Positions 1-64,000 of a stretch of 64,000 nt of DNA are shown here, piece by piece. Under the pieces are notes generated by a model, which did no database searches, was not told the origin of the DNA, and saw only the letters and a list, made by a program, of their open reading frames with translations. Origin of the DNA: Psychroflexus planctonicus (GTDB lineage Bacteria > Bacteroidota > Bacteroidia > Flavobacteriales > Flavobacteriaceae); assembly GCF_014640195.1 (NCBI RefSeq), contig NZ_BMGM01000001.1:248001-312000 (forward strand). The letters run 5' to 3'. Both the position numbers and the translations under genes were made by a program. Every line of letters starts with the position of its first letter. Positions within the stretch are counted from its first letter, which is position 1.

Positions 1-266
1 AATTTTCTTTGATCAAGTTGTGCTCTGATGTGTTTTAATTCGTCTTCTACATTTTCTCTTACTGAAGTAGGATGCAAGCCCATCATTAATTGAACCCGAT
101 TTGGATAGTTTTTTTCCAAGTTATACATAGCTTCTGTATACGAAGAATCGATAGCTGGAATGTAAAAATGCTCTATACCATTTGCAATGGCACGCTGTAT
201 CGCTTCATCTCGGTCTGCATCAAATTGTTCACTATATAAATGCGTGTGTGTATCTGTTAAAGTCAT
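1..266 (-). CDS. TatD family metal-dependent hydrolase, N-terminal part
   Basis: Only the first 88 codons are present; the gene runs off the left edge of the window. The translation starts MTLTDTHTHLYSEQFDADRD, which carries the HxH metal-binding motif (THTHL) seen at the N terminus of TatD-type DNases and amidohydrolases. A later segment reads MMGLHPTSV, matching the G-x-H-P motif of the family. TatD proteins are cytoplasmic divalent-metal phosphoesterases with reported DNA exonuclease activity. The start is the ATG complementary to 264-266. The gene is divergent from the retropepsin-like gene, leaving about 50 bases between them for both promoters. The family call is firm; the substrate is not known. 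Confidence 0.88.
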   Translation of the reverse strand, partial: MTLTDTHTHLYSEQFDADRDEAIQRAIANGIEHFYIPAIDSSYTEAMYNLEKNYPNRVQLMMGLHPTSVRENVEDELKHIRAQLDQRK

Positions 267-317
267 AATGGCAAATTTATTGAAATGCAAGGGCTATATT
301 TGCCAAAAAAACTAAAA

Positions 318-755
318 ATGTCTTCGTTAAAGCAATTTCTTCTTCAAAAAAAATATAGTTTAATAAAATTAACCACAACTGCTACTGAACATCTGCAACT
401 TACGTGTACCATAAATAATGTAAGTGGCGATTTTATTTTAGACACTGGCGCCTCCAATTCGTGCGTAGATTTTAAATATGCAGATTACTTTAAATTGCTT
501 ACAGAAGACAGTAAAGTAAGAGCTGCTGGAGCTGGAGCAACTAATATGTTAACGCGATCTTCTACAAAAAACAGTCTGAACATCGGAAATTGGACGTATA
601 GTAAATTCAATTTGGTGTTGTTTGACATGACTCATGTTAATCAAGCCTTGGTAGAACACGAATCTGAAGTAATTCACGGAATAATTGGCGCAGACATTCT
701 CAATGCAGGCAAAGCTATTATTGATTACAAAAAGAAGCGCTTGTATTTGAAATAG
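318..755 (+). CDS. Retropepsin-like aspartic protease (clan AA)
   Basis: A 145-residue protein with one aspartic-protease half: the catalytic triad context FILDTGASNSCVD is near the N terminus and a second conserved hydrophobic-glycine motif (HGIIGADIL) is near the C terminus. This is the layout of single-lobe retropepsin-like bacterial proteases, which act as homodimers. No signal peptide or membrane segment is visible, so it is probably cytoplasmic. The frame is open from 285, but the ATG at 318 (MSSLKQFL) gives a more usual start. The substrate is unknown. Family assignment rests on the D-T-G-A motif and the GxxGADIL motif; function is inferred. Confidence 0.8.
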   Translation: MSSLKQFLLQKKYSLIKLTTTATEHLQLTCTINNVSGDFILDTGASNSCVDFKYADYFKLLTEDSKVRAAGAGATNMLTRSSTKNSLNIGNWTYSKFNLVLFDMTHVNQALVEHESEVIHGIIGADILNAGKAIIDYKKKRLYLK

Positions 756-1053
756 GGATTTCCAGATACAGAAATAAAACCTAAAGGATTTTCAAAGCTA
801 TGCGTTGTTTGCTACTTCGCATTTATTCACTTCTAATTATCACATCAGGAATGTCATGTTGAGATGGCAAGCAAAGCTGATAAATCAAAATCCATAAAAC
901 CATCCAATTGAGACTGTCATGCCGTAATCGGCAAGAGTCGATGTACGGCGCCTTTTTGGGTTTAGTTAAAAGATGCCGCATCAAGTGCGGCATGACAGTT
1001 AATCATGAAAGTTGTCGTTCATGTACTCTCGGGTTTGCAATCCGTGAAACAAA
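756..1053. repeat. Intergenic region with nested inverted repeats
   Basis: There is no convincing gene in this stretch. It holds a 12-bp inverted repeat, ACTGTCATGCCG at 913-924 and CGGCATGACAGT at 988-999. A tighter hairpin lies inside the right arm, with ATGCCGCA pairing to TGCGGCAT around 973-993. A short open frame crosses it but reads straight through the palindromes and is not credible. The arrangement looks like a dispersed REP/MITE-type element. No transposase is adjacent. Confidence 0.5.
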
Positions 1054-1080
1054 CAAAAAAAGCCCCCAGAAATGGGAGCT
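1054..1080 (-). terminator. Rho-independent terminator of the rpmF operon
   Basis: Read on the minus strand, AGCTCCC pairs with GGGGGCT around a short ATTTCT loop, and is followed directly by a run of seven T. It lies about 30 bases past the rpmF stop codon, where a terminator for the pdxA-DUF177-rpmF direction of transcription would be expected. Confidence 0.75.
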
Positions 1081-1108
1081 GTATGTTCTACAAACAATAA
1101 GCTTAAAT

Positions 1109-1312
1109 TTAAGCTTCTGTTTCTATTTCTTCTGTGTTATCGATTAGCACTTGTCCACGGTAATACAATTTACCTTCAGACCAGTGTGCTCTGTGGTAAA
1201 GGTGTGCTTCACCTGTTGTAGAATCTAAAGCTACTTGTGGTGCAGTTGCTTTGTAATGCGTTCTACGCTTGTCTCTTCTTGTTTTGGAAATCTTTCTCTT
1301 TGGATGCGCCAT
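1109..1312 (-). CDS. rpmF: 50S ribosomal protein L32
   Basis: A 67-residue protein of the large ribosomal subunit. The N terminus [17 protein letters not shown] and the middle segment HLYHRAH are typical of bL32. The protein has no cysteines, so it is the zinc-free (C-minus) form that lacks the four-cysteine ribbon. The very acidic tail (EEIETEA) is seen in relatives from Bacteroidota. It lies 12 bases downstream of the DUF177 gene, and the DUF177-rpmF pairing is conserved widely in bacteria. A terminator follows. Confidence 0.96.
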
Positions 1313-1324
1313 TGCTCTTATGTA

Positions 1325-1873
1325 TTAATCTTTTAATAATCCTTTTAACTTGTCCCACCTTGGGTCTATTTCGTCTTCGTCTTTTGTTTCTTCTTTTTGG
1401 TCACTGGTTTGTGGCTTTAGTTCTTGTAATTTATTTAAAATTTCAGAATCTAAAGTTCCATCTTCAACACCTGGATGAACTCGTTTAGCCGGAAGTGCAA
1501 GCACAACAGCTTCATAAATATACTGTTGAACTTCAACTTCAAACTCGCCATGTGGCAAAATAAGAAGTTCTTCATTTACTTCTTCGTAATCATCACCAAA
1601 CTTCACAACTATGTTCAAGTCATTTTCAATTTCTTGATCATAAGGCTCTAACGTAAGGTCACAGTTTAAATTCACCTTACCATCCACATCAAAATCAAGC
1701 TCGAGCATATTTGCCTTCTTGGTTAAAAGCAAATTCACCTTTACATCAGCTGCATTGAATTCTTGGTAATCAAAAAGTTCAAAGAACGAATTATCTATCT
1801 CATATTCAAACTGGTGCTTTCCAATCTTCAATCCCACAAACGGAATTGTGTAATCTTTAAATACCTTCTTCAC
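1325..1873 (-). CDS. DUF177 (YceD-like) protein
   Basis: A 182-residue soluble acidic protein of the YceD/DUF177 family. Family members are linked to 23S rRNA accumulation in plants and bacteria. Position directly upstream of rpmF is the classic context. In the central part the sequence LNCDLTLEPYDQEI keeps one cysteine at the site where many relatives have a zinc-binding or conserved Cys (CxRCL). The C-terminal end (DPRWDKLKGLLKD) matches the typical short conserved motif of flavobacterial homologues. The exact molecular role is uncertain. Confidence 0.85.
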   Translation of the reverse strand: MKKVFKDYTIPFVGLKIGKHQFEYEIDNSFFELFDYQEFNAADVKVNLLLTKKANMLELDFDVDGKVNLNCDLTLEPYDQEIENDLNIVVKFGDDYEEVNEELLILPHGEFEVEVQQYIYEAVVLALPAKRVHPGVEDGTLDSEILNKLQELKPQTSDQKEETKDEDEIDPRWDKLKGLLKD

Positions 1874-1930
1874 GACATCAGTTTTGAGCCTGCAAATATA
1901 AAAAATAATTACAAACTACAAGTTGTTAGT

Positions 1931-3004
1931 TTAATTATGTTTAGAGCCTTGATTTTCTCTTGCTGTAGGCTTTATTTGTAAAGGGTTTTTATTCATTTCC
2001 ATATAGCTCATTCTATTTTTATAAATATCAATTGCCATGTAAACCGCTTGTAAGAATGAACTCGGGTCTGCTTGATTTTTACCAGCAATATCAAAGGCGG
2101 TTCCATGGTCTGGCGAAGTTCTAATGCGGTTCATCCCTGCGGTAAAGTTGACTCCTTTTCCAAAAGCCAAGGTTTTAAACGGAATTAATCCTTGGTCATG
2201 GTAAGCAGCGATGACGGCATCAAAATTTTCATGGTTTTTAGAACCAAAAAAGCTATCTGCTGCATAAGGTCCGTAAACCAATTCGCCCTTTAAATCGTTT
2301 ATTTTATGTATCGTTGGTTTCAACACCAATTGGTCTTCGTCTCCAATTACGCCGTTGTCGCCGCTATGTGGATTGATTCCTAAAACAGCAATTCTAGGTT
2401 TTACAATTCCAAAATCTTGTTGAAGCGACTGACTCATAATTTCCACTTTCTTTTGAATGCGCTCCGGTGTAATATGCGATGCTATATCTTTAACAGGAAC
2501 ATGGTCCGTAAGTAAACCCACTTTCAATTTTTCTGAAACCATAAACATCATGTTGTCTCCTTTCAGCTTTTGAGCAAAATAATCTGTATGTCCTGGAAAA
2601 GTAAATTCTTCAGATTGAATGCTATTTTTATTGATGGGCGCAGTTACCAATACATCAACTTCTTTGTTAATTAAAGCTTCCGTGGCAACTTCAATAGAGC
2701 GAACGGCATATTTACCTGCTACTTTATCTTCTTCACCAAAATTCACTTTAAAGTTAGATTTCCACGCATTTACCACATTTACCTTTCCATCTACTGCTTT
2801 AGATGAATGCGGAATACCGTGTAATCTAATTTCTAAATTAAAATACTTTTTAAAAAAAGAAAGCATTTTTACGTTGGCAAAAATTACAGGAGTGCAAAAG
2901 TCTAACATGCGGATGTCTTCAAAGGCCTTCAAGGCAATTTCGGGTCCTATGCCATTTAAATCTCCAATGCTTATTCCAACTTTAATGGGTTTATTCGTGC
3001 TCAT
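1931..3004 (-). CDS. pdxA: 4-hydroxythreonine-4-phosphate dehydrogenase
   Basis: A 357-residue cytoplasmic enzyme of pyridoxal-phosphate synthesis (DXP-dependent route). It oxidises 4-phosphohydroxy-L-threonine using NAD and a divalent metal. The N-terminal glycine-rich segment SIGDLNGIGPEIALK is diagnostic. The three metal-ligand histidines fall in FPGHTDYF, NPHSGDNG and AAYHDQGLIPFK, as in characterised PdxA proteins. The length is usual for flavobacterial PdxA. It is the first gene of a minus-strand set with DUF177 and rpmF, and lies back to back with riboflavin synthase, so two cofactor genes share the intergenic promoter region. Confidence 0.96.
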   Translation of the reverse strand: MSTNKPIKVGISIGDLNGIGPEIALKAFEDIRMLDFCTPVIFANVKMLSFFKKYFNLEIRLHGIPHSSKAVDGKVNVVNAWKSNFKVNFGEEDKVAGKYAVRSIEVATEALINKEVDVLVTAPINKNSIQSEEFTFPGHTDYFAQKLKGDNMMFMVSEKLKVGLLTDHVPVKDIASHITPERIQKKVEIMSQSLQQDFGIVKPRIAVLGINPHSGDNGVIGDEDQLVLKPTIHKINDLKGELVYGPYAADSFFGSKNHENFDAVIAAYHDQGLIPFKTLAFGKGVNFTAGMNRIRTSPDHGTAFDIAGKNQADPSSFLQAVYMAIDIYKNRMSYMEMNKNPLQIKPTARENQGSKHN

Positions 3005-3087
3005 CTTATGTTTTAATTTTTGTTTTGCTTTTTCTTAAATCGAACTTAAGTAAGCTGCGAAAAAGAAAGTGCTAAGTCTATTTCAAT

Positions 3088-3095
3088 TACTTTTG
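3088..3095 (+). promoter_or_regulatory. Candidate -7 promoter element before riboflavin synthase
   Basis: TACTTTTG fits the Bacteroidota -7 consensus TAnnTTTG and lies about 30 bases before the riboflavin synthase ATG. No clear -33 TTG is found at the expected spacing, so this is tentative. No FMN-riboswitch-like sequence was recognised here. Confidence 0.35.
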
Positions 3096-3125
3096 CAGTA
3101 CAAAGGTAACTAAATAATCAAGGAA

Positions 3126-3719
3126 ATGTTTACAGGAATAATTGAAGAAGTGGGAAAAGTTACCCACATTACGCAAGAAGGTAGCAACTACCACTTTAAT
3201 ATACAAGCCAATTTTGCCAACGAATTGAAAGTTGACCAGAGCGTTGCACACAACGGCGTTTGTTTAACCGTAGTAGGTTGTAACGAAAATTCGTATCAAG
3301 TAACAGCTATTAAAGAAACCTTAGACAAAACCAATTTAGGCGATTGGAAAGTTGACACAGCTATAAATCTTGAACGCGGTATGCGTTTAAATGCGCATTT
3401 AGATGGACATATTGTACAAGGTCACGTAGACCAAACGGCAACTTGTACTTCGGTAAAAGAAGAAGATGGCAGCTGGTTTTTTAGTTTTTCTTACAGCCCG
3501 AAACAACAAAACGTAACCATAGAAAAAGGCAGCATAACCATTAACGGTGTAAGTCTGACTGTGGTAGACAGCGGTTTAAATAACTTTAGTGTTGCTATTA
3601 TTCCATATACTTACAAACACACCAACTTCAACAACTTAAATGAAGGCGATGTAGTTAATTTAGAATTCGACGTAATAGGAAAATACGTAAAACGACTACT
3701 GGAAGTACAAGGTAAATAA
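3126..3719 (+). CDS. ribE: Riboflavin synthase, alpha chain
   Basis: A 197-residue enzyme that dismutates two 6,7-dimethyl-8-ribityllumazine molecules to riboflavin and the pyrimidine precursor. The N terminus MFTGIIEEVGKV is the invariant family start. The two homologous lumazine-binding barrels are marked by NGVCLTV in the first half and INGVSLTV in the second, together with GHVDQT at the barrel boundary. Length and domain number are normal. It is transcribed alone, divergent from pdxA, with an inverted repeat downstream. Some nomenclatures call it ribC. Confidence 0.97.
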   Translation: MFTGIIEEVGKVTHITQEGSNYHFNIQANFANELKVDQSVAHNGVCLTVVGCNENSYQVTAIKETLDKTNLGDWKVDTAINLERGMRLNAHLDGHIVQGHVDQTATCTSVKEEDGSWFFSFSYSPKQQNVTIEKGSITINGVSLTVVDSGLNNFSVAIIPYTYKHTNFNNLNEGDVVNLEFDVIGKYVKRLLEVQGK

Positions 3720-3774
3720 GAAGCAATTTCCAGCTATCCGCTGCTATGCCTTCCCTTTTTTCTAGTAAAACTTT

Positions 3775-3814
3775 AACTGGTCTAGAAGCTTCTTAGGTCG
3801 CTGCTAGACCAGTT
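3775..3814. repeat. Inverted repeat downstream of riboflavin synthase, within a repeat-like spacer
   Basis: AACTGGTCTAG (3775-3785) pairs with CTAGACCAGTT (3804-3814) around an 18-base loop. The T tract after it is weak, so it may terminate ribE transcription or be the core of a dispersed repeat. The surrounding spacer (3720-3890) holds related pieces, CAGCTATCCGCT on one side and GATATCCGCTTCTATC on the other, reminiscent of intergenic repeats common in flavobacterial genomes. I see no gene in 3720-3998. Confidence 0.5.
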
Positions 3815-3998
3815 GTTTTACACCAAAAAAGGCTGCGGGATATCCGCTTCTATCTGGGCTAGGTCTTCCGCATTTTGCCATTAGCTTTTTGGAATAAGAA
3901 AATAAATATTCAGAATTCACAATAGAAAACGATTATGTAAAAACATCAATAGCTAATGTATGTTTGATGCTTTTAAATCAAAATGTGAAAAATCCTAA

Positions 3999-5420
3999 TT
4001 ATTCTACTAAAATCTCGTTAGCTAGTAAGTTAAACAACAAAGCTTTCGATTCAAACAAACGAGCTTTGGCTTTTATTTGTTCTAATCTAGCATCGATGAG
4101 TTGCTGTTCTCTAGAGTTAATTAAAAACACAGAACTCTCACCAAAAGAAAATTTACGTTCTTCTGCCGTTAGTAAATCATCAAAATTAGTAGCAATTTGC
4201 TGTATAGTAACCAACTGTCTTTCAAACGAACTTATTCCTTCTTGTGCGGCTTCTATTTGATTTCTAAGTTCGAGATTTTGAAATTCATATTCTAACTCTG
4301 CATCCCTAATTTTAATTTTAGTCAAACGCAAATCACCGCGTTCTTTTCTTAAAAATAAAGGCATACTAAAGGAAATACCTGCTTGGTAATTATTGGGCGT
4401 AAAGGAATTAAATTGTTCGGGTTGTTCGCTTAAAAAATTGTATTCAACATCTAAATTTGGTTTCAATCTTTCTGCTGCCAAACGCCTGTCTACTTCTAAA
4501 GATTCTATACTAGAACTTAAAAAACGAAGCAAAGGATGCTGCTCTACATCATATTGTTCTAGTTGTATTAAATTGGTCCCCAAAACATTGTCAATACTCA
4601 ATTCATTCAACTCAGCAGGTAATATTCCTGGGTCCAATTGCAGAGGAACGTCGTTTTCTAACCATAAAAAATTAGAAAGTTTCAACCTAGTTTGGGTTAA
4701 TTTTAAGCGTGACTTTTCTAAACTTAAATCTCTTTTTTGAACAATTATTTTGGCTTCAAGTGTATCAATAACAGGAATATCACCTTGTAAAGCGCTTTGT
4801 TTAATTCCTTGAAAACGGATTACTGCATTATCTAAAAATTCTTCAAAAATATCTACTTGTTGCTGAGCCTGATACCAATCTACATAGGCTAAAGTGGCTT
4901 TGTATAAGACTTCGTTTACTTTTAAATCTCGCTCTGCCTGATTTAAATTTTGAACTATTTTCGCTTTTTTAAGCGTGGCCATACGCTCATTGATAAACAA
5001 ACCCTGACCAAGTGGCAAGGAAATTCCTGCTTTGTATAAACCATCTTCGGGAACACTGCGTTCAGGATTTAAAAACCCTCCTTCAGCTTTTTCGTAGCCT
5101 GCTTTTATATCTAAACCAAACCAAATAGGAATACTTAATCCTGCATTAAAAATTTGGTAATAATCTGTATCTTTAAAATCTTTTCCTTGATAGTCTCCCA
5201 CTATTTTAGGATCAAAATTTCCTCGCGCTTTCATAAGATTTGCCTCAGCCGCAGTAATTTTTAACTCCGATTGTTTTGCAATTGGATGATATAGTTTTAC
5301 ATAGGCTAAAAACTCTTGCAAACTCAAGTCTAAACCCACATTGTTATCGGGTTGCTCTTGAGCATTTACGGTCAAAATAGCCGAGTAAATAAATAAGAAT
5401 ACAATGAAGTATTTCTTCAT
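3999..5420 (-). CDS. TolC-family outer membrane efflux protein
   Basis: A 473-residue outer-membrane channel component. It begins with a signal peptide (MKKYFIVFLFIYSAILTVNA, then QEQPDNN). The remaining sequence has the long heptad-like alpha-helical stretches of the two OEP repeats, including LEAKIIVQKRDLSLEKSR in the first and QLIDARLEQIKAKARLFE in the second. Such proteins trimerise to form a channel through the outer membrane and periplasm. It lies 4 bases after the HlyD-like gene and is the last gene of the TetR-ABC-HlyD-TolC operon, so it is almost certainly the outer component of that exporter. Confidence 0.9.
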   Translation of the reverse strand: MKKYFIVFLFIYSAILTVNAQEQPDNNVGLDLSLQEFLAYVKLYHPIAKQSELKITAAEANLMKARGNFDPKIVGDYQGKDFKDTDYYQIFNAGLSIPIWFGLDIKAGYEKAEGGFLNPERSVPEDGLYKAGISLPLGQGLFINERMATLKKAKIVQNLNQAERDLKVNEVLYKATLAYVDWYQAQQQVDIFEEFLDNAVIRFQGIKQSALQGDIPVIDTLEAKIIVQKRDLSLEKSRLKLTQTRLKLSNFLWLENDVPLQLDPGILPAELNELSIDNVLGTNLIQLEQYDVEQHPLLRFLSSSIESLEVDRRLAAERLKPNLDVEYNFLSEQPEQFNSFTPNNYQAGISFSMPLFLRKERGDLRLTKIKIRDAELEYEFQNLELRNQIEAAQEGISSFERQLVTIQQIATNFDDLLTAEERKFSFGESSVFLINSREQQLIDARLEQIKAKARLFESKALLFNLLANEILVE

Positions 5421-5424
5421 TAAT

Positions 5425-6774
5425 TTATTTTTTAATGGTTGTTTTATCTACTTCTGGCTGATAATAATCGGGTGGAAATCCATTGATTTGTCGCCACAAT
5501 TCATACCAAACCGGTACATTATTTAACAAAGCAAAAGAGCGCGCTCCTGTTCCTGCTCTTATGGGTTCTGGCCAGTCCGGCTCATCTGGATCGGGAGCAA
5601 TTAAAACCCGGTATTTACCATTTGGGCTAATAAAGCGTTCAATAGCAACAACTTCTCCACCAAAAGTACCATACGAAAGATTTGGCCAACCTGAGAAAAA
5701 TATAAATGGCCAACCGTCAAAAATAATTCGTACTTCTTCACCAACATGTATTAAAGGCAAATCGATTGGATCTACAAAAGTTTCTACTGCTAAATCTATG
5801 TCTGATGGCATAATAGTTACAATTGTCGCGCCCTCCTTAAAAGTTTCACCAACACCTTGTTGAATGGATCGATTAATATAACCGTCTTGAGGTGCAACAA
5901 CATATTTAAGTGTTCGGCGAAAGCTAATGTTAGCATATTCGTTCTCTAGTTTGTATAGTTGTGACTCCGTGTCTGCTTGATTAGACAATGCCGTAAATTG
6001 TTCACTTTCAGCTTTAGAAATTTTATCTTTATATCCTGCTTTAATACTAGTAATTTCTATTTGTGCGTTTAAAACCATGTTTTTGCTCTCTAAAAGTTTG
6101 TTCTCTTGAGAAATGATTTTAGCTAAACTTTCTTGGTATTTTATCTTTTTAAGTTCGAGCTCAGTTAAGGCTTTTAAGCCTTCGCTTTCTAAAGTTTGTG
6201 TTCGTTCAAGCTGACGTTCTGCAATACCCAGTTGAATTTTAGATGCTTCAAAATTAATACTATCGCTTTGTACTTTTAAATTGGCTTGCAATAGTTTGTT
6301 TTCCGCTTGTTCGAGTTTAAGGTCTCGTTCTTCTCTAAGAGCGGCTATTTGATAGTCAAGTGCTTGTACTTTATTTTGGTAGGATTCAAACGAAAAGCCT
6401 TTTGCTTTTACTTGCGCATCTGTTCTTGCCAAAAGATTTGGATCGAAAAAGGAGTCTTTTATTTCTGAAATATGTACAATGGTATCTCCTTTTTGTACAT
6501 AATCTCCTTCTTGAATATACCATTTTTCTATTCTACCAGGAATAGCCGATTGTATAGACTGTGGGCGTTGTTCAGGTCGTAAAGTAGTAATGCTTCCATT
6601 TCCACGTACAAATTGCGTCCAAGGCAAAAATAAGATGATGAAAATAATGATAAATAAAGCAATAACAAATTTATTGAAACTGTTATATCGCCTATCGTCT
6701 GAAGAGAATTTTACAGCTTTAAATTTATTGTAATCTTCTCTTATTTTTATTTTATTTTTTGAAATATGTAACAT
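5425..6774 (-). CDS. HlyD-family periplasmic adaptor protein
   Basis: A 449-residue membrane-fusion protein. One N-terminal membrane anchor lies at about residues 35-52 (FVIALFIIIFIILFLPW). The split biotinyl/lipoyl-like domain follows: GRIEKWYIQEGDYVQKGDTI in the first half and the matching half PQDGYINRSIQQGVGETFKE after a long coiled-coil hairpin of about 200 residues. The C-terminal beta barrel is rich in aromatic residues (DGWPFIFFSGWPNLSYG). Adaptors of this shape link an inner-membrane ABC protein to a TolC channel in type 1-like secretion. It sits between those two genes. The cargo is unknown. Confidence 0.9.
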   Translation of the reverse strand: MLHISKNKIKIREDYNKFKAVKFSSDDRRYNSFNKFVIALFIIIFIILFLPWTQFVRGNGSITTLRPEQRPQSIQSAIPGRIEKWYIQEGDYVQKGDTIVHISEIKDSFFDPNLLARTDAQVKAKGFSFESYQNKVQALDYQIAALREERDLKLEQAENKLLQANLKVQSDSINFEASKIQLGIAERQLERTQTLESEGLKALTELELKKIKYQESLAKIISQENKLLESKNMVLNAQIEITSIKAGYKDKISKAESEQFTALSNQADTESQLYKLENEYANISFRRTLKYVVAPQDGYINRSIQQGVGETFKEGATIVTIMPSDIDLAVETFVDPIDLPLIHVGEEVRIIFDGWPFIFFSGWPNLSYGTFGGEVVAIERFISPNGKYRVLIAPDPDEPDWPEPIRAGTGARSFALLNNVPVWYELWRQINGFPPDYYQPEVDKTTIKK

Positions 6775-6785
6775 GATTACAACAA

Positions 6786-8462
6786 TTAAGATTCAACTAT
6801 TTTGCCTTTATCCAAGTAAATTTTTCGATCACACTTGCTAATCCATTTACTATTTCTGCTTACAACTATGATTGCCCATGGGTTAGTTGGTTCGAACAAG
6901 AAATCCATGATTTCATCAATTTCACCATCTTGAAATTCGACCAACGGATCTTTTAAAACCAATAATTTGGGTTTGGTTACAATCGCTCTTGCCAGCATTA
7001 TTTTTTTGGCAACGGTATACGGAATATTTCTTCCTTGTGTAGCAATATTAGTATCTATCCCTAAACTTTGCGACTTAATAAACGGGCCTAAATTCAACTT
7101 TTCTATTGCCCAATCCAAATCTGCTTTTTTAACATCTGGATTGTTAAATGTAATGTTATCTCTAATACTTCCTTCAAACGGAAAATTACCAATTAAAGAG
7201 TGACCTACAAAACTTCTGTAATGATCTATTTGTATGTTATTAAATGTAATATCATTGATAAAGAAATCTCCTTCCGTTGGTAAGATAAGACCTGAAACCA
7301 CTTTTAAAAGAGTTGTTTTCCCTGAACCAGAAGTACCATCTATAAAAATTCTTTCCTTTGGTTGAATAGTCAAATTTAGTCCTTCTAGAGATTTTTTCTT
7401 AGCGCCTTTGTATTTTAAACCTAGGTTAGTTAATTCTATGGTTAAATCTGTTCCAGGATCAAATGGTGTTGTACCATCAAAACGTTCTAGTTTAAGGTCG
7501 TTAACGTTACCTATTTTTTCTAAGCCTGTTAATACATCATACACATTTTCCAGTCCCAGAATTAATTTCTCAACAGAATTTACCATCAAAATAACAATTA
7601 CTTCGGCACCTACAAACTGTCCGATATTCATTTGTTGGTTTACCACAAGTAATCCACCAATAATAAGTAAAGCACCAATAACGAGCACTTTAAAACCAAT
7701 CATTTTAAAAAATTGCAAGCGTAAAATTTTAAAGTGATTTTCCCTAGCATTAAGGTATTTAATTACAATATCATCATGTTTTGATGAAGCCAATTTAGAA
7801 CTTCCAGACACTTTAAAACTATCTGTATTTCTGGCTACTTCTTCAATCCAATGTGCTGTTTCATACTTATACTTAGATTGTATTAAGCTGGTCCGCACAC
7901 CTTCTGGCGCGCTGAAGTTAAAAACCACGTACATCAACGCCACTAAAAAAACACCAAATAAAATGAAAAATGGGTGATAAAAAGAAAGTAAAATAAGACC
8001 AAAAAGAATTTGTACGCCTGCTGTGGAAAAATCGATTAACATTTTGGGTACGCCTTTTTGAATGGTCATGGTATCAAAAAAACGATTGGCTAACTCAGGC
8101 GGATAATTTGACCCAAAAGCCGTATAAATAATTCTAGGGAAACGGTATATAAATTCAAAGGAAGACTTGGTAAACAAGCGTTGTTGCAAATCTTCCGCAA
8201 CCCGCATTTGCATGTAATTTAATAATCCCGCAAAAATAACACTGGCTAAAACAAGACTGATAAGTACAATCATGGTAATCCTAAATTCACCCGCTTGAAT
8301 AAAGTTAATAATTGCCTGAATACCTAATGGTAGCGATAATGAAACTACTCCAGCAAATGCAGCGTATCCTAAAATTAAATAAATAGTTCTTAGTTCAAAT
8401 TTGAGTAATTTAAACAACCTATTTAGTGGAGTCGGATTATTGTTGTTTTTAGTTGAACTCAT
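6786..8462 (-). CDS. ABC transporter permease-ATPase with degenerate nucleotide-binding domain
   Basis: A 558-residue half-transporter of the type-1-secretion/exporter fold. Membrane segments fill residues 25-320 and a nucleotide-binding domain fills 340-558. Walker A is intact (GTSGSGKTT, 376-384). The other catalytic motifs are altered. The Q-loop position has His421 in VGHS. The LSGGQ signature is replaced by IPYTV in QGRNIPYTVAKK (477-487). Walker B plus the catalytic Glu reads LLVLKDP rather than LLxLDEP (500-506). The switch His is Ser535 in VVSRN. ATP binding may persist but hydrolysis is doubtful by ordinary rules. The start overlaps the tetR-like gene by 14 bases. It presumably works with the HlyD and TolC partners downstream. 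Confidence 0.88.
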   Translation of the reverse strand: MSSTKNNNNPTPLNRLFKLLKFELRTIYLILGYAAFAGVVSLSLPLGIQAIINFIQAGEFRITMIVLISLVLASVIFAGLLNYMQMRVAEDLQQRLFTKSSFEFIYRFPRIIYTAFGSNYPPELANRFFDTMTIQKGVPKMLIDFSTAGVQILFGLILLSFYHPFFILFGVFLVALMYVVFNFSAPEGVRTSLIQSKYKYETAHWIEEVARNTDSFKVSGSSKLASSKHDDIVIKYLNARENHFKILRLQFFKMIGFKVLVIGALLIIGGLLVVNQQMNIGQFVGAEVIVILMVNSVEKLILGLENVYDVLTGLEKIGNVNDLKLERFDGTTPFDPGTDLTIELTNLGLKYKGAKKKSLEGLNLTIQPKERIFIDGTSGSGKTTLLKVVSGLILPTEGDFFINDITFNNIQIDHYRSFVGHSLIGNFPFEGSIRDNITFNNPDVKKADLDWAIEKLNLGPFIKSQSLGIDTNIATQGRNIPYTVAKKIMLARAIVTKPKLLVLKDPLVEFQDGEIDEIMDFLFEPTNPWAIIVVSRNSKWISKCDRKIYLDKGKIVES

Positions 8463-9141
8463 TTGTAGCTAAGTTTAATTGGTTAGATACTATGTTTTTG
8501 AAAAATTGACAAGTTTTTTCTTCACTATCGCAATCGGTTATGTTTTGAAAATGCATGGCTAAATAATGTTGATGCAATGCGCCATCTATTACAGAAGATG
8601 CTAAACTTCTAGGGTAAAGATAATCTTTATTTACATGTTGAATCATTTCGACTAAACGAAACACCAAACGTTTGTAAACCTGAAAGAAACCTTTCTTATT
8701 TTCATCATCAACTGCTTTGTTATGGTAAGCTTTGGTAAATTCTTCAATAACAATTTCTCGCAAAGCAAGCTGATTAATAGCAAGGCTAAGACTTAGATTT
8801 TCTGGAGTTCCTGTAACTATTTCAATAGCTTTCATCAACTTTTGAGTACAATCCTGAATGGAATTGGTAGCGATAACTAAACGATACTCCATATAACTCC
8901 AATACAAAGAAGTTATGTACAAAAGAAATTTGTGTTTGTTTTCGAAATATCGGTAAATCGAACTTTCTGTTGATTGAATGCGCTTGGCCAGTTTCTTAAA
9001 AGTGAATTGCTCAAATCCAATTTCCTTGATTAGCTCTATACCTTGTGTTACTATTTGTGAACCCAAATTTGAACTTTCTGGATCCTTGATATACAGATTT
9101 TCATTGATCTGAATACGAATATTACTTAGTAGTTGTTCCAT
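8449..9141 (-). CDS. TetR/AcrR-family transcriptional regulator
   Basis: A 230-residue regulator heading the export operon. The N-terminal helix-turn-helix is visible at about residues 30-75, with the family-typical segment GFEQFTFKKLAKRIQSTESSIYRYFENKHKFLLY. The remainder is the all-helical ligand-binding and dimerisation domain. The ORF overlaps the ABC gene by 14 bases, so regulator and transporter are translationally coupled. A perfect 6-1-6 palindrome lies just upstream next to a -7 promoter motif, which suggests autoregulation. The inducer is not known. Confidence 0.88.
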   Translation of the reverse strand: MEQLLSNIRIQINENLYIKDPESSNLGSQIVTQGIELIKEIGFEQFTFKKLAKRIQSTESSIYRYFENKHKFLLYITSLYWSYMEYRLVIATNSIQDCTQKLMKAIEIVTGTPENLSLSLAINQLALREIVIEEFTKAYHNKAVDDENKKGFFQVYKRLVFRLVEMIQHVNKDYLYPRSLASSVIDGALHQHYLAMHFQNITDCDSEEKTCQFFKNIVSNQLNLATNEFN

Positions 9142-9158
9142 ATTGAAAATAAGACTTA

Positions 9159-9179
9159 CAAATTTAATAGTATTACTAT
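9159..9179 (-). promoter_or_regulatory. Candidate promoter and TetR operator
   Basis: On the minus strand TAAATTTG (9166-9159) fits the -7 consensus TAnnTTTG, 18 bases before the tetR-like ATG. Directly upstream is the perfect palindrome ATAGTA-T-TACTAT (9167-9179 on the plus strand). This is a reasonable operator for the TetR protein because binding would block the promoter. It is inferred from position and symmetry only. Confidence 0.5.
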
Positions 9180-9250
9180 CAAAAAAATATGCTTTACCAT
9201 TTATTTAACGAAGAATAAAATGGAATGGACTGACTGTAAAAGGGGTAAAA

Positions 9251-9281
9251 ATAAAAAACCCAGCTTGTTGAGCTGGGTCTT
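9251..9281 (-). terminator. Rho-independent terminator of the atp operon
   Basis: On the minus strand ACCCAGCT and AGCTGGGT form a stem around CAACA, with a T-rich tail (TTTTTTATTTTT) immediately after. It lies about 20 bases past the atpG stop codon and closes the atpB-E-F-H-A-G operon. Confidence 0.85.
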
Positions 9282-9302
9282 TACATATCAAAATAAAAAT
9301 AG

Positions 9303-10175
9303 TTAATCGCTTAGTGCTTCTGCACCAGCAACAATTTCTAAAATTTCGTTGGTAATTGCAGCTTGTCGTGCCTTGTTGTAAGATAATTTTAAATCGTCTC
9401 TTAACTCTTTAGCATTATCAGTTGCTTTGTGCATAGCAGTCATTCTAGCTCCGTGTTCAGATGCTATAGAATCACGTAGCGCCTTAAACAACTGCATTTT
9501 TAATGCTTTTGGGATCAACTCTTCAACAATAGTTTGTTTTTCTTGTTCGAAGATGTAGTCGATTTGATTTGTTTCTGCTTCAGCATCTAGCATATCTTGC
9601 TTGATAGGCAGAAAATCTTCAGTTAGTACAATTTGCGTACCTGCATTTTTGAAATGATTATAAACCAAAACTACTTGATCATAAGTTTCAGCTTCAAAAT
9701 CTTTCATGATTTTCTCAGTAAAGCTGGCAACCTCTTTGTAGTCTATATGATTTACAAGTTCTTCATTATGGTAATCTATAATGTAACTTTTTGAATCTAA
9801 GACTTCGTATGCTTTTTTACCTATAACCGCTAATGAAATTTTTTCATTTTTGAATCTACCTGTAGCTAAAGTTTTAACTTGTTTTACAATATTAGAATTA
9901 AAAGCACCTGCTAAACCTTTATTTGAAGAAACAGCAATAATCAATACATTTTTCACTTCACGTTCAACGGTGAATGGGCTGTTTGCTTCATTGTCTAAAG
10001 ACGCACTTAAATCTTGTAAAAGCTCCTTAAGTGTATCAGCATACGGGCGCATTTTAGCAATTGCATCCTGAGCTTTGCTCAACTTTGCAGCAGAAACCAT
10101 TTTCATTGCACTGGTTATCTGCATAGTTGAACCTACCGAGCTGATTCTATTTCTTAAATCTTTTAAATTTGCCAT
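9303..10175 (-). CDS. atpG: ATP synthase F1 subunit gamma
   Basis: A 290-residue central rotor-shaft subunit of the F1 sector. The N-terminal coiled-coil helix begins MANLKDLRNRISSVGSTMQITSAMK (continuing MVSAAKL), and the C-terminal helix contains the conserved SEHGARMTAMHKATDNA and YNKARQAAITNEILEIV. Both are hallmark gamma segments. The length matches the family. It is the last gene of the operon, 32 bases after atpA, and is followed by a terminator. Confidence 0.98.
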   Translation of the reverse strand: MANLKDLRNRISSVGSTMQITSAMKMVSAAKLSKAQDAIAKMRPYADTLKELLQDLSASLDNEANSPFTVEREVKNVLIIAVSSNKGLAGAFNSNIVKQVKTLATGRFKNEKISLAVIGKKAYEVLDSKSYIIDYHNEELVNHIDYKEVASFTEKIMKDFEAETYDQVVLVYNHFKNAGTQIVLTEDFLPIKQDMLDAEAETNQIDYIFEQEKQTIVEELIPKALKMQLFKALRDSIASEHGARMTAMHKATDNAKELRDDLKLSYNKARQAAITNEILEIVAGAEALSD

Positions 10176-10207
10176 TATACTTCTTTTACAGAGTGCTTAC
10201 TATAAGC

Positions 10208-11788
10208 TTAATCTACGTATTTTGCAGCAGCTTCTTTAGCTGCTTTCTCTAAAACGTCTGTAATTTCTTCATTAATTTTTCCAGACTTTAAAATGTCTAG
10301 TTCTTTACGGTATTGTGCATCTAGTAAAGATAAGTAATCTTTTTCGAAAGATTTGATATCTTCAATTGGCACTTTACGCATCAAGTTTTTAGTACCCGCA
10401 TAAATTACCGCAATTTGCTTTTCTACTGGGAACGGATCCGATTCTGCTTGCTTTAAAATTTCAACATTACGTTTTCCTTTTTCAATGGTATTCTGAGTAG
10501 AAGCATCTAAATCTGAACCAAACTTAGCAAAAGCTTCTAATTCGCGATATTGAGCTTGGTCTAATTTTAGTGTACCAGCAACTTTCTTCATAGACTTGAT
10601 CTGAGCAGAACCACCTACACGAGATACAGAAATACCTACATCAATTGCTGGACGAACACCCGAGTTAAATAAATCTGAAGTTAAGAAAATCTGACCATCG
10701 GTAATCGAAATTACGTTGGTTGGAATATATGCTGAAACGTCTCCCGCTTGCGTTTCAATAATTGGGAGTGCAGTTAATGAACCACCACCTTTTACTTTTC
10801 CTTTTAAGGATTCTGGAAGGTCATTCATTTCAGCTGCAATTTTATCGTCATTGATAATTTTTGCAGAACGCTCTAATAAACGAGAGTGTAGATAAAATAC
10901 ATCACCTGGATAAGCTTCACGTCCTGGAGGTCTTCTTAATAATAAAGAAACTTCCCGATAAGCCACAGCTTGTTTAGATAAATCGTCATAGATAATTAAA
11001 GCTGGACGACCTGTATCTCTAAAATATTCACCAATAGCTGCACCAGCTAACGGAGCATACACCTGCATTGGTGCTGGATCTGATGCATTTGCAGCAACAA
11101 TGGTGGTATAAGCAAGTGCTCCTTTTTCTTCTAAAAGGTTAGCAATACCAGCAACTGTAGATGCTTTTTGTCCAATAGCAACATATATACAGTAAACAGG
11201 TTCACCTGCATCGTAAAATTCTTTTTGATTTAAAATAGTATCAATACAAACGGCTGTTTTACCTGTTTGACGGTCACCAATAACCAACTCACGTTGACCA
11301 CGACCTACAGGAACCATTGCATCAATAGCTTTAATACCGGTTTGCATAGGTTCAGTTACAGGCTCACGAAAGATTACCCCTGGCGCTTTACGCTCGATTG
11401 GCATTTCGAAGGTTTCACCTTCAATTTGGCCTTTTCCATCGATAGGAATACCTAGTGTATTTACAACTCTTCCGGTAATGCCTTCTCCAACTTTAATAGA
11501 AGAAATCAATTTAGTTCGTTTTACAACATCACCTTCATTAACGCCAGTAGATGAACCTAAAAGTACAACACCAACGCTGTCTGCTTCTAAATTTAACACC
11601 ATGCCGCGCAAACCACCTTCAAATTCAACTAGCTCGCCATATTGTACGCTAGATAAGCCATATACGTTGGCAATACCATCGCCTACTCGAAGTACTGTTC
11701 CTACTTCGTCTAATGAAGCTTCTGATGAAAATCCTGAAATTTGTTTCTTTAAAATTGCTGAAATTTCAGCAGGTTTAATCTCTGCCAT
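10208..11788 (-). CDS. atpA: ATP synthase F1 subunit alpha
   Basis: A 526-residue non-catalytic nucleotide-binding subunit of F1. The P-loop GDRQTGKTA lies near residue 170 and the conserved segment [20 protein letters not shown] lies mid-protein. The arginine finger region [15 protein letters not shown] is present. Length is typical of Bacteroidota alpha subunits. It lies between atpH and atpG in the usual order. The catalytic partner atpD is encoded 13 kb away, as is typical of this phylum. Confidence 0.99.
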
Positions 11789-11829
11789 AACTTGTTCTAT
11801 TAAATGGGTATTTCTACCTTTATCCTTAA

Positions 11830-12360
11830 TTAATTTACTAATTGTCTTTTTACTCTATGTAACTGATTAATTACACTTGCATCAAACTGCATATCTTTAA
11901 TTCGCAATACAAAACCACCGAGTAGATTTTCGTCTACTTGCATATCTAGTTCTGCTTCTGCGCCAGTTAATTCTTTTATTTTATCTTGAATTTCTTTTTC
12001 TAATTTAGCATCTAGTTGCACTGCTGAAGTAACTTTAGCACGCTGTATTTGGTGCGCATCTTCATATTGTTCAATAAATACATTAGCAACAAGACCCAAC
12101 AATTGTATTCTTCCATTAGCTGCAAGAACTTCAATTAACTGCAGGGCAGATTTATTTAATTGTTTAAATACTTCTTTTGCAACATTAAGCTTTTGTTCAA
12201 CTGAAATAACTGGGCTACTAAAAACAGTTTTCAAGTTTTTATTTTCAGATAATGTAGATGCAACCAACTGCATATCTTCAAATATAGCTTTGGTATTGTT
12301 GTTCTCTTCAGCAATGCTGTAGATAGCTTTAGCGTAACGTTTTGCAGCAGATTTACTCAT
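11830..12360 (-). CDS. atpH: ATP synthase F1 subunit delta
   Basis: A 176-residue peripheral-stalk subunit that joins subunit b to the top of F1. The N-terminal helical domain starts [18 protein letters not shown]. The C-terminal domain carries the conserved ending [20 protein letters not shown], in which GGxxxRxxDxxxDxS is the signature. It lies 12 bases after atpF and 41 bases before atpA. Confidence 0.97.
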
Positions 12361-12371
12361 TTTGTAACTTA

Positions 12372-12872
12372 TTAATTAAGTTGTACTTCTTTTAGCATTT
12401 TTTCTACTAAAGCTTTTTGAGACTTATCATCTTTCAATTCTGCTTTAATAACTTTTTCTGCAATATCAAGTGATAGCAATCCCACTTGAGATTTTAATTC
12501 TTTAATTGCTGCCTTCTTTTCTGCTTGAATGGTTTCTTGTGCTTTGGTAAGCAATTCAGCAGATTTTTTTCCAGCTTCTTCAGTTGCTTCTTCTAACAAA
12601 CGCTTTTTCATGGCTTGAGCATCACGTAACATTTGGTCACGTTGTTCTCTTGCTTCGTTTAGCATTTGCTTGTTATCTTCTTTGAGATTCATCATCTCTT
12701 CTTTGGCACGGTCTGCAGCATCCAATGCATTTTGAATGCTTTCTTCTCTAGAATTTAAGCTATCTAAGATAGGTTTCCAAGCAAACTTTCTTAGTAAGAA
12801 TATTAATATTACTAATATAATTGCCTGCCAAAAAAACAAGCCGAAACTAAAATCATTTATTAACTTCTCCAT
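12372..12872 (-). CDS. atpF: ATP synthase F0 subunit b
   Basis: A 166-residue stator protein with one N-terminal membrane helix (FSFGLFFWQAIILVILIFLL, then RKF) followed by a long charged coiled coil rich in Glu, Lys and Ala. The motif FAWKPILDSLNSREESIQNA after the membrane helix is typical of bacterial b subunits. Gene order and length fit. Confidence 0.97.
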   Translation of the reverse strand: MEKLINDFSFGLFFWQAIILVILIFLLRKFAWKPILDSLNSREESIQNALDAADRAKEEMMNLKEDNKQMLNEAREQRDQMLRDAQAMKKRLLEEATEEAGKKSAELLTKAQETIQAEKKAAIKELKSQVGLLSLDIAEKVIKAELKDDKSQKALVEKMLKEVQLN

Positions 12873-12949
12873 TATAAAAATTGTTCAGATTAATGTTAAA
12901 ACAAACCGCTGTAACCAATCGTTACATACGGTTTGATTTTTTCATTTTC

Positions 12950-13147
12950 TTAAGCTTTACCTAAGATTAGAGCTGCGAATGCTAAACCTTCTAATAAGGC
13001 TGCAATAATAATCATGGCGGTTTGGATTTTACCTGAAGCTTCTGGCTGACGCGCAATAGCTTCCATGGCAGAACCTCCGATCTTTCCAAGACCCATACCT
13101 GCTCCGATTACAATTAATCCTGCTCCTACTAATAGTGGAATTTCCAT
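12950..13147 (-). CDS. atpE: ATP synthase F0 subunit c
   Basis: A 65-residue hairpin of two membrane helices forming the proton-driven c-ring. The glycine-rich first helix (GAGLIVIGAGMGLGKIGGSA) and the polar loop ARQPEASGKIQ are typical. The ion-binding carboxylate is the Glu in AALLEGLAFAALI. The residues around it lack the serine/threonine and glutamine set of sodium-type rings, which fits proton use; this is an inference. It lies between atpB and atpF. Confidence 0.97.
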   Translation of the reverse strand: MEIPLLVGAGLIVIGAGMGLGKIGGSAMEAIARQPEASGKIQTAMIIIAALLEGLAFAALILGKA

Positions 13148-13172
13148 AGTTTACAATTTATATAGTTAACAA

Positions 13173-14270
13173 TTAAATAATTTCTTTTGTTGCATGCTCA
13201 TCATGAGCGTGATCATGCTCTTCTACTGCTAAACCAATAAACAATGCCGATAACATTGTGAAGATGTAAGCCTGTAAAAAAGCTACCAATAATTCAATTA
13301 CAGAAATAAACAATGCCAACAACAATGAAATTGAAGTATCTGCATAAATGTTATTTCCTACAAATATTAAAGCTATTAAGCTCATAATAACAACGTGGCC
13401 TGCAGTAATATTTGCAAACAAACGTATCATTAAAGCAAATGGCTTCGTCAAGGTTCCTAATAACTCTATAGGAATTAAAATAATTTTCATTAGTACGGGA
13501 ACGCCTGGCATCCAGAAAATGTGTTTCCAGTATTCTTTATTCGCACTAAATTGTGTAATTACATAAGTAAATAAGGCTAGACAAGCTGTAACAGCGATAT
13601 TTCCGGTAACATTTACACCAAGTGGCGTCATCCCTAATAAATTCAATATCCAAATAAAGAAAAATACGGTTAATAGGAAACCCATAAAGTTTCTGTATTT
13701 TTTCTCACCAATATTAGGAATTGCAATATCATCTCTTACATAAATTACCAACGGCTCTAAAACACGTCCAAAGCCTTTAGGCAGTTTAGAATGCTTGTAG
13801 TTTTTGGCTAAACCACCAAACATGAACAACAATAATATTGATGTCAATATCATAGTAGCTACATTTTTAGTAATAGAAAAGTCAAGCGGTTTGCTGTTAG
13901 TAGGATGGTTTTCTTCACCTAAGGTAATTGTTCCTTCTGCATCTGTTTTATAAATTTTACCGTGGTAAATTTTATAATATTCTCCATCAGCTTCAGCAAC
14001 GGTTTCACCATGATGAAATTTTGAAGATAAAAAAACTTTCAAACCATCATCTATAAGAATTATAGGTAAAGGAAAACCAAAATGCTCACCAGTTTCACCA
14101 TCGCTCCAAAAATTATAATCGTAAGAATCCTGAAGGTGATGATCTATGTATGCATCAATTTCAGACTTTGAACTTACGGCCCCGCCATCACTTTCGGCTT
14201 TTGCGAAGGTGCTAAGAGAGCAAAACACTAATAAAACTAGGATAAACTTGGCTATACTGAAGTTATGCAT
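13173..14270 (-). CDS. atpB: ATP synthase F0 subunit a
   Basis: A 365-residue membrane subunit forming the ion channel against the c-ring. It starts with a signal-like segment (MHNFSIAKFILVLLVFCSLS) and has an unusually long periplasmic N-terminal extension of about 120 residues, common in Bacteroidota. The catalytic arginine lies in KPFALMIRLFANITAGHVV. At least five membrane helices follow residue 135. The C terminus is histidine/acid-rich (EEHDHAHDEHATKE). It is the first canonical F0 gene of the operon. Confidence 0.97.
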   Translation of the reverse strand: MHNFSIAKFILVLLVFCSLSTFAKAESDGGAVSSKSEIDAYIDHHLQDSYDYNFWSDGETGEHFGFPLPIILIDDGLKVFLSSKFHHGETVAEADGEYYKIYHGKIYKTDAEGTITLGEENHPTNSKPLDFSITKNVATMILTSILLLFMFGGLAKNYKHSKLPKGFGRVLEPLVIYVRDDIAIPNIGEKKYRNFMGFLLTVFFFIWILNLLGMTPLGVNVTGNIAVTACLALFTYVITQFSANKEYWKHIFWMPGVPVLMKIILIPIELLGTLTKPFALMIRLFANITAGHVVIMSLIALIFVGNNIYADTSISLLLALFISVIELLVAFLQAYIFTMLSALFIGLAVEEHDHAHDEHATKEII

Positions 14271-14371
14271 TTGTATCGCGTTAAATCTTTCAAATTCGGG
14301 TGCAAATGTAATTAAATAATCTTTATATTATACATCAATTTTTGAGAAGTTTCAATTGAAAAATATCTAGA

Positions 14372-14755
14372 TTATTCCTTAAATGAAATATGGTCAAGAA
14401 TTTTCTTAGTTACAAAGATTTCAAAGACTAAAGATGAAAAATAAGGAATGAAAAAAACCAAGAATTGATGAGCTTCAATCTTGAAGTCGGTTACATATTG
14501 TATGGTTAGAAATAAGATAATTTTAAATGTAGCAACTCCTAAAAAAACAAATCCAATTTGATGTTTAAAGCTTTCGCTAAAAAGCGAAACGATAATTAAG
14601 TACAAAAGTGTAATTATGGAATTAAAAGCATAGCTCCAATACATGATGCTATTATTTTCAACCTCTTCTAATAAAAAATGCGGTACAAAAAGAATGAGCA
14701 TTAAGAGCAAATAAGCCAAAATAAACTTAAAAGGATGAAGAATGGGTTTACTCAT
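14372..14755 (-). CDS. DUF6168-like small membrane protein of the atp locus
   Basis: A 127-residue protein with four predicted membrane helices: about 10-27 (FKFILAYLLLMLILFVPHF), 38-58, 68-86 and 99-117. It overlaps the AtpZ-like gene upstream by 8 bases and lies before atpB, a conserved flavobacterial arrangement. The position suggests a role in F0 assembly or ion supply, in the manner of AtpI, but no function has been shown by sequence. The DUF number is from memory and should be treated as probable. Confidence 0.65.
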   Translation of the reverse strand: MSKPILHPFKFILAYLLLMLILFVPHFLLEEVENNSIMYWSYAFNSIITLLYLIIVSLFSESFKHQIGFVFLGVATFKIILFLTIQYVTDFKIEAHQFLVFFIPYFSSLVFEIFVTKKILDHISFKE

Positions 14756-14993
14756 CGTTCATTTTATTGAGTTGTTTAACTACAGAGTAAATGGAAGCTA
14801 CTAAACCAAAAATAACCAATCCAAATGCGAAGTAGGGTTTGGATGTTTCAAATTTTAAATCGAGTTTTTCACCAAAAAATGCCATTAAATAAACCGTAAC
14901 GCCTATTTGTAGACCTAATCCAGTAAAGAAAGCCCAGTTTTTAAGCGGTTTGTTCTTTTTTTCGGGTTTGTTGTTGTCTGCTTTTTTCGTCAT
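14748..14993 (-). CDS. AtpZ/AtpI-family protein
   Basis: An 81-residue protein with a lysine/asparagine-rich N-terminal tail, then two membrane helices (WAFFTGLGLQIGVTVYLMAFF and PYFAFGLVIFGLVASIYSVV). The start GLQIGVTV with a glycine-rich first helix is typical of AtpZ/AtpI-type genes at the head of atp operons. AtpI-type proteins assist c-ring assembly, and AtpZ is linked to Mg or Ca supply. It overlaps the bactofilin gene by 53 bases and the next gene by 8, so translation is coupled. Confidence 0.85.
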   Translation of the reverse strand: MTKKADNNKPEKKNKPLKNWAFFTGLGLQIGVTVYLMAFFGEKLDLKFETSKPYFAFGLVIFGLVASIYSVVKQLNKMNDE

Positions 14994-15363
14994 TTAGTGA
15001 TTTTACTGCTCCTTTCATTTTACAGGTTGCGTTAAAGACAGCTCCAGGTTCTATAGCAAGCTTTTCGGTAACTACATTGCCTTCGATAATAGCACTTGAT
15101 TTTAGAGTAAGTGTAGAATTAACGGTAATTTCTCCAGAAAATTTACCTTCAAAATCAGCATATTCACATTGTATTGAACCTTCTACATAACCCGTTTTAC
15201 CTACTACTACTTTTCCAGCTGTGGTTATATTACCCTCTACTTTTCCTTCAATTCTAAAACTTCCTTGAGAATCTATATCTCCTTTAAAAGTAGTTCCTTG
15301 TGCAATTTTGTTCTGCTCTTTAGTTAAGTCTTCCACTTTGTTATCTTTTTTATTTCCAAACAT
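14941..15363 (-). CDS. Bactofilin-family polymer-forming protein
   Basis: A 140-residue protein with a short charged N terminus and a central region of regular beta-helix turns, for example GTTFKGDIDSQGSFRIEGKV and AGKVVVGKTGYVEGSI. These are the short G-x-I/V repeats typical of bactofilins. Such proteins self-assemble into filaments that organise cell-envelope enzymes. The C-terminal tail is basic (RQQQTRKKEQ). Its end overlaps the AtpZ-like start by 53 bases. It sits 3 bases after the PorW-like gene. Confidence 0.9.
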   Translation of the reverse strand: MFGNKKDNKVEDLTKEQNKIAQGTTFKGDIDSQGSFRIEGKVEGNITTAGKVVVGKTGYVEGSIQCEYADFEGKFSGEITVNSTLTLKSSAIIEGNVVTEKLAIEPGAVFNATCKMKGAVKSLNDEKSRQQQTRKKEQTA

Positions 15364-15366
15364 TTG

Positions 15367-17931
15367 CTACTGTATTTTTAGATATTCCTCCATATTTTTA
15401 TGGATTTGTAATATGCTGTAATTGTCTTTCGAAATAGGGAAATATTCCCATTCTTTGAGAGTTACACCATTTTCCAATAGCAACTCTGCCATACCTTCGC
15501 TCCCTAATTTACTATTTAGGTCGTGTAAAAGTACAAAATTATAATCTTTGCTGTAAATATCTACAGAAAGCTTTAACTGTCCGTATTCCAGCTCGGTTAA
15601 TCCTTGTTTTATATTCGCTTTTAATTGCGCTAACTCTTCTAATGTGTAATCATCACTTTCAAAGTAATAGACCAATTTAAAATCATCTTGATTGTTATCT
15701 GGTTTAAATTTTGCATTTTTCATGCTACCATTTAAATTATTGAGCAGTTTTTGTGCTTTTTTGCCTTCTTTAGTTTGCGGATGATCTAAAGCTACTAATT
15801 CCAGCTCTTCTTTGTAGGCATGGTAACCAAAAAGTCTTCCTTTTACTTGTGCTTGCAGCAATTTAAATTTTGGCAACATTGGTGTTGCCGTAAACTCTTC
15901 CTCCCAATACTGGATTTCTTCTAAAAGTCCTTTTAAATCTTGCTTCTGAAACTTCCTATACAATCTCGCATATACTTTGTTTGGGCTGTTTTCTCCATCC
16001 CGTAAACTTCTAGGATTCAGTAAAATTTCTGCATATCTAGAGTTTGGATGTTCACGAATAATGTTTTGTTTCCAGACTTCTGTATTGGCTTGGTCATCAA
16101 GATTCTTGTAAGCCAAATATAAATTGTACTTGGTAGGCAGAATTAGTTTTTCATCTACATTATTAAAAGTTAAAAGCTCTTTAAAACGCTCAATAGCTAG
16201 TTCGTTTTCTTTGAATTTTTCTTTGTAAATAACTCCTAATTGAAAATAAGCATAGGTGCGTTCTTCAGAAATGCTATCGATTATTTTTTTATCGGTAGGA
16301 ATTTCAGAGATATAAGTTTGCGGATCGAACTGTGGGTCCGAAAAAAGATTGTCATCTTCTTCAGGCTCTTCTTCTCCATCTTCATTTGTATTTCCTTTGG
16401 AAGCTTTTTTTCCTTCCAAACGCCAATTATCGTCTAAAGCAATGTCACCCCAAGTACGCTTAAATTTTGTTTTTCCGCTAGAAATTTTAGCTGGATTGTA
16501 AAAATAAAATTCTTGCTTACTTCCATCATTTCCTGAATTGGATTTAGCACCTCCGAAGCCTCCAATTTGCGGCGCTACCACATTGGCCATGCGCTCATCT
16601 TTTTTCTGTTGAGCAAATAAGCTTTTGGCTTCTTCTTTTAATTGATTGGTGTATTTTGTAAAGTAAGCTATACGTGCTTGATCATCCATCTCAACTAAGT
16701 TTAAGATGCTGTCCGTTTCAATAGCAATGTCTTCGTATTTAATAACTTCGTCTAAATTATCGCGCTTCTTTTTGATGAGCCTGAATTCTCGCGTACTTTG
16801 ATCCACATTAGTCATTGTACTATCATAATAAAAGCCGGAAGTTTTGTAGGATGCCTTATCGAAATAAATTTCTGCTAAATTAAAATAATCACGCGAACGC
16901 AAGTAAGTGCTTTCAGGTTGTTCTCGTAAAGATTTGTTGTAATAGTCTATTGCTAAATCTATGGAATCGATTTTTAAATAATGTTGAGCAGATTCGAAGT
17001 ATAAGAAATCTAAGAAGTTTCTATTTTCCCAATCTTCGTGTAATTCTTGAAAATATTCTTTTACGTAGGGCGTATCTTCTGCTTGATGGTCTTCGTTTTT
17101 AAATATTTCCATAAGCGAATGTACCATGTAATTGCGTGGAGGTCTTCGTTTAAATTCAACTACCTGTTCAAAACTAGCGGTTGCTGAATCTTTATTGCCT
17201 ATTTGATTGTAAAGTTGACCTTTAATATACGTCCACCTAGCTTTTTCATCATAGGTTTCTACATATTCAGCAGCAAGATCTATAGGTTCAATTGATGCTT
17301 CATAATTTTCAAGTTTAATATGAATAGCGCCAATTGTTGAATATATTTCAACTAAATCTTCTGGTAGAATTTCAGAATTTTCAGCAAGAATTTGTTGTAA
17401 ATTTTCCAAAGCAGTTTCATCATAATTCAATCGCATATTGGTTTTCTGCAACCAAATTTCAGCTTTGGTAATAATTTCTGAATCGGGATAATGATTTATA
17501 ATAAAGGAAAAAGCATCTTTTGCAGGAATAAATCGCTGATCGAAATAACGAGCTTTACCCAGCAAGAGATAAGCTTCATCTACTTGGTAATTGTATTCCC
17601 TACCACCCATAAACATGGAGTGTTTTTGTATACCACGTGTTGCTTTTAACTCCGCATTTCCAAAATATTCATTTAACGGAACGGTGTCGTTACGCTCGGG
17701 TGGTAATTTTGCCATCCGCTCAACAGGAAGAACTTCAAAATAATGATCTGCATTTTGTTGCTTTACATCATTAATTCCTTGAAGCATTTCAATATTACCA
17801 TGATACAGAATATTATAATACGTAGTCATGGCATGGAAATTCCTATTCACGAACTTATTTTCTTTTCGCGAACAACCCCAAAGAGATAGTAAAACAATCC
17901 CTATAATAAAACTAGTTTTGTACTTCGGCAT
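15367..17931 (-). CDS. PorW/SprE-like TPR lipoprotein of the type IX secretion system
   Basis: An 854-residue lipoprotein. The signal peptide ends in LLSLWGCSR with lipobox Cys20. The conserved segment NFHAMTTYYNILYHGN follows, which is characteristic of PorW/SprE. Several TPR helices are visible between about 110 and 420, and a low-complexity acidic region (EDGEEEPEEDD) follows near 530. SprE/PorW is required for gliding and protein export by the type IX system in Flavobacterium and Porphyromonas. A substrate of that system (endonuclease I with a C-terminal sorting domain) is encoded at 56.0-57.9 kb. Identification rests on the N-terminal motif, TPR content and length. Confidence 0.88.
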   Translation of the reverse strand: MPKYKTSFIIGIVLLSLWGCSRKENKFVNRNFHAMTTYYNILYHGNIEMLQGINDVKQQNADHYFEVLPVERMAKLPPERNDTVPLNEYFGNAELKATRGIQKHSMFMGGREYNYQVDEAYLLLGKARYFDQRFIPAKDAFSFIINHYPDSEIITKAEIWLQKTNMRLNYDETALENLQQILAENSEILPEDLVEIYSTIGAIHIKLENYEASIEPIDLAAEYVETYDEKARWTYIKGQLYNQIGNKDSATASFEQVVEFKRRPPRNYMVHSLMEIFKNEDHQAEDTPYVKEYFQELHEDWENRNFLDFLYFESAQHYLKIDSIDLAIDYYNKSLREQPESTYLRSRDYFNLAEIYFDKASYKTSGFYYDSTMTNVDQSTREFRLIKKKRDNLDEVIKYEDIAIETDSILNLVEMDDQARIAYFTKYTNQLKEEAKSLFAQQKKDERMANVVAPQIGGFGGAKSNSGNDGSKQEFYFYNPAKISSGKTKFKRTWGDIALDDNWRLEGKKASKGNTNEDGEEEPEEDDNLFSDPQFDPQTYISEIPTDKKIIDSISEERTYAYFQLGVIYKEKFKENELAIERFKELLTFNNVDEKLILPTKYNLYLAYKNLDDQANTEVWKQNIIREHPNSRYAEILLNPRSLRDGENSPNKVYARLYRKFQKQDLKGLLEEIQYWEEEFTATPMLPKFKLLQAQVKGRLFGYHAYKEELELVALDHPQTKEGKKAQKLLNNLNGSMKNAKFKPDNNQDDFKLVYYFESDDYTLEELAQLKANIKQGLTELEYGQLKLSVDIYSKDYNFVLLHDLNSKLGSEGMAELLLENGVTLKEWEYFPISKDNYSILQIHKNMEEYLKIQ

Positions 17932-17990
17932 GCACTTTTTTACTTCTATAATGCTAACTCTAAAAAATATAAATTAGTATGATGTGGGCG

Positions 17991-18017
17991 CAAAAATAGG
18001 TTTAATATCTTAAACAA
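17991..18017 (-). promoter_or_regulatory. Candidate promoter of the porW-bactofilin-atp run
   Basis: On the minus strand TATTTTTG (17998-17991) fits TAnnTTTG and a TTG lies 16 bases upstream (18017-18015), slightly short of the usual 17-23 spacing. It is about 60 bases before the PorW-like ATG. Confidence 0.45.
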
Positions 18018-18101
18018 GATGAAGAAGACATAAATTTCAAAAGAAGCGAGTATTCACCATGCCATTTTTAGACTAATTCATATTTTTACTAAAAAGGAAA
18101 A

Positions 18102-20126
18102 ATGGCAAATACTACAAATCAACTTCATTTGGCTTCTAGTCCGTATTTACTTCAGCATAAAGACAATCCAGTGCATTGGTTAGAATGGAATGCAGACAGT
18201 TTACAAATGGCAAAAAAAGAAAACAAACCGCTTATTATCAGCGTTGGTTATGCCGCCTGTCATTGGTGTCACGTAATGGCGCACGAGTCTTTTGAAGATG
18301 AACAAGTTGCTAAATTAATGAATGAACATTTTATTTGCATCAAGATTGATCGGGAAGAACGTCCTGATATCGATCAAATTTATATGGATGCTGCACAAAT
18401 TTTAACGGGTCGTGGCGGTTGGCCTTTAAATGCTTTTGCTTTACCTAACGGAAAACCTTTTTATGCAGCTACTTACTTTCCTAAAGAAAATTGGAAAAAA
18501 GTGCTTCAAAATATTGCGAAAGCGTATCGGGAAAGTTATGCGCAGATAGAAGAAACTGCAAACAAACTCACCGAAGGCATACAGCTAAATGATGGATTTG
18601 AGTTTGCACCTGAAAAGTTTACCGCCTTTACCAAAACTGATTATCAGGATTTATTGGCAAGCTGGCAAAAATTCATCGATTTTGAAAAGGGCGGATTTAA
18701 AGGTGCTCCAAAATTTCCGATGCCTAATTCTTGGCAGTTTTTGCTACAATACTATTATTTTACAAAAAATGAAACCGCTTTAGAAGCCACCCTTTTGCAC
18801 TTAAATGAAATGGCAAAAGGCGGAATTTACGATCAAATTGGTGGTGGATTTGCACGCTATTCGGTAGACGACAAATGGTTTGCTCCCCATTTTGAAAAAA
18901 TGCTATACGACAATGCTCAACTTATAAGTTTGTATGCAAATGCGTATAAAATAGTTCCTAAAAAACAGTATAAAATACTAATCGAAGAAAGTTTAGCTTT
19001 TGTAGCCAAAGAATTAACCCACAAAAATGCTGGATTCTTTGCTTCATTAGATGCCGATAGCGAAGGCGAAGAAGGAACATATTATATTTGGAAATACGAC
19101 CAATTAAACGAAATTGTTCCTGCTGAAGACTGGGATTGGTTTCAAAAATACTACCAAATTACCCAAAGAGGAAATTGGGAAAACGGAGTGAATATTTTAC
19201 ATGCTGTAGCTGATCCAATTCAATTTGCAAAAAAGGAAGCTTTAGATGAAAGCGATTTCTTGAATAGATTAAAATCTGTAAAAGAAAAGCTCCATGAAAC
19301 ACGATGGAAACGCGAACATCCCGGCTTGGATGATAAAATTCTGACTTCTTGGAATGCCTTAATGTGTAGAGCTTATGTTGATGCTGCAACGGCTTTACAA
19401 GATGAAAAGCTGCTGGAGTTAGCTGAACAAAATGCAGATTTTTTATTCGAAAATCTTTGGAGTAAAAACAAACAACTTTTTAGGAATTACAAAAATGGAA
19501 AAGCCAGCATTCCTGCCTTTTTAGATGATTATGCCTTGTTAATTGAAGCACTTCTTGCGGTATATCAAGCCAACTTTAAAAAGGAGTACCTTAACTGGGC
19601 AGAAGAACTGGTTGAAATTTGTATTCGGGATTTTTATGACGAAAAAACAGGTTTGTTTTTCTACACTTCCAAAAAAGGAGAACAACTAATCGCTCAAAAA
19701 TTTGAAGTGAATGACAATGTAATTCCCGCATCCAATTCTTCTTTAGCAAAATCGCTTTACCAATTAGGATATTTACTGGAAAATGAAGAATACCTAAAAG
19801 CAAGTGAACAAATGCTGATGCATGTAAAACAAAAAATGTTTAAATCTGGACCTTATTTTGCCAATTGGTCTGTGTTAGCAGGTTGGATGACATATGCTTT
19901 AAAAGAAGTTGCTATTGTAGGAGAAAATGCAGCTAAAAAAACGTTCAACCTACAAGAAAACTTTTATGGAAACGCTTTGTTTTTAGGTGGAAACGAAGAA
20001 AATTTAGCACTACTGAAAGGCAAAAAACCCAAAACTGGAACCCGTTTTTACGTATGTGAAAACAAAACCTGTCAACAACCAACAACAGATTTAACTGAAG
20101 CGATCGAACAAATTCAAGCGTTTTAA
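18102..20126 (+). CDS. Thioredoxin-domain protein of the YyaL/SSP411 (DUF255) family
   Basis: A 674-residue two-domain protein. The N-terminal thioredoxin-like domain has the redox motif in GYAACHWCHVMAHESF (Cys53 and Cys56). A long (alpha/alpha)6 barrel related to N-acylglucosamine epimerases follows, with GGFARYSVDDKWFAPHFEKM and HPGLDDKILTSWNALM as conserved blocks. The family is widespread and its function is not settled. Length is normal. The gene ends in AIEQIQAF, and the same eight residues plus stop are encoded again at 22016-22042 on the other side of the DUF559 repeat block. Confidence 0.92.
   Translation: MANTTNQLHLASSPYLLQHKDNPVHWLEWNADSLQMAKKENKPLIISVGYAACHWCHVMAHESFEDEQVAKLMNEHFICIKIDREERPDIDQIYMDAAQILTGRGGWPLNAFALPNGKPFYAATYFPKENWKKVLQNIAKAYRESYAQIEETANKLTEGIQLNDGFEFAPEKFTAFTKTDYQDLLASWQKFIDFEKGGFKGAPKFPMPNSWQFLLQYYYFTKNETALEATLLHLNEMAKGGIYDQIGGGFARYSVDDKWFAPHFEKMLYDNAQLISLYANAYKIVPKKQYKILIEESLAFVAKELTHKNAGFFASLDADSEGEEGTYYIWKYDQLNEIVPAEDWDWFQKYYQITQRGNWENGVNILHAVADPIQFAKKEALDESDFLNRLKSVKEKLHETRWKREHPGLDDKILTSWNALMCRAYVDAATALQDEKLLELAEQNADFLFENLWSKNKQLFRNYKNGKASIPAFLDDYALLIEALLAVYQANFKKEYLNWAEELVEICIRDFYDEKTGLFFYTSKKGEQLIAQKFEVNDNVIPASNSSLAKSLYQLGYLLENEEYLKASEQMLMHVKQKMFKSGPYFANWSVLAGWMTYALKEVAIVGENAAKKTFNLQENFYGNALFLGGNEENLALLKGKKPKTGTRFYVCENKTCQQPTTDLTEAIEQIQAF
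20097..20126 (+). repeat. Left copy of a duplicated gene 3' end
   Basis: The last codons of the thioredoxin-domain gene. CAAATTCAAGCGTTTTAA (20109-20126) is repeated exactly at 22025-22042. The four codons before it differ from the right copy by one first-codon change and by third-position changes only in the next three (GCG/GCC, ATC/ATA, GAA/GAG). Confidence 0.85.
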
Positions 20127-20202
20127 GTTGAATAAGATAGGAAGTGTGAAGTGAAGCATATTGAAGAAACACCGTTGGGTATTTGTTTTTTTTTGAATAA
20201 AT

Positions 20203-21010
20203 ACACCCATCTCCGGTCTTCCCTCTCAGGGAAGAAAACTGATTTAGGATTATATCAACTAAAATGTTGAATTGAAACATTTTCCCTAGAGGGAAATGCC
20301 GACAGGCAAAGGGTGTTTTGAGATGAAAAAATTCCATCTCTTGGATTCTTTCAAATATACCCATCTCTGGTCTTCCTTCCTAGGGAAGATGAATGATTCA
20401 GGATCATATCAACTAAAATGTTGAATTGAAACATTTTCCCTAGAGGGAAATGCCTACAGGCAAAGGGTGTTTTTCAATGAAAAAATTATTTGATGGTTTT
20501 TTTAGAAAAAAGTCCATCCTTTAGATTCTTTCAAATACACCCATCTCGGGTCTTCCATCTCAGGGAAGAAGTTTGATTGGAGATCATATCAACTAAAATG
20601 CCGAATTGAAACATTTTCCCTTAGAGGGAAATGCCGACAGGCAAAAGGTGTTTTTAATGAAAAAATCATTTTATGGTTTTTTAGAAAAAAGTCCATCTCT
20701 TAGATTCTTTCAAATACACCCATCTCTAGTCTTCCCTCCTAGGGAAGAAGTTTGATTGGAGATCATATCAACTAAAATGCTAAATTGAAACATTTTCCCT
20801 TAGAGGGAAATGCCGATAGGCAAAGGGTGTTTTTCAATGAAAAAATCATTTGATGGTTTTTTTAGAAAAAATTCCATCTCTTAGATTCTTTCAAATACAC
20901 CCATCTCGGGTCTTCCATCTCAGGGAAGAAGTTTGTTTGGAGATCATATCTACTAAAATGCCGAATTGAAACATTTTCCCTTAGAGGGAAATGCCGATAG
21001 GCAAAGTATA
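20203..21010 (+). repeat. Tandem array of five ~114-bp palindrome-rich repeats, left of DUF559
   Basis: Units lie at 20203-20316, 20357-20470, 20537-20651, 20716-20830 and 20897-21010. Each runs from ACACCC to GGGTGT (the last ends in a degraded AGTATA), so the ends are inverted. Inside each unit are three palindromes: TCTTCCCTCCCAGGGAAGA or a variant, TTTTCCCTAGAGGGAAA, and TGCCGACAGGCA. From the second unit on, units repeat every 179-181 bases because the ~65-base spacers are also similar. These features are not those of CRISPR: the repeat is long, symmetric and diverged, and the spacers are homologous. Confidence 0.9.
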
Positions 21011-21065
21011 TTTTTGTTCTTTGAAATTTACCATATTTTATTACTTTTAAAAAAAGTTGATTTGT

Positions 21066-21434
21066 ATGCGTAACCATAATATCTTACCATATACCAAAGA
21101 AGCTAGAGAATATGCATCACAACTGCGAAAGGAAATGACAGCAGCAGAAAAAACCTTTTGGAATGCTACTAAAAAATCTAAACTAGGTGTTGTAATGCGA
21201 AGGCAAATGCCAATTCTTGATTATGTTGTAGATTTCTATATTAAAGAAATAGGCCTTGCCATCGAAATTGACGGTAATATTCATGATAATAATATCTTAG
21301 AAGATGGTTTGAGACAAGCAAGAATTGAGAAATTAGGGGTTCAATTTGTTCGTTTCACAAACCGACAAATTTCAGATGATTTACCCAAAGTTTTAGGAGA
21401 ACTAAAAGAGTTGATAAATGAAATGAAAGACTAA
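21066..21434 (+). CDS. DUF559 (Vsr-like) endonuclease-domain protein
   Basis: A 122-residue stand-alone DUF559 protein. Conserved elements are LRKEMTAAEKTFWNA (helical N terminus), RRQMPILDYVVDFYIKEIGL and AIEIDGNIHD, giving the Asp / ExDGxxH arrangement of the PD-(D/E)XK-type Vsr-like nuclease fold. The C-terminal segment VQFVRFTNRQISDDL is also typical. The frame is open from a TTG at 21057, but ATG 21066 (MRNHNILPY) fits the family start. It is embedded between five repeats on the left and three on the right, the closest only about 55 bases before the start. Function in vivo is unknown. A link to movement or maintenance of the repeats is an inference. Confidence 0.9.
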   Translation: MRNHNILPYTKEAREYASQLRKEMTAAEKTFWNATKKSKLGVVMRRQMPILDYVVDFYIKEIGLAIEIDGNIHDNNILEDGLRQARIEKLGVQFVRFTNRQISDDLPKVLGELKELINEMKD

Positions 21435-21491
21435 AAATAAACATCCTTTAGGATTTTTTTCAAGCACATCCATCTCTGACATATTTCAAAT

Positions 21492-21967
21492 ACACCCATC
21501 TCTAGTCTTCCCTCCCAGGGAAGAAGTTTGATTGAAAATCATATCTACTAAAATGCCGAATTGAAACATTTTCCCTAGAGGGAAATGCCGACAGGCAAAG
21601 GGTGTTTTTCAATGAATGATTTGATTTTTTTTTTACAAAAAATCACACCCATTTCTAGAATTTTTCAATATCACACAGCTTTGATTTTCATTAAATACAC
21701 CCATCTCGGGTCTTCCATCTCAGGGAAGAAGTTTGATTGGAGAACACATCTACTAAAATGCCAAATTAAAACATTTTCCCTTAGAGGGAAATTCCGTTAG
21801 GTAAAGGGTGTTTTTCAATGAGTGATTTGATTACTCTTCTTTCACAAAGAATCACACCCATCTCTAGTCTTCCCTCCCAGGGAAGAAGTTTGATTGAAAA
21901 TCATATCTACTAAAATGCCGAATTGAAACATTTTCCCTAGAGGGAAATGCCGACAGGCAAAGGGTGT
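21492..21967 (+). repeat. Three further ~114-bp repeats, right of DUF559
   Basis: Units lie at 21492-21605, 21697-21811 and 21854-21967, in the same orientation as the left array and with the same ACACCC...GGGTGT boundaries and inner palindromes. A partial 3' half (GCCGACAGGCAAAGGGTGT) follows at 21988-22006. The last unit is nearly identical to the first unit of this group and differs more from the left array, which points to recent local duplication. No gene is seen between 21435 and 22038. Confidence 0.88.
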
Positions 21968-22012
21968 TTTGAGATAAAAAGCAACAAGCCGACAGGCAAA
22001 GGGTGTTCTTCA

Positions 22013-22042
22013 AAAGCCATAGAGCAAATTCAAGCGTTTTAA
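22013..22042 (+). repeat. Right copy of the duplicated thioredoxin-domain gene 3' end
   Basis: Reads in frame as K-A-I-E-Q-I-Q-A-F-stop, matching the end of the gene that stops at 20126. The last 18 bases are identical, and the upstream codons differ mostly at third positions, so this is a diverged coding end rather than a chance repeat. It overlaps the stop codon of the minus-strand peptidase gene, so it may mark the ancestral convergent junction before the DUF559 block arrived. Confidence 0.8.
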
Positions 22043-23109
22043 TCTTCTTTGTACATCCCTATTTTTAGTTCGCCTTGTTCATTCATTTGTGCTCGAAACA
22101 TTCCAGGAGTGTTGAATTCCATAACTACATTTCCTAAATGGTCTATGGCTACAATTCCACCACTTCCTCCTAGATTACCTAATTTTTCTTGAATGACTAT
22201 TTTGGAAGCTTGTTCTAAACTCAAATTTTGGTATTCCATTAAAGCTGAAATATCATAAGCAACTACATTTCTGATAAAAAACTCGCCATGACCTGTTGCT
22301 GAAACCGCACAAGTTGCATTATTGGCGTAATTTCCAGCACCAATAATAGGCGAATCTCCTATTCGACCATATTTTTTATTGGTCATTCCACCTGTAGAAG
22401 TTCCTGCCACTAAATTCCCATCTTGGTCTAAAGCTACACAACCTACCGTTCCGTATTTATCATTTTGGATCAACTCGTCTTTAAAATATAATGAAGTCTT
22501 TCCATTATCATTGGCTTGACTTCGTCTTAAAGATGCTTTTTTACTTTCAGTGTGGAAATATTCGTTTTCAACCAATTCTAATCCTTGCATTTGTGCGAAA
22601 GTCTCTGCCCCTTTTCCACTTAATAAAACATGTGGTGAATTCTCCATAACTTCGAAAGCTAAATTAATGGGGTTTTTTACGGTAGTAACACCAGCTATTG
22701 CACCCGCATTTAAAGTACCACCATGCATAATTGAAGCATCCAATTCATTAACTCCATCTGCTGAAAAAACGGCACCTCTACCCGAATTAAACAAAGGCGA
22801 ATCTTCTAAAATATTGATGGTTTTCATAACGGCTTCTTCAGCTTTACCACCATTAGCTAATATCTCATGACCAACACGAATGGCTTCTTCCAACTTATTT
22901 TCGTAAACAGTTTGCATTGAATCACTCATAAATTCTTTTTTAATCACTCCCGCTCCACCATGAAGTGCAATGCCAAATTGAGCTTGTTGAGATGCTCTAG
23001 CTTTTTCTACTGCTTCTTTTTGGTTCTCTACTTTTTGTTGAATTCCTTCTCGTTCTTCAACACAACTAAAAAGAAATAAACTAATCAGAAATACATAACA
23101 TGTCTTCAT
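22039..23109 (-). CDS. Isoaspartyl peptidase / L-asparaginase (Ntn hydrolase), lipoprotein
   Basis: A 356-residue type-2 asparaginase-like enzyme. It starts with a lipoprotein signal peptide (MKTCYVFLISLFLFSC, lipobox Cys16), so it is probably envelope-anchored. The alpha chain includes ALHGGAGVIKKEF and FNSGRGAVFSADGVNELDAS. Autocleavage before Thr221 in YGTVGCVALD releases the catalytic beta chain, which carries GTSTGGMTNKKYGRIGDSP. These are the signature motifs of the family. It hydrolyses isoaspartyl dipeptides or asparagine. Its stop codon overlaps the right copy of the duplicated 3' end. Confidence 0.95.
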   Translation of the reverse strand: MKTCYVFLISLFLFSCVEEREGIQQKVENQKEAVEKARASQQAQFGIALHGGAGVIKKEFMSDSMQTVYENKLEEAIRVGHEILANGGKAEEAVMKTINILEDSPLFNSGRGAVFSADGVNELDASIMHGGTLNAGAIAGVTTVKNPINLAFEVMENSPHVLLSGKGAETFAQMQGLELVENEYFHTESKKASLRRSQANDNGKTSLYFKDELIQNDKYGTVGCVALDQDGNLVAGTSTGGMTNKKYGRIGDSPIIGAGNYANNATCAVSATGHGEFFIRNVVAYDISALMEYQNLSLEQASKIVIQEKLGNLGGSGGIVAIDHLGNVVMEFNTPGMFRAQMNEQGELKIGMYKED

Positions 23110-23217
23110 AAAAATATTTTTTTAAATGTAAGCTAAATGAAATTTTAGGTAAAGAAATCTCTTACAAAAATTCCTTTTTATTAACATTTACGATGATTTA
23201 ATATCAATTTTAGCGCG

Positions 23218-23225
23218 TACTTTTG
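23218..23225 (+). promoter_or_regulatory. Candidate -7 element before marC
   Basis: TACTTTTG fits TAnnTTTG and lies 23 bases before the marC-like ATG. It is flanked by a GCGCGTAC/TTTTGCGCGC palindrome-like sequence. No TTG is seen at the usual spacing. Confidence 0.4.
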
Positions 23226-23247
23226 CGCGCGATTTGAAAAAACAGAA

Positions 23248-23820
23248 ATGGAATTTAATTTGAAAGAAATTTTTACAGCAGGAATGATTCTCTTTGCTGT
23301 AATTGATATTGTGGGCAGCGTGCCCATTATTGTTGACTTAAGAAAGAAAGTGGGGCACGTACAAAGTGAAAAAGCTACTTTAGTAGCTTGTATTTTGATG
23401 ATTGCTTTTTTGTTTATTGGAGAAAGCATTTTAGAGTTAATTGGTATTGATGTAAATTCTTTTGCCGTTGCAGGAGCATTTATTTTGTTCTTTTTGGCTA
23501 TTGAAATGATTCTAGGTATACAATTATATAAAGATGATGCGCCAGAAACTGCAGCTATTGTACCTATTGCGTTTCCTTTGATTGCTGGTGCAGGTACAAT
23601 GACAACTTTACTATCTATGAAATCTGAGTTTGAAACGCAAAATATAATTGTAGCGGTAATTATCAATTGCATTATTGTTTATGCAGTCTTAAAATCTACC
23701 AAACTTATTGAACGAGTTCTAGGAAATCAAGGAATTGCAGTTATACGTAAAATTTTTGGTGTAATTTTGTTAGCCATAGCCGTTAAATTATTTACAGCTA
23801 ACATTCAAAATTTATTTTAA
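23248..23820 (+). CDS. MarC-family integral membrane protein
   Basis: A 190-residue protein with six membrane helices, with the family-typical internal symmetry of two three-helix halves. Conserved features include AVIDIVGSVPIIVDLRKK near the start and PIAFPLIAGAGTMTTLLS in the middle. MarC (UPF0056) proteins were once thought to confer antibiotic resistance; their role is not established. It is followed 4 bases later by a small membrane protein gene and then a bidirectional terminator. Confidence 0.92.
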   Translation: MEFNLKEIFTAGMILFAVIDIVGSVPIIVDLRKKVGHVQSEKATLVACILMIAFLFIGESILELIGIDVNSFAVAGAFILFFLAIEMILGIQLYKDDAPETAAIVPIAFPLIAGAGTMTTLLSMKSEFETQNIIVAVIINCIIVYAVLKSTKLIERVLGNQGIAVIRKIFGVILLAIAVKLFTANIQNLF

Positions 23821-23824
23821 GAAT

Positions 23825-24043
23825 ATGAAGTATTTTATTTATTTTTTAATGCTTTTTGCGGTTGCCATGATGGTTTTATCCTTGAGTTTAATAAACTTCG
23901 ATAATCTACTTGGAGAAGAAAGTCAATTTGGAAGCATCAGTTTTATGGCATCATTAATTGTTTTGGTTTTACTGATTGTTTTATTGGCTTCGAAGAAAGT
24001 GAAGGAAAAATACAATGAACAATTACAAGACAAAACTCATTAA
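23825..24043 (+). CDS. Small two-helix membrane protein of unknown function
   Basis: A 72-residue protein with two hydrophobic segments (YFIYFLMLFAVAMMVLSLSL and FMASLIVLVLLIVLLASKK) separated by an acidic loop. It has a basic C-terminal tail. I do not recognise the family. It lies 4 bases after marC and is probably co-transcribed. The ATG, operon spacing and membrane pattern support it as a real gene. Confidence 0.7.
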   Translation: MKYFIYFLMLFAVAMMVLSLSLINFDNLLGEESQFGSISFMASLIVLVLLIVLLASKKVKEKYNEQLQDKTH

Positions 24044-24054
24044 ATAACAGAAAT

Positions 24055-24090
24055 AAAAAAAGCCTGAATTTAAAAATTCAGGCTTTTTTT
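24055..24090. terminator. Bidirectional rho-independent terminator
   Basis: AGCCTGAATTT (24061-24071) pairs perfectly with AAATTCAGGCT (24074-24084), with A-tract before and T-tract after. It serves both the marC pair (plus) and atpC (minus), whose ends face each other here. Confidence 0.92.
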
Positions 24091-24109
24091 TGTGTAACTG
24101 CGCTGTTGT

Positions 24110-24385
24110 TTAATCTACAAGAACAATTACTTTATTTTCTTTTAGTTCAACTATTCCTCCATTTATAGGAAAAACTTTCTTGCCATTGATATTTTTAAAC
24201 TGGCTTTCTACTTTTTCCGGTATTGGAGTATCTGCAGATAGCTTAATACCACCTTCAATTAAAATTGAAACCAAAGGCGCGTGATTGTTTAGCATCTGAA
24301 ATTCACCATTAGCACCTGGAAGGCTCACTTCGTTCACCTCGCCGCTAAATAAAATTTGTTCTGGACTTACTATTTCTAAATGCAT
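24110..24385 (-). CDS. atpC: ATP synthase F1 subunit epsilon
   Basis: A 91-residue protein equal to the N-terminal beta-sandwich domain of epsilon: MHLEIVSPEQILFSGEVNEV, then LPGANGEFQMLNNHAPLVS. The C-terminal helical hairpin that regulates hydrolysis in E. coli is missing. This short form is usual in Bacteroidota. It lies 10 bases after atpD and ends at the bidirectional terminator. Confidence 0.96.
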   Translation of the reverse strand: MHLEIVSPEQILFSGEVNEVSLPGANGEFQMLNNHAPLVSILIEGGIKLSADTPIPEKVESQFKNINGKKVFPINGGIVELKENKVIVLVD

Positions 24386-24395
24386 TCTAAATGGT

Positions 24396-25919
<1,524 letters not shown>

Positions 25920-25951
25920 TTATTGAGAATTTATATCTAAATTTCGAGTTG

Positions 25952-25959
25952 CAAATATA
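25952..25959 (-). promoter_or_regulatory. Candidate -7 element before atpDC
   Basis: On the minus strand TATATTTG fits TAnnTTTG, about 45 bases before the atpD ATG. No clear TTG is found at the expected distance upstream. Confidence 0.45.
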
Positions 25960-26029
25960 GACGTTTTAAAAAAACTTTAAACTTACTTTTCTGTTTTTTA
26001 TTTTGTATGATTTTTCAACTTAAAATTTA

Positions 26030-27877
26030 CTATTCTACAGTAACTGATTTTGCTAAATTTCTAGGTTGATCTACATTTTTACCAAGCATTACGGCAATGT
26101 GATAAGACAACAATTGCAGAGGTATAGTAGTAAGCAAAGGCGTTAATGCTTCAAAAGTATCGGGCACTTCAATTACGTGGTCGGCCACTTTACTTACTTG
26201 CTCATCTCCTTCCGTAACTATAGCAATGATCTTTCCTTTTCTAGATTTAATTTCTTGAACATTGCTAACAACTTTTTCGTAATGGCCTTTTCTTGTAGCA
26301 ATAACAACCACGGGCATTTCTTCATCTATCAAAGCAATAGGTCCGTGTTTCATTTCTGCGGCAGGATACCCTTCTGCATGAATGTAGGAAATTTCTTTTA
26401 GTTTCAACGCACCTTCTAATGCCACCGGAAAATTATAACCTCTACCTAAATACAAGCAGTTTCTTGAATTTTTATAGTGATTTGCCACTTCAATAATATG
26501 TTTATTTGCTTCTAAGGCTTTTTCTATTTTAGACGGAATCAAATCCATTTCCTGTAAATACAAATAAAAATCTGACTTACTTATGCTTCCTTTTTCTTTT
26601 CCTAATTTTAAGGCGATTAAGGTTAACAAGGTAATTTGTGTTGTAAATGCTTTGGTTGAAGCTACTCCAATTTCGGGACCAGCATGTGTGTAAGCTCCAG
26701 CATCTGTAATTCTTGAAATAGAAGAACCTACTACATTACAAACACCAAATACAAATGCTCCATTTTCTTTAGCTAACTTAATTGCTGCCATGGTATCTGC
26801 CGTTTCACCACTTTGCGAAATAGCAATTAGCACATCTCCTTTACCAATTACAGGATTTCGGTACCTAAACTCTGATGCGTATTCAACTTCAACTGGAATT
26901 CTTGCTAAGTCTTCAAAAATATATTCAGCTACTAGGCCTGCGTGCCAAGATGTACCACAAGCAACTATGATTATTCGGTTTGCATTTAAAAAGCGCTCTA
27001 AATGATCGTCTATTCCAGACATTTTTATAATTCCTTCTTTTACCAGCATTCTACCTCGGTAAGTATCTTCTATAGCGGAAGGTTGTTCATAAATTTCTTT
27101 GAGCATGAAGTGATCGTAACCGCCTTTTTCAATTTGGTCTAAATTCATTTGCAATTTCTGCACGTATGCATCAACCAAATTATCGTTTTTTATTTCGCGA
27201 ACGCGAACATCTCTTCCTAAACGCACAACTGCCATTTCTCCATCTTCAAGATAAATAGCATCTTTGGTAAATTCGATGAAGGGTGAAGCATCTGAAGCGA
27301 TAAAATATTCGTCTTCTCCTACTCCAATAGCTAATGGACTTCCTAAACGGGCAACCACTAATTCATTGGGTTTTTTACGATCGAAAACGGTTATAGCATA
27401 AGCTCCAACTGCTTGATTAAGCGCAATCTGAACAGCTTTTCCTAATTTTACATTATCGTTTTTTTGTACATCTTCAATTAAGTTTACCAATACTTCTGTA
27501 TCCGTATCAGATGAAAACGTATAACCCCGATTAGTAAGTTCTTTTTTTAAAGATTCGTAATTTTCAATAATTCCATTGTGGATGATCACTAAATCTCCAG
27601 AATTAGAAATATGTGGATGCGAATTAACATCATTCGGTTCTCCGTGAGTAGCCCATCGGGTGTGACCAATTCCTATATTTGCAGTTAAATCTATATCTGC
27701 TTTACATTTTTTATCCAAATCTGCAACTTTGCCTTTGGTCTTACAAAGTTTGATTTCAGCATCTGAAAACAATGCAACGCCAGCACTATCGTAACCGCGA
27801 TATTCTAGCCGCTGCAAACCGTTTATTACAATTGGGTAGGCATCTCGCTTCCCAATGTATCCAACAATTCCACACAT
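26030..27877 (-). CDS. glmS: Glutamine-fructose-6-phosphate aminotransferase (isomerizing)
   Basis: A 615-residue two-domain enzyme that makes glucosamine-6-phosphate for the cell wall and lipopolysaccharide. The N-terminal Ntn glutaminase domain begins MCGIVGYIGKRDAYPIVING with catalytic Cys1 exposed after Met removal. Glutamine-binding segments GHTRWATHGEPN and SDTDTEVLVNL follow. Two SIS sugar-isomerase domains come after, with CGTSWHAGLVAEY, SQSGETADTMAA and the C-terminal end PRNLAKSVTVE. It is the distal gene of a run with the DUF4270 and glycogen-synthase-like genes. No glmS ribozyme is apparent upstream. Confidence 0.98.
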   Translation of the reverse strand: MCGIVGYIGKRDAYPIVINGLQRLEYRGYDSAGVALFSDAEIKLCKTKGKVADLDKKCKADIDLTANIGIGHTRWATHGEPNDVNSHPHISNSGDLVIIHNGIIENYESLKKELTNRGYTFSSDTDTEVLVNLIEDVQKNDNVKLGKAVQIALNQAVGAYAITVFDRKKPNELVVARLGSPLAIGVGEDEYFIASDASPFIEFTKDAIYLEDGEMAVVRLGRDVRVREIKNDNLVDAYVQKLQMNLDQIEKGGYDHFMLKEIYEQPSAIEDTYRGRMLVKEGIIKMSGIDDHLERFLNANRIIIVACGTSWHAGLVAEYIFEDLARIPVEVEYASEFRYRNPVIGKGDVLIAISQSGETADTMAAIKLAKENGAFVFGVCNVVGSSISRITDAGAYTHAGPEIGVASTKAFTTQITLLTLIALKLGKEKGSISKSDFYLYLQEMDLIPSKIEKALEANKHIIEVANHYKNSRNCLYLGRGYNFPVALEGALKLKEISYIHAEGYPAAEMKHGPIALIDEEMPVVVIATRKGHYEKVVSNVQEIKSRKGKIIAIVTEGDEQVSKVADHVIEVPDTFEALTPLLTTIPLQLLSYHIAVMLGKNVDQPRNLAKSVTVE

Positions 27878-27889
27878 AATATATTTGAT

Positions 27890-29467
27890 TTAGTTAATTT
27901 CGGTAAATTGGAGTTTTAGTTTTACGCGTTTTTCTGGTACAGGAGAATTGCTTCCGTGAAGTACGGTACCTTTTGTAAATTCTACAGCCGATCTAAAAAT
28001 ACGTTCAATTTCGTCATCAGCTGTTTCAGCTTCAACTTGTACCGAAGAGTTGACGTTATCAGTAACCATTAATCCTAATTTTACATTTGTTGAATCTGAT
28101 GCAATTACTTGATTGATATGGTCTGTAATACGTAAGCGATACCTTCTGCCTTCATCTTCAACATTTAAAAGTGGTCCTAAGTGACTAATTCTAGACGAAC
28201 TCGGACTGTCTCCAGCAGTTCGATCTCTAAAATAATCTAAAAGCACTGTGTTGTCTTCTAGGTTAAATAAAATGATTCGGTTTATCCGGTTTGCTTTGGA
28301 GTTGGCCACATCTTCATTTACGTAAAATTCTAAATTGGCATCGTTCACCAAAATATCTCTATCGCGTAAATCTTGTAATTCGTCTGAAACTCCGTCACCA
28401 TCGCTATCTTGACCAGTAAACAATTCAATTACACTATAATAACCTGCGCCACCTTTCAAGTAAAGGTTTTCTTCTCCTTCTTCTGTATTTGGATTACTGC
28501 TATCTATCAAGAAATTGTCTTCTAACAAACCTACTTTTATACCATCAAAATTAAGTCTAAAGCGATTCCAAACATTTTCGAATTCTTCTTCTGTATTTTC
28601 TGGGTCTTGGTTAGGTTGAAGCCTTTGAGTTTGGTAATGCAATGTTACATTTGCATCTTCATCTAACAAGTTGAAGGCTGCTGAAACACCATCGCCATTG
28701 GCTTTTTCCATTACAATATGTAAGCCTCTGAAAAAATTAACAAAGCTTGCGTTGCTTACCAATTCTAAATCTCCTTGTTTGTCTAAAATTGCCTCTTGAA
28801 AAAGTTGAACAGGCAAATGAACTCTAATTCTAGGCGCTAAGCTTAATGTATCTATTGATTCTGCCCCGGAACGCTGAATTAATTCTATGCGCTCTTTGAA
28901 ATCTTCTAAATTAAGTGGACCTACTTCTGCTAAAGCTTCACTTTCTATATTGGGTTGAAAAGTGGATATTTGATCTGAATAATAAAGTTGATTTTGATCA
29001 AATTCTCCATCTTCACCGGGATCTATATTTCTGAGTAAATGATTAGACTTGTATACTTTTATAAAAAACTCACCATCACCTTGAACCGAATCTAATGTAA
29101 ATTCTTCTTCTTCAATTTCTCTACTGTAAAAAGGCAAGGTTAGCACTACACTGTCTAATTCTGGGTCGGTTCCAAAATCTGAATTAGGCACACTAAGTTG
29201 CAATTGAGTAAGGATGCTGCTTTTAAAATTACCAAAAACAGGATCTTGATAATCTGCAAGCGTATGTAATCTTAAGTTATTAGATTGTACGCGGTTTACT
29301 CGTTTAGAATACGTAACCAGGTTTTCAGTTTCGTAAAGCGGTGGTAATTCTATTGTATTAATCAGGTCGCTTCCTGTTTCCATAAAGTCGTCATCGCACG
29401 ACCAAAATGTTGTAAATATTCCAAAAACTAAGATTAGTTTTAGATAGGTTTTTTTCTGCATATTCAT
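27890..29467 (-). CDS. DUF4270-family lipoprotein
   Basis: A 525-residue outer-membrane-type lipoprotein. The signal peptide ends GIFTTFWSCDDDFMETGSDL with a lipobox Cys followed by acidic residues. The body is beta-rich and lacks known catalytic motifs. Position between glmS and the glycogen-synthase-like gene is conserved in flavobacteria. The start ATG overlaps the preceding stop by one base (TAATG), so translation is coupled; an alternative ATG lies two codons later. Function is unknown. The family is restricted to Bacteroidota. Confidence 0.85.
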   Translation of the reverse strand: MNMQKKTYLKLILVFGIFTTFWSCDDDFMETGSDLINTIELPPLYETENLVTYSKRVNRVQSNNLRLHTLADYQDPVFGNFKSSILTQLQLSVPNSDFGTDPELDSVVLTLPFYSREIEEEEFTLDSVQGDGEFFIKVYKSNHLLRNIDPGEDGEFDQNQLYYSDQISTFQPNIESEALAEVGPLNLEDFKERIELIQRSGAESIDTLSLAPRIRVHLPVQLFQEAILDKQGDLELVSNASFVNFFRGLHIVMEKANGDGVSAAFNLLDEDANVTLHYQTQRLQPNQDPENTEEEFENVWNRFRLNFDGIKVGLLEDNFLIDSSNPNTEEGEENLYLKGGAGYYSVIELFTGQDSDGDGVSDELQDLRDRDILVNDANLEFYVNEDVANSKANRINRIILFNLEDNTVLLDYFRDRTAGDSPSSSRISHLGPLLNVEDEGRRYRLRITDHINQVIASDSTNVKLGLMVTDNVNSSVQVEAETADDEIERIFRSAVEFTKGTVLHGSNSPVPEKRVKLKLQFTEIN

Positions 29468-30291
29468 TAAGATTCTACTTCTTCATTTAAAACTTTAGCG
29501 AGGTAAAAGTTTTGATACACATTCGAGAATTCTTCTTTAGCAACGTAAGGCAAAATAGGGATACCTTTATCTTCTGCACACTTTACCAATTCTTCAGGCA
29601 AGTTTTCTTCCCCTAGAATTATAGCATCAGAATTTTGGATAGCCGTCTTCATCAATCCTTCGTAAGTTGGGTTTTTGAGCGCTTCTACGGCTTCGTCTTC
29701 AATCCCGTCGAACAAAACTTTTTTAATCATGTCTTGGTCTAACGTTCCTTCAAAGCCTTGATTGTATAAAGTGGTCACTATTTTTGCATCTTTAAACAAA
29801 GGTTCGTTTCCGTAGTAGTTTTTCAAGTAAAGCGGAATTAAAGCAGATAACCATCCATTAACATGAATAATATCTGGACCCCAGTTTAACTTTTTTACCG
29901 TTTCAATCACTCCTTTAGCAAAGAAAATTGCACGCTCGTCATTATCTTCAAAAAGCACTCCATCTTCGTCGCTGTAGGTAGCTTTGCGTTTAAAGTAATC
30001 TTCATTATCAATAAAATATACTTGCATTCGCTCTTTCGGAATGGAAGCCACTTTTATAATGAGTGGCATGTCTAAATCATTGATAACCAAATTCATTCCT
30101 GACAAACGAATTACTTCGTGTAGTTGGTGTCTTCTTTCGTTTATATTTCCAAATTTAGGCATGAAAATTCGGGTCTGACCACCCATGGCATTAACCATTT
30201 TTGGAGCTTCAAAAGACATGGTAGACATTTCGTTTTCAGGTAAGTATGGGATGACTTCGGAAGATACGTAAAGTATGCGCTTATCATTCAT
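29467..30291 (-). CDS. Glycogen/starch-synthase-like protein (N-terminal GT5 domain only)
   Basis: A 274-residue protein matching the catalytic N-terminal domain of glycogen synthases: ILYVSSEVIPYLPENEMS at the start, MGGQTRIFMPKFGNINERRH, and PDIIHVNGWLSALIPLYLKN. The usual C-terminal GT1 domain is absent. The N-terminal ADP-glucose motif KxGGL appears changed (ENEMSTMSF), so activity cannot be assumed. This short form is a conserved gene in flavobacteria. It is divergent from panC and is first in the run to DUF4270 and glmS. Confidence 0.82.
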   Translation of the reverse strand: MNDKRILYVSSEVIPYLPENEMSTMSFEAPKMVNAMGGQTRIFMPKFGNINERRHQLHEVIRLSGMNLVINDLDMPLIIKVASIPKERMQVYFIDNEDYFKRKATYSDEDGVLFEDNDERAIFFAKGVIETVKKLNWGPDIIHVNGWLSALIPLYLKNYYGNEPLFKDAKIVTTLYNQGFEGTLDQDMIKKVLFDGIEDEAVEALKNPTYEGLMKTAIQNSDAIILGEENLPEELVKCAEDKGIPILPYVAKEEFSNVYQNFYLAKVLNEEVES

Positions 30292-30331
30292 AAGAAAAAC
30301 TTTATATTAAAAGTTATGTGTAAAAAACGTG

Positions 30332-30378
30332 CAAATTTACAAAAATTTATGCGGATTGAAGCTAAAATATTAGTTTTG
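30332..30378. promoter_or_regulatory. Divergent promoter region, glycogen-synthase-like gene and panC
   Basis: Two -7 motifs face away from each other. TAAATTTG on the minus strand (30339-30332) precedes the glycogen-synthase-like gene, and TAGTTTTG on the plus strand (30371-30378) precedes panC by 23 bases. Neither has an ideal -33 TTG at 17-23 bases. Confidence 0.45.
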
Positions 30379-30401
30379 CAAACAATTTCTAAAAAAGACA
30401 T

Positions 30402-31250
30402 GTGTTAGTTAATCAAACTTCTAAGCTACAAACCAAGCTTAAAAAAGCCGTAAATAAGCAACAAAAAGTAGGCTTGGTTCCCACTATGGGCGCATTGCAT
30501 TCTGGACACCTTGCCTTAATTGGTGAAGCTCAAAAAATCTGTGAGCAAGTAGTTGTCAGTATTTTTGTTAATCCTACACAGTTTAATAACGCATCTGATT
30601 TAGAAAAATATCCGCGAAATTTAGAGCAGGATCTTGCACAAATACAAAGCAGCTATCCCAATGTAATTGTATTTGCTCCAGAAGTGAGCGAAATTTATGG
30701 GAAAAATGTAGCTGCAGAAGAATTTGACTTTGGTAGCATTACCACTTTTATGGAAGGAGAATACCGCGCCGGACATTTTAATGGCGTTGGGACTATAATT
30801 AAACGCTTATTTAACTTGGTAAAACCTGATTTTGCTTTTTTTGGCGAAAAAGATTTCCAGCAATTACGCGTAATTCAAAAGCTGGTTGAAATTACAGAAC
30901 AACCTGTAAAAGTAGTGGGTTGTGCAACCCAACGCGAAGTCAACGGACTAGCCAAAAGCTCTAGAAACCAACGCTTAACCGAAGAGCAAAAAGAAAAAGC
31001 TGCAATTATTTACCAAGCGCTAGAAACGGCTAAAAACAAATTTAACCAGTCTAGTATTGCTGAAATTAAAACAGAAATAAAAGGTATTTTTGAAGCTTAT
31101 CCTGAATTTGAATTAGAATATTTTGAAATTGCAGACGTTAAGCATTTAGTTCCTACTGAAACCAAACAAACAAACACCCCATACCGAGCATTTATTGCAG
31201 CTTTTGTAAACGAAGTTCGCTTGATAGATAACATCGCTCTTAATTATTAA
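30402..31250 (+). CDS. panC: Pantothenate synthetase
   Basis: A 282-residue enzyme that joins pantoate and beta-alanine with ATP. The HIGH-like motif is in [14 protein letters not shown]; the second ATP-binding loop is [31 protein letters not shown] is another family block. The start appears to be GTG 30402, because the overlapping ATG at 30400 is out of frame and meets a stop at once. It heads a plus-strand run with panD two bases downstream. Confidence 0.97.
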
Positions 31251-31252
31251 TT

Positions 31253-31603
31253 ATGTACGTACACGTAGTAAAATCGAAAATTCACCGCGTTAAGGTAACC
31301 GGTGCAGACTTAAATTATATCGGTAGCATTACCATAGACGAAGACTTGATGGATGCGGCTAATATTATTGAAGGAGAAAAAGTACAAGTGGTTAACAATA
31401 CCAATGGAGAACGTTTAGAAACCTACGCCATCCCTGGTCCGAGAAAAAGCGGAGAAATAACTCTAAACGGTGCCGCCGCTAGAAAAGTAGCTCCTGGAGA
31501 TATTTTAATTTTAATGACTTACGCCATGTTGGAATTAGAAGAAGCCAAGCAATTTAAACCTGCATTGGTTTTCCCTAACGAAACCAACAATTTATTAACC
31601 TAA
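31253..31603 (+). CDS. panD: Aspartate 1-decarboxylase
   Basis: A 116-residue pyruvoyl enzyme producing beta-alanine for pantothenate. The self-cleavage site is Gly24-Ser25 in [14 protein letters not shown]; Ser25 becomes the pyruvoyl group. The N terminus [20 protein letters not shown] and [12 protein letters not shown] are typical. It directly follows panC, so both branches of the last pantothenate steps are co-expressed. Confidence 0.98.
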
Positions 31604-31605
31604 AT

Positions 31606-32583
31606 ATGTCTGGATCTCTTGCCAAAAAAATAGCTAAAATTAGTATACCCATTGTATTAGGCGTTTTTTTTGTAGCCTATTCAATTTTTTCGGCAACTGA
31701 AGAAGAACGGCTTCAAATCTGGAATACCATAATCGGTGCTGATCCTTTGTGGGTAAGTATTTCCTTACTAATGGGAATACTATCGCATTGGGCAAGAGCT
31801 GCACGCTGGAAATACCTCTTGCTTCCCTTGGGCTGCAAACCCAAAACACTCAATAGTTTTTTTGCCATTATGTTTGGTTACCTCAGTAATTTAGGCGTCC
31901 CGCGTTCTGGCGAAATTTTACGTGGCGCCAGTTTAGCGAGTTACGAAAATGTGAGTTTTCAAAAATCTTTTGGTACTATAGTTAGCGAAAGGCTAGTAGA
32001 TTTAATTGTATTGTTGCTTATTATTGGTCTAGCACTACTTTACCAATCTACAGAATTGCTGGAATTGTTTTCTACCTATCAAATCAATCCTTTACTAATT
32101 TTAGGCGCTATTGTAATCTTGATCCTGTTGTTCTTTCTTTTTCTGAAATTATTACGCACTTCAAACCATGCTTTGGTAATTAAAATACGTGAGTTTTTAG
32201 AAGGTTTATGGGAAGGTATGCAAAGCATTTTGCACATGAAACACAAGTGGCCATTCATTATTTATACCTTCTTAATTTGGGGATTTTACATCGGCATTTT
32301 TATGGTTATTAAATACAGCGTTCCTGAAGTAATAAACTTAGGCTTCGGACCGCTTTTGGTTGCTTTTATTGTAGGTACTTTTTCCATGTCGCTCACCAGT
32401 GGCGGAATAGGCATTTTTCCAGTATCTATTGGCGTGGTTTTGCACATGTATGGCATAGATAAAGTTGCAGGAGAAGCTTTTGGTTGGATTTTATGGTCAA
32501 GCCAAACCGCATTAACCATTTTTTTAGGGGTAATTTCTGCAATCTTACTTCCGCTGTACAATAAGAACCAAATTTTTAAGTAA
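31606..32583 (+). CDS. Lysylphosphatidylglycerol-synthase-type / flippase-like membrane protein
   Basis: A 325-residue polytopic protein of the UPF0104 (LPG synthase TM) family with about eight membrane helices. Conserved segments include HWARAARWKYLLLPLG, YLSNLGVPRSGEILRGASLA and SERLVDLIVLLLIIGLALLY. The soluble lysyl-transfer domain is absent, so it resembles stand-alone flippase-like members. It lies 2 bases after panD. The lipid or glycolipid substrate is unknown. Confidence 0.88.
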   Translation: MSGSLAKKIAKISIPIVLGVFFVAYSIFSATEEERLQIWNTIIGADPLWVSISLLMGILSHWARAARWKYLLLPLGCKPKTLNSFFAIMFGYLSNLGVPRSGEILRGASLASYENVSFQKSFGTIVSERLVDLIVLLLIIGLALLYQSTELLELFSTYQINPLLILGAIVILILLFFLFLKLLRTSNHALVIKIREFLEGLWEGMQSILHMKHKWPFIIYTFLIWGFYIGIFMVIKYSVPEVINLGFGPLLVAFIVGTFSMSLTSGGIGIFPVSIGVVLHMYGIDKVAGEAFGWILWSSQTALTIFLGVISAILLPLYNKNQIFK

Positions 32584-32616
32584 TTTAGTAGCCTAAATCA
32601 CTCAATACTAACTGCT

Positions 32617-33765
32617 ATGAAGAAGATAATACTACATGTAATCTGCTTGATTTTCTGTAACGCCTTGCTACAGGCACAACACCAATACCAAGAGATCAGT
32701 TCAGATTTTTTAGAAGAAAACAGACAGATTAAAATTCAATTACCGCGCTCTTATGAAAGCAATACCCAAAAAGAATATCCCGTTATTCTAGTTTTGGATG
32801 CCGATTATCTATTTGAACCCATAGCTGGAATGGTAGATTATTTAAGTTATTGGGAAGAAATTCCGGAAGCCATTGTAATTGGCATCATGCAAAATAAACA
32901 AAGAAGAGATGATTTTGAAATTGGTGACGAAGACCATTTGCCAATTGCTTCTGGTGAAGCTTTTTTCGATTTTTTAGAATTGGAATTAATGACTTTTGTT
33001 GAAAATAACTACCGCACAACACCGCTTCGTATTATTGCTGGACATGGCGAAAGTGCCAACTTCGCTAACTTTTTTCTCTTCAGAAAAGATCCTTTATTTC
33101 AAGCTTACATCAACTTTAGTCCATTTTATTCGCCAAAAATGAAAAGTAGAATTGTTAGCGGTTTAGAAAGAGCAGAAAGAAGAACATGGTATTATCATGG
33201 ATACAGTGAAAACGAGCCGCCTGCTAAGCTTAGAGAAATGAAAGACCTTGCTATTGAAGCTGAATTAATTGAAAATCCAAATTTGAATTTCTTTAAAGAT
33301 GATCACAAAAATGCAACGCATATTACTTCCGTTAGCCAAGGAATTGCCAATGCCCTAGAAAGTATTTTTTCAGTATTTAAACCCATTACACCTCTCGAAT
33401 ACGACCAAAATTTGTATCATGCAGAATCTGCGGTTACCTATTTAGAAGATAAATATTTTGACATTTCTACTTTCTTCAATTTAGAAATAGATATACGTAT
33501 AAATGACATTATGTTTGCATCTAGAGCTATCGAGCAAAAGAAAAATTGGGATGAATACAAAGACTTGGCTAAACTCGCTAAAAAACATCAACCAAGAACA
33601 CTTTTGTATAGTTACTTTTTAGCGCGATATCATCAAGAAATGGGAAATCCAAAAAAAGCCTTGAGACATTATCAAGATGCTTATGGTTACGAACCAGTAG
33701 GACAATTAACCAAAGATTTAATGCTGATTAGAGCCGAAGAAATTAAAGAAGTGTTTGGATACTAA
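32617..33765 (+). CDS. Alpha/beta-hydrolase-fold (esterase D/IroE-like) secreted protein
   Basis: A 382-residue protein with a signal peptide (MKKIILHVICLIFCNALLQA). The esterase-like domain occupies about residues 25-260, with the strand motif KEYPVILVLDADYLFEPIAG. The nucleophile elbow, normally GxSxG, reads AGHGESANF (141-149), so the expected serine is a glycine; Ser146 is displaced. The C-terminal 100 residues are helical and TPR-like (YSYFLARYHQEMGNPKKALRHY). It lies between the flippase-like gene and radA. It may not be a classical esterase. Confidence 0.82.
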   Translation: MKKIILHVICLIFCNALLQAQHQYQEISSDFLEENRQIKIQLPRSYESNTQKEYPVILVLDADYLFEPIAGMVDYLSYWEEIPEAIVIGIMQNKQRRDDFEIGDEDHLPIASGEAFFDFLELELMTFVENNYRTTPLRIIAGHGESANFANFFLFRKDPLFQAYINFSPFYSPKMKSRIVSGLERAERRTWYYHGYSENEPPAKLREMKDLAIEAELIENPNLNFFKDDHKNATHITSVSQGIANALESIFSVFKPITPLEYDQNLYHAESAVTYLEDKYFDISTFFNLEIDIRINDIMFASRAIEQKKNWDEYKDLAKLAKKHQPRTLLYSYFLARYHQEMGNPKKALRHYQDAYGYEPVGQLTKDLMLIRAEEIKEVFGY

Positions 33766-33768
33766 ATT

Positions 33769-35124
33769 ATGCCGAAAAACAAAGTAGCTTACTTTTGCCA
33801 AAGCTGTGGCGCACAATACGCCAAATGGCAAGGACAATGCAACGCCTGTAAAGAATGGAATACGCTGGTAGAAGAAGTCATTACCAAAGAAGAAAAAACC
33901 ACGTGGAAAACCACTAGCGTCCCTAAACGCATGACCAAACCCCAAAAAATTAATGATATTGAAGTGGCCAAAGAGCAGCGTTTGGTTACCCAAGACCAAG
34001 AGCTCAATCGGGTTTTAGGTGGCGGTATTGTGCCCGGTTCACTTATTCTGTTAGGTGGCGAACCTGGTATTGGAAAAAGCACCCTGCTGCTTCAAGTAAG
34101 TTTGCAATTGCCCTACAAAACCTTGTATGTTTCCGGAGAAGAGAGTCAGCAACAAATTAAAATGCGAGGCGAACGCATCACTTCGCAAAGCGAAAATTGC
34201 TACATTCTTTCTGAAACCAAAACCCAACACATTTTTAAGCAAGTGGAAGCTATTGAACCCGATATTTTAATTATCGATTCCATACAAACTTTGCATACTG
34301 ACTATGTAGAAAGTTCGCCTGGCAGTGTTTCTCAAATTCGGGAATGCACTTCAGAGTTGATCAAATTCGCCAAAGAAACCAACACGCCGGTTTTACTTAT
34401 CGGACACATTACCAAAGAAGGTAGCATTGCTGGACCCAAGGTTTTAGAACACATGGTAGATTGTGTTTTGCAATTTGAAGGCGACAGAAATCACGTATAC
34501 CGCATTTTACGCGCACACAAAAACCGTTTTGGCTCAACGCATGAACTCGGTATTTACGAAATGCGTCACCAAGGTTTACGCCAAGTAAGCAACCCGTCTG
34601 AACTGCTTATTTCACGTGGTAACGAAGACTTAAGCGGCACCGCCATCGCTGCTACTTTAGAAGGCATGCGCCCACTGATGGTAGAAATACAAGCTTTGGT
34701 AAGCTCGGCCGTGTATGGTACACCACAACGCTCCACTACAGGTTACAACGCCAAACGACTCAACATGCTGTTGGCAGTCTTAGAAAAACGAGCTGGTTTT
34801 CGATTGGGTGCAAAAGATGTGTTTTTAAACATTACCGGTGGCATTAGCATAGACGACCCGGCATTGGATTTAGCCGTAGTCGCCGCCATTTTATCTTCTA
34901 ACGAAGATGTGGCCATTTCCAGAACCTGCTGTTTTGCTGCCGAAATTGGCTTAGCTGGCGAAATTAGACCCGTTAGCCGCGTAGAGCAACGTGTTCTAGA
35001 AGCTGAAAAATTGGGCTTTGAAAGCATTGTAATCGCCAAATCCAGTAAACTGCCTAAAAACAATTACCAAATACAATTGATTCGTGCTGCCAAGATGGAA
35101 GATGTGGTTGATTTTTTGTTTTAA
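33769..35124 (+). CDS. radA: DNA repair protein RadA
   Basis: A 451-residue RecA-like ATPase that aids branch migration during homologous recombination. It has the N-terminal zinc finger (CQSCGAQYAKWQGQCNAC, residues about 10-27), Walker A GGEPGIGKSTLL, the RadA motif AHKNRFGSTHELGIYEM, and a C-terminal Lon-protease-like domain. It follows the esterase-like gene by 3 bases and ends the panC run. Confidence 0.97.
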   Translation: MPKNKVAYFCQSCGAQYAKWQGQCNACKEWNTLVEEVITKEEKTTWKTTSVPKRMTKPQKINDIEVAKEQRLVTQDQELNRVLGGGIVPGSLILLGGEPGIGKSTLLLQVSLQLPYKTLYVSGEESQQQIKMRGERITSQSENCYILSETKTQHIFKQVEAIEPDILIIDSIQTLHTDYVESSPGSVSQIRECTSELIKFAKETNTPVLLIGHITKEGSIAGPKVLEHMVDCVLQFEGDRNHVYRILRAHKNRFGSTHELGIYEMRHQGLRQVSNPSELLISRGNEDLSGTAIAATLEGMRPLMVEIQALVSSAVYGTPQRSTTGYNAKRLNMLLAVLEKRAGFRLGAKDVFLNITGGISIDDPALDLAVVAAILSSNEDVAISRTCCFAAEIGLAGEIRPVSRVEQRVLEAEKLGFESIVIAKSSKLPKNNYQIQLIRAAKMEDVVDFLF

Positions 35125-35191
35125 ATTAAAAAAACCATCAAATCAAAAACTGAATACATAATTCGTTAAATTTGAAGAAACAATACAAATC

Positions 35192-35407
35192 ATGAAGGCA
35201 GTTGAGTTTAAAACAAAAATAAAGGACAATCAAATTAAAATTCCAAAAAAAATGCTATCTAAGTTTGATTTTAATCATAATGAAAATATCAGGGTAATTG
35301 TACTGTTAGACGACCAAGATACAATTGATGAACAAATTTTTAAGGAAGCAACAAAGAAACAATTTCTAAAAGGCTATGCTGATTCAGATTCCATCTATGG
35401 TAATTAA
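35192..35407 (+). CDS. Putative antitoxin of a PemK/MazF-type module
   Basis: A 71-residue protein. The N-terminal half (AVEFKTKIKDNQIKIPKKML) resembles the swapped-hairpin AbrB/MazE-like DNA-binding fold. The C terminus is acidic and ends in YADSDSIYGN, the short tail that often contacts the toxin. It lies 6 bases before a PemK/MazF-like gene that is broken by a stop codon. Family assignment is by pattern and neighbourhood, not strong identity. Confidence 0.7.
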   Translation: MKAVEFKTKIKDNQIKIPKKMLSKFDFNHNENIRVIVLLDDQDTIDEQIFKEATKKQFLKGYADSDSIYGN

Positions 35408-35413
35408 AGACAA

Positions 35414-35737
35414 ATGGACAACTTAATTTTTGGAGATATTGTTTTGCTTGAATTTCCTTACACTGACCTAAAAACATTCAAAAAAAGACCTGCTTTACTT
35501 ATTTAAGATTCAAAAGATGGAGATATTGTTGTATATAGAATTACTAGCAAAATTCATACAAGTCCATTTGACATTTACATTGATGAATGGGAAGAAAGTG
35601 GATTAAAATTACCATCTGTAGTTAGGATACACAAGTTGGCCACTTTAGAAAAAGATATGATTGAATTAGTTTTAGGAAACGTAGACTATTCTTTAAAAAG
35701 AAGAATACGAGAAAAGTTAACTATGTTACCTGTTTAA
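35414..35737 (+). pseudogene. PemK/MazF-like toxin gene with an internal stop
   Basis: The frame starts MDNLIFGDIVLLEFPYTDLK and continues to RPALLI, then meets TAA at 35504-35506 (codon 31). Reading on gives DSKDGDIVVYRITSKIH and a complete C terminus ending at 35737, for 107 codons. GDIVLxxFPYTDL and RPALxI are diagnostic of this toxin family. A single base change (for example AAA to TAA) would explain the stop. The antitoxin gene is intact, so the module is probably a toxin-dead remnant. A sequencing error is the alternative. Confidence 0.8.
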
Positions 35738-35831
35738 AAAACTTGTTATCCAAAAACCTTTCAACTCTCCATTATTTTTTTTCGAAACTTTTAGTAGTTT
35801 TAAAATATTAACCTTGTGGCTTTCACACTGA

Positions 35832-35864
35832 AACTCTGCAAGGGTTCAAAACCCTTGCAGGGTT
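35832..35864. repeat. REP-like palindrome upstream of the transposase gene
   Basis: CTGCAAGGGTT and AACCCTTGCAG-type arms surround a short CAAA loop. The same palindrome recurs at 37185-37217 beyond the gene and, as a half palindrome, inside it. The rest of 35738-36106 holds no gene that I can see. Confidence 0.75.
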
Positions 35865-36106
35865 GAATAATAGTAGATAATTTAACCCGTTCATTTTGAT
35901 AAAATTCTGTCAATTCGAATGAATTTCACGTTTGATATGAATAATCTCGAAGTATCGAGAATGATGATTTTTGGATGTAAATTAGGTCTCGACAGGATTT
36001 TTTTATCAAAAAATCACTACTAATTAATTTATATAATTTGTCTGTTTTCAGCTACTTTCAAAAAGCTTTACTGGTTTTACCATTAATGAACAAGTTTGAT
36101 TTAATT

Positions 36107-36200
36107 TTTTTCCCTTAAGGGAAATGCCGAAAGGCAAAGGGTGTTTTTGCATTTTAGTTTACACCCATCCCTTACCCTTCCCTCAATGGAAGGGAAGAAG
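36107..36200. repeat. Copy of the DUF559-type repeat core upstream of the transposase gene
   Basis: TTTCCCTTAAGGGAAATGCC followed by GAAAGGCAAAGGGTGT matches the 3' half of the 114-bp repeats at 20.2-22.0 kb. After a 26-base T-rich spacer comes ACACCCATCC and an inverted repeat of CTTCCCT and AGGGAAG, which matches the 5' half. The halves are in permuted order, as if at the junction of two tandem copies. Confidence 0.75.
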
Positions 36201-36515
36201 CTGACGCATAGTTTATAGATAAAGTATTGACTATCATCATCCTATTCAATATTTTTGAAACATGGCAAGCATAAACCAAATACCATTAACTCCAGATAGC
36301 ACCTATCACATTTACAATCGGGCAAATGCAGATGATTTACTATTCACATCTAATAAAAACTATCTGTATTTTCTAAAAAAATACGAATACTATATTACAC
36401 CTTTTGCAGATACATTCTGTTACTGTTTGATGCCAAATCATTTTCATTTTTTAATTCGAATAAAAGATGAGAAAGCAATTGAGGAATGGATGCAATTTAA
36501 AATGAAAAAACATAA

Positions 36516-36587
36516 AACCCTGCAAGGGTTCAGAAAGAATAAAACTTCTGACGAAACCCTCAAGGTTTCTAAAAACCTTGAGGGTTT
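36516..36587. repeat. REP palindromes located in frame within the transposase gene
   Basis: AACCCTGCAAGGGTT (36516-36530) encodes T-L-Q-G-F. AAACCCTCAAGGTTT and AAACCTTGAGGGTTT (36554-36587) flank TCTAA and encode T-L-K-V then N-L-E-G-F. These are variants of the palindromes that flank the gene at 35832 and 37154-37217. All lie in the variable linker, and the reading frame stays open. Confidence 0.8.
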
Positions 36588-36724
36588 TATCTCTCAAGAA
36601 TTCAGTAACTTTTTCAATGCCTACACAAAAGCTTACAACAAAAAATACGGCAGAAGAGGTAGTTTATTCATGCATAATTTCAAGCGAAAATTAGTCAGCG
36701 ATGAAGCATACCTTAAAAAACTAT

Positions 36725-36884
36725 ACCAATTAAAGTTTAGAGTGAGACAAAAAGAAAATGATGATTTTTTTCGTTTATACGAATAAAGAAAATTATGGCA
36801 TAGCCTTAGCTACGGCATAATTTTATTTTGAAGTAGAAATAAAAAAAGGGTATTTTATTTATCTCAATTTAAGGTTTAATTGGT
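36725..36884. mobile_element. 160-bp MITE inserted in the transposase gene
   Basis: The ends are ACCAATTAAA and TTTAATTGGT, a perfect 10-bp terminal inverted repeat whose similarity continues imperfectly for about 15 more bases. The flanks share AT (or TA/TAT; the exact duplication is ambiguous), and removing one copy restores the transposase frame. No coding region is present. An internal hairpin pairs AAAATTATGGCATA with TACGGCATAATTTT. A 2-bp TA-type duplication suggests mobilisation by an IS630/Tc1-like transposase elsewhere. Confidence 0.75.
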
Positions 36885-37153
36885 ATTTGTTCATTACATT
36901 CATTACAACCCTGTTGAAGCTGGAATAGCTTCCAAACCCGAAGAATGGAATTTTTCATCGTATAAAGCCCTAATTTCAAATCAAGTAACAAAGCTCCAAA
37001 AAGACGAAGTGATTAAATGGTTCAACGACCTACAAAATTTCAAATATTGCCATCAAAAACCACCTTATCTTACCGGTGTAAACTATTTAGGATAAATTCA
37101 ACAGAATGCAATAATAATGCGGCAAGGAGTCAAAAAACTCGAAAAACTTGACG

Positions 37154-37217
37154 AAACCTTCAAGGTTTTATCGCTAACCAGTACAACCCTGCAAGGGTTC
37201 GAAACCCTTGCAGGGTT
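37154..37217. repeat. REP-like palindromes downstream of the transposase gene
   Basis: AAACCTTCAAGGTTT (37154-37168) is followed by AACCCTGCAAGGGTT and AACCCTTGCAGGGTT around CGA (37185-37217). These match the upstream and internal palindromes. The region 37096-37383 contains no other recognisable feature. Confidence 0.8.
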
Positions 37218-37383
37218 TTGTAATGGTTATCGTTTTGTTTTAATAAGTATTGCCTATTTAATACCGATTGCTATTTTTAATATCGCATAAATGCTTCTTA
37301 AAATATGCATCAGCAATTGTATCATATTATTATTAAATTCGTAATATAAAATGAAGTAAGCTTCATTTAAAAACTCCTTCACT

Positions 37384-37820
37384 ATGGAAGCATCTTTGGT
37401 ATTTCAAATTGTCAACACTTTGGTTTTACCCGCGTGGATTGTCTTGATTTTCTTTCCTAAAAAAGCCTGGCGAAATCCTGTCATTTATACCTTTGCTGCA
37501 CTAATGGCAAGTGTTTACGCCTTTTATGTCATAAGCCATTTAGGCAACTTCAATATGGAAGCTTTTAGCCAATTGGAAGGCATTAAAAGCCTATTTAGTA
37601 CCGACCAAGCTGTTTTAACGGGTTGGATTCATTATTTAGTATTCGACCTGTTGGTTGGAAACTGGATAGTAAACAATGCGCAAAAAACAAGATATCCCAT
37701 TACCTCATCATCCCGTGTCTCTTATTTTGTTTCTTGTTGGGTCCCGTTGGTTTTTTGTGCTACACCTTACTTAAATTGGCTAAAGTAAAAAGCTTGCAAG
37801 AAGTGAAGGCTGAAGAGTAA
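37384..37820 (+). pseudogene. ABA4-like (DUF4281) membrane protein gene with a frameshift
   Basis: The first ~100 codons encode membrane helices and the conserved GWIHYLVFDLLVGNWIVNNA typical of ABA4-like proteins. At the A6 run 37682-37687 the frame continues to a wrong tail (TRYPITSSSRVSYF). The frame one base back gives the expected family end, NKISHYLIIPCLLFCFLLGP then VGFLCYTLLK, stopping at 37820. One base missing from the A run would explain this. It could be a true mutation, a homopolymer sequencing error, or slippage on the A6 run. Confidence 0.75.
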
Positions 37821-38125
37821 ATTCAATATAGTAAGTTACCACCTTGCATACAGGCTTATACTTTAAATAGACTTCACAGGTTTTGCCTTTCCGCCTTTGG
37901 ATGAAAAACTTATGAAGTCTTGGAAAAACAAAAACCTAACTTTCATTATTCAAAATTCAAATTGGTTACGCCCTACTTCACCCCTAGTATCCCCCAAGTA
38001 TCTCCCTAGTATCTCCTAAGCAGCGTTTTGAAAAACCCAAACTAAAAAATACCCATTCCAACACATCGCCAAGCCAAAAATATTTGTTAGTTTTAGTGGA
38101 TCTTAATTGGATTAAACTTTTGTAA
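37821..38125. other. Intergenic stretch with a short imperfect tandem repeat
   Basis: No gene is visible. Around 37981-38019 the unit CCCTAGTATCTCC occurs about three times with changes. No promoter consensus was found with confidence before the HNH gene at 38126. Confidence 0.4.
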
Positions 38126-39163
38126 ATGAACCAACTTCCCTTTTCACCTGACATCAATAATACTGCTTTAGCTAGTGTATTTAATTACACTTCGGCTACG
38201 TATAAGTTTTATTGGTTTTTAGGTATAATTGAAGAAGTTGAACAAGGCAAAAAACAAATTCAAAAGCAAGCTATTTTTGCAAGAATGTTAGCTAATGCTT
38301 GGTATCCAGTAGAATATTACAGATTATCCTTCGGAAGTCAAGACAAAATTGAAGAATTAATACAGGATTTTAAAAGAAACACATTAATTAATCAAAGTGA
38401 TTCAAAAGAGAAAATTTTTAATAAACTGATAGTTAGTGAACAAAAATCACACGAAACCAAACTATTTCATTTAGACAAAAATGTTCCACATAAATTTTTA
38501 AGTCCTTGGTTTAAAGGTTCAAAAAAAGTAGTTTATGGAGCATCAAGTAATGATTTTCAAAATGCGATGTATCGTTTATTTAAAGATAAAATTATCATCA
38601 ATGACAATTGGTTTGAATACATGCAACTCAATGCAAGAATCATTAAGGATTTTATTTATTGGAATTTAGCTTTATTTGTTCAAGCGAGAAATCCAAGTAC
38701 GCCAAACATTTTGAACAAGCTGATTAAACCAGCTAAAAGAAATCCACTAACCAAACAACGACTAAAATTTTGGAATGTATATTTAGAGCAAAAGCCAGAA
38801 ACTAGATGTATTTTCACTAACGAAGTTTTAGATATTAAAAACTATCATGTAGATCATTTTATACCTTATTCATTTGTTACACATGATTTAATATGGAATT
38901 TAGTGCCTATAAACGCTAATTTCAATTCTTCAAAAAACAACAAACTACCACTTTTAGACAAACATTTTCATCGTTTTTACACGATTCAAAAAGATGCTAT
39001 ACAACTACTCGGTAAAGCCATGCCTAAAACTTTTAAAGAAGAGTATTTATCTACATTTCCAAGGTTTACAGAAAATCAGAATATAAGTTTTGATAATTAT
39101 AAAGATGTAATTAGTCCTTTGATAACAGTAGCACACAATAATGGTTTTGAATATTTAGAATAG
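38126..39163 (+). CDS. HNH endonuclease-domain protein
   Basis: A 345-residue protein with a C-terminal HNH nuclease domain. The motif region reads CIFTNEVLDIKNYHVDHFIP, then NLVPINANFNSSKNNKLP, giving the His-Asp-His, Asn and Asn-x-x-K residues of the fold. Only one of the usual paired cysteines is visible. The N-terminal ~210 residues are helical and unrecognised. The methyltransferase-HIT fusion starts 5 bases later, so the two form an operon. A nuclease beside a methyltransferase suggests a restriction-like or defence role; this is inference. Confidence 0.82.
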   Translation: MNQLPFSPDINNTALASVFNYTSATYKFYWFLGIIEEVEQGKKQIQKQAIFARMLANAWYPVEYYRLSFGSQDKIEELIQDFKRNTLINQSDSKEKIFNKLIVSEQKSHETKLFHLDKNVPHKFLSPWFKGSKKVVYGASSNDFQNAMYRLFKDKIIINDNWFEYMQLNARIIKDFIYWNLALFVQARNPSTPNILNKLIKPAKRNPLTKQRLKFWNVYLEQKPETRCIFTNEVLDIKNYHVDHFIPYSFVTHDLIWNLVPINANFNSSKNNKLPLLDKHFHRFYTIQKDAIQLLGKAMPKTFKEEYLSTFPRFTENQNISFDNYKDVISPLITVAHNNGFEYLE

Positions 39164-39168
39164 GTATC

Positions 39169-40029
39169 ATGGTTAACCAAAACATTAACTCACACTTCAC
39201 CGCCAAGGAAAGAGATAAAATGTCTTTTCCTACCCGAATTTTGCTGGATGAAAATTTAATTGAAGGTAAAGTATTGGATTTTGGTTGTGGTTTTGGGAAA
39301 GATGTTGAAGAATTAAAAGAAAAAGGATTTGATGTGCAAGGTTACGACCCACACTACCAACCCGATTACCCAGAGCAAAAATACGACACGATTGTATGTC
39401 ATTATGTGTTGAATGTTCTGCAAAACCAAGAACAAGCAAAGGTTTTATATCAAGTGGCTAATCTGCTCAAATTTGGTGGGAAAGCTTATTTTAGTGTACG
39501 GCGTGACATCAAAAAACCCGGTTTTAGAACGCATTTTGTACACCAAGTAAAAACCTACCAAACCAATGTAGTTCTTCCGTTTAAAACCGTTTTTATCAAT
39601 GAAAATATGGAGATTTATGAATACCAACACTACTGCTATCTCAACCAAAAAAAGACTGAAGTAAGTCCGTTTTTTGAAAAACTAGAACCCAAAGAGCAAG
39701 TTGGCGAATTGGCCAGTTGTTTTGCTTTTCGAGATAAATTTCCCGTATCAAAAGGACACACCTTGGTCATTCCCAAACGAAAAGTTTCCAATTACTTCGA
39801 GCTGAGTTTTAAAGAACAATCGGCTTGTTGGTTTTTGGTGAACCTGATTAAATCAGATCTACAAAAACAATTTAATCCCGATGGCTTTAATATCGGCATC
39901 AATGTGGACGAAGCGGCTGGACAAACTATTTTTCATTGCCACATTCACATTATTCCTAGATATAAAAATGATGTTGAAAATCCGCTTGGTGGAGTTCGTG
40001 GGGTTGTTCCTGGGAAGAAGGAGTATTGA
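39169..40029 (+). CDS. SAM-dependent methyltransferase fused to a HIT-family domain
   Basis: A 286-residue bifunctional protein. The N-terminal class I methyltransferase has motif I in VLDFGCGFGKDVEEL (35-49) and GYDPHY for the acidic loop. It resembles the small methyltransferases linked to DNA phosphorothioation loci. The C-terminal domain (from about 165) is a HIT nucleotide hydrolase/transferase, with the catalytic histidine triad HCHIHII at 256-262. Similar fusions are annotated in other bacteria. Substrates of both halves are unknown. It is co-transcribed with the HNH gene and converges on the helicase gene. Confidence 0.88.
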   Translation: MVNQNINSHFTAKERDKMSFPTRILLDENLIEGKVLDFGCGFGKDVEELKEKGFDVQGYDPHYQPDYPEQKYDTIVCHYVLNVLQNQEQAKVLYQVANLLKFGGKAYFSVRRDIKKPGFRTHFVHQVKTYQTNVVLPFKTVFINENMEIYEYQHYCYLNQKKTEVSPFFEKLEPKEQVGELASCFAFRDKFPVSKGHTLVIPKRKVSNYFELSFKEQSACWFLVNLIKSDLQKQFNPDGFNIGINVDEAAGQTIFHCHIHIIPRYKNDVENPLGGVRGVVPGKKEY

Positions 40030-40099
40030 AATGAAAAGTTTTGTATATATGACTTGTTTTTTATGTGCTTTTTTTAATTTATTACTTCTAAATATTTTA

Positions 40100-43000
40100 C
40101 TAACCAACCCTTAATTTTGCAGCATCTTTCCACAGATAATGAGGTAAAGGTTCATTTAATTCCCATTTCACATTCATTGGCTTCGCTCCATAATATTCTC
40201 TTAGTTGTCCTTCACCAATAAAAACATAACCTATAGTTTTGCCATATTCATCTTTGTTTTTTTCTCGCACAAAGAGTAAGATTCTTTTTTCTTCTTCTTT
40301 ATGCTTGATATATGAAATCCCTTTAGGAGTTTCTGGACCGGCAGAATTTTGACTTTGCCAGTGGAACAATTTTTCATTGATTGCGTAATCGTCATACATA
40401 GTTGTCGGAGAAAAATTTTCTTCAGATTTGATAAGATTTATAAAAAGTAATTCCGTGTTCAGTGATGAATTTTCTGCGACGCCTTCTCGACTTGGAGATT
40501 TTCTTTCAAATGTGCTTAAACCAAAGGCGACCAAAATTTGATCCCTAGTATAACGCGCATGAATTTTAAGCGGTTGACTGTACGGAAGAGTAATATCTAT
40601 CTCTTTAAAACTGATTCCATCTATCAGCAACTCTAATATCTCAATAATTTCACCTAGAAGCACTTTGTTTCTCCCTAATTCTCGAACACTCTTTTCTAAA
40701 GAATTAAACTCACCGGCTTTTTGCCAAATGTCATAATGTAACATCAAAAGCATTTGTTTTTGCGTTTCACTAAAGTGATCTAATGATATATTAAACCCTT
40801 TTTTTGCAATGCTTAAAACGAACTCAAAATAGCTAGTTGAGCTACACGACAACCATTTATTCGAAATTGCTTTAACAATTTCCTTTTCATTTGTGTTATC
40901 AAATTCGTCTAACTTTCCTGCATCGAAACATAGTCTTTTCCAACCCCCTCTTTTGTATATTATTTGGATGGGAATATTGTTAAACTCAATAAAATTTTTC
41001 AAGTTTAACGATAAAGTTGTTTGATGTTGAAAGTTTTGAATCTTTTGAATCAGTTGATTTCGGTTTAAAGAAGTGGCTGTCGTAATGTTTGATAAAATGA
41101 TTTGTTTGGCTTTCTTTTCTAAAATGACTGAGCACCCTAATGGTAAATGAGGGAAATTATCTTCGATTTCCTTTTTTACAGTAGAAGCTGTTTTGCCGAT
41201 CAAAGCCCTAAACTTATTTTCAAAATTGTATTCAGGTCTAGTGTTACCAACAAAGTCTAAAACCGTCAGGCAATCTTTATTTTCTGCAAGTCGTAAACCT
41301 CTACCTAGTTGTTGTAAAAAAATAGTTAAACTTTCAGTGGGCCTTAAAAACAGAACTGTATCAATTTCTGGAATATCCACACCTTCATTGAAAATATCAA
41401 CGACAAATAAATAATTAATTTCCTTTTTGAGTAACTGATTTCTAACACTATCTCTGTTTTGATTATTATCACTTGTCAAATAATCCGCCTTTAAACCTGC
41501 AAGAGAAAATTTTTCTGCCATAAATCTAGCGTGTTCCATAGTTACACAAAAGCCAATTGTTCGAACATCATTCAGGTCTTTAGTATATTTTTCTAAAGCA
41601 TCAATGATTTCTCTGACTCTTCTGTCATTGGCAGTATAAACTGAAGATAATTCGCTAGCTACATAACGCCCTCTTTCCCATCTAACATTTGAGAGATCTA
41701 TACTATCGGTAATTCCAAAATATTGAAACGGACATAAAAGCTTTCGATTCAATGCTTCAGGCAAACGAATTTCAGCGGCAATTTTATTGTGAAAATCTTC
41801 TTGAATATCGCCACCATCCATTCTTTCGGGTGTTGCTGTTAATCCAAGTAAAACTTTTGGCTTGAAATATTTAATTATACCGCGATAACTACTTGCTGTC
41901 AAATGGTGACATTCATCGATAACAATAAAATCAAAATAATCTGGTGACAAATTGATTTCATTCAAACGATTATTGATTGTTTGAACTGATGCAAATACAA
42001 ATTCATAGGTGTCCGGAACCATTCCGTCAACCCACAGTTCTCCAAAATTATTATCTTTTAATATTCCTCTAAACACAGACAGAGACTGAATTAAAATTTC
42101 TTTTCTATGTGCTAGGAAAAGGAGTTTTGCCGATGGGTTTTCATTTTTAAATCGCTGATAATCAAATGCAGAAATCACTGTTTTCCCTGTTCCGGTAGCT
42201 GCAACCACAAGATTCTTATTTCTGTTATGAACAACTCTTTCAACCTCTAATTTTTCTAATATTTCAGATTGAAACGGGTAAGGTTTAATATCAAAAAAAG
42301 TAAGGTTCAAGTTTGAGATTTTTCCTGATTTCCCCTGATTCAATGACTGAATTAATTTTTCTTTATGAATCGAATCATCAAATAATTCAAAATCTTCACT
42401 TTGCCAATACGAATCGAATGTTTTTTGAAATTTATCAATAATATGATTTACCTCTTTCGTAGTAATTTTAAGGTTCCATTCTAGACCATCTGTTAAGGCC
42501 GAGCGAGAAAAATTTGAAGAACCGATATATCCTGTATGAAAGCCAGTATTTCTTTTAAATAAATATGCTTTTGCATGCAGTCTTTCATTTCCAGAATTAT
42601 AAGATATCTTTATTTCCGTATTGTCTAATTTTGAAAGCAACTGGATGGCTTTGTAATCAGAAGCCCCCATATATGTGGTAGTAATAACTCTTAATTGACC
42701 ACCTCTTTTAGTGAACTCAATCAATTCTCTTTCTAATATAATTATACCCTTAAATTTTATGAACGAAACAAGCAGGTCTATTTTATTAGATGACAGAATT
42801 TCTTTTTTTAGCTCACTTTCAAGAGAAAGACCAACATTTCCACCTGTGAACAATTCACTATGTGTTAAACGAGTATACGGAGTTATTTCTTTTAGATGAA
42901 GATTGAAATCCGAAAAATGAGCATCTACTTTTGTGAATACGGCTTTTAATATTTCTCCTTCAACAGCAATCAAATCATTTTCAAACTCTTCCTTTTTAAG

Positions 43001-43240
43001 TTCGTCTTTCAGAAAGAGAATAATCTTATTTGCAATTTCGATTTGTGCTCCAATTTTATCTTCTGCCTTTACATAATTAAGTGCATTCTTAATGGTTTGT
43101 GCTAAATGTTTAGACAGTATAGAAGAAGCTTCTTCTTTATCTAAAACGGATTTATTAACGAAAAATTCATTTTTGTCAATATATTCAAGTTTCTGTGAAA
43201 CTAATTGGGTTACTAATTCTTCGTATATTCCTTCATTCAT
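40100..43240 (-). CDS. PLD-nuclease / DEAD-like helicase / DUF3427 protein
   Basis: A 1046-residue multi-domain protein. Residues 1-125 are a helical N-terminal domain. Residues about 145-285 form a phospholipase-D-like nuclease with HAKAYLFK (222-229) and GSSNFSRSAL. An SF2 helicase follows, with Walker A AATGTGKT (347-354), DECH box (442-445), TAT (468-470) and the QxxGRxxR motif in LQQLGRGLR near 675. The C-terminal 350 residues are the DUF3427 region. Similar proteins occur in defence islands, often beside a Nudix gene, as here: the upstream Nudix stop overlaps this ATG by 4 bases. Function is inferred to be nucleic-acid processing in defence. Confidence 0.88.
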   Translation of the reverse strand: MNEGIYEELVTQLVSQKLEYIDKNEFFVNKSVLDKEEASSILSKHLAQTIKNALNYVKAEDKIGAQIEIANKIILFLKDELKKEEFENDLIAVEGEILKAVFTKVDAHFSDFNLHLKEITPYTRLTHSELFTGGNVGLSLESELKKEILSSNKIDLLVSFIKFKGIIILERELIEFTKRGGQLRVITTTYMGASDYKAIQLLSKLDNTEIKISYNSGNERLHAKAYLFKRNTGFHTGYIGSSNFSRSALTDGLEWNLKITTKEVNHIIDKFQKTFDSYWQSEDFELFDDSIHKEKLIQSLNQGKSGKISNLNLTFFDIKPYPFQSEILEKLEVERVVHNRNKNLVVAATGTGKTVISAFDYQRFKNENPSAKLLFLAHRKEILIQSLSVFRGILKDNNFGELWVDGMVPDTYEFVFASVQTINNRLNEINLSPDYFDFIVIDECHHLTASSYRGIIKYFKPKVLLGLTATPERMDGGDIQEDFHNKIAAEIRLPEALNRKLLCPFQYFGITDSIDLSNVRWERGRYVASELSSVYTANDRRVREIIDALEKYTKDLNDVRTIGFCVTMEHARFMAEKFSLAGLKADYLTSDNNQNRDSVRNQLLKKEINYLFVVDIFNEGVDIPEIDTVLFLRPTESLTIFLQQLGRGLRLAENKDCLTVLDFVGNTRPEYNFENKFRALIGKTASTVKKEIEDNFPHLPLGCSVILEKKAKQIILSNITTATSLNRNQLIQKIQNFQHQTTLSLNLKNFIEFNNIPIQIIYKRGGWKRLCFDAGKLDEFDNTNEKEIVKAISNKWLSCSSTSYFEFVLSIAKKGFNISLDHFSETQKQMLLMLHYDIWQKAGEFNSLEKSVRELGRNKVLLGEIIEILELLIDGISFKEIDITLPYSQPLKIHARYTRDQILVAFGLSTFERKSPSREGVAENSSLNTELLFINLIKSEENFSPTTMYDDYAINEKLFHWQSQNSAGPETPKGISYIKHKEEEKRILLFVREKNKDEYGKTIGYVFIGEGQLREYYGAKPMNVKWELNEPLPHYLWKDAAKLRVG

Positions 43241-43623
43241 AATCTTAAAAATTCGTTGAGAATGGGAATATCTGCTTCCGCCCAGTCTAAATCGTTTAGT
43301 TCAACTTTTTCGAGTAAAAGATATTGTTTATGTTCAGACAACTTGATGTCACCGTCAACATATCTTGCAATAAAAGGTATTAGTTCAATCGAAAAGTTTG
43401 GATAATCAAAATTAGAATGCGATAACTTAGAAATCAATTCGATTTCAATATTTAATTCTTCCCATATCTCGCGTTTAACACAATCTTCTGCTGATTCACC
43501 GTTTTCAATCTTTCCGCCTGGAAATTCCCATTTTAAGGGCAGTTTCATTTTTTCACTTCTCTGAACAACAAGTGTTTTACCATTTAAACAAACGAGTGCA
43601 CATGTCACATCTAATTTCTTCAT
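43237..43623 (-). CDS. Nudix hydrolase (MutT-like) paired with the DUF3427 helicase
   Basis: A 128-residue Nudix protein. The Nudix box is GGKIENGESAEDCVKREIWE followed by ELNI, which fits Gx5Ex7REUxEExGU except that the last glycine is Asn. The frame is open to 43650, but ATG 43623 (MKKLDVTCALVCLNGK) is the usual start for this family. It hydrolyses nucleoside diphosphates linked to another group, often oxidised or modified dNTPs. The ATGA overlap with the helicase gene indicates translational coupling and joint function. Confidence 0.9.
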   Translation of the reverse strand: MKKLDVTCALVCLNGKTLVVQRSEKMKLPLKWEFPGGKIENGESAEDCVKREIWEELNIEIELISKLSHSNFDYPNFSIELIPFIARYVDGDIKLSEHKQYLLLEKVELNDLDWAEADIPILNEFLRL

Positions 43624-43650
43624 TAAAAATATTTTATACCATAACAGCAA

Positions 43651-44014
43651 TTAAACGTGTAGTGATTATAATAATGTTAATGTTTATTGAAAATGAACTG
43701 AAAAACTAAATCTTCTTAATTTACAATAAATATAAAACTAAAAATACACAAACATCGAATGCTTTGCAATAAAAGTTAAGATTTTATTTAGAAAGAGAAG
43801 ATTTTCAAAAATATATGCAAGACTCTTCATAAACCCAAAACCTGCCCCAACCAAGGCTATTTTTATTAAGCTTTTGTGTTGTATAATTTCCGTGTCAAAT
43901 GGCTTTTTCTAGGCGTAATTAAAATTAAAATGTAAATAAGACTTGACATTTCAATTTGTTGTTTATATTTGTAAAGTTTTATTTACATAATGTATAATCT
44001 TAATTACTTTTAAA
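43651..44014. promoter_or_regulatory. Promoter with flanking inverted repeat before the membrane/XRE pair
   Basis: The region has no gene. A strong Bacteroidota promoter is present: TTG in TTGACA at 43943, an 18-base gap, then TATATTTG at 43964-43971. It lies between the arms of an inverted repeat, TGTAAATAA (43931-43939) and TTATTTACA (43979-43987). The arms bracket the promoter, which suits an operator for the XRE protein encoded in the same operon. Confidence 0.65.
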
Positions 44015-44404
44015 ATGAAAACAACAAGAAAACACATCTTAAATTTAGCGGGCTGGACTTGGTCTTGGGTAGCTACACTTGCCTTGGCCACCTTTGGTCC
44101 CATTTACATCTGGGACGACCATCAATTGCTGTCCATATTATTTGTAGGCGTTAATTTTGCCAACGGGGTTGCCATGCTTATTGCCAACCGAAACTTATTT
44201 AATAGCTTAGATGAGTTGCAACGGAAAATACAATTGGAAGCTTTAGGAATTACGCTGGGTTTAGCGGTTGTAATTGGCATTAGCTATTCGCTTTTAGATA
44301 CCACCAACTTAATAGCAGCAGATGCCGAAATTGGCTTTCTAGTCGGAATAATTGGTATTACGTATTTTGTAAGTTTACTCATTATTAGAAAACGCTACGC
44401 ATGA
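44015..44404 (+). CDS. Four-helix membrane protein paired with an XRE regulator
   Basis: A 129-residue protein with four hydrophobic segments (about 15-33, 38-56, 75-93 and 104-122) and the hydrophilic turn NRNLFNSLDELQRKIQLEA in the middle. No enzyme motif is visible. It overlaps the XRE gene by 4 bases (ATGA). Small membrane protein plus compact Cro-like regulator pairs of this kind are common, and the regulator usually controls its own operon. I do not recognise a specific function. Confidence 0.75.
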   Translation: MKTTRKHILNLAGWTWSWVATLALATFGPIYIWDDHQLLSILFVGVNFANGVAMLIANRNLFNSLDELQRKIQLEALGITLGLAVVIGISYSLLDTTNLIAADAEIGFLVGIIGITYFVSLLIIRKRYA

Positions 44405-44595
44405 AAAACAAATTGAAAGTCTTGCGTGCTGAGCATAATCTCACGCAAGAACAATTGGCCAATGCGGTAGATGTATCCAGGCAAACCATCAATGCCATTG
44501 AAAAAGAAAAATTTGACCCGAGTTTGGTCTTGGCCATCAAATTATCGCGCTTATTTAAAACGGATATCGAAACTATTTTTACCTATGAAAAATAG
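44401..44595 (+). CDS. Compact XRE/Cro-family regulator
   Basis: A 64-residue helix-turn-helix protein of the YozG/Cro type: MKNKLKVLRAEHNLTQEQLA with the recognition segment VSRQTINAIEKEKFDPSL and the end LFKTDIETIFTYEK. This is the shortest HTH_3 form and is common beside membrane proteins. It shares an ATGA overlap with the upstream gene. It may bind the inverted repeat around the promoter at 43931-43987. Confidence 0.9.
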   Translation: MKNKLKVLRAEHNLTQEQLANAVDVSRQTINAIEKEKFDPSLVLAIKLSRLFKTDIETIFTYEK

Positions 44596-44734
44596 CAGCA
44601 TTCAATTACTCCAAAAGTATTTGCCTTTAAAATTGTGTAAGTGATTATAAAGCCTTATCTAGGTAAGTTGCTGAAACCACAACATTAATTTTGGAAACAC
44701 CATAATGTTAGTTTCAGTGACTAAATTTCATTTT

Positions 44735-45427
44735 ATGAAGAAACTACTCCTTTTATTAAGCACCGTATTCGCTAGTCAATTTGCTTTTGCACAAGTAGAA
44801 GAATCTAAATTAGGAGCTTGGTATATGTATTTTTACAATGCATCTTTTAACGAAAGCGCTTGGGGAATTCAAGGCGACGCACAATACCGAAATTGGAACA
44901 GCATTGGCGATTTAGAACAGCTGCTCTTGCGTTCGGGACTAACTTTTTCGCCACAGGAATGGAAAGCTACTTTTACCGTAGGCTACGCCAATATAAGTAC
45001 GGGAACACCTGGTAACAGCGACAATACCTTTGCTGAAAACCGAATATACCAAGAAGCGCTTTTACCCCAAAAAATAGCCTCGCGCGTTTTTATTACGCAT
45101 CGTTTTCGGTACGAACAACGTTGGGTGGAACAGCAAGATTTTAGAACACGATTTCGCTATAACTTATTTATCAACGTAAGTTTAAACGCTAAAGAATTGA
45201 AAAAAGGAGTCTTTTATGCTGCTTTTTATAATGAATTGTTTATCAATGGCGAACGCCACACGGGAAATGCAGAAGTGGCTTTATTCGATCGCAACCGAAC
45301 TTACTTGGGTTTGGGTTATGTACTTAGTCCTACATCGCGAATTCAATTGGGCTGGATGCGACAAGAAACTGAAGTTTGGACAAAAAACCAATTGCAATTT
45401 AGTTTACATCAAAATTTGAATTTTTAA
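44735..45427 (+). CDS. DUF2490-family outer-membrane-type protein
   Basis: A 230-residue secreted protein. The start at ATG 44735 gives a clean signal peptide (MKKLLLLLSTVFASQFAFAQ); the frame is open from 44705 but lacks one there. The mature part alternates aromatic and polar residues, as in a beta barrel, for example AWGIQGDAQYRNWN, FITHRFRYEQRW and YLGLGYVLSPTSRIQLGWM. This is the DUF2490 pattern. Function is unknown. Confidence 0.8.
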   Translation: MKKLLLLLSTVFASQFAFAQVEESKLGAWYMYFYNASFNESAWGIQGDAQYRNWNSIGDLEQLLLRSGLTFSPQEWKATFTVGYANISTGTPGNSDNTFAENRIYQEALLPQKIASRVFITHRFRYEQRWVEQQDFRTRFRYNLFINVSLNAKELKKGVFYAAFYNELFINGERHTGNAEVALFDRNRTYLGLGYVLSPTSRIQLGWMRQETEVWTKNQLQFSLHQNLNF

Positions 45428-45490
45428 AAGGCTACTAAAATGCATTTCAATACTTTTGAAGCTATTACACTAAAAAATAAAAAACGCTAG

Positions 45491-46177
45491 ATGAATTTAC
45501 AAAACAAAACGGCTTTCATCACCGGCTCAACCCGTGGCATTGGGCAGCAAATCGCCATCGGCTTGGCTGAAAAAGGATGCAATATTATTGTACATGGTCG
45601 CACAAAAGCCAATTGCCAAACTACACTCGCTTTGTTAGAAAAATACAAGGTGAAAACCCATTCTGTTTATGGCGATTTAGCACATCCTGAAGAAGTGGAA
45701 AAAGTGATTCAGCAGGTAGAAAAGTTAAATATAGACGTAGAAATTTTATATAACAACGCTGCCATTATGCGGCCTTATCGACACGATTACTGGAGCCATA
45801 CCCAAGAAGATTGGAGTTGGAGCATGCAGGTAAATGTATTTGCGCCGTATGCTTTTTGCAAAGCCTTTATTCCGAAAATGATGACTAACGGATTTGGACG
45901 GGTTATCAATTTGGTATCAGGAATTCAAGACCAACCTGAACTTTCGCCCTACAGCACATCTAAAGCAGCGCTAGCCAAGTTAACTAAAGACTTGAGTGTA
46001 AAATTAGATGAAACTGCCGTGCGCATCAACTCACTCGATCCAGGATGGTTGCAAACCGATTTGGGTGGCGAGTATGCCGACCATCCTGTTGAAGCCGTGA
46101 TGCCTGGCGCCTTACAACCCGCCTTAATTGAAAACGACGGTCCCAACGGAACAACTTTTTTTGCATTGAATGCTTAA
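45491..46177 (+). CDS. SDR-family oxidoreductase
   Basis: A 228-residue short-chain dehydrogenase/reductase. The cofactor motif is TGSTRGIG near residue 12, followed by NNAAIM (NNAG-like), the catalytic Ser in LVSGIQ and the catalytic YSTSK. The post-catalytic segment INSLDPGWLQTDLGG is typical of classical SDRs. It probably uses NAD(P). The substrate cannot be told. It ends 22 bases before the acetolactate-decarboxylase-like gene. Confidence 0.92.
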   Translation: MNLQNKTAFITGSTRGIGQQIAIGLAEKGCNIIVHGRTKANCQTTLALLEKYKVKTHSVYGDLAHPEEVEKVIQQVEKLNIDVEILYNNAAIMRPYRHDYWSHTQEDWSWSMQVNVFAPYAFCKAFIPKMMTNGFGRVINLVSGIQDQPELSPYSTSKAALAKLTKDLSVKLDETAVRINSLDPGWLQTDLGGEYADHPVEAVMPGALQPALIENDGPNGTTFFALNA

Positions 46178-46199
46178 CTTTGTAATCAATTTTAAAAAT

Positions 46200-46928
46200 A
46201 TGAAATTACACCACTTTACATTTACACTCGTTGCAAGTCTCCTCTTGGCTTGCAATTCTACCGCACCTAAAACACAAACCGAAAAACACAGCTATCCCGA
46301 TACCAAAGTGGTCAGCGCCATGAAAGAAGTGATGTGGAAAGGAAAACTAGGAAGCCAAATTGATTTAGACAGTATTTCCAACACCAAAGGACTGTACGGA
46401 ATTGGGCCGCTGAGTTATTTAAAAGGAGAATTGCTGATTAACAACGGAAAAAGTTATGTTTCTAAAGTAACTTCAGATTCCACCATGCAAGTAGTGCAAA
46501 CTTATGCTGCTTCTGCACCCTTTTTTGTATACACCCACGTAAACGAATGGAACGAAGTAGCATTGCCTGAAGAAATAAAAAACATTCAAGATGTGGAGCA
46601 GTTTCTACAGCGCGAAACAGTCGACTTAAAAAGACCTTTTGCCTTTAAGTTAGTAGGTAATGTGACCAGTGCGAAAATTCATATTCAAAATTTACCGAAA
46701 GGAAGTAAGGTATCTTCACCAGAAGAAGCGCATCGCGGGCAAACCAACTATGCTATTCAAAATGAAGAAGTTGAAATTATCGGATTTTTCTCTACCGAAC
46801 ATCAAGGAATTTTCACCCACCACGATTCGTTTGTACACCTGCATTTAATCACCAAAGATGAAAGCCAAATGGGACATCTAGACGAGCTGCAAATTAAGGA
46901 CATGAAATTGTATTTGCCTAAAAAATAG
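46200..46928 (+). CDS. Acetolactate-decarboxylase-like lipoprotein
   Basis: A 242-residue protein of the BudA/AlsD fold. It starts with a lipoprotein signal peptide (MKLHHFTFTLVASLLLACNS). Conserved BudA blocks are TKGLYGIGPLSYLKGELLIN, FVYTHVNEWNEVALPEE and the C-terminal zinc-site segment HHDSFVHLHLITKDESQMGH. BudA normally decarboxylates acetolactate to acetoin in the cytoplasm. A lipid anchor suggests an envelope location and possibly another substrate. The frame is open from 46170, inside the SDR gene, but ATG 46200 gives the signal peptide. Confidence 0.82.
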   Translation: MKLHHFTFTLVASLLLACNSTAPKTQTEKHSYPDTKVVSAMKEVMWKGKLGSQIDLDSISNTKGLYGIGPLSYLKGELLINNGKSYVSKVTSDSTMQVVQTYAASAPFFVYTHVNEWNEVALPEEIKNIQDVEQFLQRETVDLKRPFAFKLVGNVTSAKIHIQNLPKGSKVSSPEEAHRGQTNYAIQNEEVEIIGFFSTEHQGIFTHHDSFVHLHLITKDESQMGHLDELQIKDMKLYLPKK

Positions 46929-47141
46929 CTTGACACTTTTTTTGCGTTGCAAATGGGTTGGATGCTCCTATAAGTCTCGATGAATGCAATAATGCTTTTT
47001 TAAAATTGTAGGTAATAAAACTGACAAATATCATTTTTATACTGTTTCGTGTTTCTTGTGCTACCTTAGTTACAAAGCTAAAAAACGGATGTATTTATTT
47101 TTGAAACTAGTAATTGGTCTCACTTTAATTGCATTTACATC

Positions 47142-48158
47142 ATGAAGTTTTTTATCTACACTACTTTTATTTTTTTACTGATCAGTTGTGATTCTTCTCC
47201 CAAAAAAGGAGCTTATACCAAAATCGTATCCGAACCCAAAAGTGAACTGCATCAACAAGCATCTAGTTTGTTTAGCTCTGTGAATTCTTTGCCTAATCAA
47301 GAACTTTCTGCTGAAAAAATTGCACTTGGAAAAAAATTGTATTTTGATAAACGCTTATCGAAAAACAATAGCATTAGTTGTAATTCCTGCCATAATTTGA
47401 GTACCTATGGGGTAGATAATTTGGCAACATCTCCCGGAGACACCAAAGAATTTGGAACTCGTAATTCTCCTAGTGTAATTTATGCTCATTTACATACTTC
47501 TCAATTTTGGGATGGTAGAGCTAAAGATGTAGAGGAGCAAGCAGGAATGCCTATTTTAAATCCAGTTGAGCATGCAATTCCCGATAGTTTGTACTTGGAG
47601 AACAAACTGGCTCAGGTTGATGATTACGTTCAAAGTTTTGCTAAAGTGTATCCTAAAGAAGGCCTAACCTATACCAATATCACAAATGCTATTGGTGCTT
47701 TCGAAAGACAAATGTCTCCAGTAAGTCAATTCGATTTATACTTAGATGGAGATGAAGCTGCGCTGAATACAAAACAGAAAAAAGGCCTGCAAGCTTTTAT
47801 AGATAACGCCTGTATTGCCTGTCATGCTGGTGTTCCCCTTGGTGGAAAAATGATGCAAAAGTTCGGATTATTTGATGATTACTGGAACTATACTAAAAGT
47901 GAAACAATAGATAAAGGACTAGCTGAAGTTACTGGCAAGAAATCCCATGAATATATGTTTAAAGTTCCTAGCTTAAGAAACATAACCAAAACCAGTCCGT
48001 ATTTTCATGATGGCTCTGTAGAAAGCTTAGAAGAAAGCATTAAAATCATGGCCAAGTTACAGAGCAACAAAGATATTAGCGATGAAGATATTGAAGCCAT
48101 AATGGCCTTCTTTGAATCACTTGAAGCAGATCTTGATGATTCCATGAAAACACTTTAA
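47142..48158 (+). CDS. Di-haem cytochrome c peroxidase, lipoprotein
   Basis: A 338-residue periplasmic enzyme of the CCP/MauG family. The signal peptide ends FLLISCDSS with a lipobox Cys. Two haem c sites are visible: CNSCH at 80-84 and CIACH at 224-228. Family blocks GKKLYFDKRLSKNNSISC, FWDGRAKDVEEQA and FKVPSLRNITKTSPYFHDGS are present. It reduces hydrogen peroxide with electrons from a cytochrome or similar donor. A stem-loop follows, and the tRNA-Ala element begins about 200 bases downstream. Confidence 0.95.
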   Translation: MKFFIYTTFIFLLISCDSSPKKGAYTKIVSEPKSELHQQASSLFSSVNSLPNQELSAEKIALGKKLYFDKRLSKNNSISCNSCHNLSTYGVDNLATSPGDTKEFGTRNSPSVIYAHLHTSQFWDGRAKDVEEQAGMPILNPVEHAIPDSLYLENKLAQVDDYVQSFAKVYPKEGLTYTNITNAIGAFERQMSPVSQFDLYLDGDEAALNTKQKKGLQAFIDNACIACHAGVPLGGKMMQKFGLFDDYWNYTKSETIDKGLAEVTGKKSHEYMFKVPSLRNITKTSPYFHDGSVESLEESIKIMAKLQSNKDISDEDIEAIMAFFESLEADLDDSMKTL

Positions 48159-48179
48159 TAAACAAAAACGAGCGTAAAT

Positions 48180-48209
48180 AAAGCCGTTTCAAAATTGAAA
48201 CGGCTTTGT
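48180..48209 (+). terminator. Terminator after the cytochrome c peroxidase gene
   Basis: AAAGCCGTTTC (48180-48190) pairs with GAAACGGCTTT (48197-48207) around AAAATT. The T tract is short (TTTGTT). It runs directly into the first att-like sequence at 48209. Confidence 0.75.
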
Positions 48210-48223
48210 TGTGGAGAATATCG
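48209..48223. repeat. Extra att-like copy outside the element
   Basis: TTGTGGAGAATATCG, identical to the element's two att repeats, 144 bases to the left of the left att. The 129 bases between the copies hold a second hairpin (AACCACTTT/AAAGTGGTT, 48330-48349) and no gene. It may be a scar of an earlier integration at the same site. Confidence 0.7.
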
Positions 48224-48352
48224 CCCCGAAACGTCGGGGGAATTCCGTAAATGAGAAAATATTCAATTTTTAATACATTTACGAGGATGCTCGCAAAAGC
48301 GGCACCGATGACTCCATTAAAAAATAAAAAACCACTTTAAAAAGTGGTTGTG

Positions 48353-48367
48353 TTGTGGAGAATATCG
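48353..48367. repeat. Left attachment site (attL) of the tRNA-Ala element
   Basis: TTGTGGAGAATATCG matches 55750-55764 exactly, where the last 12 bases are the tRNA-Ala 3' end. Similarity continues weakly for some ten bases (CGAAC shared). The copies bound an island that starts with an integrase gene. Confidence 0.85.
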
Positions 48368-48461
48368 AACCCGAACGAGCAACCACCACAACAAACAACA
48401 ACTTTAAAAGCTAGTAAATATAAGCATTTATAAAATAGTACATTGAAATAAAGCTAACTTA

Positions 48462-48533
48462 ATCGAACAAAGTAGCAATATATCGAACAAAAATCGAACA
48501 AAAGTATTATCTTTGATATTGTCTAAAACGTAC
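48462..48533. promoter_or_regulatory. Left arm-type sites and integrase promoter
   Basis: ATCGAACAAA occurs three times (48462-48471, 48482-48491, 48493-48502) and once at the right end (55708-55717). TTGTCTAAAACGTAC is at 48519-48533 and again at 55610-55624. These fit integrase or excisionase arm sites. A -7 motif TATCTTTG (48508-48515) between them is a likely int promoter, so the sites could also control int. Confidence 0.6.
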
Positions 48534-48551
48534 TAATTTAAAGCAATATCA

Positions 48552-49805
48552 ATGGCAACGATTAATTTTTATTACAGAAGTAAAAAAGAACAATCTTATT
48601 TAACCGCAAAGCTGAGGTTTAGTTTCAATAAAAAACCTTTTGTTATAACGGCAAAAACAAAAACAAACACCAGTTTAGAAGTTTGGCAAAAAATAGATGC
48701 TAAACGTATTGACGACGGCGAAATAAAAGACCAAGTTATTGACTTGAAAAAAGACTTATCTAAACTAGAAAAATTTGTTTTAAACAACTTTGAAGCTGAG
48801 CCGAACAAATACAAGCCAACTCAAAAACAATGGCTAAAAAGTACCTTAGATACGTTCTACAATCCCGAAAACCAAGCCCCGACGGGTTTAGTTGACTATC
48901 TAAACTTTTATTTAGAAAATAGAAATACTGAAATAAAGAAACATTTAAAATTCAAGTTCAAAGCTTTAAAATCAAAACTTGAAGCACTTGAAGCACAAAA
49001 GAAAACTCAATACGAAATCAAAGACGTAAACGAAAGTTTTAAAAATACTTTTGTCGAGTTCCTAAAAGAAAAAAGCTATTCACAAAACTACACTAGAAAA
49101 CAATTCGGCTTTTTAAAACAGCTTTGTAATCATGCAAAATACAACGGGCTTGAAGTAAGCCCACAACTTGACAAACTAAACGTAAAAGGCGAGAAAACCC
49201 CTAAAATTTATTTAACGCTTGCAGAACTTGAACAAATAGAACAAACCAACTTCAAAAGCGACGAATTAAAAGCGACTAGAGACTGGCTTTTAATTAGTTG
49301 TTATTGTGGGCAACGAGTATCGGACTTTTTAAGGTTTACCCCCGAAATGATAAGAACCGAGAACGGCAAACACTTAATCGAGTTCACACAAAAGAAAACC
49401 AGTAAAACAATGACAATCCCGCTTCATAAAAAAATACTAGATATTATTGAAGCCAACGGCGGGAAGTTCCCTAAAAAACTAATCGACCAAAAATACAACA
49501 AGTATCTAAAAGATGTTTGCGAACTGGCTGAGGTAAACGAGCCAACCAAAGGGCGTAAATTGATAAATTTAGGAACGAAAAAAGAACCGCTTTACAGATA
49601 CAAAACAGACTACTATCCAAAGCACGAATTAATAAGTTCCCACGTAGGGCGACGTTCCTTTGCAACTAACTTTTACGGCAAAATACCGACCACGTTTTTA
49701 ATTTACATTACTGGACATAGCACCGAAGCAATGTTTTTAAACTACATAGGCAAAAGCAATAAAGATTTAGCCCTCGAAGTATCGGACTATTTTAATACAC
49801 TTTAA
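48552..49805 (+). CDS. Tyrosine recombinase / integrase of the tRNA-Ala element
   Basis: A 417-residue integrase of the Bacteroidota transposon/phage type. It has an N-terminal arm-binding domain (about 1-80), a SAM-like core-binding domain (110-200) and a catalytic domain. Catalytic residues visible are Arg255 in YCGQRVSDF, Lys282 in TQKKTSK, His364 and Arg367 in HVGRRSF, His389 in TGHS and nucleophile Tyr398 in FLNYIG. It should catalyse recombination between the att repeats at the tRNA-Ala 3' end. The set of active-site residues is complete, so it is probably functional. Confidence 0.95.
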   Translation: MATINFYYRSKKEQSYLTAKLRFSFNKKPFVITAKTKTNTSLEVWQKIDAKRIDDGEIKDQVIDLKKDLSKLEKFVLNNFEAEPNKYKPTQKQWLKSTLDTFYNPENQAPTGLVDYLNFYLENRNTEIKKHLKFKFKALKSKLEALEAQKKTQYEIKDVNESFKNTFVEFLKEKSYSQNYTRKQFGFLKQLCNHAKYNGLEVSPQLDKLNVKGEKTPKIYLTLAELEQIEQTNFKSDELKATRDWLLISCYCGQRVSDFLRFTPEMIRTENGKHLIEFTQKKTSKTMTIPLHKKILDIIEANGGKFPKKLIDQKYNKYLKDVCELAEVNEPTKGRKLINLGTKKEPLYRYKTDYYPKHELISSHVGRRSFATNFYGKIPTTFLIYITGHSTEAMFLNYIGKSNKDLALEVSDYFNTL

Positions 49806-49816
49806 AACCTCAGCAA

Positions 49817-51670
49817 ATGGAAACAAGAAAAAACGATTTTTTAGTTAGTTGGGAATTTTTAAAAATTGTAAAAACGGAAGCTTATAATATTACGTTCAAT
49901 TACGAGAATGAAAATAAACTAATTGCTTCTATAAAAAACCCTTACTTAATTACACTTTTTTTAATAGAAACAAACTTAAAAGAAAAACTAATTAATATTG
50001 ATGTAATACCTTATAAAGCCAACAACGATATAAGTTTTGATTATAAAAAACAAGCATTTTTAAACTTAAAATATATCTTTGGAAAAGGATATTTAGACGG
50101 ACAAAATCACTACAACAAAGAAATAAAAAACGCCTTAAATACTTTTTATCTAAATGATTTTAATAGGCTTAAGACCGAATTTGATTTTTTGTATAATGAA
50201 AAAAAATATTCGCTTGACAACAAAGGAAAAAAAAAGGAAACAATTACTCAGTTTAGATTTGAGTACAAGCCTTTTAGTTTTTCTGAATTAAATGTTTACA
50301 AGTGGGGATTTTTAACAGCAATTGAAAATAATTTATTTGACTTTGCAAGTGAAAAACCTTACTTAATTGACTTAACAAAAAGAACACAAAGCGTAAGACC
50401 TAAAAATATAGCAGAAAAGATAAATGCTATTTGGATAAAAATAAGATACACCAAAAAGTTAAAAGGTAACCTCAACTTTGACGATGTCAAATCAAACTTC
50501 ATAGACTCACTAGAACTATTTAAAACTTTAGAAAAACACCACTTAAACAAGTTAGAAACAAAGGAATTAAGGGGCGAAATAATAGAAGCCTTAGAGAAAA
50601 TAGAATTTGAACTTGAAACAATAGACCAACGTAGATTTATAAGCAAACTTATTGCAGAATTTGAAGACACAAAAAAAATCAACCCTTTTACTATAACAAT
50701 CAGTTTAACAAGTATTTTCTATAAACTAAAAAATGATATTAAAAACAACAAAAAAATTGACTTGATTGACCTAAAAAATAGAATAAATAGGGCAAAAGAG
50801 TTTTATAGAATAGTTCAAAATAATGATTTCGATAAAACTGAGATTGAAAACTTAAAGGACGATATAAATGATTTGCTAACTAAAATTGAAAATGAATTTG
50901 CCGAAGCAAAAGACAAAGACAAAAGATTTATAGCTGAGCTAATTGAAGACTTCAAAAGTATTGACTTAGATTTAAAAATGTTTGAAAATAAACACTTTAC
51001 AACAATGGCAACAACAAAAGAGAGAGTTCATAAAAGAATAGCAATTGAAGCCTTTTTTAAGGTATTAAAAGAAGTTTCAGACCCTAAGACAACCTACAAG
51101 GGGGTAATAATTAATACAGCCAACTGGAACGAGTTAAAAGACTTGTTTTTTGAGCAAAGAATGAAAGCCTATGAAAGTAGCTTAAATAGTTCAGAAAAAA
51201 TAAAACTTGAAAACGAACTACTCGACCAACTAAAAAACGAAAGCGAAAGCATTTTAAAAGGAATAAAAAAACAACAATTCAATACTTTAGTAGATAGGTA
51301 TAAAAGCTTACTGAATACACCACAAAAAAAGACAAAAAACAAGCCTACTTTTGAAGACTTCTTTACTGGCATAGAAAAACAACAAATAGAACAATTAAAA
51401 GACTTCTCAAATGGTTTTAACTCAAAAAAATCAGCTATTTTTATTGACTTGCTTTATAATGAATTTAGGGTTTTAGATGTAATACCAGGAAACAAAAAAG
51501 GCAAAAGCCCAAAGGACTTTGCAAAGTTATTTAATACTGAAACCTACTCAGGTCTAAATGATTTTTTTGATAAGTCAAAAACTTTCAATGGGATAAAACT
51601 TACTTATAAAGACCAAGAGCAAAGCGAATATTTACAAATGAAAACACGACTTGAAACAATCTTAAAATAG
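49817..51670 (+). CDS. Unknown coiled-coil protein of the tRNA-Ala element with internal repeats
   Basis: A 617-residue Lys/Glu/Asn-rich protein that I do not recognise. The N-terminal third is mixed alpha/beta (FKIV, NYENENKLIASIKNPYLI, then KAFLNLKYIFGKG). The rest is mostly helical and contains a degenerate ~50-residue repeat: residues 233-283 end in RRFISKLIAEFED and 328-380 end in KRFIAELIEDFKS, with a looser third copy about 455-500. It starts 11 bases after int and ends before the operator-rich gap at 51671-51780. No signal peptide or membrane segment is visible. Confidence 0.8.
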   Translation: METRKNDFLVSWEFLKIVKTEAYNITFNYENENKLIASIKNPYLITLFLIETNLKEKLINIDVIPYKANNDISFDYKKQAFLNLKYIFGKGYLDGQNHYNKEIKNALNTFYLNDFNRLKTEFDFLYNEKKYSLDNKGKKKETITQFRFEYKPFSFSELNVYKWGFLTAIENNLFDFASEKPYLIDLTKRTQSVRPKNIAEKINAIWIKIRYTKKLKGNLNFDDVKSNFIDSLELFKTLEKHHLNKLETKELRGEIIEALEKIEFELETIDQRRFISKLIAEFEDTKKINPFTITISLTSIFYKLKNDIKNNKKIDLIDLKNRINRAKEFYRIVQNNDFDKTEIENLKDDINDLLTKIENEFAEAKDKDKRFIAELIEDFKSIDLDLKMFENKHFTTMATTKERVHKRIAIEAFFKVLKEVSDPKTTYKGVIINTANWNELKDLFFEQRMKAYESSLNSSEKIKLENELLDQLKNESESILKGIKKQQFNTLVDRYKSLLNTPQKKTKNKPTFEDFFTGIEKQQIEQLKDFSNGFNSKKSAIFIDLLYNEFRVLDVIPGNKKGKSPKDFAKLFNTETYSGLNDFFDKSKTFNGIKLTYKDQEQSEYLQMKTRLETILK

Positions 51671-51687
51671 CTTGATTATTGTTTATA

Positions 51688-51750
51688 CTTGATTATCAAG
51701 TTTAATCAATTGATTATCAATGTTTTAGACCTAATAACTCTATAATTTTG
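51688..51750 (+). promoter_or_regulatory. Operator-like palindromes and -7 promoter before the HTH gene
   Basis: Two perfect palindromes lie in tandem: CTTGATTATCAAG (51688-51700) and TAATCAATTGATTA (51703-51716). GTTTTAGAC (51722-51730) is the inverse of the GTCTAAAAC seen at both element ends. TAATTTTG (51743-51750) fits the -7 consensus, 31 bases before the HTH gene. This looks like the element's regulatory switch region. Confidence 0.6.
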
Positions 51751-51780
51751 GTTTTGAATTAATTTTTAAAATCTAAAAGA

Positions 51781-52077
51781 ATGAGTTATTCAGAACCAGT
51801 ACAATTTGTACAAATCACAACGGACGAACTGGCAAAGCTAATCGACCAAAAAATTAGCGACAACCTCAACAACTTCAAAAAGGAGTTTCTAAGCAAAGAA
51901 GCCGACGATGAACTACTAACTAGAGAGCAAACGGCTGAGTTCTTACAAGTCGATGTTTCTACTTTGTACTTGTGGGCTAAAAAGGGTAAAATCAAACCTT
52001 ATGGAATTGGCAAACGTCGCTATTATAAGCGAAGCGAGTTAATCGAATGTTTAACCCAAATTAGACAACTAAATTAA
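51781..52077 (+). CDS. HTH_17 / excisionase-family DNA-binding protein
   Basis: A 98-residue protein with a helical N-terminal tail and a MerR-like winged helix: LLTREQTAEFLQVDVSTLYL then WAKKGKIKPYGIGKRRYYKR. This is the excisionase-type HTH_17 domain found in many Bacteroidota mobile elements. It is the first gene after the palindromic regulatory region and lies 9 bases before the next small gene. A role as excisionase or as repressor/activator of the replication operon is likely, but which is not determined. Confidence 0.88.
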   Translation: MSYSEPVQFVQITTDELAKLIDQKISDNLNNFKKEFLSKEADDELLTREQTAEFLQVDVSTLYLWAKKGKIKPYGIGKRRYYKRSELIECLTQIRQLN

Positions 52078-52085
52078 ATAAGGCT

Positions 52086-52391
52086 ATGAGTACAAAAGAT
52101 ACAAATAGCCTTAACAATGCTTTTAACGAGAAGCACAACAAAGATAAGGCTTTAACGCAAAGAAAACGAGTATTTAAAGCATTTTTTGAAGCACCTAAAA
52201 CGATGCTAATGGTATCGAACGAAACGGGTATTTTACGAGCTAATATTTGTAGATATGTCCGAACGTTTAGACAATCCGACAAAGTAGCTGAGGTTAAAAA
52301 AGGTTTATGTAAAATAAGCAACCACCGAGCGGGCTATTTAACAACCAATCCCGACCAGTTCCCTAAGTCAAACCAATTCAAAATGTTTTAA
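52086..52391 (+). CDS. Small putative winged-helix protein of the element
   Basis: A 101-residue basic protein. The middle part (KRVFKAFFEAPKTMLMVSNE then TGILRANICRYVRTFRQSDK) reads as a helix-turn-helix, and KGLCKISNHRAGYLTTNPDQ then FPKSNQFKMF is a conserved tail I associate with similar small proteins in Bacteroidota phages and conjugative elements. It is 8 bases after the HTH_17 gene and 2 bases before the replication gene. It probably helps regulation or replication. The function is not established. Confidence 0.72.
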   Translation: MSTKDTNSLNNAFNEKHNKDKALTQRKRVFKAFFEAPKTMLMVSNETGILRANICRYVRTFRQSDKVAEVKKGLCKISNHRAGYLTTNPDQFPKSNQFKMF

Positions 52392-52393
52392 AT

Positions 52394-54754
52394 ATGAGTT
52401 TTAATAAATTAGACAACTTTATAAAGAATTGGGAAACTAAGTTTACCAATAGAATAGAACAAGCCGTAAAAAGTAGAAAAGAAGTATTCTTACTTTCGGA
52501 CGCCATAAAGAAAAGCACCACTAAAAACAGACGTTCAGAATTGGACGAAGTAATGATACATTTTTTAGAATACATTGGTAAGAACCCACTAAATAAAAAT
52601 GATTATTTTAAATATTTGAATAGTTACAAAAAAGGCAAAGAGTTAAATATTGAATATTTTAAACACGATAAGGAACTTTTATTTGAGCTATACAACAAAA
52701 TAGATGAGTCCCCAGATTATAGTCCGTTTTCAATTGAGAACTGGAAAACCTATGTTTTGTTTATGCTTCTTAAATTTAATAACGTTTACGAGCCTAAGAC
52801 AATGGACGAAGTATTTAGCGTTAAGGTTAACGGAAGTCGTGAATACAACCCGCTTACAAAGCTTACACGACCGTTAAGGGGGATGCTTCCCAGTTCTTTA
52901 AAATTAGTTCAGTATGATATTTCGAGAGCTTACCCTACTTTTATTGATATGGAGCTTAGTATTGAACGAAAAGAAGACGTTTATAGCCTTATAGATAAAC
53001 GCAAATTCAATATGCTACTAAATACACACAAGGAGTGTAAAAACGCTAAAATTGAAGCTGTAAGGGGTCAATTGAGACCAGTTTACGGAAAGCGAGTTAA
53101 TGAAGTAATAACAGAAGACCGATTTAACAATAAAGGGAAACTATTTGAAGACCTAAGCAAGTACGAAAAAAAGTACATTAACAAGTTTATAAAAGCCAAC
53201 AATATTAAAAACTTTGTACGTCTTCACGATGCAATTTTTGTAGATGCTGAGACTGAAATAAAAGAACTTGTTTTTGATAAAATTACTTTTAAAAAGTCCG
53301 ATGTAGAACCGCCCGAAGTTGTAAACGATAAAAGGCTATTTTATGAAATTGACGGCAACAATAAAGTTAAGACTTCCCCAGTAAGCTATAAAGATTTTTT
53401 TGAACAAGAAAATTTCATAAGAGTTTCCATAAAAGACGAAGACACAATTACAATTTTTAAAGATAGTAATAATGTTGTGAAGCCTTTTAACCACAAAACC
53501 GACACCGTTTCATTTTTAAAAAGTAAAGTAAATGAATGCAATCCCGAGCCAATTGAAAATAAAATTGCAAAAGACAACAACAAAGATATTAAAGATAGTT
53601 TTTGCTTACTCGATGCCGTTCCACTTACTTACTATCGAGACAATGCAAATAGTTTTGGAATACCTTTTAAAAATGGTTTTGTCTTTTACAAAAAGGATAG
53701 CGAAAAACTTGAAGTAATACCTTACAAAAAAGTAAACGGATTTTTTCCTGAGCATCCAACACAAAAGCGAGAGTTTAAATACATTGAAGAGCCTCAAATA
53801 TCAATTTTTGAACGTTTCTTAACCTTAGTTTCAGTTGGCAAAGACCCAATAAAAGAAGCTTTAACGGAAGACGAACAAAAAACACAATTTCAATTTTTTA
53901 GAATGTTTGGTTACTTGCTTCACACTTACAAAGACCCGAGTTTTAGTCCGTCTATTATTTTGTCCGATTTTGGAGCTGACGACAATAGTAGAAACGGAAG
54001 ACGTGGGAAGTCTTTATTAGCCGAAGCAATAAAACAGGTGCAAAGATTAAACGAAAAGCGAGGGAACGAATTTGACGGAGGTTACCGTCATAGGTTTGCA
54101 GACCTTACAGAAGCTGACAAAGTTTATTTAATCGACGACGTAATGGCTAATTTTAATTATAATGACTTATACACAAATATTGTGGGAAGTATAAGCGTCG
54201 AACCAAAAGGAAAAAAAGCCCGAACAATAGACTTTAAGCAAACGCCTAAGTTTTTAATAACTACTAATTGGGCTGTAAGGTATGACGCAAACGCAAGTTC
54301 AACAAACGCCCGCTTTATGGAGTTTAAATTTGTCGACTATTTTAATATTAAACATAAACCAGTTGACTACTTTAAACATAGATTTTTTGAAGACTGGAAC
54401 GCTAAGCAATGGAATGAATTTTATAATTTTTGTTTTAGTTGTGTAGCTTCTTTTATTGAGTTCGGCCTCGATGCACCAAAATACGACAAAGATGTAGATA
54501 ATTATAGAGCTTATTTTTATAACGATACATTACTTAATGAATTTGAACGCATCTTAAACGAAGCAACGAGAGACAACGAAAAGGGTTTTAATGTGAGTGA
54601 GTTTTTAAGAATCTACAATACTGGCGGGAATACATTAAGGTTTGAAAAATTCTTTACTTCAAAAAACACAAAAACTCTAATTGATACTTATTTAAAGCAT
54701 CACAAAATTGAGCATAAATATAGGGAAGACTTAAAAAAATGGTTTGTTAATTAG
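52394..54754 (+). CDS. Replication protein: polymerase-like region fused to an SF3-type helicase
   Basis: A 786-residue protein. The C-terminal half is an SF3/D5-like AAA+ helicase: Walker A GRRGKS (535-540), Walker B VYLIDD (577-582), sensor KFLITTN (619-625) and an Arg-finger candidate Arg640 in STNARFMEF. The N-terminal half has three motifs in palm-polymerase order: YDISRAYPTFID (174-185, like motif A DxxSxYP), RPVYGKRVNE (228-237, like a motif B with YG), and RLHDAIFVD (276-284, like motif C of family A). No classical archaeo-eukaryotic primase motif was found. Small elements usually pair SF3 helicases with primases, so a polymerase-like partner would be unusual. The helicase call is firm; the polymerase call is tentative. 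Confidence 0.8.
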   Translation: MSFNKLDNFIKNWETKFTNRIEQAVKSRKEVFLLSDAIKKSTTKNRRSELDEVMIHFLEYIGKNPLNKNDYFKYLNSYKKGKELNIEYFKHDKELLFELYNKIDESPDYSPFSIENWKTYVLFMLLKFNNVYEPKTMDEVFSVKVNGSREYNPLTKLTRPLRGMLPSSLKLVQYDISRAYPTFIDMELSIERKEDVYSLIDKRKFNMLLNTHKECKNAKIEAVRGQLRPVYGKRVNEVITEDRFNNKGKLFEDLSKYEKKYINKFIKANNIKNFVRLHDAIFVDAETEIKELVFDKITFKKSDVEPPEVVNDKRLFYEIDGNNKVKTSPVSYKDFFEQENFIRVSIKDEDTITIFKDSNNVVKPFNHKTDTVSFLKSKVNECNPEPIENKIAKDNNKDIKDSFCLLDAVPLTYYRDNANSFGIPFKNGFVFYKKDSEKLEVIPYKKVNGFFPEHPTQKREFKYIEEPQISIFERFLTLVSVGKDPIKEALTEDEQKTQFQFFRMFGYLLHTYKDPSFSPSIILSDFGADDNSRNGRRGKSLLAEAIKQVQRLNEKRGNEFDGGYRHRFADLTEADKVYLIDDVMANFNYNDLYTNIVGSISVEPKGKKARTIDFKQTPKFLITTNWAVRYDANASSTNARFMEFKFVDYFNIKHKPVDYFKHRFFEDWNAKQWNEFYNFCFSCVASFIEFGLDAPKYDKDVDNYRAYFYNDTLLNEFERILNEATRDNEKGFNVSEFLRIYNTGGNTLRFEKFFTSKNTKTLIDTYLKHHKIEHKYREDLKKWFVN

Positions 54755-55023
54755 TTAACGTCATAAGCGTAATGTACATTACAGATGTAAAAAGGGCTTA
54801 AGGTATTATAAAACAATGCTTTAAGCCTTTACATTACAGATATGACGGTTATTTTAATAAAATGAGAATAAAATTTAAACTTGTGTAATTATAAATACAC
54901 ACACAACACGAATATTAATATTAATACATAAACTTTTATCCGTCATAAGCGTAATGTAATGATATAAGACAATAATATTCAAAAGCTTAACAACCAAAAA
55001 TAAGCGTAATATAAATTACAGAT
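54755..55023. repeat. Iteron-like repeats after the replication gene
   Basis: TAAGCGTAATGTA occurs at 54764-54776 and 54946-54958, with TAAGCGTAATATA at 55001-55013. The first two are preceded by CGTCA. ATTACAGAT follows at 54778-54786 and 55015-55023, and CATTACAGATATGACGG near 54832-54848 is an inverted composite. A hairpin pairs GGGCTTAA with TTAAGCCT around 54795-54830. Direct and inverted iterons beside a replication gene suggest an origin. No gene is present. Confidence 0.65.
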
Positions 55024-55101
55024 ATTACAGTTAACTGTTTTTTTTTACTGATTATCTACAACCGTAAAAAAACGGACATAAACGGAAAATCATACGAATC
55101 G

Positions 55102-55560
55102 TACACCCTTAAGAGAACTGTTTTTCCGACATAAAAAAGAATTTTCGGAAACCATAAAAAAGGAATTGTTTACAACGGTAAAAAACGGACAAAAACGGTC
55201 AACTTTGATTAATCAATTTTTTTCAATTTGAATAAAAAGAAACGAATAATACACCCTTAAGAGAATAAATAAAATTAATAGTTGATTTGTATTAATTAAT
55301 TAATTTATATTAATGATTAAACAACCTTAATTTTGAGAAACCATAAAAAGGAACTGTTTTTCGGACATAAAAAAGGTACAAAAAATTACAATCCTATGAA
55401 TAATTAGACTCCATAAAAAAGGAATAATTTATAAAAGTTCGTTAGTATCTACACGCACGTGAGTAAATATTTAAAAAACGACTAGAAAACGACTAGAAAA
55501 CGGCTGAAAAAAAGGAATTGTTTACGTCGTTTTCGAAGCGACATGAAGTAGGATTGTTTT
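55102..55560. repeat. Second repeat family in the element's non-coding end
   Basis: CATAAAAAAGGAATTGTTT and close variants recur about five times between 55152 and 55525 (for example 55152-55171, around 55341-55360, 55412 and 55510). TACACCCTTAAGAGAA occurs twice (55102-55117 and 55250-55265). AACGGACA/AAAACGG units also recur. The region has no credible gene and very low GC. Origin, packaging or structural-RNA roles are possible. Confidence 0.6.
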
Positions 55561-55570
55561 TCACACATAA

Positions 55571-55606
55571 AAAAAGGGGCTGAATAAATCAAACCCCCTT
55601 TTTGCC
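55571..55606 (+). terminator. Terminator-like stem at the right end of the element
   Basis: AAAAAGGGG pairs with CCCCTTTTT across about 16 bases (TGAATAAATCAAAC region), and a T-rich tract follows. It lies just before the right arm-type motif at 55610. Confidence 0.6.
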
Positions 55607-55609
55607 TTT

Positions 55610-55717
55610 TTGTCTAAAACGTACCAGTAAGGCAACCAATACACCGACAAAGATACTTCTTTAATTTTACCTTAAAAAACTACACTAATTTTTGATTTAG
55701 AACAAAAATCGAACAAA
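55610..55717. promoter_or_regulatory. Right arm-type integrase sites
   Basis: TTGTCTAAAACGTAC (55610-55624) and ATCGAACAAA (55708-55717) repeat the motifs found beside the integrase gene at the left end. They lie 33-140 bases from attR, a usual distance for arm sites. Confidence 0.55.
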
Positions 55718-55749
55718 TAGCTTTATAACTTATTGATAATCAATAAATA

Positions 55750-55764
55750 TTGTGGAGAATATCG
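55750..55764. repeat. Right attachment site (attR) in the tRNA-Ala 3' end
   Basis: TTGTGGAGAATATCG, identical to 48353-48367. Positions 55753-55764 are the tRNA 3' acceptor and T-arm bases. Integration therefore keeps the tRNA whole, as is usual for tRNA-targeting integrases. Confidence 0.85.
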
Positions 55765-55826
55765 GATTCGAACCGATGACCCCTACGCTGCCAGCGTAGT
55801 GCTCTAGCCAACTGAGCTAATTCCCC
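55753..55826 (-). tRNA. tRNA-Ala(GGC)
   Basis: A 74-base cloverleaf on the minus strand. It starts GGGGAATTAGCTCAGTTGG. The acceptor arms GGGGAAT and ATTCTCC pair with a G-T. The anticodon stem CTACG/CGTAG encloses CTGGCAG, giving anticodon GGC (Ala). The T arm has GGTTCGAATCC. The 3' CCA is not encoded. It is the integration target of the adjacent element. Confidence 0.95.
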
Positions 55827-56030
55827 GTTTTATTTTATGTAATGAACTTTTTTGATACTTTACAAAGCGCTACAAATATAAATGTATTTTTAAAATGAAA
55901 TTACAAACAAGTCAAGAAATTAGAAAAGGATTTGTTGAAATGCTACTAAAAAACATTTAAAAGGCTTTTTTATTTTCGAACTCAACATCTTTCAGCAAAT
56001 AAAAGCTCACTAAATCCATCTACGGCAAAC

Positions 56031-57941
56031 CTATTTTACAATCAACTTTTTAGTAATGCTTTGTGCTTCTGTATTGATCTTTACAAAGTAAATTCCAGTT
56101 GATAAGTCCTGTAAGTCAATTTTACCTTGTACAGAGCCGAATTCGATACGTTTTTTCAATCTCCCTTGGAGATTAAAAATTTCAACTTGGTGTACATGTA
56201 CTGCACTATCAAAATACAGATGGTTTTCGGTTGCTGGATTAGGATACATTTTTAAAGCAACTTTTTCAAAAGTAGGTGTACTTAAGCTGGTTGCTTCAAT
56301 TAAAAAGTTGTCTACAGTCCAGCGGGTAGCTTCTTCACCAGAAGTGGTATCATATTTAAAAGCAATGTAGGCCGTGCCAGAAATAGCGCTGATATCAATT
56401 TCGTCAAAGAAAAATTCTACTTCATTATTACTTCCATCGGGATGCGTAGGAGCGGTAAAATTGGGCAAGCTTGTCCACGTAAAGTTAGATGGGTTGTTCC
56501 CTCCGTTATAGTCGGTAGAATAAACCACTTGCAAAGGGGTGTTTCCAAAAGTGGCTTCAGTATAAAAACTCAATTCTAGAAAAGAATAAGCATCAAAATC
56601 GATAGGATTGGTGGTAATTAGCCAATCTAAACTAGGTACTTGACCACCGCTAAAACTGTTCATTTGGTAGGCACCCGTATTGTTTAACCCATTATTGTCT
56701 GTGCAATTCCAATCTAAATCGCTCAATTCACTCACCGTAAAAAATGAGTCGGAAACCGTGTCGCAATTATCAAAATCTTCAAAAAAGCTAAAATCAGGTC
56801 CAGGTAAAGTTGTAGCTGTTGCGGTGTTGCTTGCATCTGAAACATTTCCGGTAGCATCTATAGCAAAAACTTGAAATATGTAAGTGGTTTCAGCTTCTAA
56901 TCCATCAACTGAAAGACTAAGTTCGCTTGCATCTACAGTAGCAATGGTTTGGTTGTCTTGCTGAATTTGGTAGCTATCTAAAGCTTCATTATCTGTTGAA
57001 GCTTCCCAAGAAAGCAATAAGCTGTTGTTGGTAACATTAGATGCCGTTAAATTAGCAGGTGGTGTAGGCGCTTCTGTATCGGGCTCTGGATCCCAAATTT
57101 GCTGCACATAAGCTGGATTGTCTATCAAAGGATTTCGGTTTCCTTGAAAAAAATAACCATTGTTATTGCGGTCTATTTCACGTTGTGAAACTGGGTCTTG
57201 CAAATGCCAACTAATCAATAAATCGATGTACCATTGTACGTAAAACTGCTGTTCGTCGTTGCTTGTTAAAACTTCGTTGGCATCCCAACTCGAGCTAAAT
57301 TCTTGCTCATACCGAATGGCGAAATACAAAACCGAACGGGCAATATCACCTTTAAATTCGTCAATAGGTTCAAAAACAACTCCGTTGTAACCCGGAAAAG
57401 TATTGTCTCCTCGTTTTGAGCCGTTTGTAGAAGTGTAATCTGGATTGTTTCCTACTTCGCCAAATGGAAAACTGCCACGTGCACCATTCACCGAACCATC
57501 AGTAGGTACTACATGAAAGTAATCGTTTTTCATGGGCGATGCGCTGTTAAATGTAGATTGTGGCACCAAATGTTCGCGGTTATAGCAAACGCCTTCGCCA
57601 TTGTAGTTTCCACATTGATTTTGGAAATGATTGTAGTTGTATGCATCTGCTGAATTGGGTTGTTCTGAATACATGTCTAGCACCGTTCCGTCATTTTCGT
57701 AATAATCGTCTGTATCTCCGCTATTTGGATTGGCATACGCATCATACAAAGCGCCATAACCTTGGTCTTGATGAAATGGAAAACCATCGCCATCGTCTAT
57801 ATCATCTATAATTTGATTGAGCGCTGTTTTCAATTCAAAGCCAGTAAGGCCATCAGCATCATCGTAGTAACCTTGTGGTGCTTGAGCTAATGCCGAAAGA
57901 AAAAAGAAAAAAGAAAAAGCAAGCGATAAGTAATATTTCAT
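56031..57941 (-). CDS. Secreted endonuclease I with fibronectin III and type IX sorting domains
   Basis: A 636-residue secreted nuclease. The signal peptide is MKYYLSLAFSFFFFLSALAQ. The endonuclease I domain (about 25-285) has CYNREHLVPQSTFN, SPMKNDYFHVVPTDG and the end EIDRNNNGYFFQGNRNPLID. A fibronectin type III domain follows (about 293-380, APTPPANLTASNVTNNSLLL), then a jelly-roll-like region and a C-terminal type A sorting domain (LKMYPNPATENHLYF to GIYFVKINTEAQSITKKLIV). It should be exported by the type IX system and used to degrade extracellular nucleic acid. Confidence 0.95.
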   Translation of the reverse strand: MKYYLSLAFSFFFFLSALAQAPQGYYDDADGLTGFELKTALNQIIDDIDDGDGFPFHQDQGYGALYDAYANPNSGDTDDYYENDGTVLDMYSEQPNSADAYNYNHFQNQCGNYNGEGVCYNREHLVPQSTFNSASPMKNDYFHVVPTDGSVNGARGSFPFGEVGNNPDYTSTNGSKRGDNTFPGYNGVVFEPIDEFKGDIARSVLYFAIRYEQEFSSSWDANEVLTSNDEQQFYVQWYIDLLISWHLQDPVSQREIDRNNNGYFFQGNRNPLIDNPAYVQQIWDPEPDTEAPTPPANLTASNVTNNSLLLSWEASTDNEALDSYQIQQDNQTIATVDASELSLSVDGLEAETTYIFQVFAIDATGNVSDASNTATATTLPGPDFSFFEDFDNCDTVSDSFFTVSELSDLDWNCTDNNGLNNTGAYQMNSFSGGQVPSLDWLITTNPIDFDAYSFLELSFYTEATFGNTPLQVVYSTDYNGGNNPSNFTWTSLPNFTAPTHPDGSNNEVEFFFDEIDISAISGTAYIAFKYDTTSGEEATRWTVDNFLIEATSLSTPTFEKVALKMYPNPATENHLYFDSAVHVHQVEIFNLQGRLKKRIEFGSVQGKIDLQDLSTGIYFVKINTEAQSITKKLIVK

Positions 57942-58136
57942 GTAAAGAATTTTAATTTGCCTTAGCTTACGAAATTTGCTAAAGCGGATGCAAAAATAAG
58001 GATTGTAAATTGTTTTAAAGTACAGTTATTTCATAAGATTTGAATTCAATTAAAATTAACTGAATTGAAAATTCGAATTTTATAAACTTTTTTGCACCTT
58101 TGATTCCTTTTGAAACCCCATTTATAAAAGAAAATT

Positions 58137-58721
58137 ATGGAAGAATTTTGGTTGTATTTTAAACTTGGGCTAACGCATGTTTTAGATGCGAATGCTTATG
58201 ACCACATTTTGTATTTAACCGCTTTGGTTGCCGCTTATACTTTTTCTTCTTGGAAGCGCGTTTTTTATTTGGTAAGCATTTTTACCATAGGCCATATGCT
58301 ATCTTTAGCGCTCGCAGCCTACAAACTTGTACAGGTAGACATTAGTATTGTGGAATTTTTAATTCCCGTTTCAATAATTATTGCCGCAGTGTACAATCTG
58401 ATTAGCGCCAAAAAAAACATAGAAAGTCAAAAAGTGAATTTACTTTATTTTGTAACCTTGTTTTTTGGATTAGTCCACGGGTTTGGATTTTCAACTTACT
58501 TTAAAATGATTTCGGAAAGCGCAGACAACATGACGCTTTTACTCGTTGAATTTGCACTTGGAATTGAAGTAGCTCAGCTCATTGTTGTTTCAGTTGTGTT
58601 AATTCTTGGGTTTATATTTCAAAACATCTTTAATTTCGCTAAACGCGATTGGATATTGGTTATCTCATCTATAATCATTGGTTTAAGCATTCCTATTTTG
58701 CGAGATAATTGGTTATGGTAA
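58137..58721 (+). CDS. HupE/UreJ-family membrane protein
   Basis: A 194-residue protein with about six membrane helices. Features of the family are the N-terminal LYFKLGLTHVLDANAYDHIL, with conserved His and Asp residues, the metal-ligand-like TIGHMLSLALA and the segment FGLVHGFGFSTYFKM. HupE/UreJ proteins are linked to nickel or cobalt uptake. No hydrogenase or urease gene is nearby, so the metal role here is not known. The dCMP deaminase gene follows 6 bases later. Confidence 0.88.
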   Translation: MEEFWLYFKLGLTHVLDANAYDHILYLTALVAAYTFSSWKRVFYLVSIFTIGHMLSLALAAYKLVQVDISIVEFLIPVSIIIAAVYNLISAKKNIESQKVNLLYFVTLFFGLVHGFGFSTYFKMISESADNMTLLLVEFALGIEVAQLIVVSVVLILGFIFQNIFNFAKRDWILVISSIIIGLSIPILRDNWLW

Positions 58722-58727
58722 GCAAAA

Positions 58728-59165
58728 ATGAAAACAAAAAACAAGCAACTTAAATTTGACAAAGCCTATTTACGAATGGCTAAGGAATGGGGGAAACTCT
58801 CGCATTGCAATCGTAAACAAGTAGGTGCTATTATTGTAAAAGACCGCATGATTATTTCGGATGGTTACAATGGGACACCTAGCGGTTTTGAAAATAATTG
58901 CGAAGACCAAGATGGCATTACCAAATGGTATGTTTTACATGCCGAAGCCAATGCTATTTTAAAAGTAGCTGCTTCAACACAGTCTTGTAAAGGTGCTACT
59001 TTATACATTACGCTTTCACCTTGTAAAGATTGTAGTAAACTCATTCATCAAGCGGGAATAAATCGAGTGGTTTTTCAGAAGCGATACAAAGACGATAGCG
59101 GTTTGCTTTTTTTAGAAAAGGCAGGAGTAGAATTGGCGCACATAACAGACCTTGAACATGAGTAA
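58728..59165 (+). CDS. Deoxycytidylate (dCMP) deaminase family protein
   Basis: A 145-residue zinc enzyme. The catalytic motif is HAEANAI and the zinc ligands follow in LSPCKDCSKLIH. The N-terminal segment CNRKQVGAIIVKDRMIISDG then YNGTPSG is typical of dCMP deaminases (ComEB-like) in flavobacteria. It makes dUMP for thymidylate synthesis. Its end overlaps the S41 peptidase start by 8 bases. Confidence 0.94.
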   Translation: MKTKNKQLKFDKAYLRMAKEWGKLSHCNRKQVGAIIVKDRMIISDGYNGTPSGFENNCEDQDGITKWYVLHAEANAILKVAASTQSCKGATLYITLSPCKDCSKLIHQAGINRVVFQKRYKDDSGLLFLEKAGVELAHITDLEHE

Positions 59166-60747
59166 AAAGCATTATCATAAAAAATATTTACCCTTAATTA
59201 TAGGTACATCCATTGCCATGGGTTTGTTTATCAATTTTTTTATCAATGGTAATCCTTCGCGCTTTTCGGCAAACAATACTACACAACTCAAAATAAACCA
59301 ACTGCTCAACTACATTGAAAATGATTATGTAGACGAAGTAAATACAGACAGTATGGTAACTACTATGGTAAACCAAATGTTGGATAATTTAGACCCACAT
59401 TCTACTTATATTTCTAAAGAAGAATATGGTAGCATTAGAGAAAATATGAAAGGTGAAATAGTAGGTATTGGTATTAGTTTTTACAAAGTAGAAGACAGTA
59501 TTGCCGTAATACAAAGCTTGCCTAACGGACCTTCAAAAAAAGCAGGGATTTTACCAGGAGACCGTATTTTATTTGCCAATGGCATTAAGTTGCACGATCA
59601 AAATTTAAGCAATGATAGCATTATCAAAGTTTTAAAAGGAAAAATGAACACCGATGTAAGCTTGAAGGTAAAACGAAAAGGAAAGGAAGAATTACTCGAT
59701 TTCAATTTATCCAGAGACCGCATTCCTATTCAAAGTGTAAACGCTGGTATTGTTTTAAACCAAAATTTAGGTTACATAAAAATTAACCGTTTTGCTGAAA
59801 CAACTTATCAAGAATTTATCGAAAAATTAAATCAACTAAAAAGACAGGGCACAAAAAACCTGGTCTTAGATTTGCGCGATAATGGAGGTGGTTTTTTAAA
59901 AGAAGCCATTGCCATTGCAGATGAATTTCTTCAAGATGGGACGCCTATTTTGTACACCAAAAATCGTTCGGGCAAAACTAAAGAAAACTTCGCTACACGA
60001 AAAAGCAGTTTTAAAAATGGACAATTGTACATTCTACTAAACGAAAATTCTGCTTCTGCTAGCGAAATTGTAGCCGGTGCTATTCAAGATAACGATCGCG
60101 GATACATTGTTGGTAGACGTTCTTACGGAAAAGGTTTGGTGCAACGCGAGATGAAATTAGCAGACGGAAGCGCTGTTAGATTAACCGTTGCTCGCTATTA
60201 CACACCCACAGGAAGGTCTATTCAGCGTCCTTACAGCAACGGAAATAGTTCGTATTTTAACGACTACGAAAAGCGTTATGAAAATGGCGAACTGCTGGAA
60301 CGAGATAGTATTCAAGTAAACGACAGCCTTAAATTTACCACTCCTGGCGGAAGAATTGTATATGGCGGTGGCGGAATTGTACCTGATATTTTTATTCCTA
60401 AAAAAGTGAACAACCTAGACGAAGATCTAGAATACATGTTGAAAGGCGGAGTTATAGATCGTTTTGTTTTTGATGAGTTAGATAAAGACAGAAAATTTTA
60501 CAATAATCTAACGGAAGAAGATTATTCCAATTTTGAGATTCCTAAAGAAATGCTCTTAAATTATACTGAGTATTTGAATCAGTTAGCTTTCAATTATAAT
60601 TTTGAAACGCACGAAGACAAGTTAAAACGCTTTTTAAAAGCAAGTATAGCCAAACAATTATTTGGTGAAGAAGCTGCTTACCGTATTCTAACCAAATCTG
60701 ACCCAATGTTAGAAGCCGTTCAAAAACACTTGAACGAAAGTTCTTAG
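59158..60747 (+). CDS. S41-family C-terminal processing peptidase
   Basis: A 529-residue CtpA-like protease. One N-terminal membrane anchor or signal (LIIGTSIAMGLFINFFING) is followed by a PDZ domain (about 95-175, IGISFYKVEDSIAVIQSLP) and the catalytic S41 domain. The nucleophile Ser lies in NENSASASEIVAG and the lysine in RSYGKGLVQ. It probably cleaves C-terminal tails of periplasmic proteins. The ATG at 59158 is used rather than the upstream TTG at 59152. It overlaps the dCMP deaminase gene. Confidence 0.95.
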   Translation: MSKKHYHKKYLPLIIGTSIAMGLFINFFINGNPSRFSANNTTQLKINQLLNYIENDYVDEVNTDSMVTTMVNQMLDNLDPHSTYISKEEYGSIRENMKGEIVGIGISFYKVEDSIAVIQSLPNGPSKKAGILPGDRILFANGIKLHDQNLSNDSIIKVLKGKMNTDVSLKVKRKGKEELLDFNLSRDRIPIQSVNAGIVLNQNLGYIKINRFAETTYQEFIEKLNQLKRQGTKNLVLDLRDNGGGFLKEAIAIADEFLQDGTPILYTKNRSGKTKENFATRKSSFKNGQLYILLNENSASASEIVAGAIQDNDRGYIVGRRSYGKGLVQREMKLADGSAVRLTVARYYTPTGRSIQRPYSNGNSSYFNDYEKRYENGELLERDSIQVNDSLKFTTPGGRIVYGGGGIVPDIFIPKKVNNLDEDLEYMLKGGVIDRFVFDELDKDRKFYNNLTEEDYSNFEIPKEMLLNYTEYLNQLAFNYNFETHEDKLKRFLKASIAKQLFGEEAAYRILTKSDPMLEAVQKHLNESS

Positions 60748-60770
60748 TTTAAATGGAAGCAGTAGTATAA

Positions 60771-61055
60771 TTAACTACCTGCAAATGGAGTTCCAAATAC
60801 ACCAACCGCAAGCTCAGCCCAAATTAAAAAAAGCAGAAAAAGAATTCCGACTACGAAAAGGGTTCTCGTTTTTTTAGTTTTTATTTTATTCACAACAAGT
60901 AAAACAACAGAACCAAAAACTAGCAATAATACTGCTGCCACCAAAAAGTTGAATTCCGACCAGTTTACTTCGTCTGATACTTGCATACCTATCAACGGAA
61001 TGAGCAACAAAACTCCTACAAGCAGAAGTAATTTAAGAAAAGAGTTGGTTTTCAT
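60771..61055 (-). CDS. Small three-helix membrane protein
   Basis: A 94-residue protein with three hydrophobic segments (FLKLLLLVGVLLLIPLIGMQ, FLVAAVLLLVFGSVVLLVV and TLFVVGILFLLFLIWAELAV) and the end GVFGTPFAGS. I do not recognise the family, although similar small proteins occur in flavobacteria. It converges on the S41 gene. Codon use and membrane pattern support it. Confidence 0.7.
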   Translation of the reverse strand: MKTNSFLKLLLLVGVLLLIPLIGMQVSDEVNWSEFNFLVAAVLLLVFGSVVLLVVNKIKTKKTRTLFVVGILFLLFLIWAELAVGVFGTPFAGS

Positions 61056-61147
61056 AATTAAGGACTCCCTATTAGCATCGTAATTTGTAGTCTGTTCTTA
61101 GAATTTGTTACATCATTTTTTTTGGAAGGTAAAACTTTTTATTATTT

Positions 61148-61286
61148 ACACCCTTTGCCTTCGGCATTTCCATCAAGGGAAAATTAATTTTTTGGCTTGA
61201 GCCTGCCTGACGGCAAAGGCAGGTGGTTTTGATGAAGCAGAGCGAAGTCAAAATTGTATCGAGAACTAGTCATAATTCCAGAGTTT
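61148..61286. repeat. First repeat copy left of the GIY-YIG gene
   Basis: ACACCCTTTGCCTTCGGCAT followed by TTCCATCAAGGGAAA is the reverse complement of the 20-kb repeat core. It continues with a TGCCTGACGGCAAAGGCA hairpin and GAAGTCAAAATTGTATCGAG. Similar copies begin at 61304, 61850 (second half only) and 61951. Confidence 0.8.
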
Positions 61287-61303
61287 AAATCTCATTACTT
61301 AAG

Positions 61304-61503
61304 ACACCCTTTGCCTACGGCATTTCCCTCAAGGGAAAATTAATTTTTTGGCTTGAGACTGCCTGGCGGTAAAGGCAAGTGGTTTTGATAAAGCAGAGCG
61401 AAGTCAAAATTGTATCGAGAATTAATTTAGTAACTCTCACAACTCACTTCTCGATACAAATCCTGCGCATTCCATTCGCAGAATTCACTCGAAGAGACAG
61501 TGA
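61304..61503. repeat. Left ~200-bp direct repeat flanking the GIY-YIG gene
   Basis: Runs from ACACCCTTTGCC to GAGACAGTGAGA. It combines the core, the CTGCC/GGCAG hairpin, TTGTATCGAGAA with its inverted partner TTCTCGATACAA, and a TGCGCATTCCATTCGCA palindrome. The same order and near-identical sequence recur at 61951-62152. Confidence 0.85.
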
Positions 61504-61547
61504 GATAATATTATAAAAAATTAATAAATTTGAGAAAATAGTACATC

Positions 61548-61832
61548 TTGTATTTCGTATATGTCTTAAAGTGTTCAGATAAAACCTACTATACAGGTAT
61601 TACATCTAATCTTGATAAAAGATTAAATGAACATCAGTCAGGAAAATATTTTGGCAGTTACACCTTCTCCCGCAGACCAATACATTTGGTGTACTATGCC
61701 GCATTTACTGACGTCAATAGAGCTATTGAAGCTGAAAAGAAAATCAAAAAATGGTCGAAAGCTAAAAAAGAAGCATTGATTAATAATGAATTTGATAAAC
61801 TCCCTAATTTAGCAAAGAAAAAATTCAAATAA
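61548..61832 (+). CDS. Stand-alone GIY-YIG nuclease (UvrC-N-like)
   Basis: A 94-residue single-domain GIY-YIG protein. FVYVLKCSDKTYYTGITSNL carries the Y/YTG motif pair, followed by RLNEHQSGKYFGSYTFSRRP. The conserved Glu is in AIEAEKKIKKWSKAKKEALI. This is the small YhbQ/UPF0213-like form, common in Bacteroidota. The start appears to be TTG 61548 because no in-frame ATG lies nearby. It is bracketed by the 200-bp direct repeats. Its role is unknown; a link to the repeats is inferred. Confidence 0.9.
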   Translation: MYFVYVLKCSDKTYYTGITSNLDKRLNEHQSGKYFGSYTFSRRPIHLVYYAAFTDVNRAIEAEKKIKKWSKAKKEALINNEFDKLPNLAKKKFK

Positions 61833-61849
61833 CCAATGTCTGTTCGAGC

Positions 61850-62152
61850 CTGCCTGACGGCAAAGGCAAGTGGTTTTGATAAAGCAGAGCGAAATCAAAA
61901 TTGTATCGAGAACTAATCATAATTCCATAGCTTAAATCTCATTACTTAAGACACCCTTTGCCTACGGCATTTCCCTCAAGGGAAAATCAATTTTTTGGCT
62001 TGAGCCTGCCTGACGGCAAAGGCAGGTGGTTTTGATGAAGCAGAGCGAAATCAAAATTGTATCGAGAATTAATTTAGCAAGTCTCACAACTCACTTCTCG
62101 ATACAAATCCTGCGCATTCCATTCGCAGAATTCACTCGAAGAGACAGTGAAA
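61850..62152. repeat. Right repeats flanking the GIY-YIG gene
   Basis: A half copy at 61850-61918 (GCCTGCCTGACGGCAAAGGC to TTGTATCGAGAAC) is followed by a full copy at 61951-62152 that matches 61304-61503 almost base for base. The rest of 61833-62319 holds only the tRNA-Gln-related duplication described separately. Confidence 0.85.
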
Positions 62153-62165
62153 TCGTATTAAAAAT

Positions 62166-62224
62166 AAAAAATCCGAACTCTCTTACGAAAATTCGGACTT
62201 GCATTTTGTTGGCCTACTAGGGCT
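62166..62224. repeat. Duplicated terminator plus 3' fragment of tRNA-Gln, outer copy
   Basis: AATCCGAACTCTCTTACGAA continues through ATTCGGACTTGCATTTTGTT to GGCCTACTAGGGCT. The last 16 bases (62209-62224) equal the tRNA-Gln 3' end. The same 58-59-base string occurs at 62279-62336 next to the intact tRNA, with one T missing. Confidence 0.85.
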
Positions 62225-62278
62225 TACTTCGGCAAGCCCAGCATGAACTTCATCGCCCTACAACATTTTCAATCAAAA

Positions 62279-62319
62279 AAAAATCCGAACTCTCTTACGA
62301 AAATTCGGACTTGCATTTG
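62279..62319 (-). terminator. Terminator of tRNA-Gln
   Basis: On the minus strand TCCGAATTTTCG and AGTTCGGA form a stem (TCCGAA pairing with TTCGGA) about 10 bases past the tRNA, followed by a run of T. It is part of the duplicated block also present at 62166-62208. Confidence 0.75.
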
Positions 62320-62392
62320 TTGGCCTACTAGGGCTCGAACCTAGACTCTTCTGGACCAAAACCAGACGTGTTGCCAGTTACACCATAGGCCA
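62320..62392 (-). tRNA. tRNA-Gln(TTG)
   Basis: A 73-base cloverleaf on the minus strand. It starts TGGCCTATGGTGTAACTGG. Acceptor arms TGGCCTA and TAGGCCA pair. The anticodon stem TCTGG/CCAGA encloses TTTTGGT, giving anticodon TTG (Gln). The T arm is AGGTTCGAGCCCT. The starting U1-A72 pair is usual for bacterial tRNA-Gln. The 3' CCA is not encoded. Confidence 0.95.
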
Positions 62393-62590
62393 ATTTGTCA
62401 ATGCGGGTGCAAATTTATAACATACTTTCTTTACTGCAAAACATTACTGATAAATTTTCTTCATCTTTTTTAAAAATAAAAAACATCTACAAGTATTTGA
62501 TTCATTATTCGTTCCAGCTTAGAATCACAAAAAAAATTCAACACCCAATTACAATATAATCCTTATTTTCGCTTTCTTAAATAAAAAAGA

Positions 62591-64000
62591 ATGCCAAAAC
62601 TAAACTTTAAACAACTCAACCTTTTACTGGGATGGTTTGCTTTTTTCATAGCTTTAATTACGTATTGGCTAACCGTAGAGCCAACGGCTAGTTTTTGGGA
62701 TGCCGGGGAATACATTTCTACATCATCAAAATTACAAGTCGGTCATCCGCCGGGTGCTCCGCTGTACCAAATTTTTGGAGCTTTCTTTTCCTTGTTTGCT
62801 TCAGGTCCAGACCAAATTGCATTAATGGTAAATTTAATGTCTGTTTTATCTAGCGCATTTGCTGTTTTGTTTTTGTTTTGGTCCATCACTTTATTGCTTC
62901 GTAAGATTATTCCTAATTTCGAAAATGCTTCCACTTCCACTCAATTTGCTGTTTTATCTAGTAGTTTTGTAGGTGCGCTTGCGTTTACCTTTACCGATAG
63001 CTTTTGGTTTTCAGCAGTTGAAGCTGAAGTCTACGCTATGGCAGCTTGCATCATGGCGGCCATGTTTTATTTGGGCTTGCTTTGGGAACGCGATATGCAT
63101 AAACCCCGCGGACATCGTTGGGTTATTTTAATCGCTTTTTTAGTTGGGCTTTCTTTTGGTGTTCACTTTATGGGATTGCTTACTATTCCTGCAATTGGGT
63201 TTTTATATTACTTTAAAAACACCAAAAAAGTTACCGTCAAAAACTTCATAATTGCTAATTTTATAGTGGTTGGTATTTTGTTGTTTATCTTCAAATTACT
63301 GCTTCCGTATACCATGACTTTTTTCGCTGAAGCGGAATTGCTTTTTGTGAATAGTTTCGGGCTTCCATTTAACTCAGGAACTATTTTCGCTGGCATTGTA
63401 GTGGTTGCGCTGTTTGTATTTCTGTTGAAATATACGCGTTCAAAAAAATATTTTCAACTCAACACCTTAGTGCTTTGCATCTTATTCATTTTAATTGGTT
63501 TTTCCAGTTGGATCATGCTGCCAATTCGTGCCAATGCAGGAACCGTTATCAATGAAAATGATCCAAACAACGCCAGAGAATTATTAGCCTATTACAACAG
63601 AGAACAATATCCCGAAACCAAATTGTTTTATGGTCCACAGTTTACTGCTCGATTTGCAGACTTAGACGCAGCCGAACCTTATATAGACGATAAGCCTAAA
63701 TACGAAAAAGACGAAGAAGCTGGAAAATACATTGTAGTTAATAAATACGAAGATGTAAAACAAAACTTAAGTGGCGAGCATAAAACCATTTTACCACGCA
63801 TGTGGTCTTGGGATCATATTGAAAATTATCTTTCTTACACAGGTCCGTTAGAAATTAGCATTAAATCAGAATATCGTGGAGAACAAGAATTGGTTGCCAT
63901 GGTTAACGATTTAAACCTTCGATACGAAAATGGTGAGATTGAAACTTCAGAATACATTAGTTACCTCAGTGAACTGGAACGCTACATCAATGTAGAAAAA
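62591..64000 (+). CDS. DUF2723-family membrane protein, N-terminal part
   Basis: The first 470 codons of a large membrane protein; the gene runs off the right edge. It starts MPKLNFKQLNLLLGWFAFFI and has about nine membrane helices up to residue ~310. A motif resembling GT-C glycosyltransferases is present near the start (PTASFWDAGEYISTSSKLQV then GHPPGAPLYQ). DUF2723 proteins of Bacteroidota resemble protein O-mannosyltransferase-like enzymes. After residue 310 a soluble domain begins (NREQYPETKLFYGPQ). Glycosyl transfer is an inference. Confidence 0.88.
   Translation, partial: MPKLNFKQLNLLLGWFAFFIALITYWLTVEPTASFWDAGEYISTSSKLQVGHPPGAPLYQIFGAFFSLFASGPDQIALMVNLMSVLSSAFAVLFLFWSITLLLRKIIPNFENASTSTQFAVLSSSFVGALAFTFTDSFWFSAVEAEVYAMAACIMAAMFYLGLLWERDMHKPRGHRWVILIAFLVGLSFGVHFMGLLTIPAIGFLYYFKNTKKVTVKNFIIANFIVVGILLFIFKLLLPYTMTFFAEAELLFVNSFGLPFNSGTIFAGIVVVALFVFLLKYTRSKKYFQLNTLVLCILFILIGFSSWIMLPIRANAGTVINENDPNNARELLAYYNREQYPETKLFYGPQFTARFADLDAAEPYIDDKPKYEKDEEAGKYIVVNKYEDVKQNLSGEHKTILPRMWSWDHIENYLSYTGPLEISIKSEYRGEQELVAMVNDLNLRYENGEIETSEYISYLSELERYINVEK

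Follow-up and report, generated by a model that had tools for sequence, protein, structure and literature searches.

A 7.4-kb element in a tRNA-Ala gene of Psychroflexus planctonicus, a candidate minimalist phage satellite of Bacteroidota

The window analysed here, 64,000 nucleotides of the Psychroflexus planctonicus genome, contains a tRNA-Ala gene that hosts a 7.4-kb element (48353-55764) with five genes, all on the + strand. The features are collected in Table 1. On balance we lean towards reading this element as a minimalist helper-dependent phage satellite of Bacteroidota, predicted to excise and replicate by itself and to be packaged by a phage. Judged by its genes, the element is probably able to excise and copy itself. 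A sequence-only reading had listed an att duplication, an integrase, HTH genes, a replicase and an origin-like region, together with the lack of relaxase, structural and packaging genes, and all of this was borne out by the sequence.

Table 1. Features of the tRNA-Ala element and its borders (window coordinates)
Feature	Position	Strand	Observation
Third, outer att word copy	48209..48223	+	Exact 15-mer, 144 bp left of element
Left att site, integrase-proximal end	48353..48367	+	Exact 15-mer common to tRNA-Ala 3' end
Tyrosine integrase, 417 aa	48552..49805	+	PF00589 E 2.5e-9; Phage_int_SAM_5 2.2e-5; PHROG integrase 9.7e-23
617-aa protein, variable middle slot between integrase and excisionase	49817..51670	+	Function not assigned by profile searches
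Excisionase/MerR-like HTH protein, 98 aa	51781..52077	+	HTH_17 5.2e-14; PHROG excisionase families
Conserved 101-aa protein, family marker	52086..52391	+	HTH-like by inspection
786-aa replication protein	52394..54754	+	Polymerase-like motifs ~50-330 and SF3-like helicase part ~400-700, both by inspection
Repeat-rich, AT-rich non-coding region, 996 bp	54755-55750		Probable replication origin
Right att site, overlapping tRNA-Ala 3' end	55750..55764	+	Exact 15-mer
Intact tRNA-Ala (GGC), integration target	55752-55826	-	ARAGORN; Rfam tRNA E 4.8e-13

The att word TTGTGGAGAATATCG has three forward copies (beginning at 48209, 48353 and 55750) and no reverse copy in the whole 3.1-Mb genome. As a control, the same word was taken backwards, and no copy was found in the whole genome. 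The repeat is short, being exact over 15 bp and imperfect beyond, and the 3' end of the tRNA-Ala(GGC) lies at position 55752. The outer copy had not been recorded in the sequence-only reading. It is perhaps the scar of an earlier insertion or of a partial excision. An additional left att copy, 141 bp away, is likewise seen in a second element of the same genome (L009). In the congeners G174 and G349 the right-flank gene was present, no tRNA was found in the 16-kb stretch of either, and the left-flank gene had no match. Thus neither offers a comparable attB.

The integrase was 40-52% identical to those of three sister elements, 45-46% to those of prophage contigs L027-L030 and 29-31% to integrases of Cellulophaga phages. 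Integrases of the elements and of IMG/VR phages interleave. The excisionase-like HTH protein is conserved in sister elements and in phage contig L032. It touches the small-terminase profile phrog_309 (E 0.011 over 23 residues), a match that was not counted; otherwise no relaxase, capsid, portal or terminase was recognised in the five window proteins by Pfam, PHROG and NCBIfam. The 101-aa protein showed 38-51% identity to 10 of 11 homologues and 29% to the remaining one. As a marker it was matched in 14 of 397 genomes at family level, 11 of 395 at order level and 12 of 395 at phylum level, and it is present in several families of the phylum Bacteroidota.

The order integrase, middle gene, excisionase, (101-aa protein), replicase is kept, apart from small deviations, by 16 elements that are bounded by att words and measure 5.7-10.7 kb (median 7.27 kb). 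These are the window copy and 15 further elements in tRNA or tmRNA genes, one of them in the same genome; L046 and L047 are near-copies. The gene order is therefore not confined to this locus, nor do the genes occur only as decayed remains within larger conjugative elements, the two outcomes that would have spoken against the earlier description. Untagged ORFs below 70 aa were dropped from the gene-order map. For the att sites, the tRNA/tmRNA 3' end was compared with the 1.5 kb upstream of the integrase gene, and where several tRNAs were near, the one adjoining the replicase end was chosen. In 15 of the 16 elements the longest common word reached 13 bp or more, against 2 of 410 random controls; in L040, L042 and L111 it was 13 bp only. 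The sixteenth element, L038, has a common word of 15 bp, but this lies inside an over-long ORF start. Twelve other fetched regions (L041, L043, L044, L045, L051, L105, L108, L109, L110, L112, L113 and L114) were left out because their stretch shows no integrase paired with a usable tRNA. In L112 a tRNA-Arg is present but the contig ends before the integrase gene, L051 has no recognisable element, and L044 is phage-like with a virion structural protein. Ten phylum-level and two order-level marker places lay outside the fetched stretches.

The 617-aa protein had been proposed as an interference or transfer factor. Neither Pfam (E up to 1) nor NCBIfam (E up to 1) nor PADLOC gave a match for it, and PHROG matches were seen only at E 0.06-0.3. 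A stretch of 69 residues is 48% identical to a protein of genome G296 (E 3.1e-8). A protein of 164-867 aa fills the slot between integrase and excisionase in 15 of the 16 elements (none was mapped in L042), and tailed prophage contigs L058 and L059 also have one. These proteins mostly have no detectable sequence in common, and therefore the middle protein looks like a variable part of the integration and regulation module. An HMM of related middle proteins recovered 5 of 31 at E 1e-3, the window protein not being among them. The proposed role in interference or transfer thus found no support.

A scan for transfer and virion genes covered 83 of the 120 ORFs of the 16 elements, those tagged as integrase, excisionase or 101-aa protein being set aside. 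Pfam (E up to 0.001) showed no relaxase, T4SS, capsid, portal or terminase in these 83 proteins, and none of these classes was among the 25 PHROG families listed of the 26 matched (E up to 1e-5). At these thresholds virion structural and large-terminase genes, including the tailed-prophage marks portal, TerL and major capsid, are absent from the window element and from the 16-element set. The anti-phage models PD-T4-9_A and PD-T4-9_C gave one match each among the 83 proteins.

Because the window copy has no terminase gene, the main rival explanation is conjugative mobilisation starting at an oriT that escaped recognition. The element would then be an integrative mobilizable element with an oriT only, NBU-like without mob. 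Excised as a circle, it would be moved by a resident ICE or conjugative plasmid that supplies relaxase and mating pore. An oriT could lie concealed in the 1-kb non-coding region, and elements that have an oriT but lack a relaxase are recognised as a class (PMC11389934). NBU1 and NBU2 of Bacteroides are likewise tRNA-integrated and have a tyrosine integrase and an excision factor, NBU1 in the 3' end of tRNA-Leu, but they have their own MobP relaxase (PMC5704250), whereas no relaxase was found in any of the 16 elements. PF03432, the one family searched in the own genome, had no match there, in a search that was positive in 1 of 14 control genomes. Phages are implicated instead by the terminase-like genes of sister elements and by the modules shared with phages, and we consider oriT-based mobilisation unlikely.

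The 786-aa replication protein had no Pfam or NCBIfam match. It matched phrog_28855 (E 2.6e-25), a family itself without function, and its full-length homologues are 57% (L008) and 47% (L042) identical. The C-terminal part is 24-35% identical to five phage and three plasmid records, some of them annotated as primase or primase-helicase. Elements of the NBU1/NBU2 type have a primase gene. The N-terminal domain searched alone gave no phage match and no viral contig. Across six aligned homologues R149, R162, D175 and D279 are invariant, for which TV-Pol palm and template roles are assumed. Judged by eye, the fingers motif RxxxK is found in homologues L086, L087 and L090, and the window type has KxxxN. 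The motif pattern is suggestive of TV-Pol, but no meaningful PDB profile match was obtained, and the TV-Pol identity was not adopted. A match by hhalign to Microcystis phage LMM01, the top one of 39 ORFs, covered 25 columns and was spurious. Two AlphaFold (AF2) models were of low confidence (mean pLDDT 33 and 37). By arrangement, the protein resembles TV-Pol mobile elements (PMC2579912) in joining N-terminal polymerase-like motifs to an SF3-like helicase, as in the TV-Pol/D5 helicase fusion of Sputnik, and in having an integrase gene nearby; it differs in that homology of its N-terminal domain to TV-Pol was not detected (PDB profiles, hhalign against the LMM01 ORFs).

Judging from its repeats, the non-coding region following this gene is a probable replication origin. 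Its mass of repeated 10-mers was 143, against a mean of 14.6 and a maximum of 48 in 200 mononucleotide shuffles. The repeats are degenerate and of three kinds, with four, four and two copies and 1-4, 0-3 and 0 mismatches, respectively. A 53-bp match to nine Prevotella phage records (E 2e-3) was taken as chance. The eight of them that were listed are Lak phages.

A link to phages is given by the small-terminase-like genes of four compact relatives, the chromosomal L107 (one of the 16) and the IMG/VR contigs L031, L073 and L119. The circular contig L031 matched phrog_51 (E 9.8e-23), with 61% identity to TerS of phage contig L032; the circular contig L073, which has no integrase, matched phrog_309 (E 6.2e-10); and L119, read in joined-ends order, matched phrog_24579 (E 2.9e-6). 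The L107 protein reached only E 0.013 with PHROG, but 1.2e-46 with L119. No large terminase was found in these four against phage reference proteins, the full family scan covering L107 only. Terminal repeats of 99, 127 and 125 bp suggest that L031, L078 and L073, respectively, are circles or tandem arrays. Of five circular or joined-order contigs, L031 alone contained a word from the 23 tRNA/tmRNA ends tested, and L078, L119, L122 and L073 contained none. A viral scan with a 12-row HTH alignment gave six loci, after none with an earlier 3-row alignment. Related integrases also occur in records from human faeces named 'Bacteriophage sp.'; the three that were fetched are not members.

The combination of integrase, replicase and origin-like region would also suit an integrative replicon of plasmid type that has no dedicated helper and moves only rarely, by general transduction or natural transformation. 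Circular relatives exist, and nothing transfer-dedicated was recognised in most members. The TerS-like genes of the four relatives and the anti-phage gene matches suggest, however, a specific relation to phages, so that such a replicon appears rather improbable. The tailed prophages themselves offer another origin. In L058/L059 the module is linked with portal, MuF, TerS and TerL genes, and the tailed prophage L060 has integrase, excisionase and middle gene in common with the elements. D5-type replication genes are common to sister elements and tailed prophages; within the family they occur with DUF6371 and are exchanged for the 786-aa type. The element might accordingly be the remnant of a larger tailed prophage after loss of its structural genes. 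Yet the 16 elements vary little in size, are flanked by att words on both sides and have replication genes that are long and open, whereas independent decay should give varied pieces. A remnant is therefore very improbable, and an ancient prophage origin of the family is possible.

The sequence-only reading had left the choice between a phage satellite and an integrative plasmid. The satellite side gains weight because of the TerS-like genes in four relatives and the modules common with tailed prophages, while the window copy itself has no small terminase, and neither a cos/pac site nor a helper was identified. Other points also count against a satellite. Among the 16 chromosomal elements a terminase-like gene is seen in L107 only, where the PHROG score is weak, and L058/L059 carry the D5-type replicase and not the 786-aa type. 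A search of the own genome with phrog_979, the one terminase family used there, gave no clear large terminase, its single match (E 4.8e-6) being possibly PhoH. Membership in IMG/VR is no proof of encapsidation, excised mobilizable elements being equally expected to be circular, and integrases are common to many kinds of mobile element. The twelve other regions, which were fetched in the same way, show no complete bounded element in the stretch.

As a helper-dependent satellite, the element would respond to helper-phage infection or prophage induction, upon which integrase and excisionase would cut out a circle. The 786-aa protein would open this circle and copy it from the repeats into multimers. 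Helper terminase and capsid would then package the DNA via a recognised site, more specifically in those sister elements with a small terminase of their own. The HTH proteins and the middle protein may control the switch.

PICIs typically have divergent regulatory genes beside the integrase gene and, although not universally, their own TerS that redirects packaging. The five window genes point one way, and the window copy differs from PICIs and SaPIs (PMC6092414) also in lacking a TerS, whereas L031, L073, L119 and L107 have TerS-like genes. Shared with PICIs and SaPIs are the integrase, an own replicase beside an origin-like region and, in some relatives, TerS without TerL. The PICMIs, phage-inducible chromosomal minimalist islands of Vibrionaceae (PICMI115, 6110 bp), are similar in small size, in core proteins for excision and replication, and in having no terS or capsid remodelling genes (PMC10803314). 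The whole PICMI is packaged by the helper phage, which we infer for the window element. PICMIs sit next to fis and not in tRNA-Ala, and some relatives of the window element have a TerS-like gene. By description the window element is also similar to VEIMEs and tycheposons, marine integrative elements that are proposed to be satellites and are transduced in virions (PMC10803314 and PMC11389934). In Bacteroidota, the 10K genomic island of Riemerella anatipestifer is small, lies beside an Arg-tRNA, has an integrase with an IntN1-like domain and was shown to excise as a circle; it is likened to the window element by description (PMC6764341).

More tentatively, the elements may form an undescribed family of minimalist satellites, in which a constant integration and regulation core is combined with exchangeable replicases and exchangeable TerS genes (at least three PHROG families, or none), with helper switching possible. 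The element family is apparently undescribed, and a search of open papers turned up no description of such a Bacteroidota element or satellite family. The best-known phage satellites come from Proteobacteria and Firmicutes. There are hosts that can be cultivated and that have phages, such as those of the Cellulophaga phages with related integrases, and with so few genes, excision, replication and packaging can be tested directly. A clean comparison is possible between relatives that have a TerS-like gene and those that lack one, and another target for study is the unassigned N-terminal domain of the 786-aa replicase. If the reading is true, exchangeable replicases and TerS genes would let one family switch helper phages.

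The att word TTGTGGAGAATATCG lies over the 3' end of the tRNA-Ala gene, and a whole-genome word search found it again at the left end of the element and at one position beyond that end, and nowhere else in the 3,113,709-base genome. The inner pair of copies encloses a 7.4-kb stretch whose mean GC is below that of the flanks. The end match is 15 bp long and is imperfect further into the tRNA. As a control, att-word sharing was tested in the same way in 16 related elements and in 410 controls. Based on this comparison, the sharing of words between element ends is overall above chance. Five genes were found, all in the same direction, and 1 kb of non-coding, repeat-rich DNA follows the last of them. 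The sequence-only reading of a compact integrative element in tRNA-Ala was correct with respect to att repeats, integrase, HTH gene, 786-aa protein and repeat-rich non-coding region. On its left, the element is preceded by the extra att copy and 144 bp of DNA, closed by a terminator-like hairpin. A second element in the same genome, L009, has a comparable extra left copy 141 bp away, with a stretch unlike that of the window.

Features of the window element and of related loci
Feature	Position	Strand	Basis or remark
Window element	48353-55764		inner pair of att copies
att word, inner left copy	48353		word search
att word, outer left copy	48209		word search
Extra left stretch	48209-48352		144 bp
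tRNA-Ala(GGC)	55752-55826	-	ARAGORN
Tyrosine integrase		+	family searches
617-aa protein without family		+	family searches; follows integrase
HTH_17/excisionase-like protein		+	family searches; follows 617-aa gene
101-aa protein		+	downstream of HTH_17/excisionase-like gene
786-aa protein		+	downstream of 101-aa gene
L009, compact element	L009:6564-12710		own genome, contig C10
195-aa protein	L008:12911-13498		conserved family
Probable PD-T4-9 components	L048:15036-16007		PADLOC matches; placement by inspection

The 617-aa protein is unfit as a family marker, because it was matched in only 2 of 397 genomes, own genome counted. The 101-aa protein had matches in 14/397, 11/395 and 12/395 genomes of the overlapping family-, order- and phylum-level samples, respectively; it is a suitable marker. 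We mapped the regions around most family- and order-level matches, plus L008, a named relative from a Flavobacteriaceae MAG. An integrase with a tRNA or tmRNA at the opposite end and an att word common to the two ends was found in 16 elements, window's included, spanning 5.7-10.7 kb (median 7.27 kb, n = 16). Targets were tRNA-Ala and tRNA-Leu (4 each), tRNA-Arg and tmRNA (3 each), tRNA-Asn and tRNA-Cys (1 each). The expected conservation of gene order elsewhere was borne out: integrase, middle protein, excisionase, 101-aa protein and replicase recur in this order, with exceptions: the 101-aa gene is missing from L009, and no middle gene was mapped in the element L042. In several members, the short genes at the place of the excisionase carry no similarity tag. 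A 195-aa protein family lies close to the far end in 4 of the 16 elements and occurs in further loci, including the viral contigs L034 and L078. It has conserved W-F-CP-T-K-CR and Y-GK-TK positions, and the L008 copy had no Pfam or PHROG match.

Sequence comparison indicates that replicases are exchanged among family members. The 786-aa type is present in the window element, L008 and L042; D5_N/DUF5906 proteins occur in 8/16 elements, DUF6371 proteins in 10/16, and further types in others. The own genome holds two family elements with different replicases, the second being L009 in tRNA-Leu. Its 484-aa replicase and the C-terminal part of the 786-aa protein are related, and L009 also encodes a 237-aa protein of unknown function. 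The 786-aa protein had no Pfam match. Its C-terminal part shows SF3-like motifs by inspection and 24-35% identity to proteins of five phage and three plasmid records, some of which bear a primase or primase-helicase annotation. The N-terminal domain is common to 800-aa proteins, with an excisionase-like gene alongside, in three genomes. Its R, D, HD order recalls that of the TV-Pol family (PMC2579912), a tentative candidate assignment.

Genes for transfer and virions were searched by scanning 83 of the 120 ORFs of the 16 elements singly. Pfam (E ≤0.001) recognised 18 families and no relaxase, T4SS, capsid, portal or terminase, in agreement with the earlier claim that transfer and capsid genes are missing. 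PHROGs (E ≤1e-5) gave 26 families, 25 of 26 inspected being replication, HTH or unknown; the terminase-like protein of the chromosomal element L107 falls short of this threshold. Among PADLOC models, PD-T4-9_A and PD-T4-9_C were each matched by one member, and mad1, an HTH model, by three members. The 10.7-kb member L048 (134-aa and 187-aa proteins) is presumably the carrier of these anti-phage PD-T4-9 components, as assigned by eye from the sequences. The window element may alternatively be moved by conjugation through an oriT; the own genome gave no PF03432 relaxase match, in a search positive in just 1 of 14 control genomes.

Eleven IMG/VR contigs were found with an integrase alignment. L058 and L059 join integrase, middle, excisionase, D5 and DUF6371 genes to portal, MuF, small (TerS) and large terminase (TerL), and the tailed prophage L060 (the record of L028) has an integrase of 45% identity. 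The integrase tree places the window in a supported 13-row clade of five phage-labelled rows, one circular contig and seven elements, where the label denotes IMG/VR origin and the check for structural genes covered only L028/L060, L029, L032/L058, L059 and L062. Two further element-phage pairs are supported outside this clade. Three large viral contigs (L120, L121 and L123; 72-105 kb) carry a 48% identical 101-aa copy adjoining a gene weakly similar to the L048 replicase.

The element on the 6.9-kb contig L031 (99-bp terminal repeat) is in circular order and has a 13-bp tRNA-Arg-like att word (maximum of 20 shuffles, 11). L031 encodes a TerS (phrog_51, E 9.8e-23; 61% identity to that of L058) and had no TerL or portal match against phage references. 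The contig L119 shows the joined order, with the integrase 3' of the replicase and the contig opening on the last part of the middle gene, without terminal repeat; it has another TerS-like protein in common with L107. A TerS-like protein of a third PHROG family is encoded by L073 (4734 bp, 125-bp repeat). This 4.6-kb circle has genes for a D5 helicase and a DUF6371 protein and lacks an integrase. L078 is circular, with no TerS recognised. At 99-127 bp, the terminal repeats match assembly k-mers in length; they indicate that the DNA is circular or in tandem, and are not the ends of a phage. Related-TerS searches of IMG/VR found 354 loci, of which 79 further ones were retained. Compact TerS-bearing members are few, since only 3/79 had at least two module genes: two known phages again, and L141 with a MuF match beside TerS. 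The circular L122 (9623 bp, 123-bp repeat) combines genes for an integrase, an excisionase-like protein and a 101-aa-type protein with a match to the major head protein (phrog_10, E 2.4e-12). It also encodes a homologue of the TerS-like protein of L107 and L119 and a protein of 722 aa that resembles a tape measure by eye; L122 may be a satellite with its own capsid gene, or else a small phage.

Boundaries, gene set, conservation and circular relatives are established by these observations. The integrase and the excisionase-like protein would excise the window element, the 786-aa protein would replicate it from the repeats, and a helper would package the DNA. Two HMM searches in all frames found no TerS in the window copy; therefore, its packaging would have to rely on a cos/pac-like site, which PMC10803314 reports for a phage-inducible chromosomal minimalist island (PICMI) likewise without terS. 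We searched the literature on phage satellites of Bacteroidota and Flavobacteria, mainly open papers, and found no such family, a limited negative. The window element is real and a member of an apparently undescribed family. Between the phage satellite and the integrative plasmid proposed from the sequence, the former fits better: a minimalist phage satellite is the likeliest identity of the element, and its packaging is a step that we infer.
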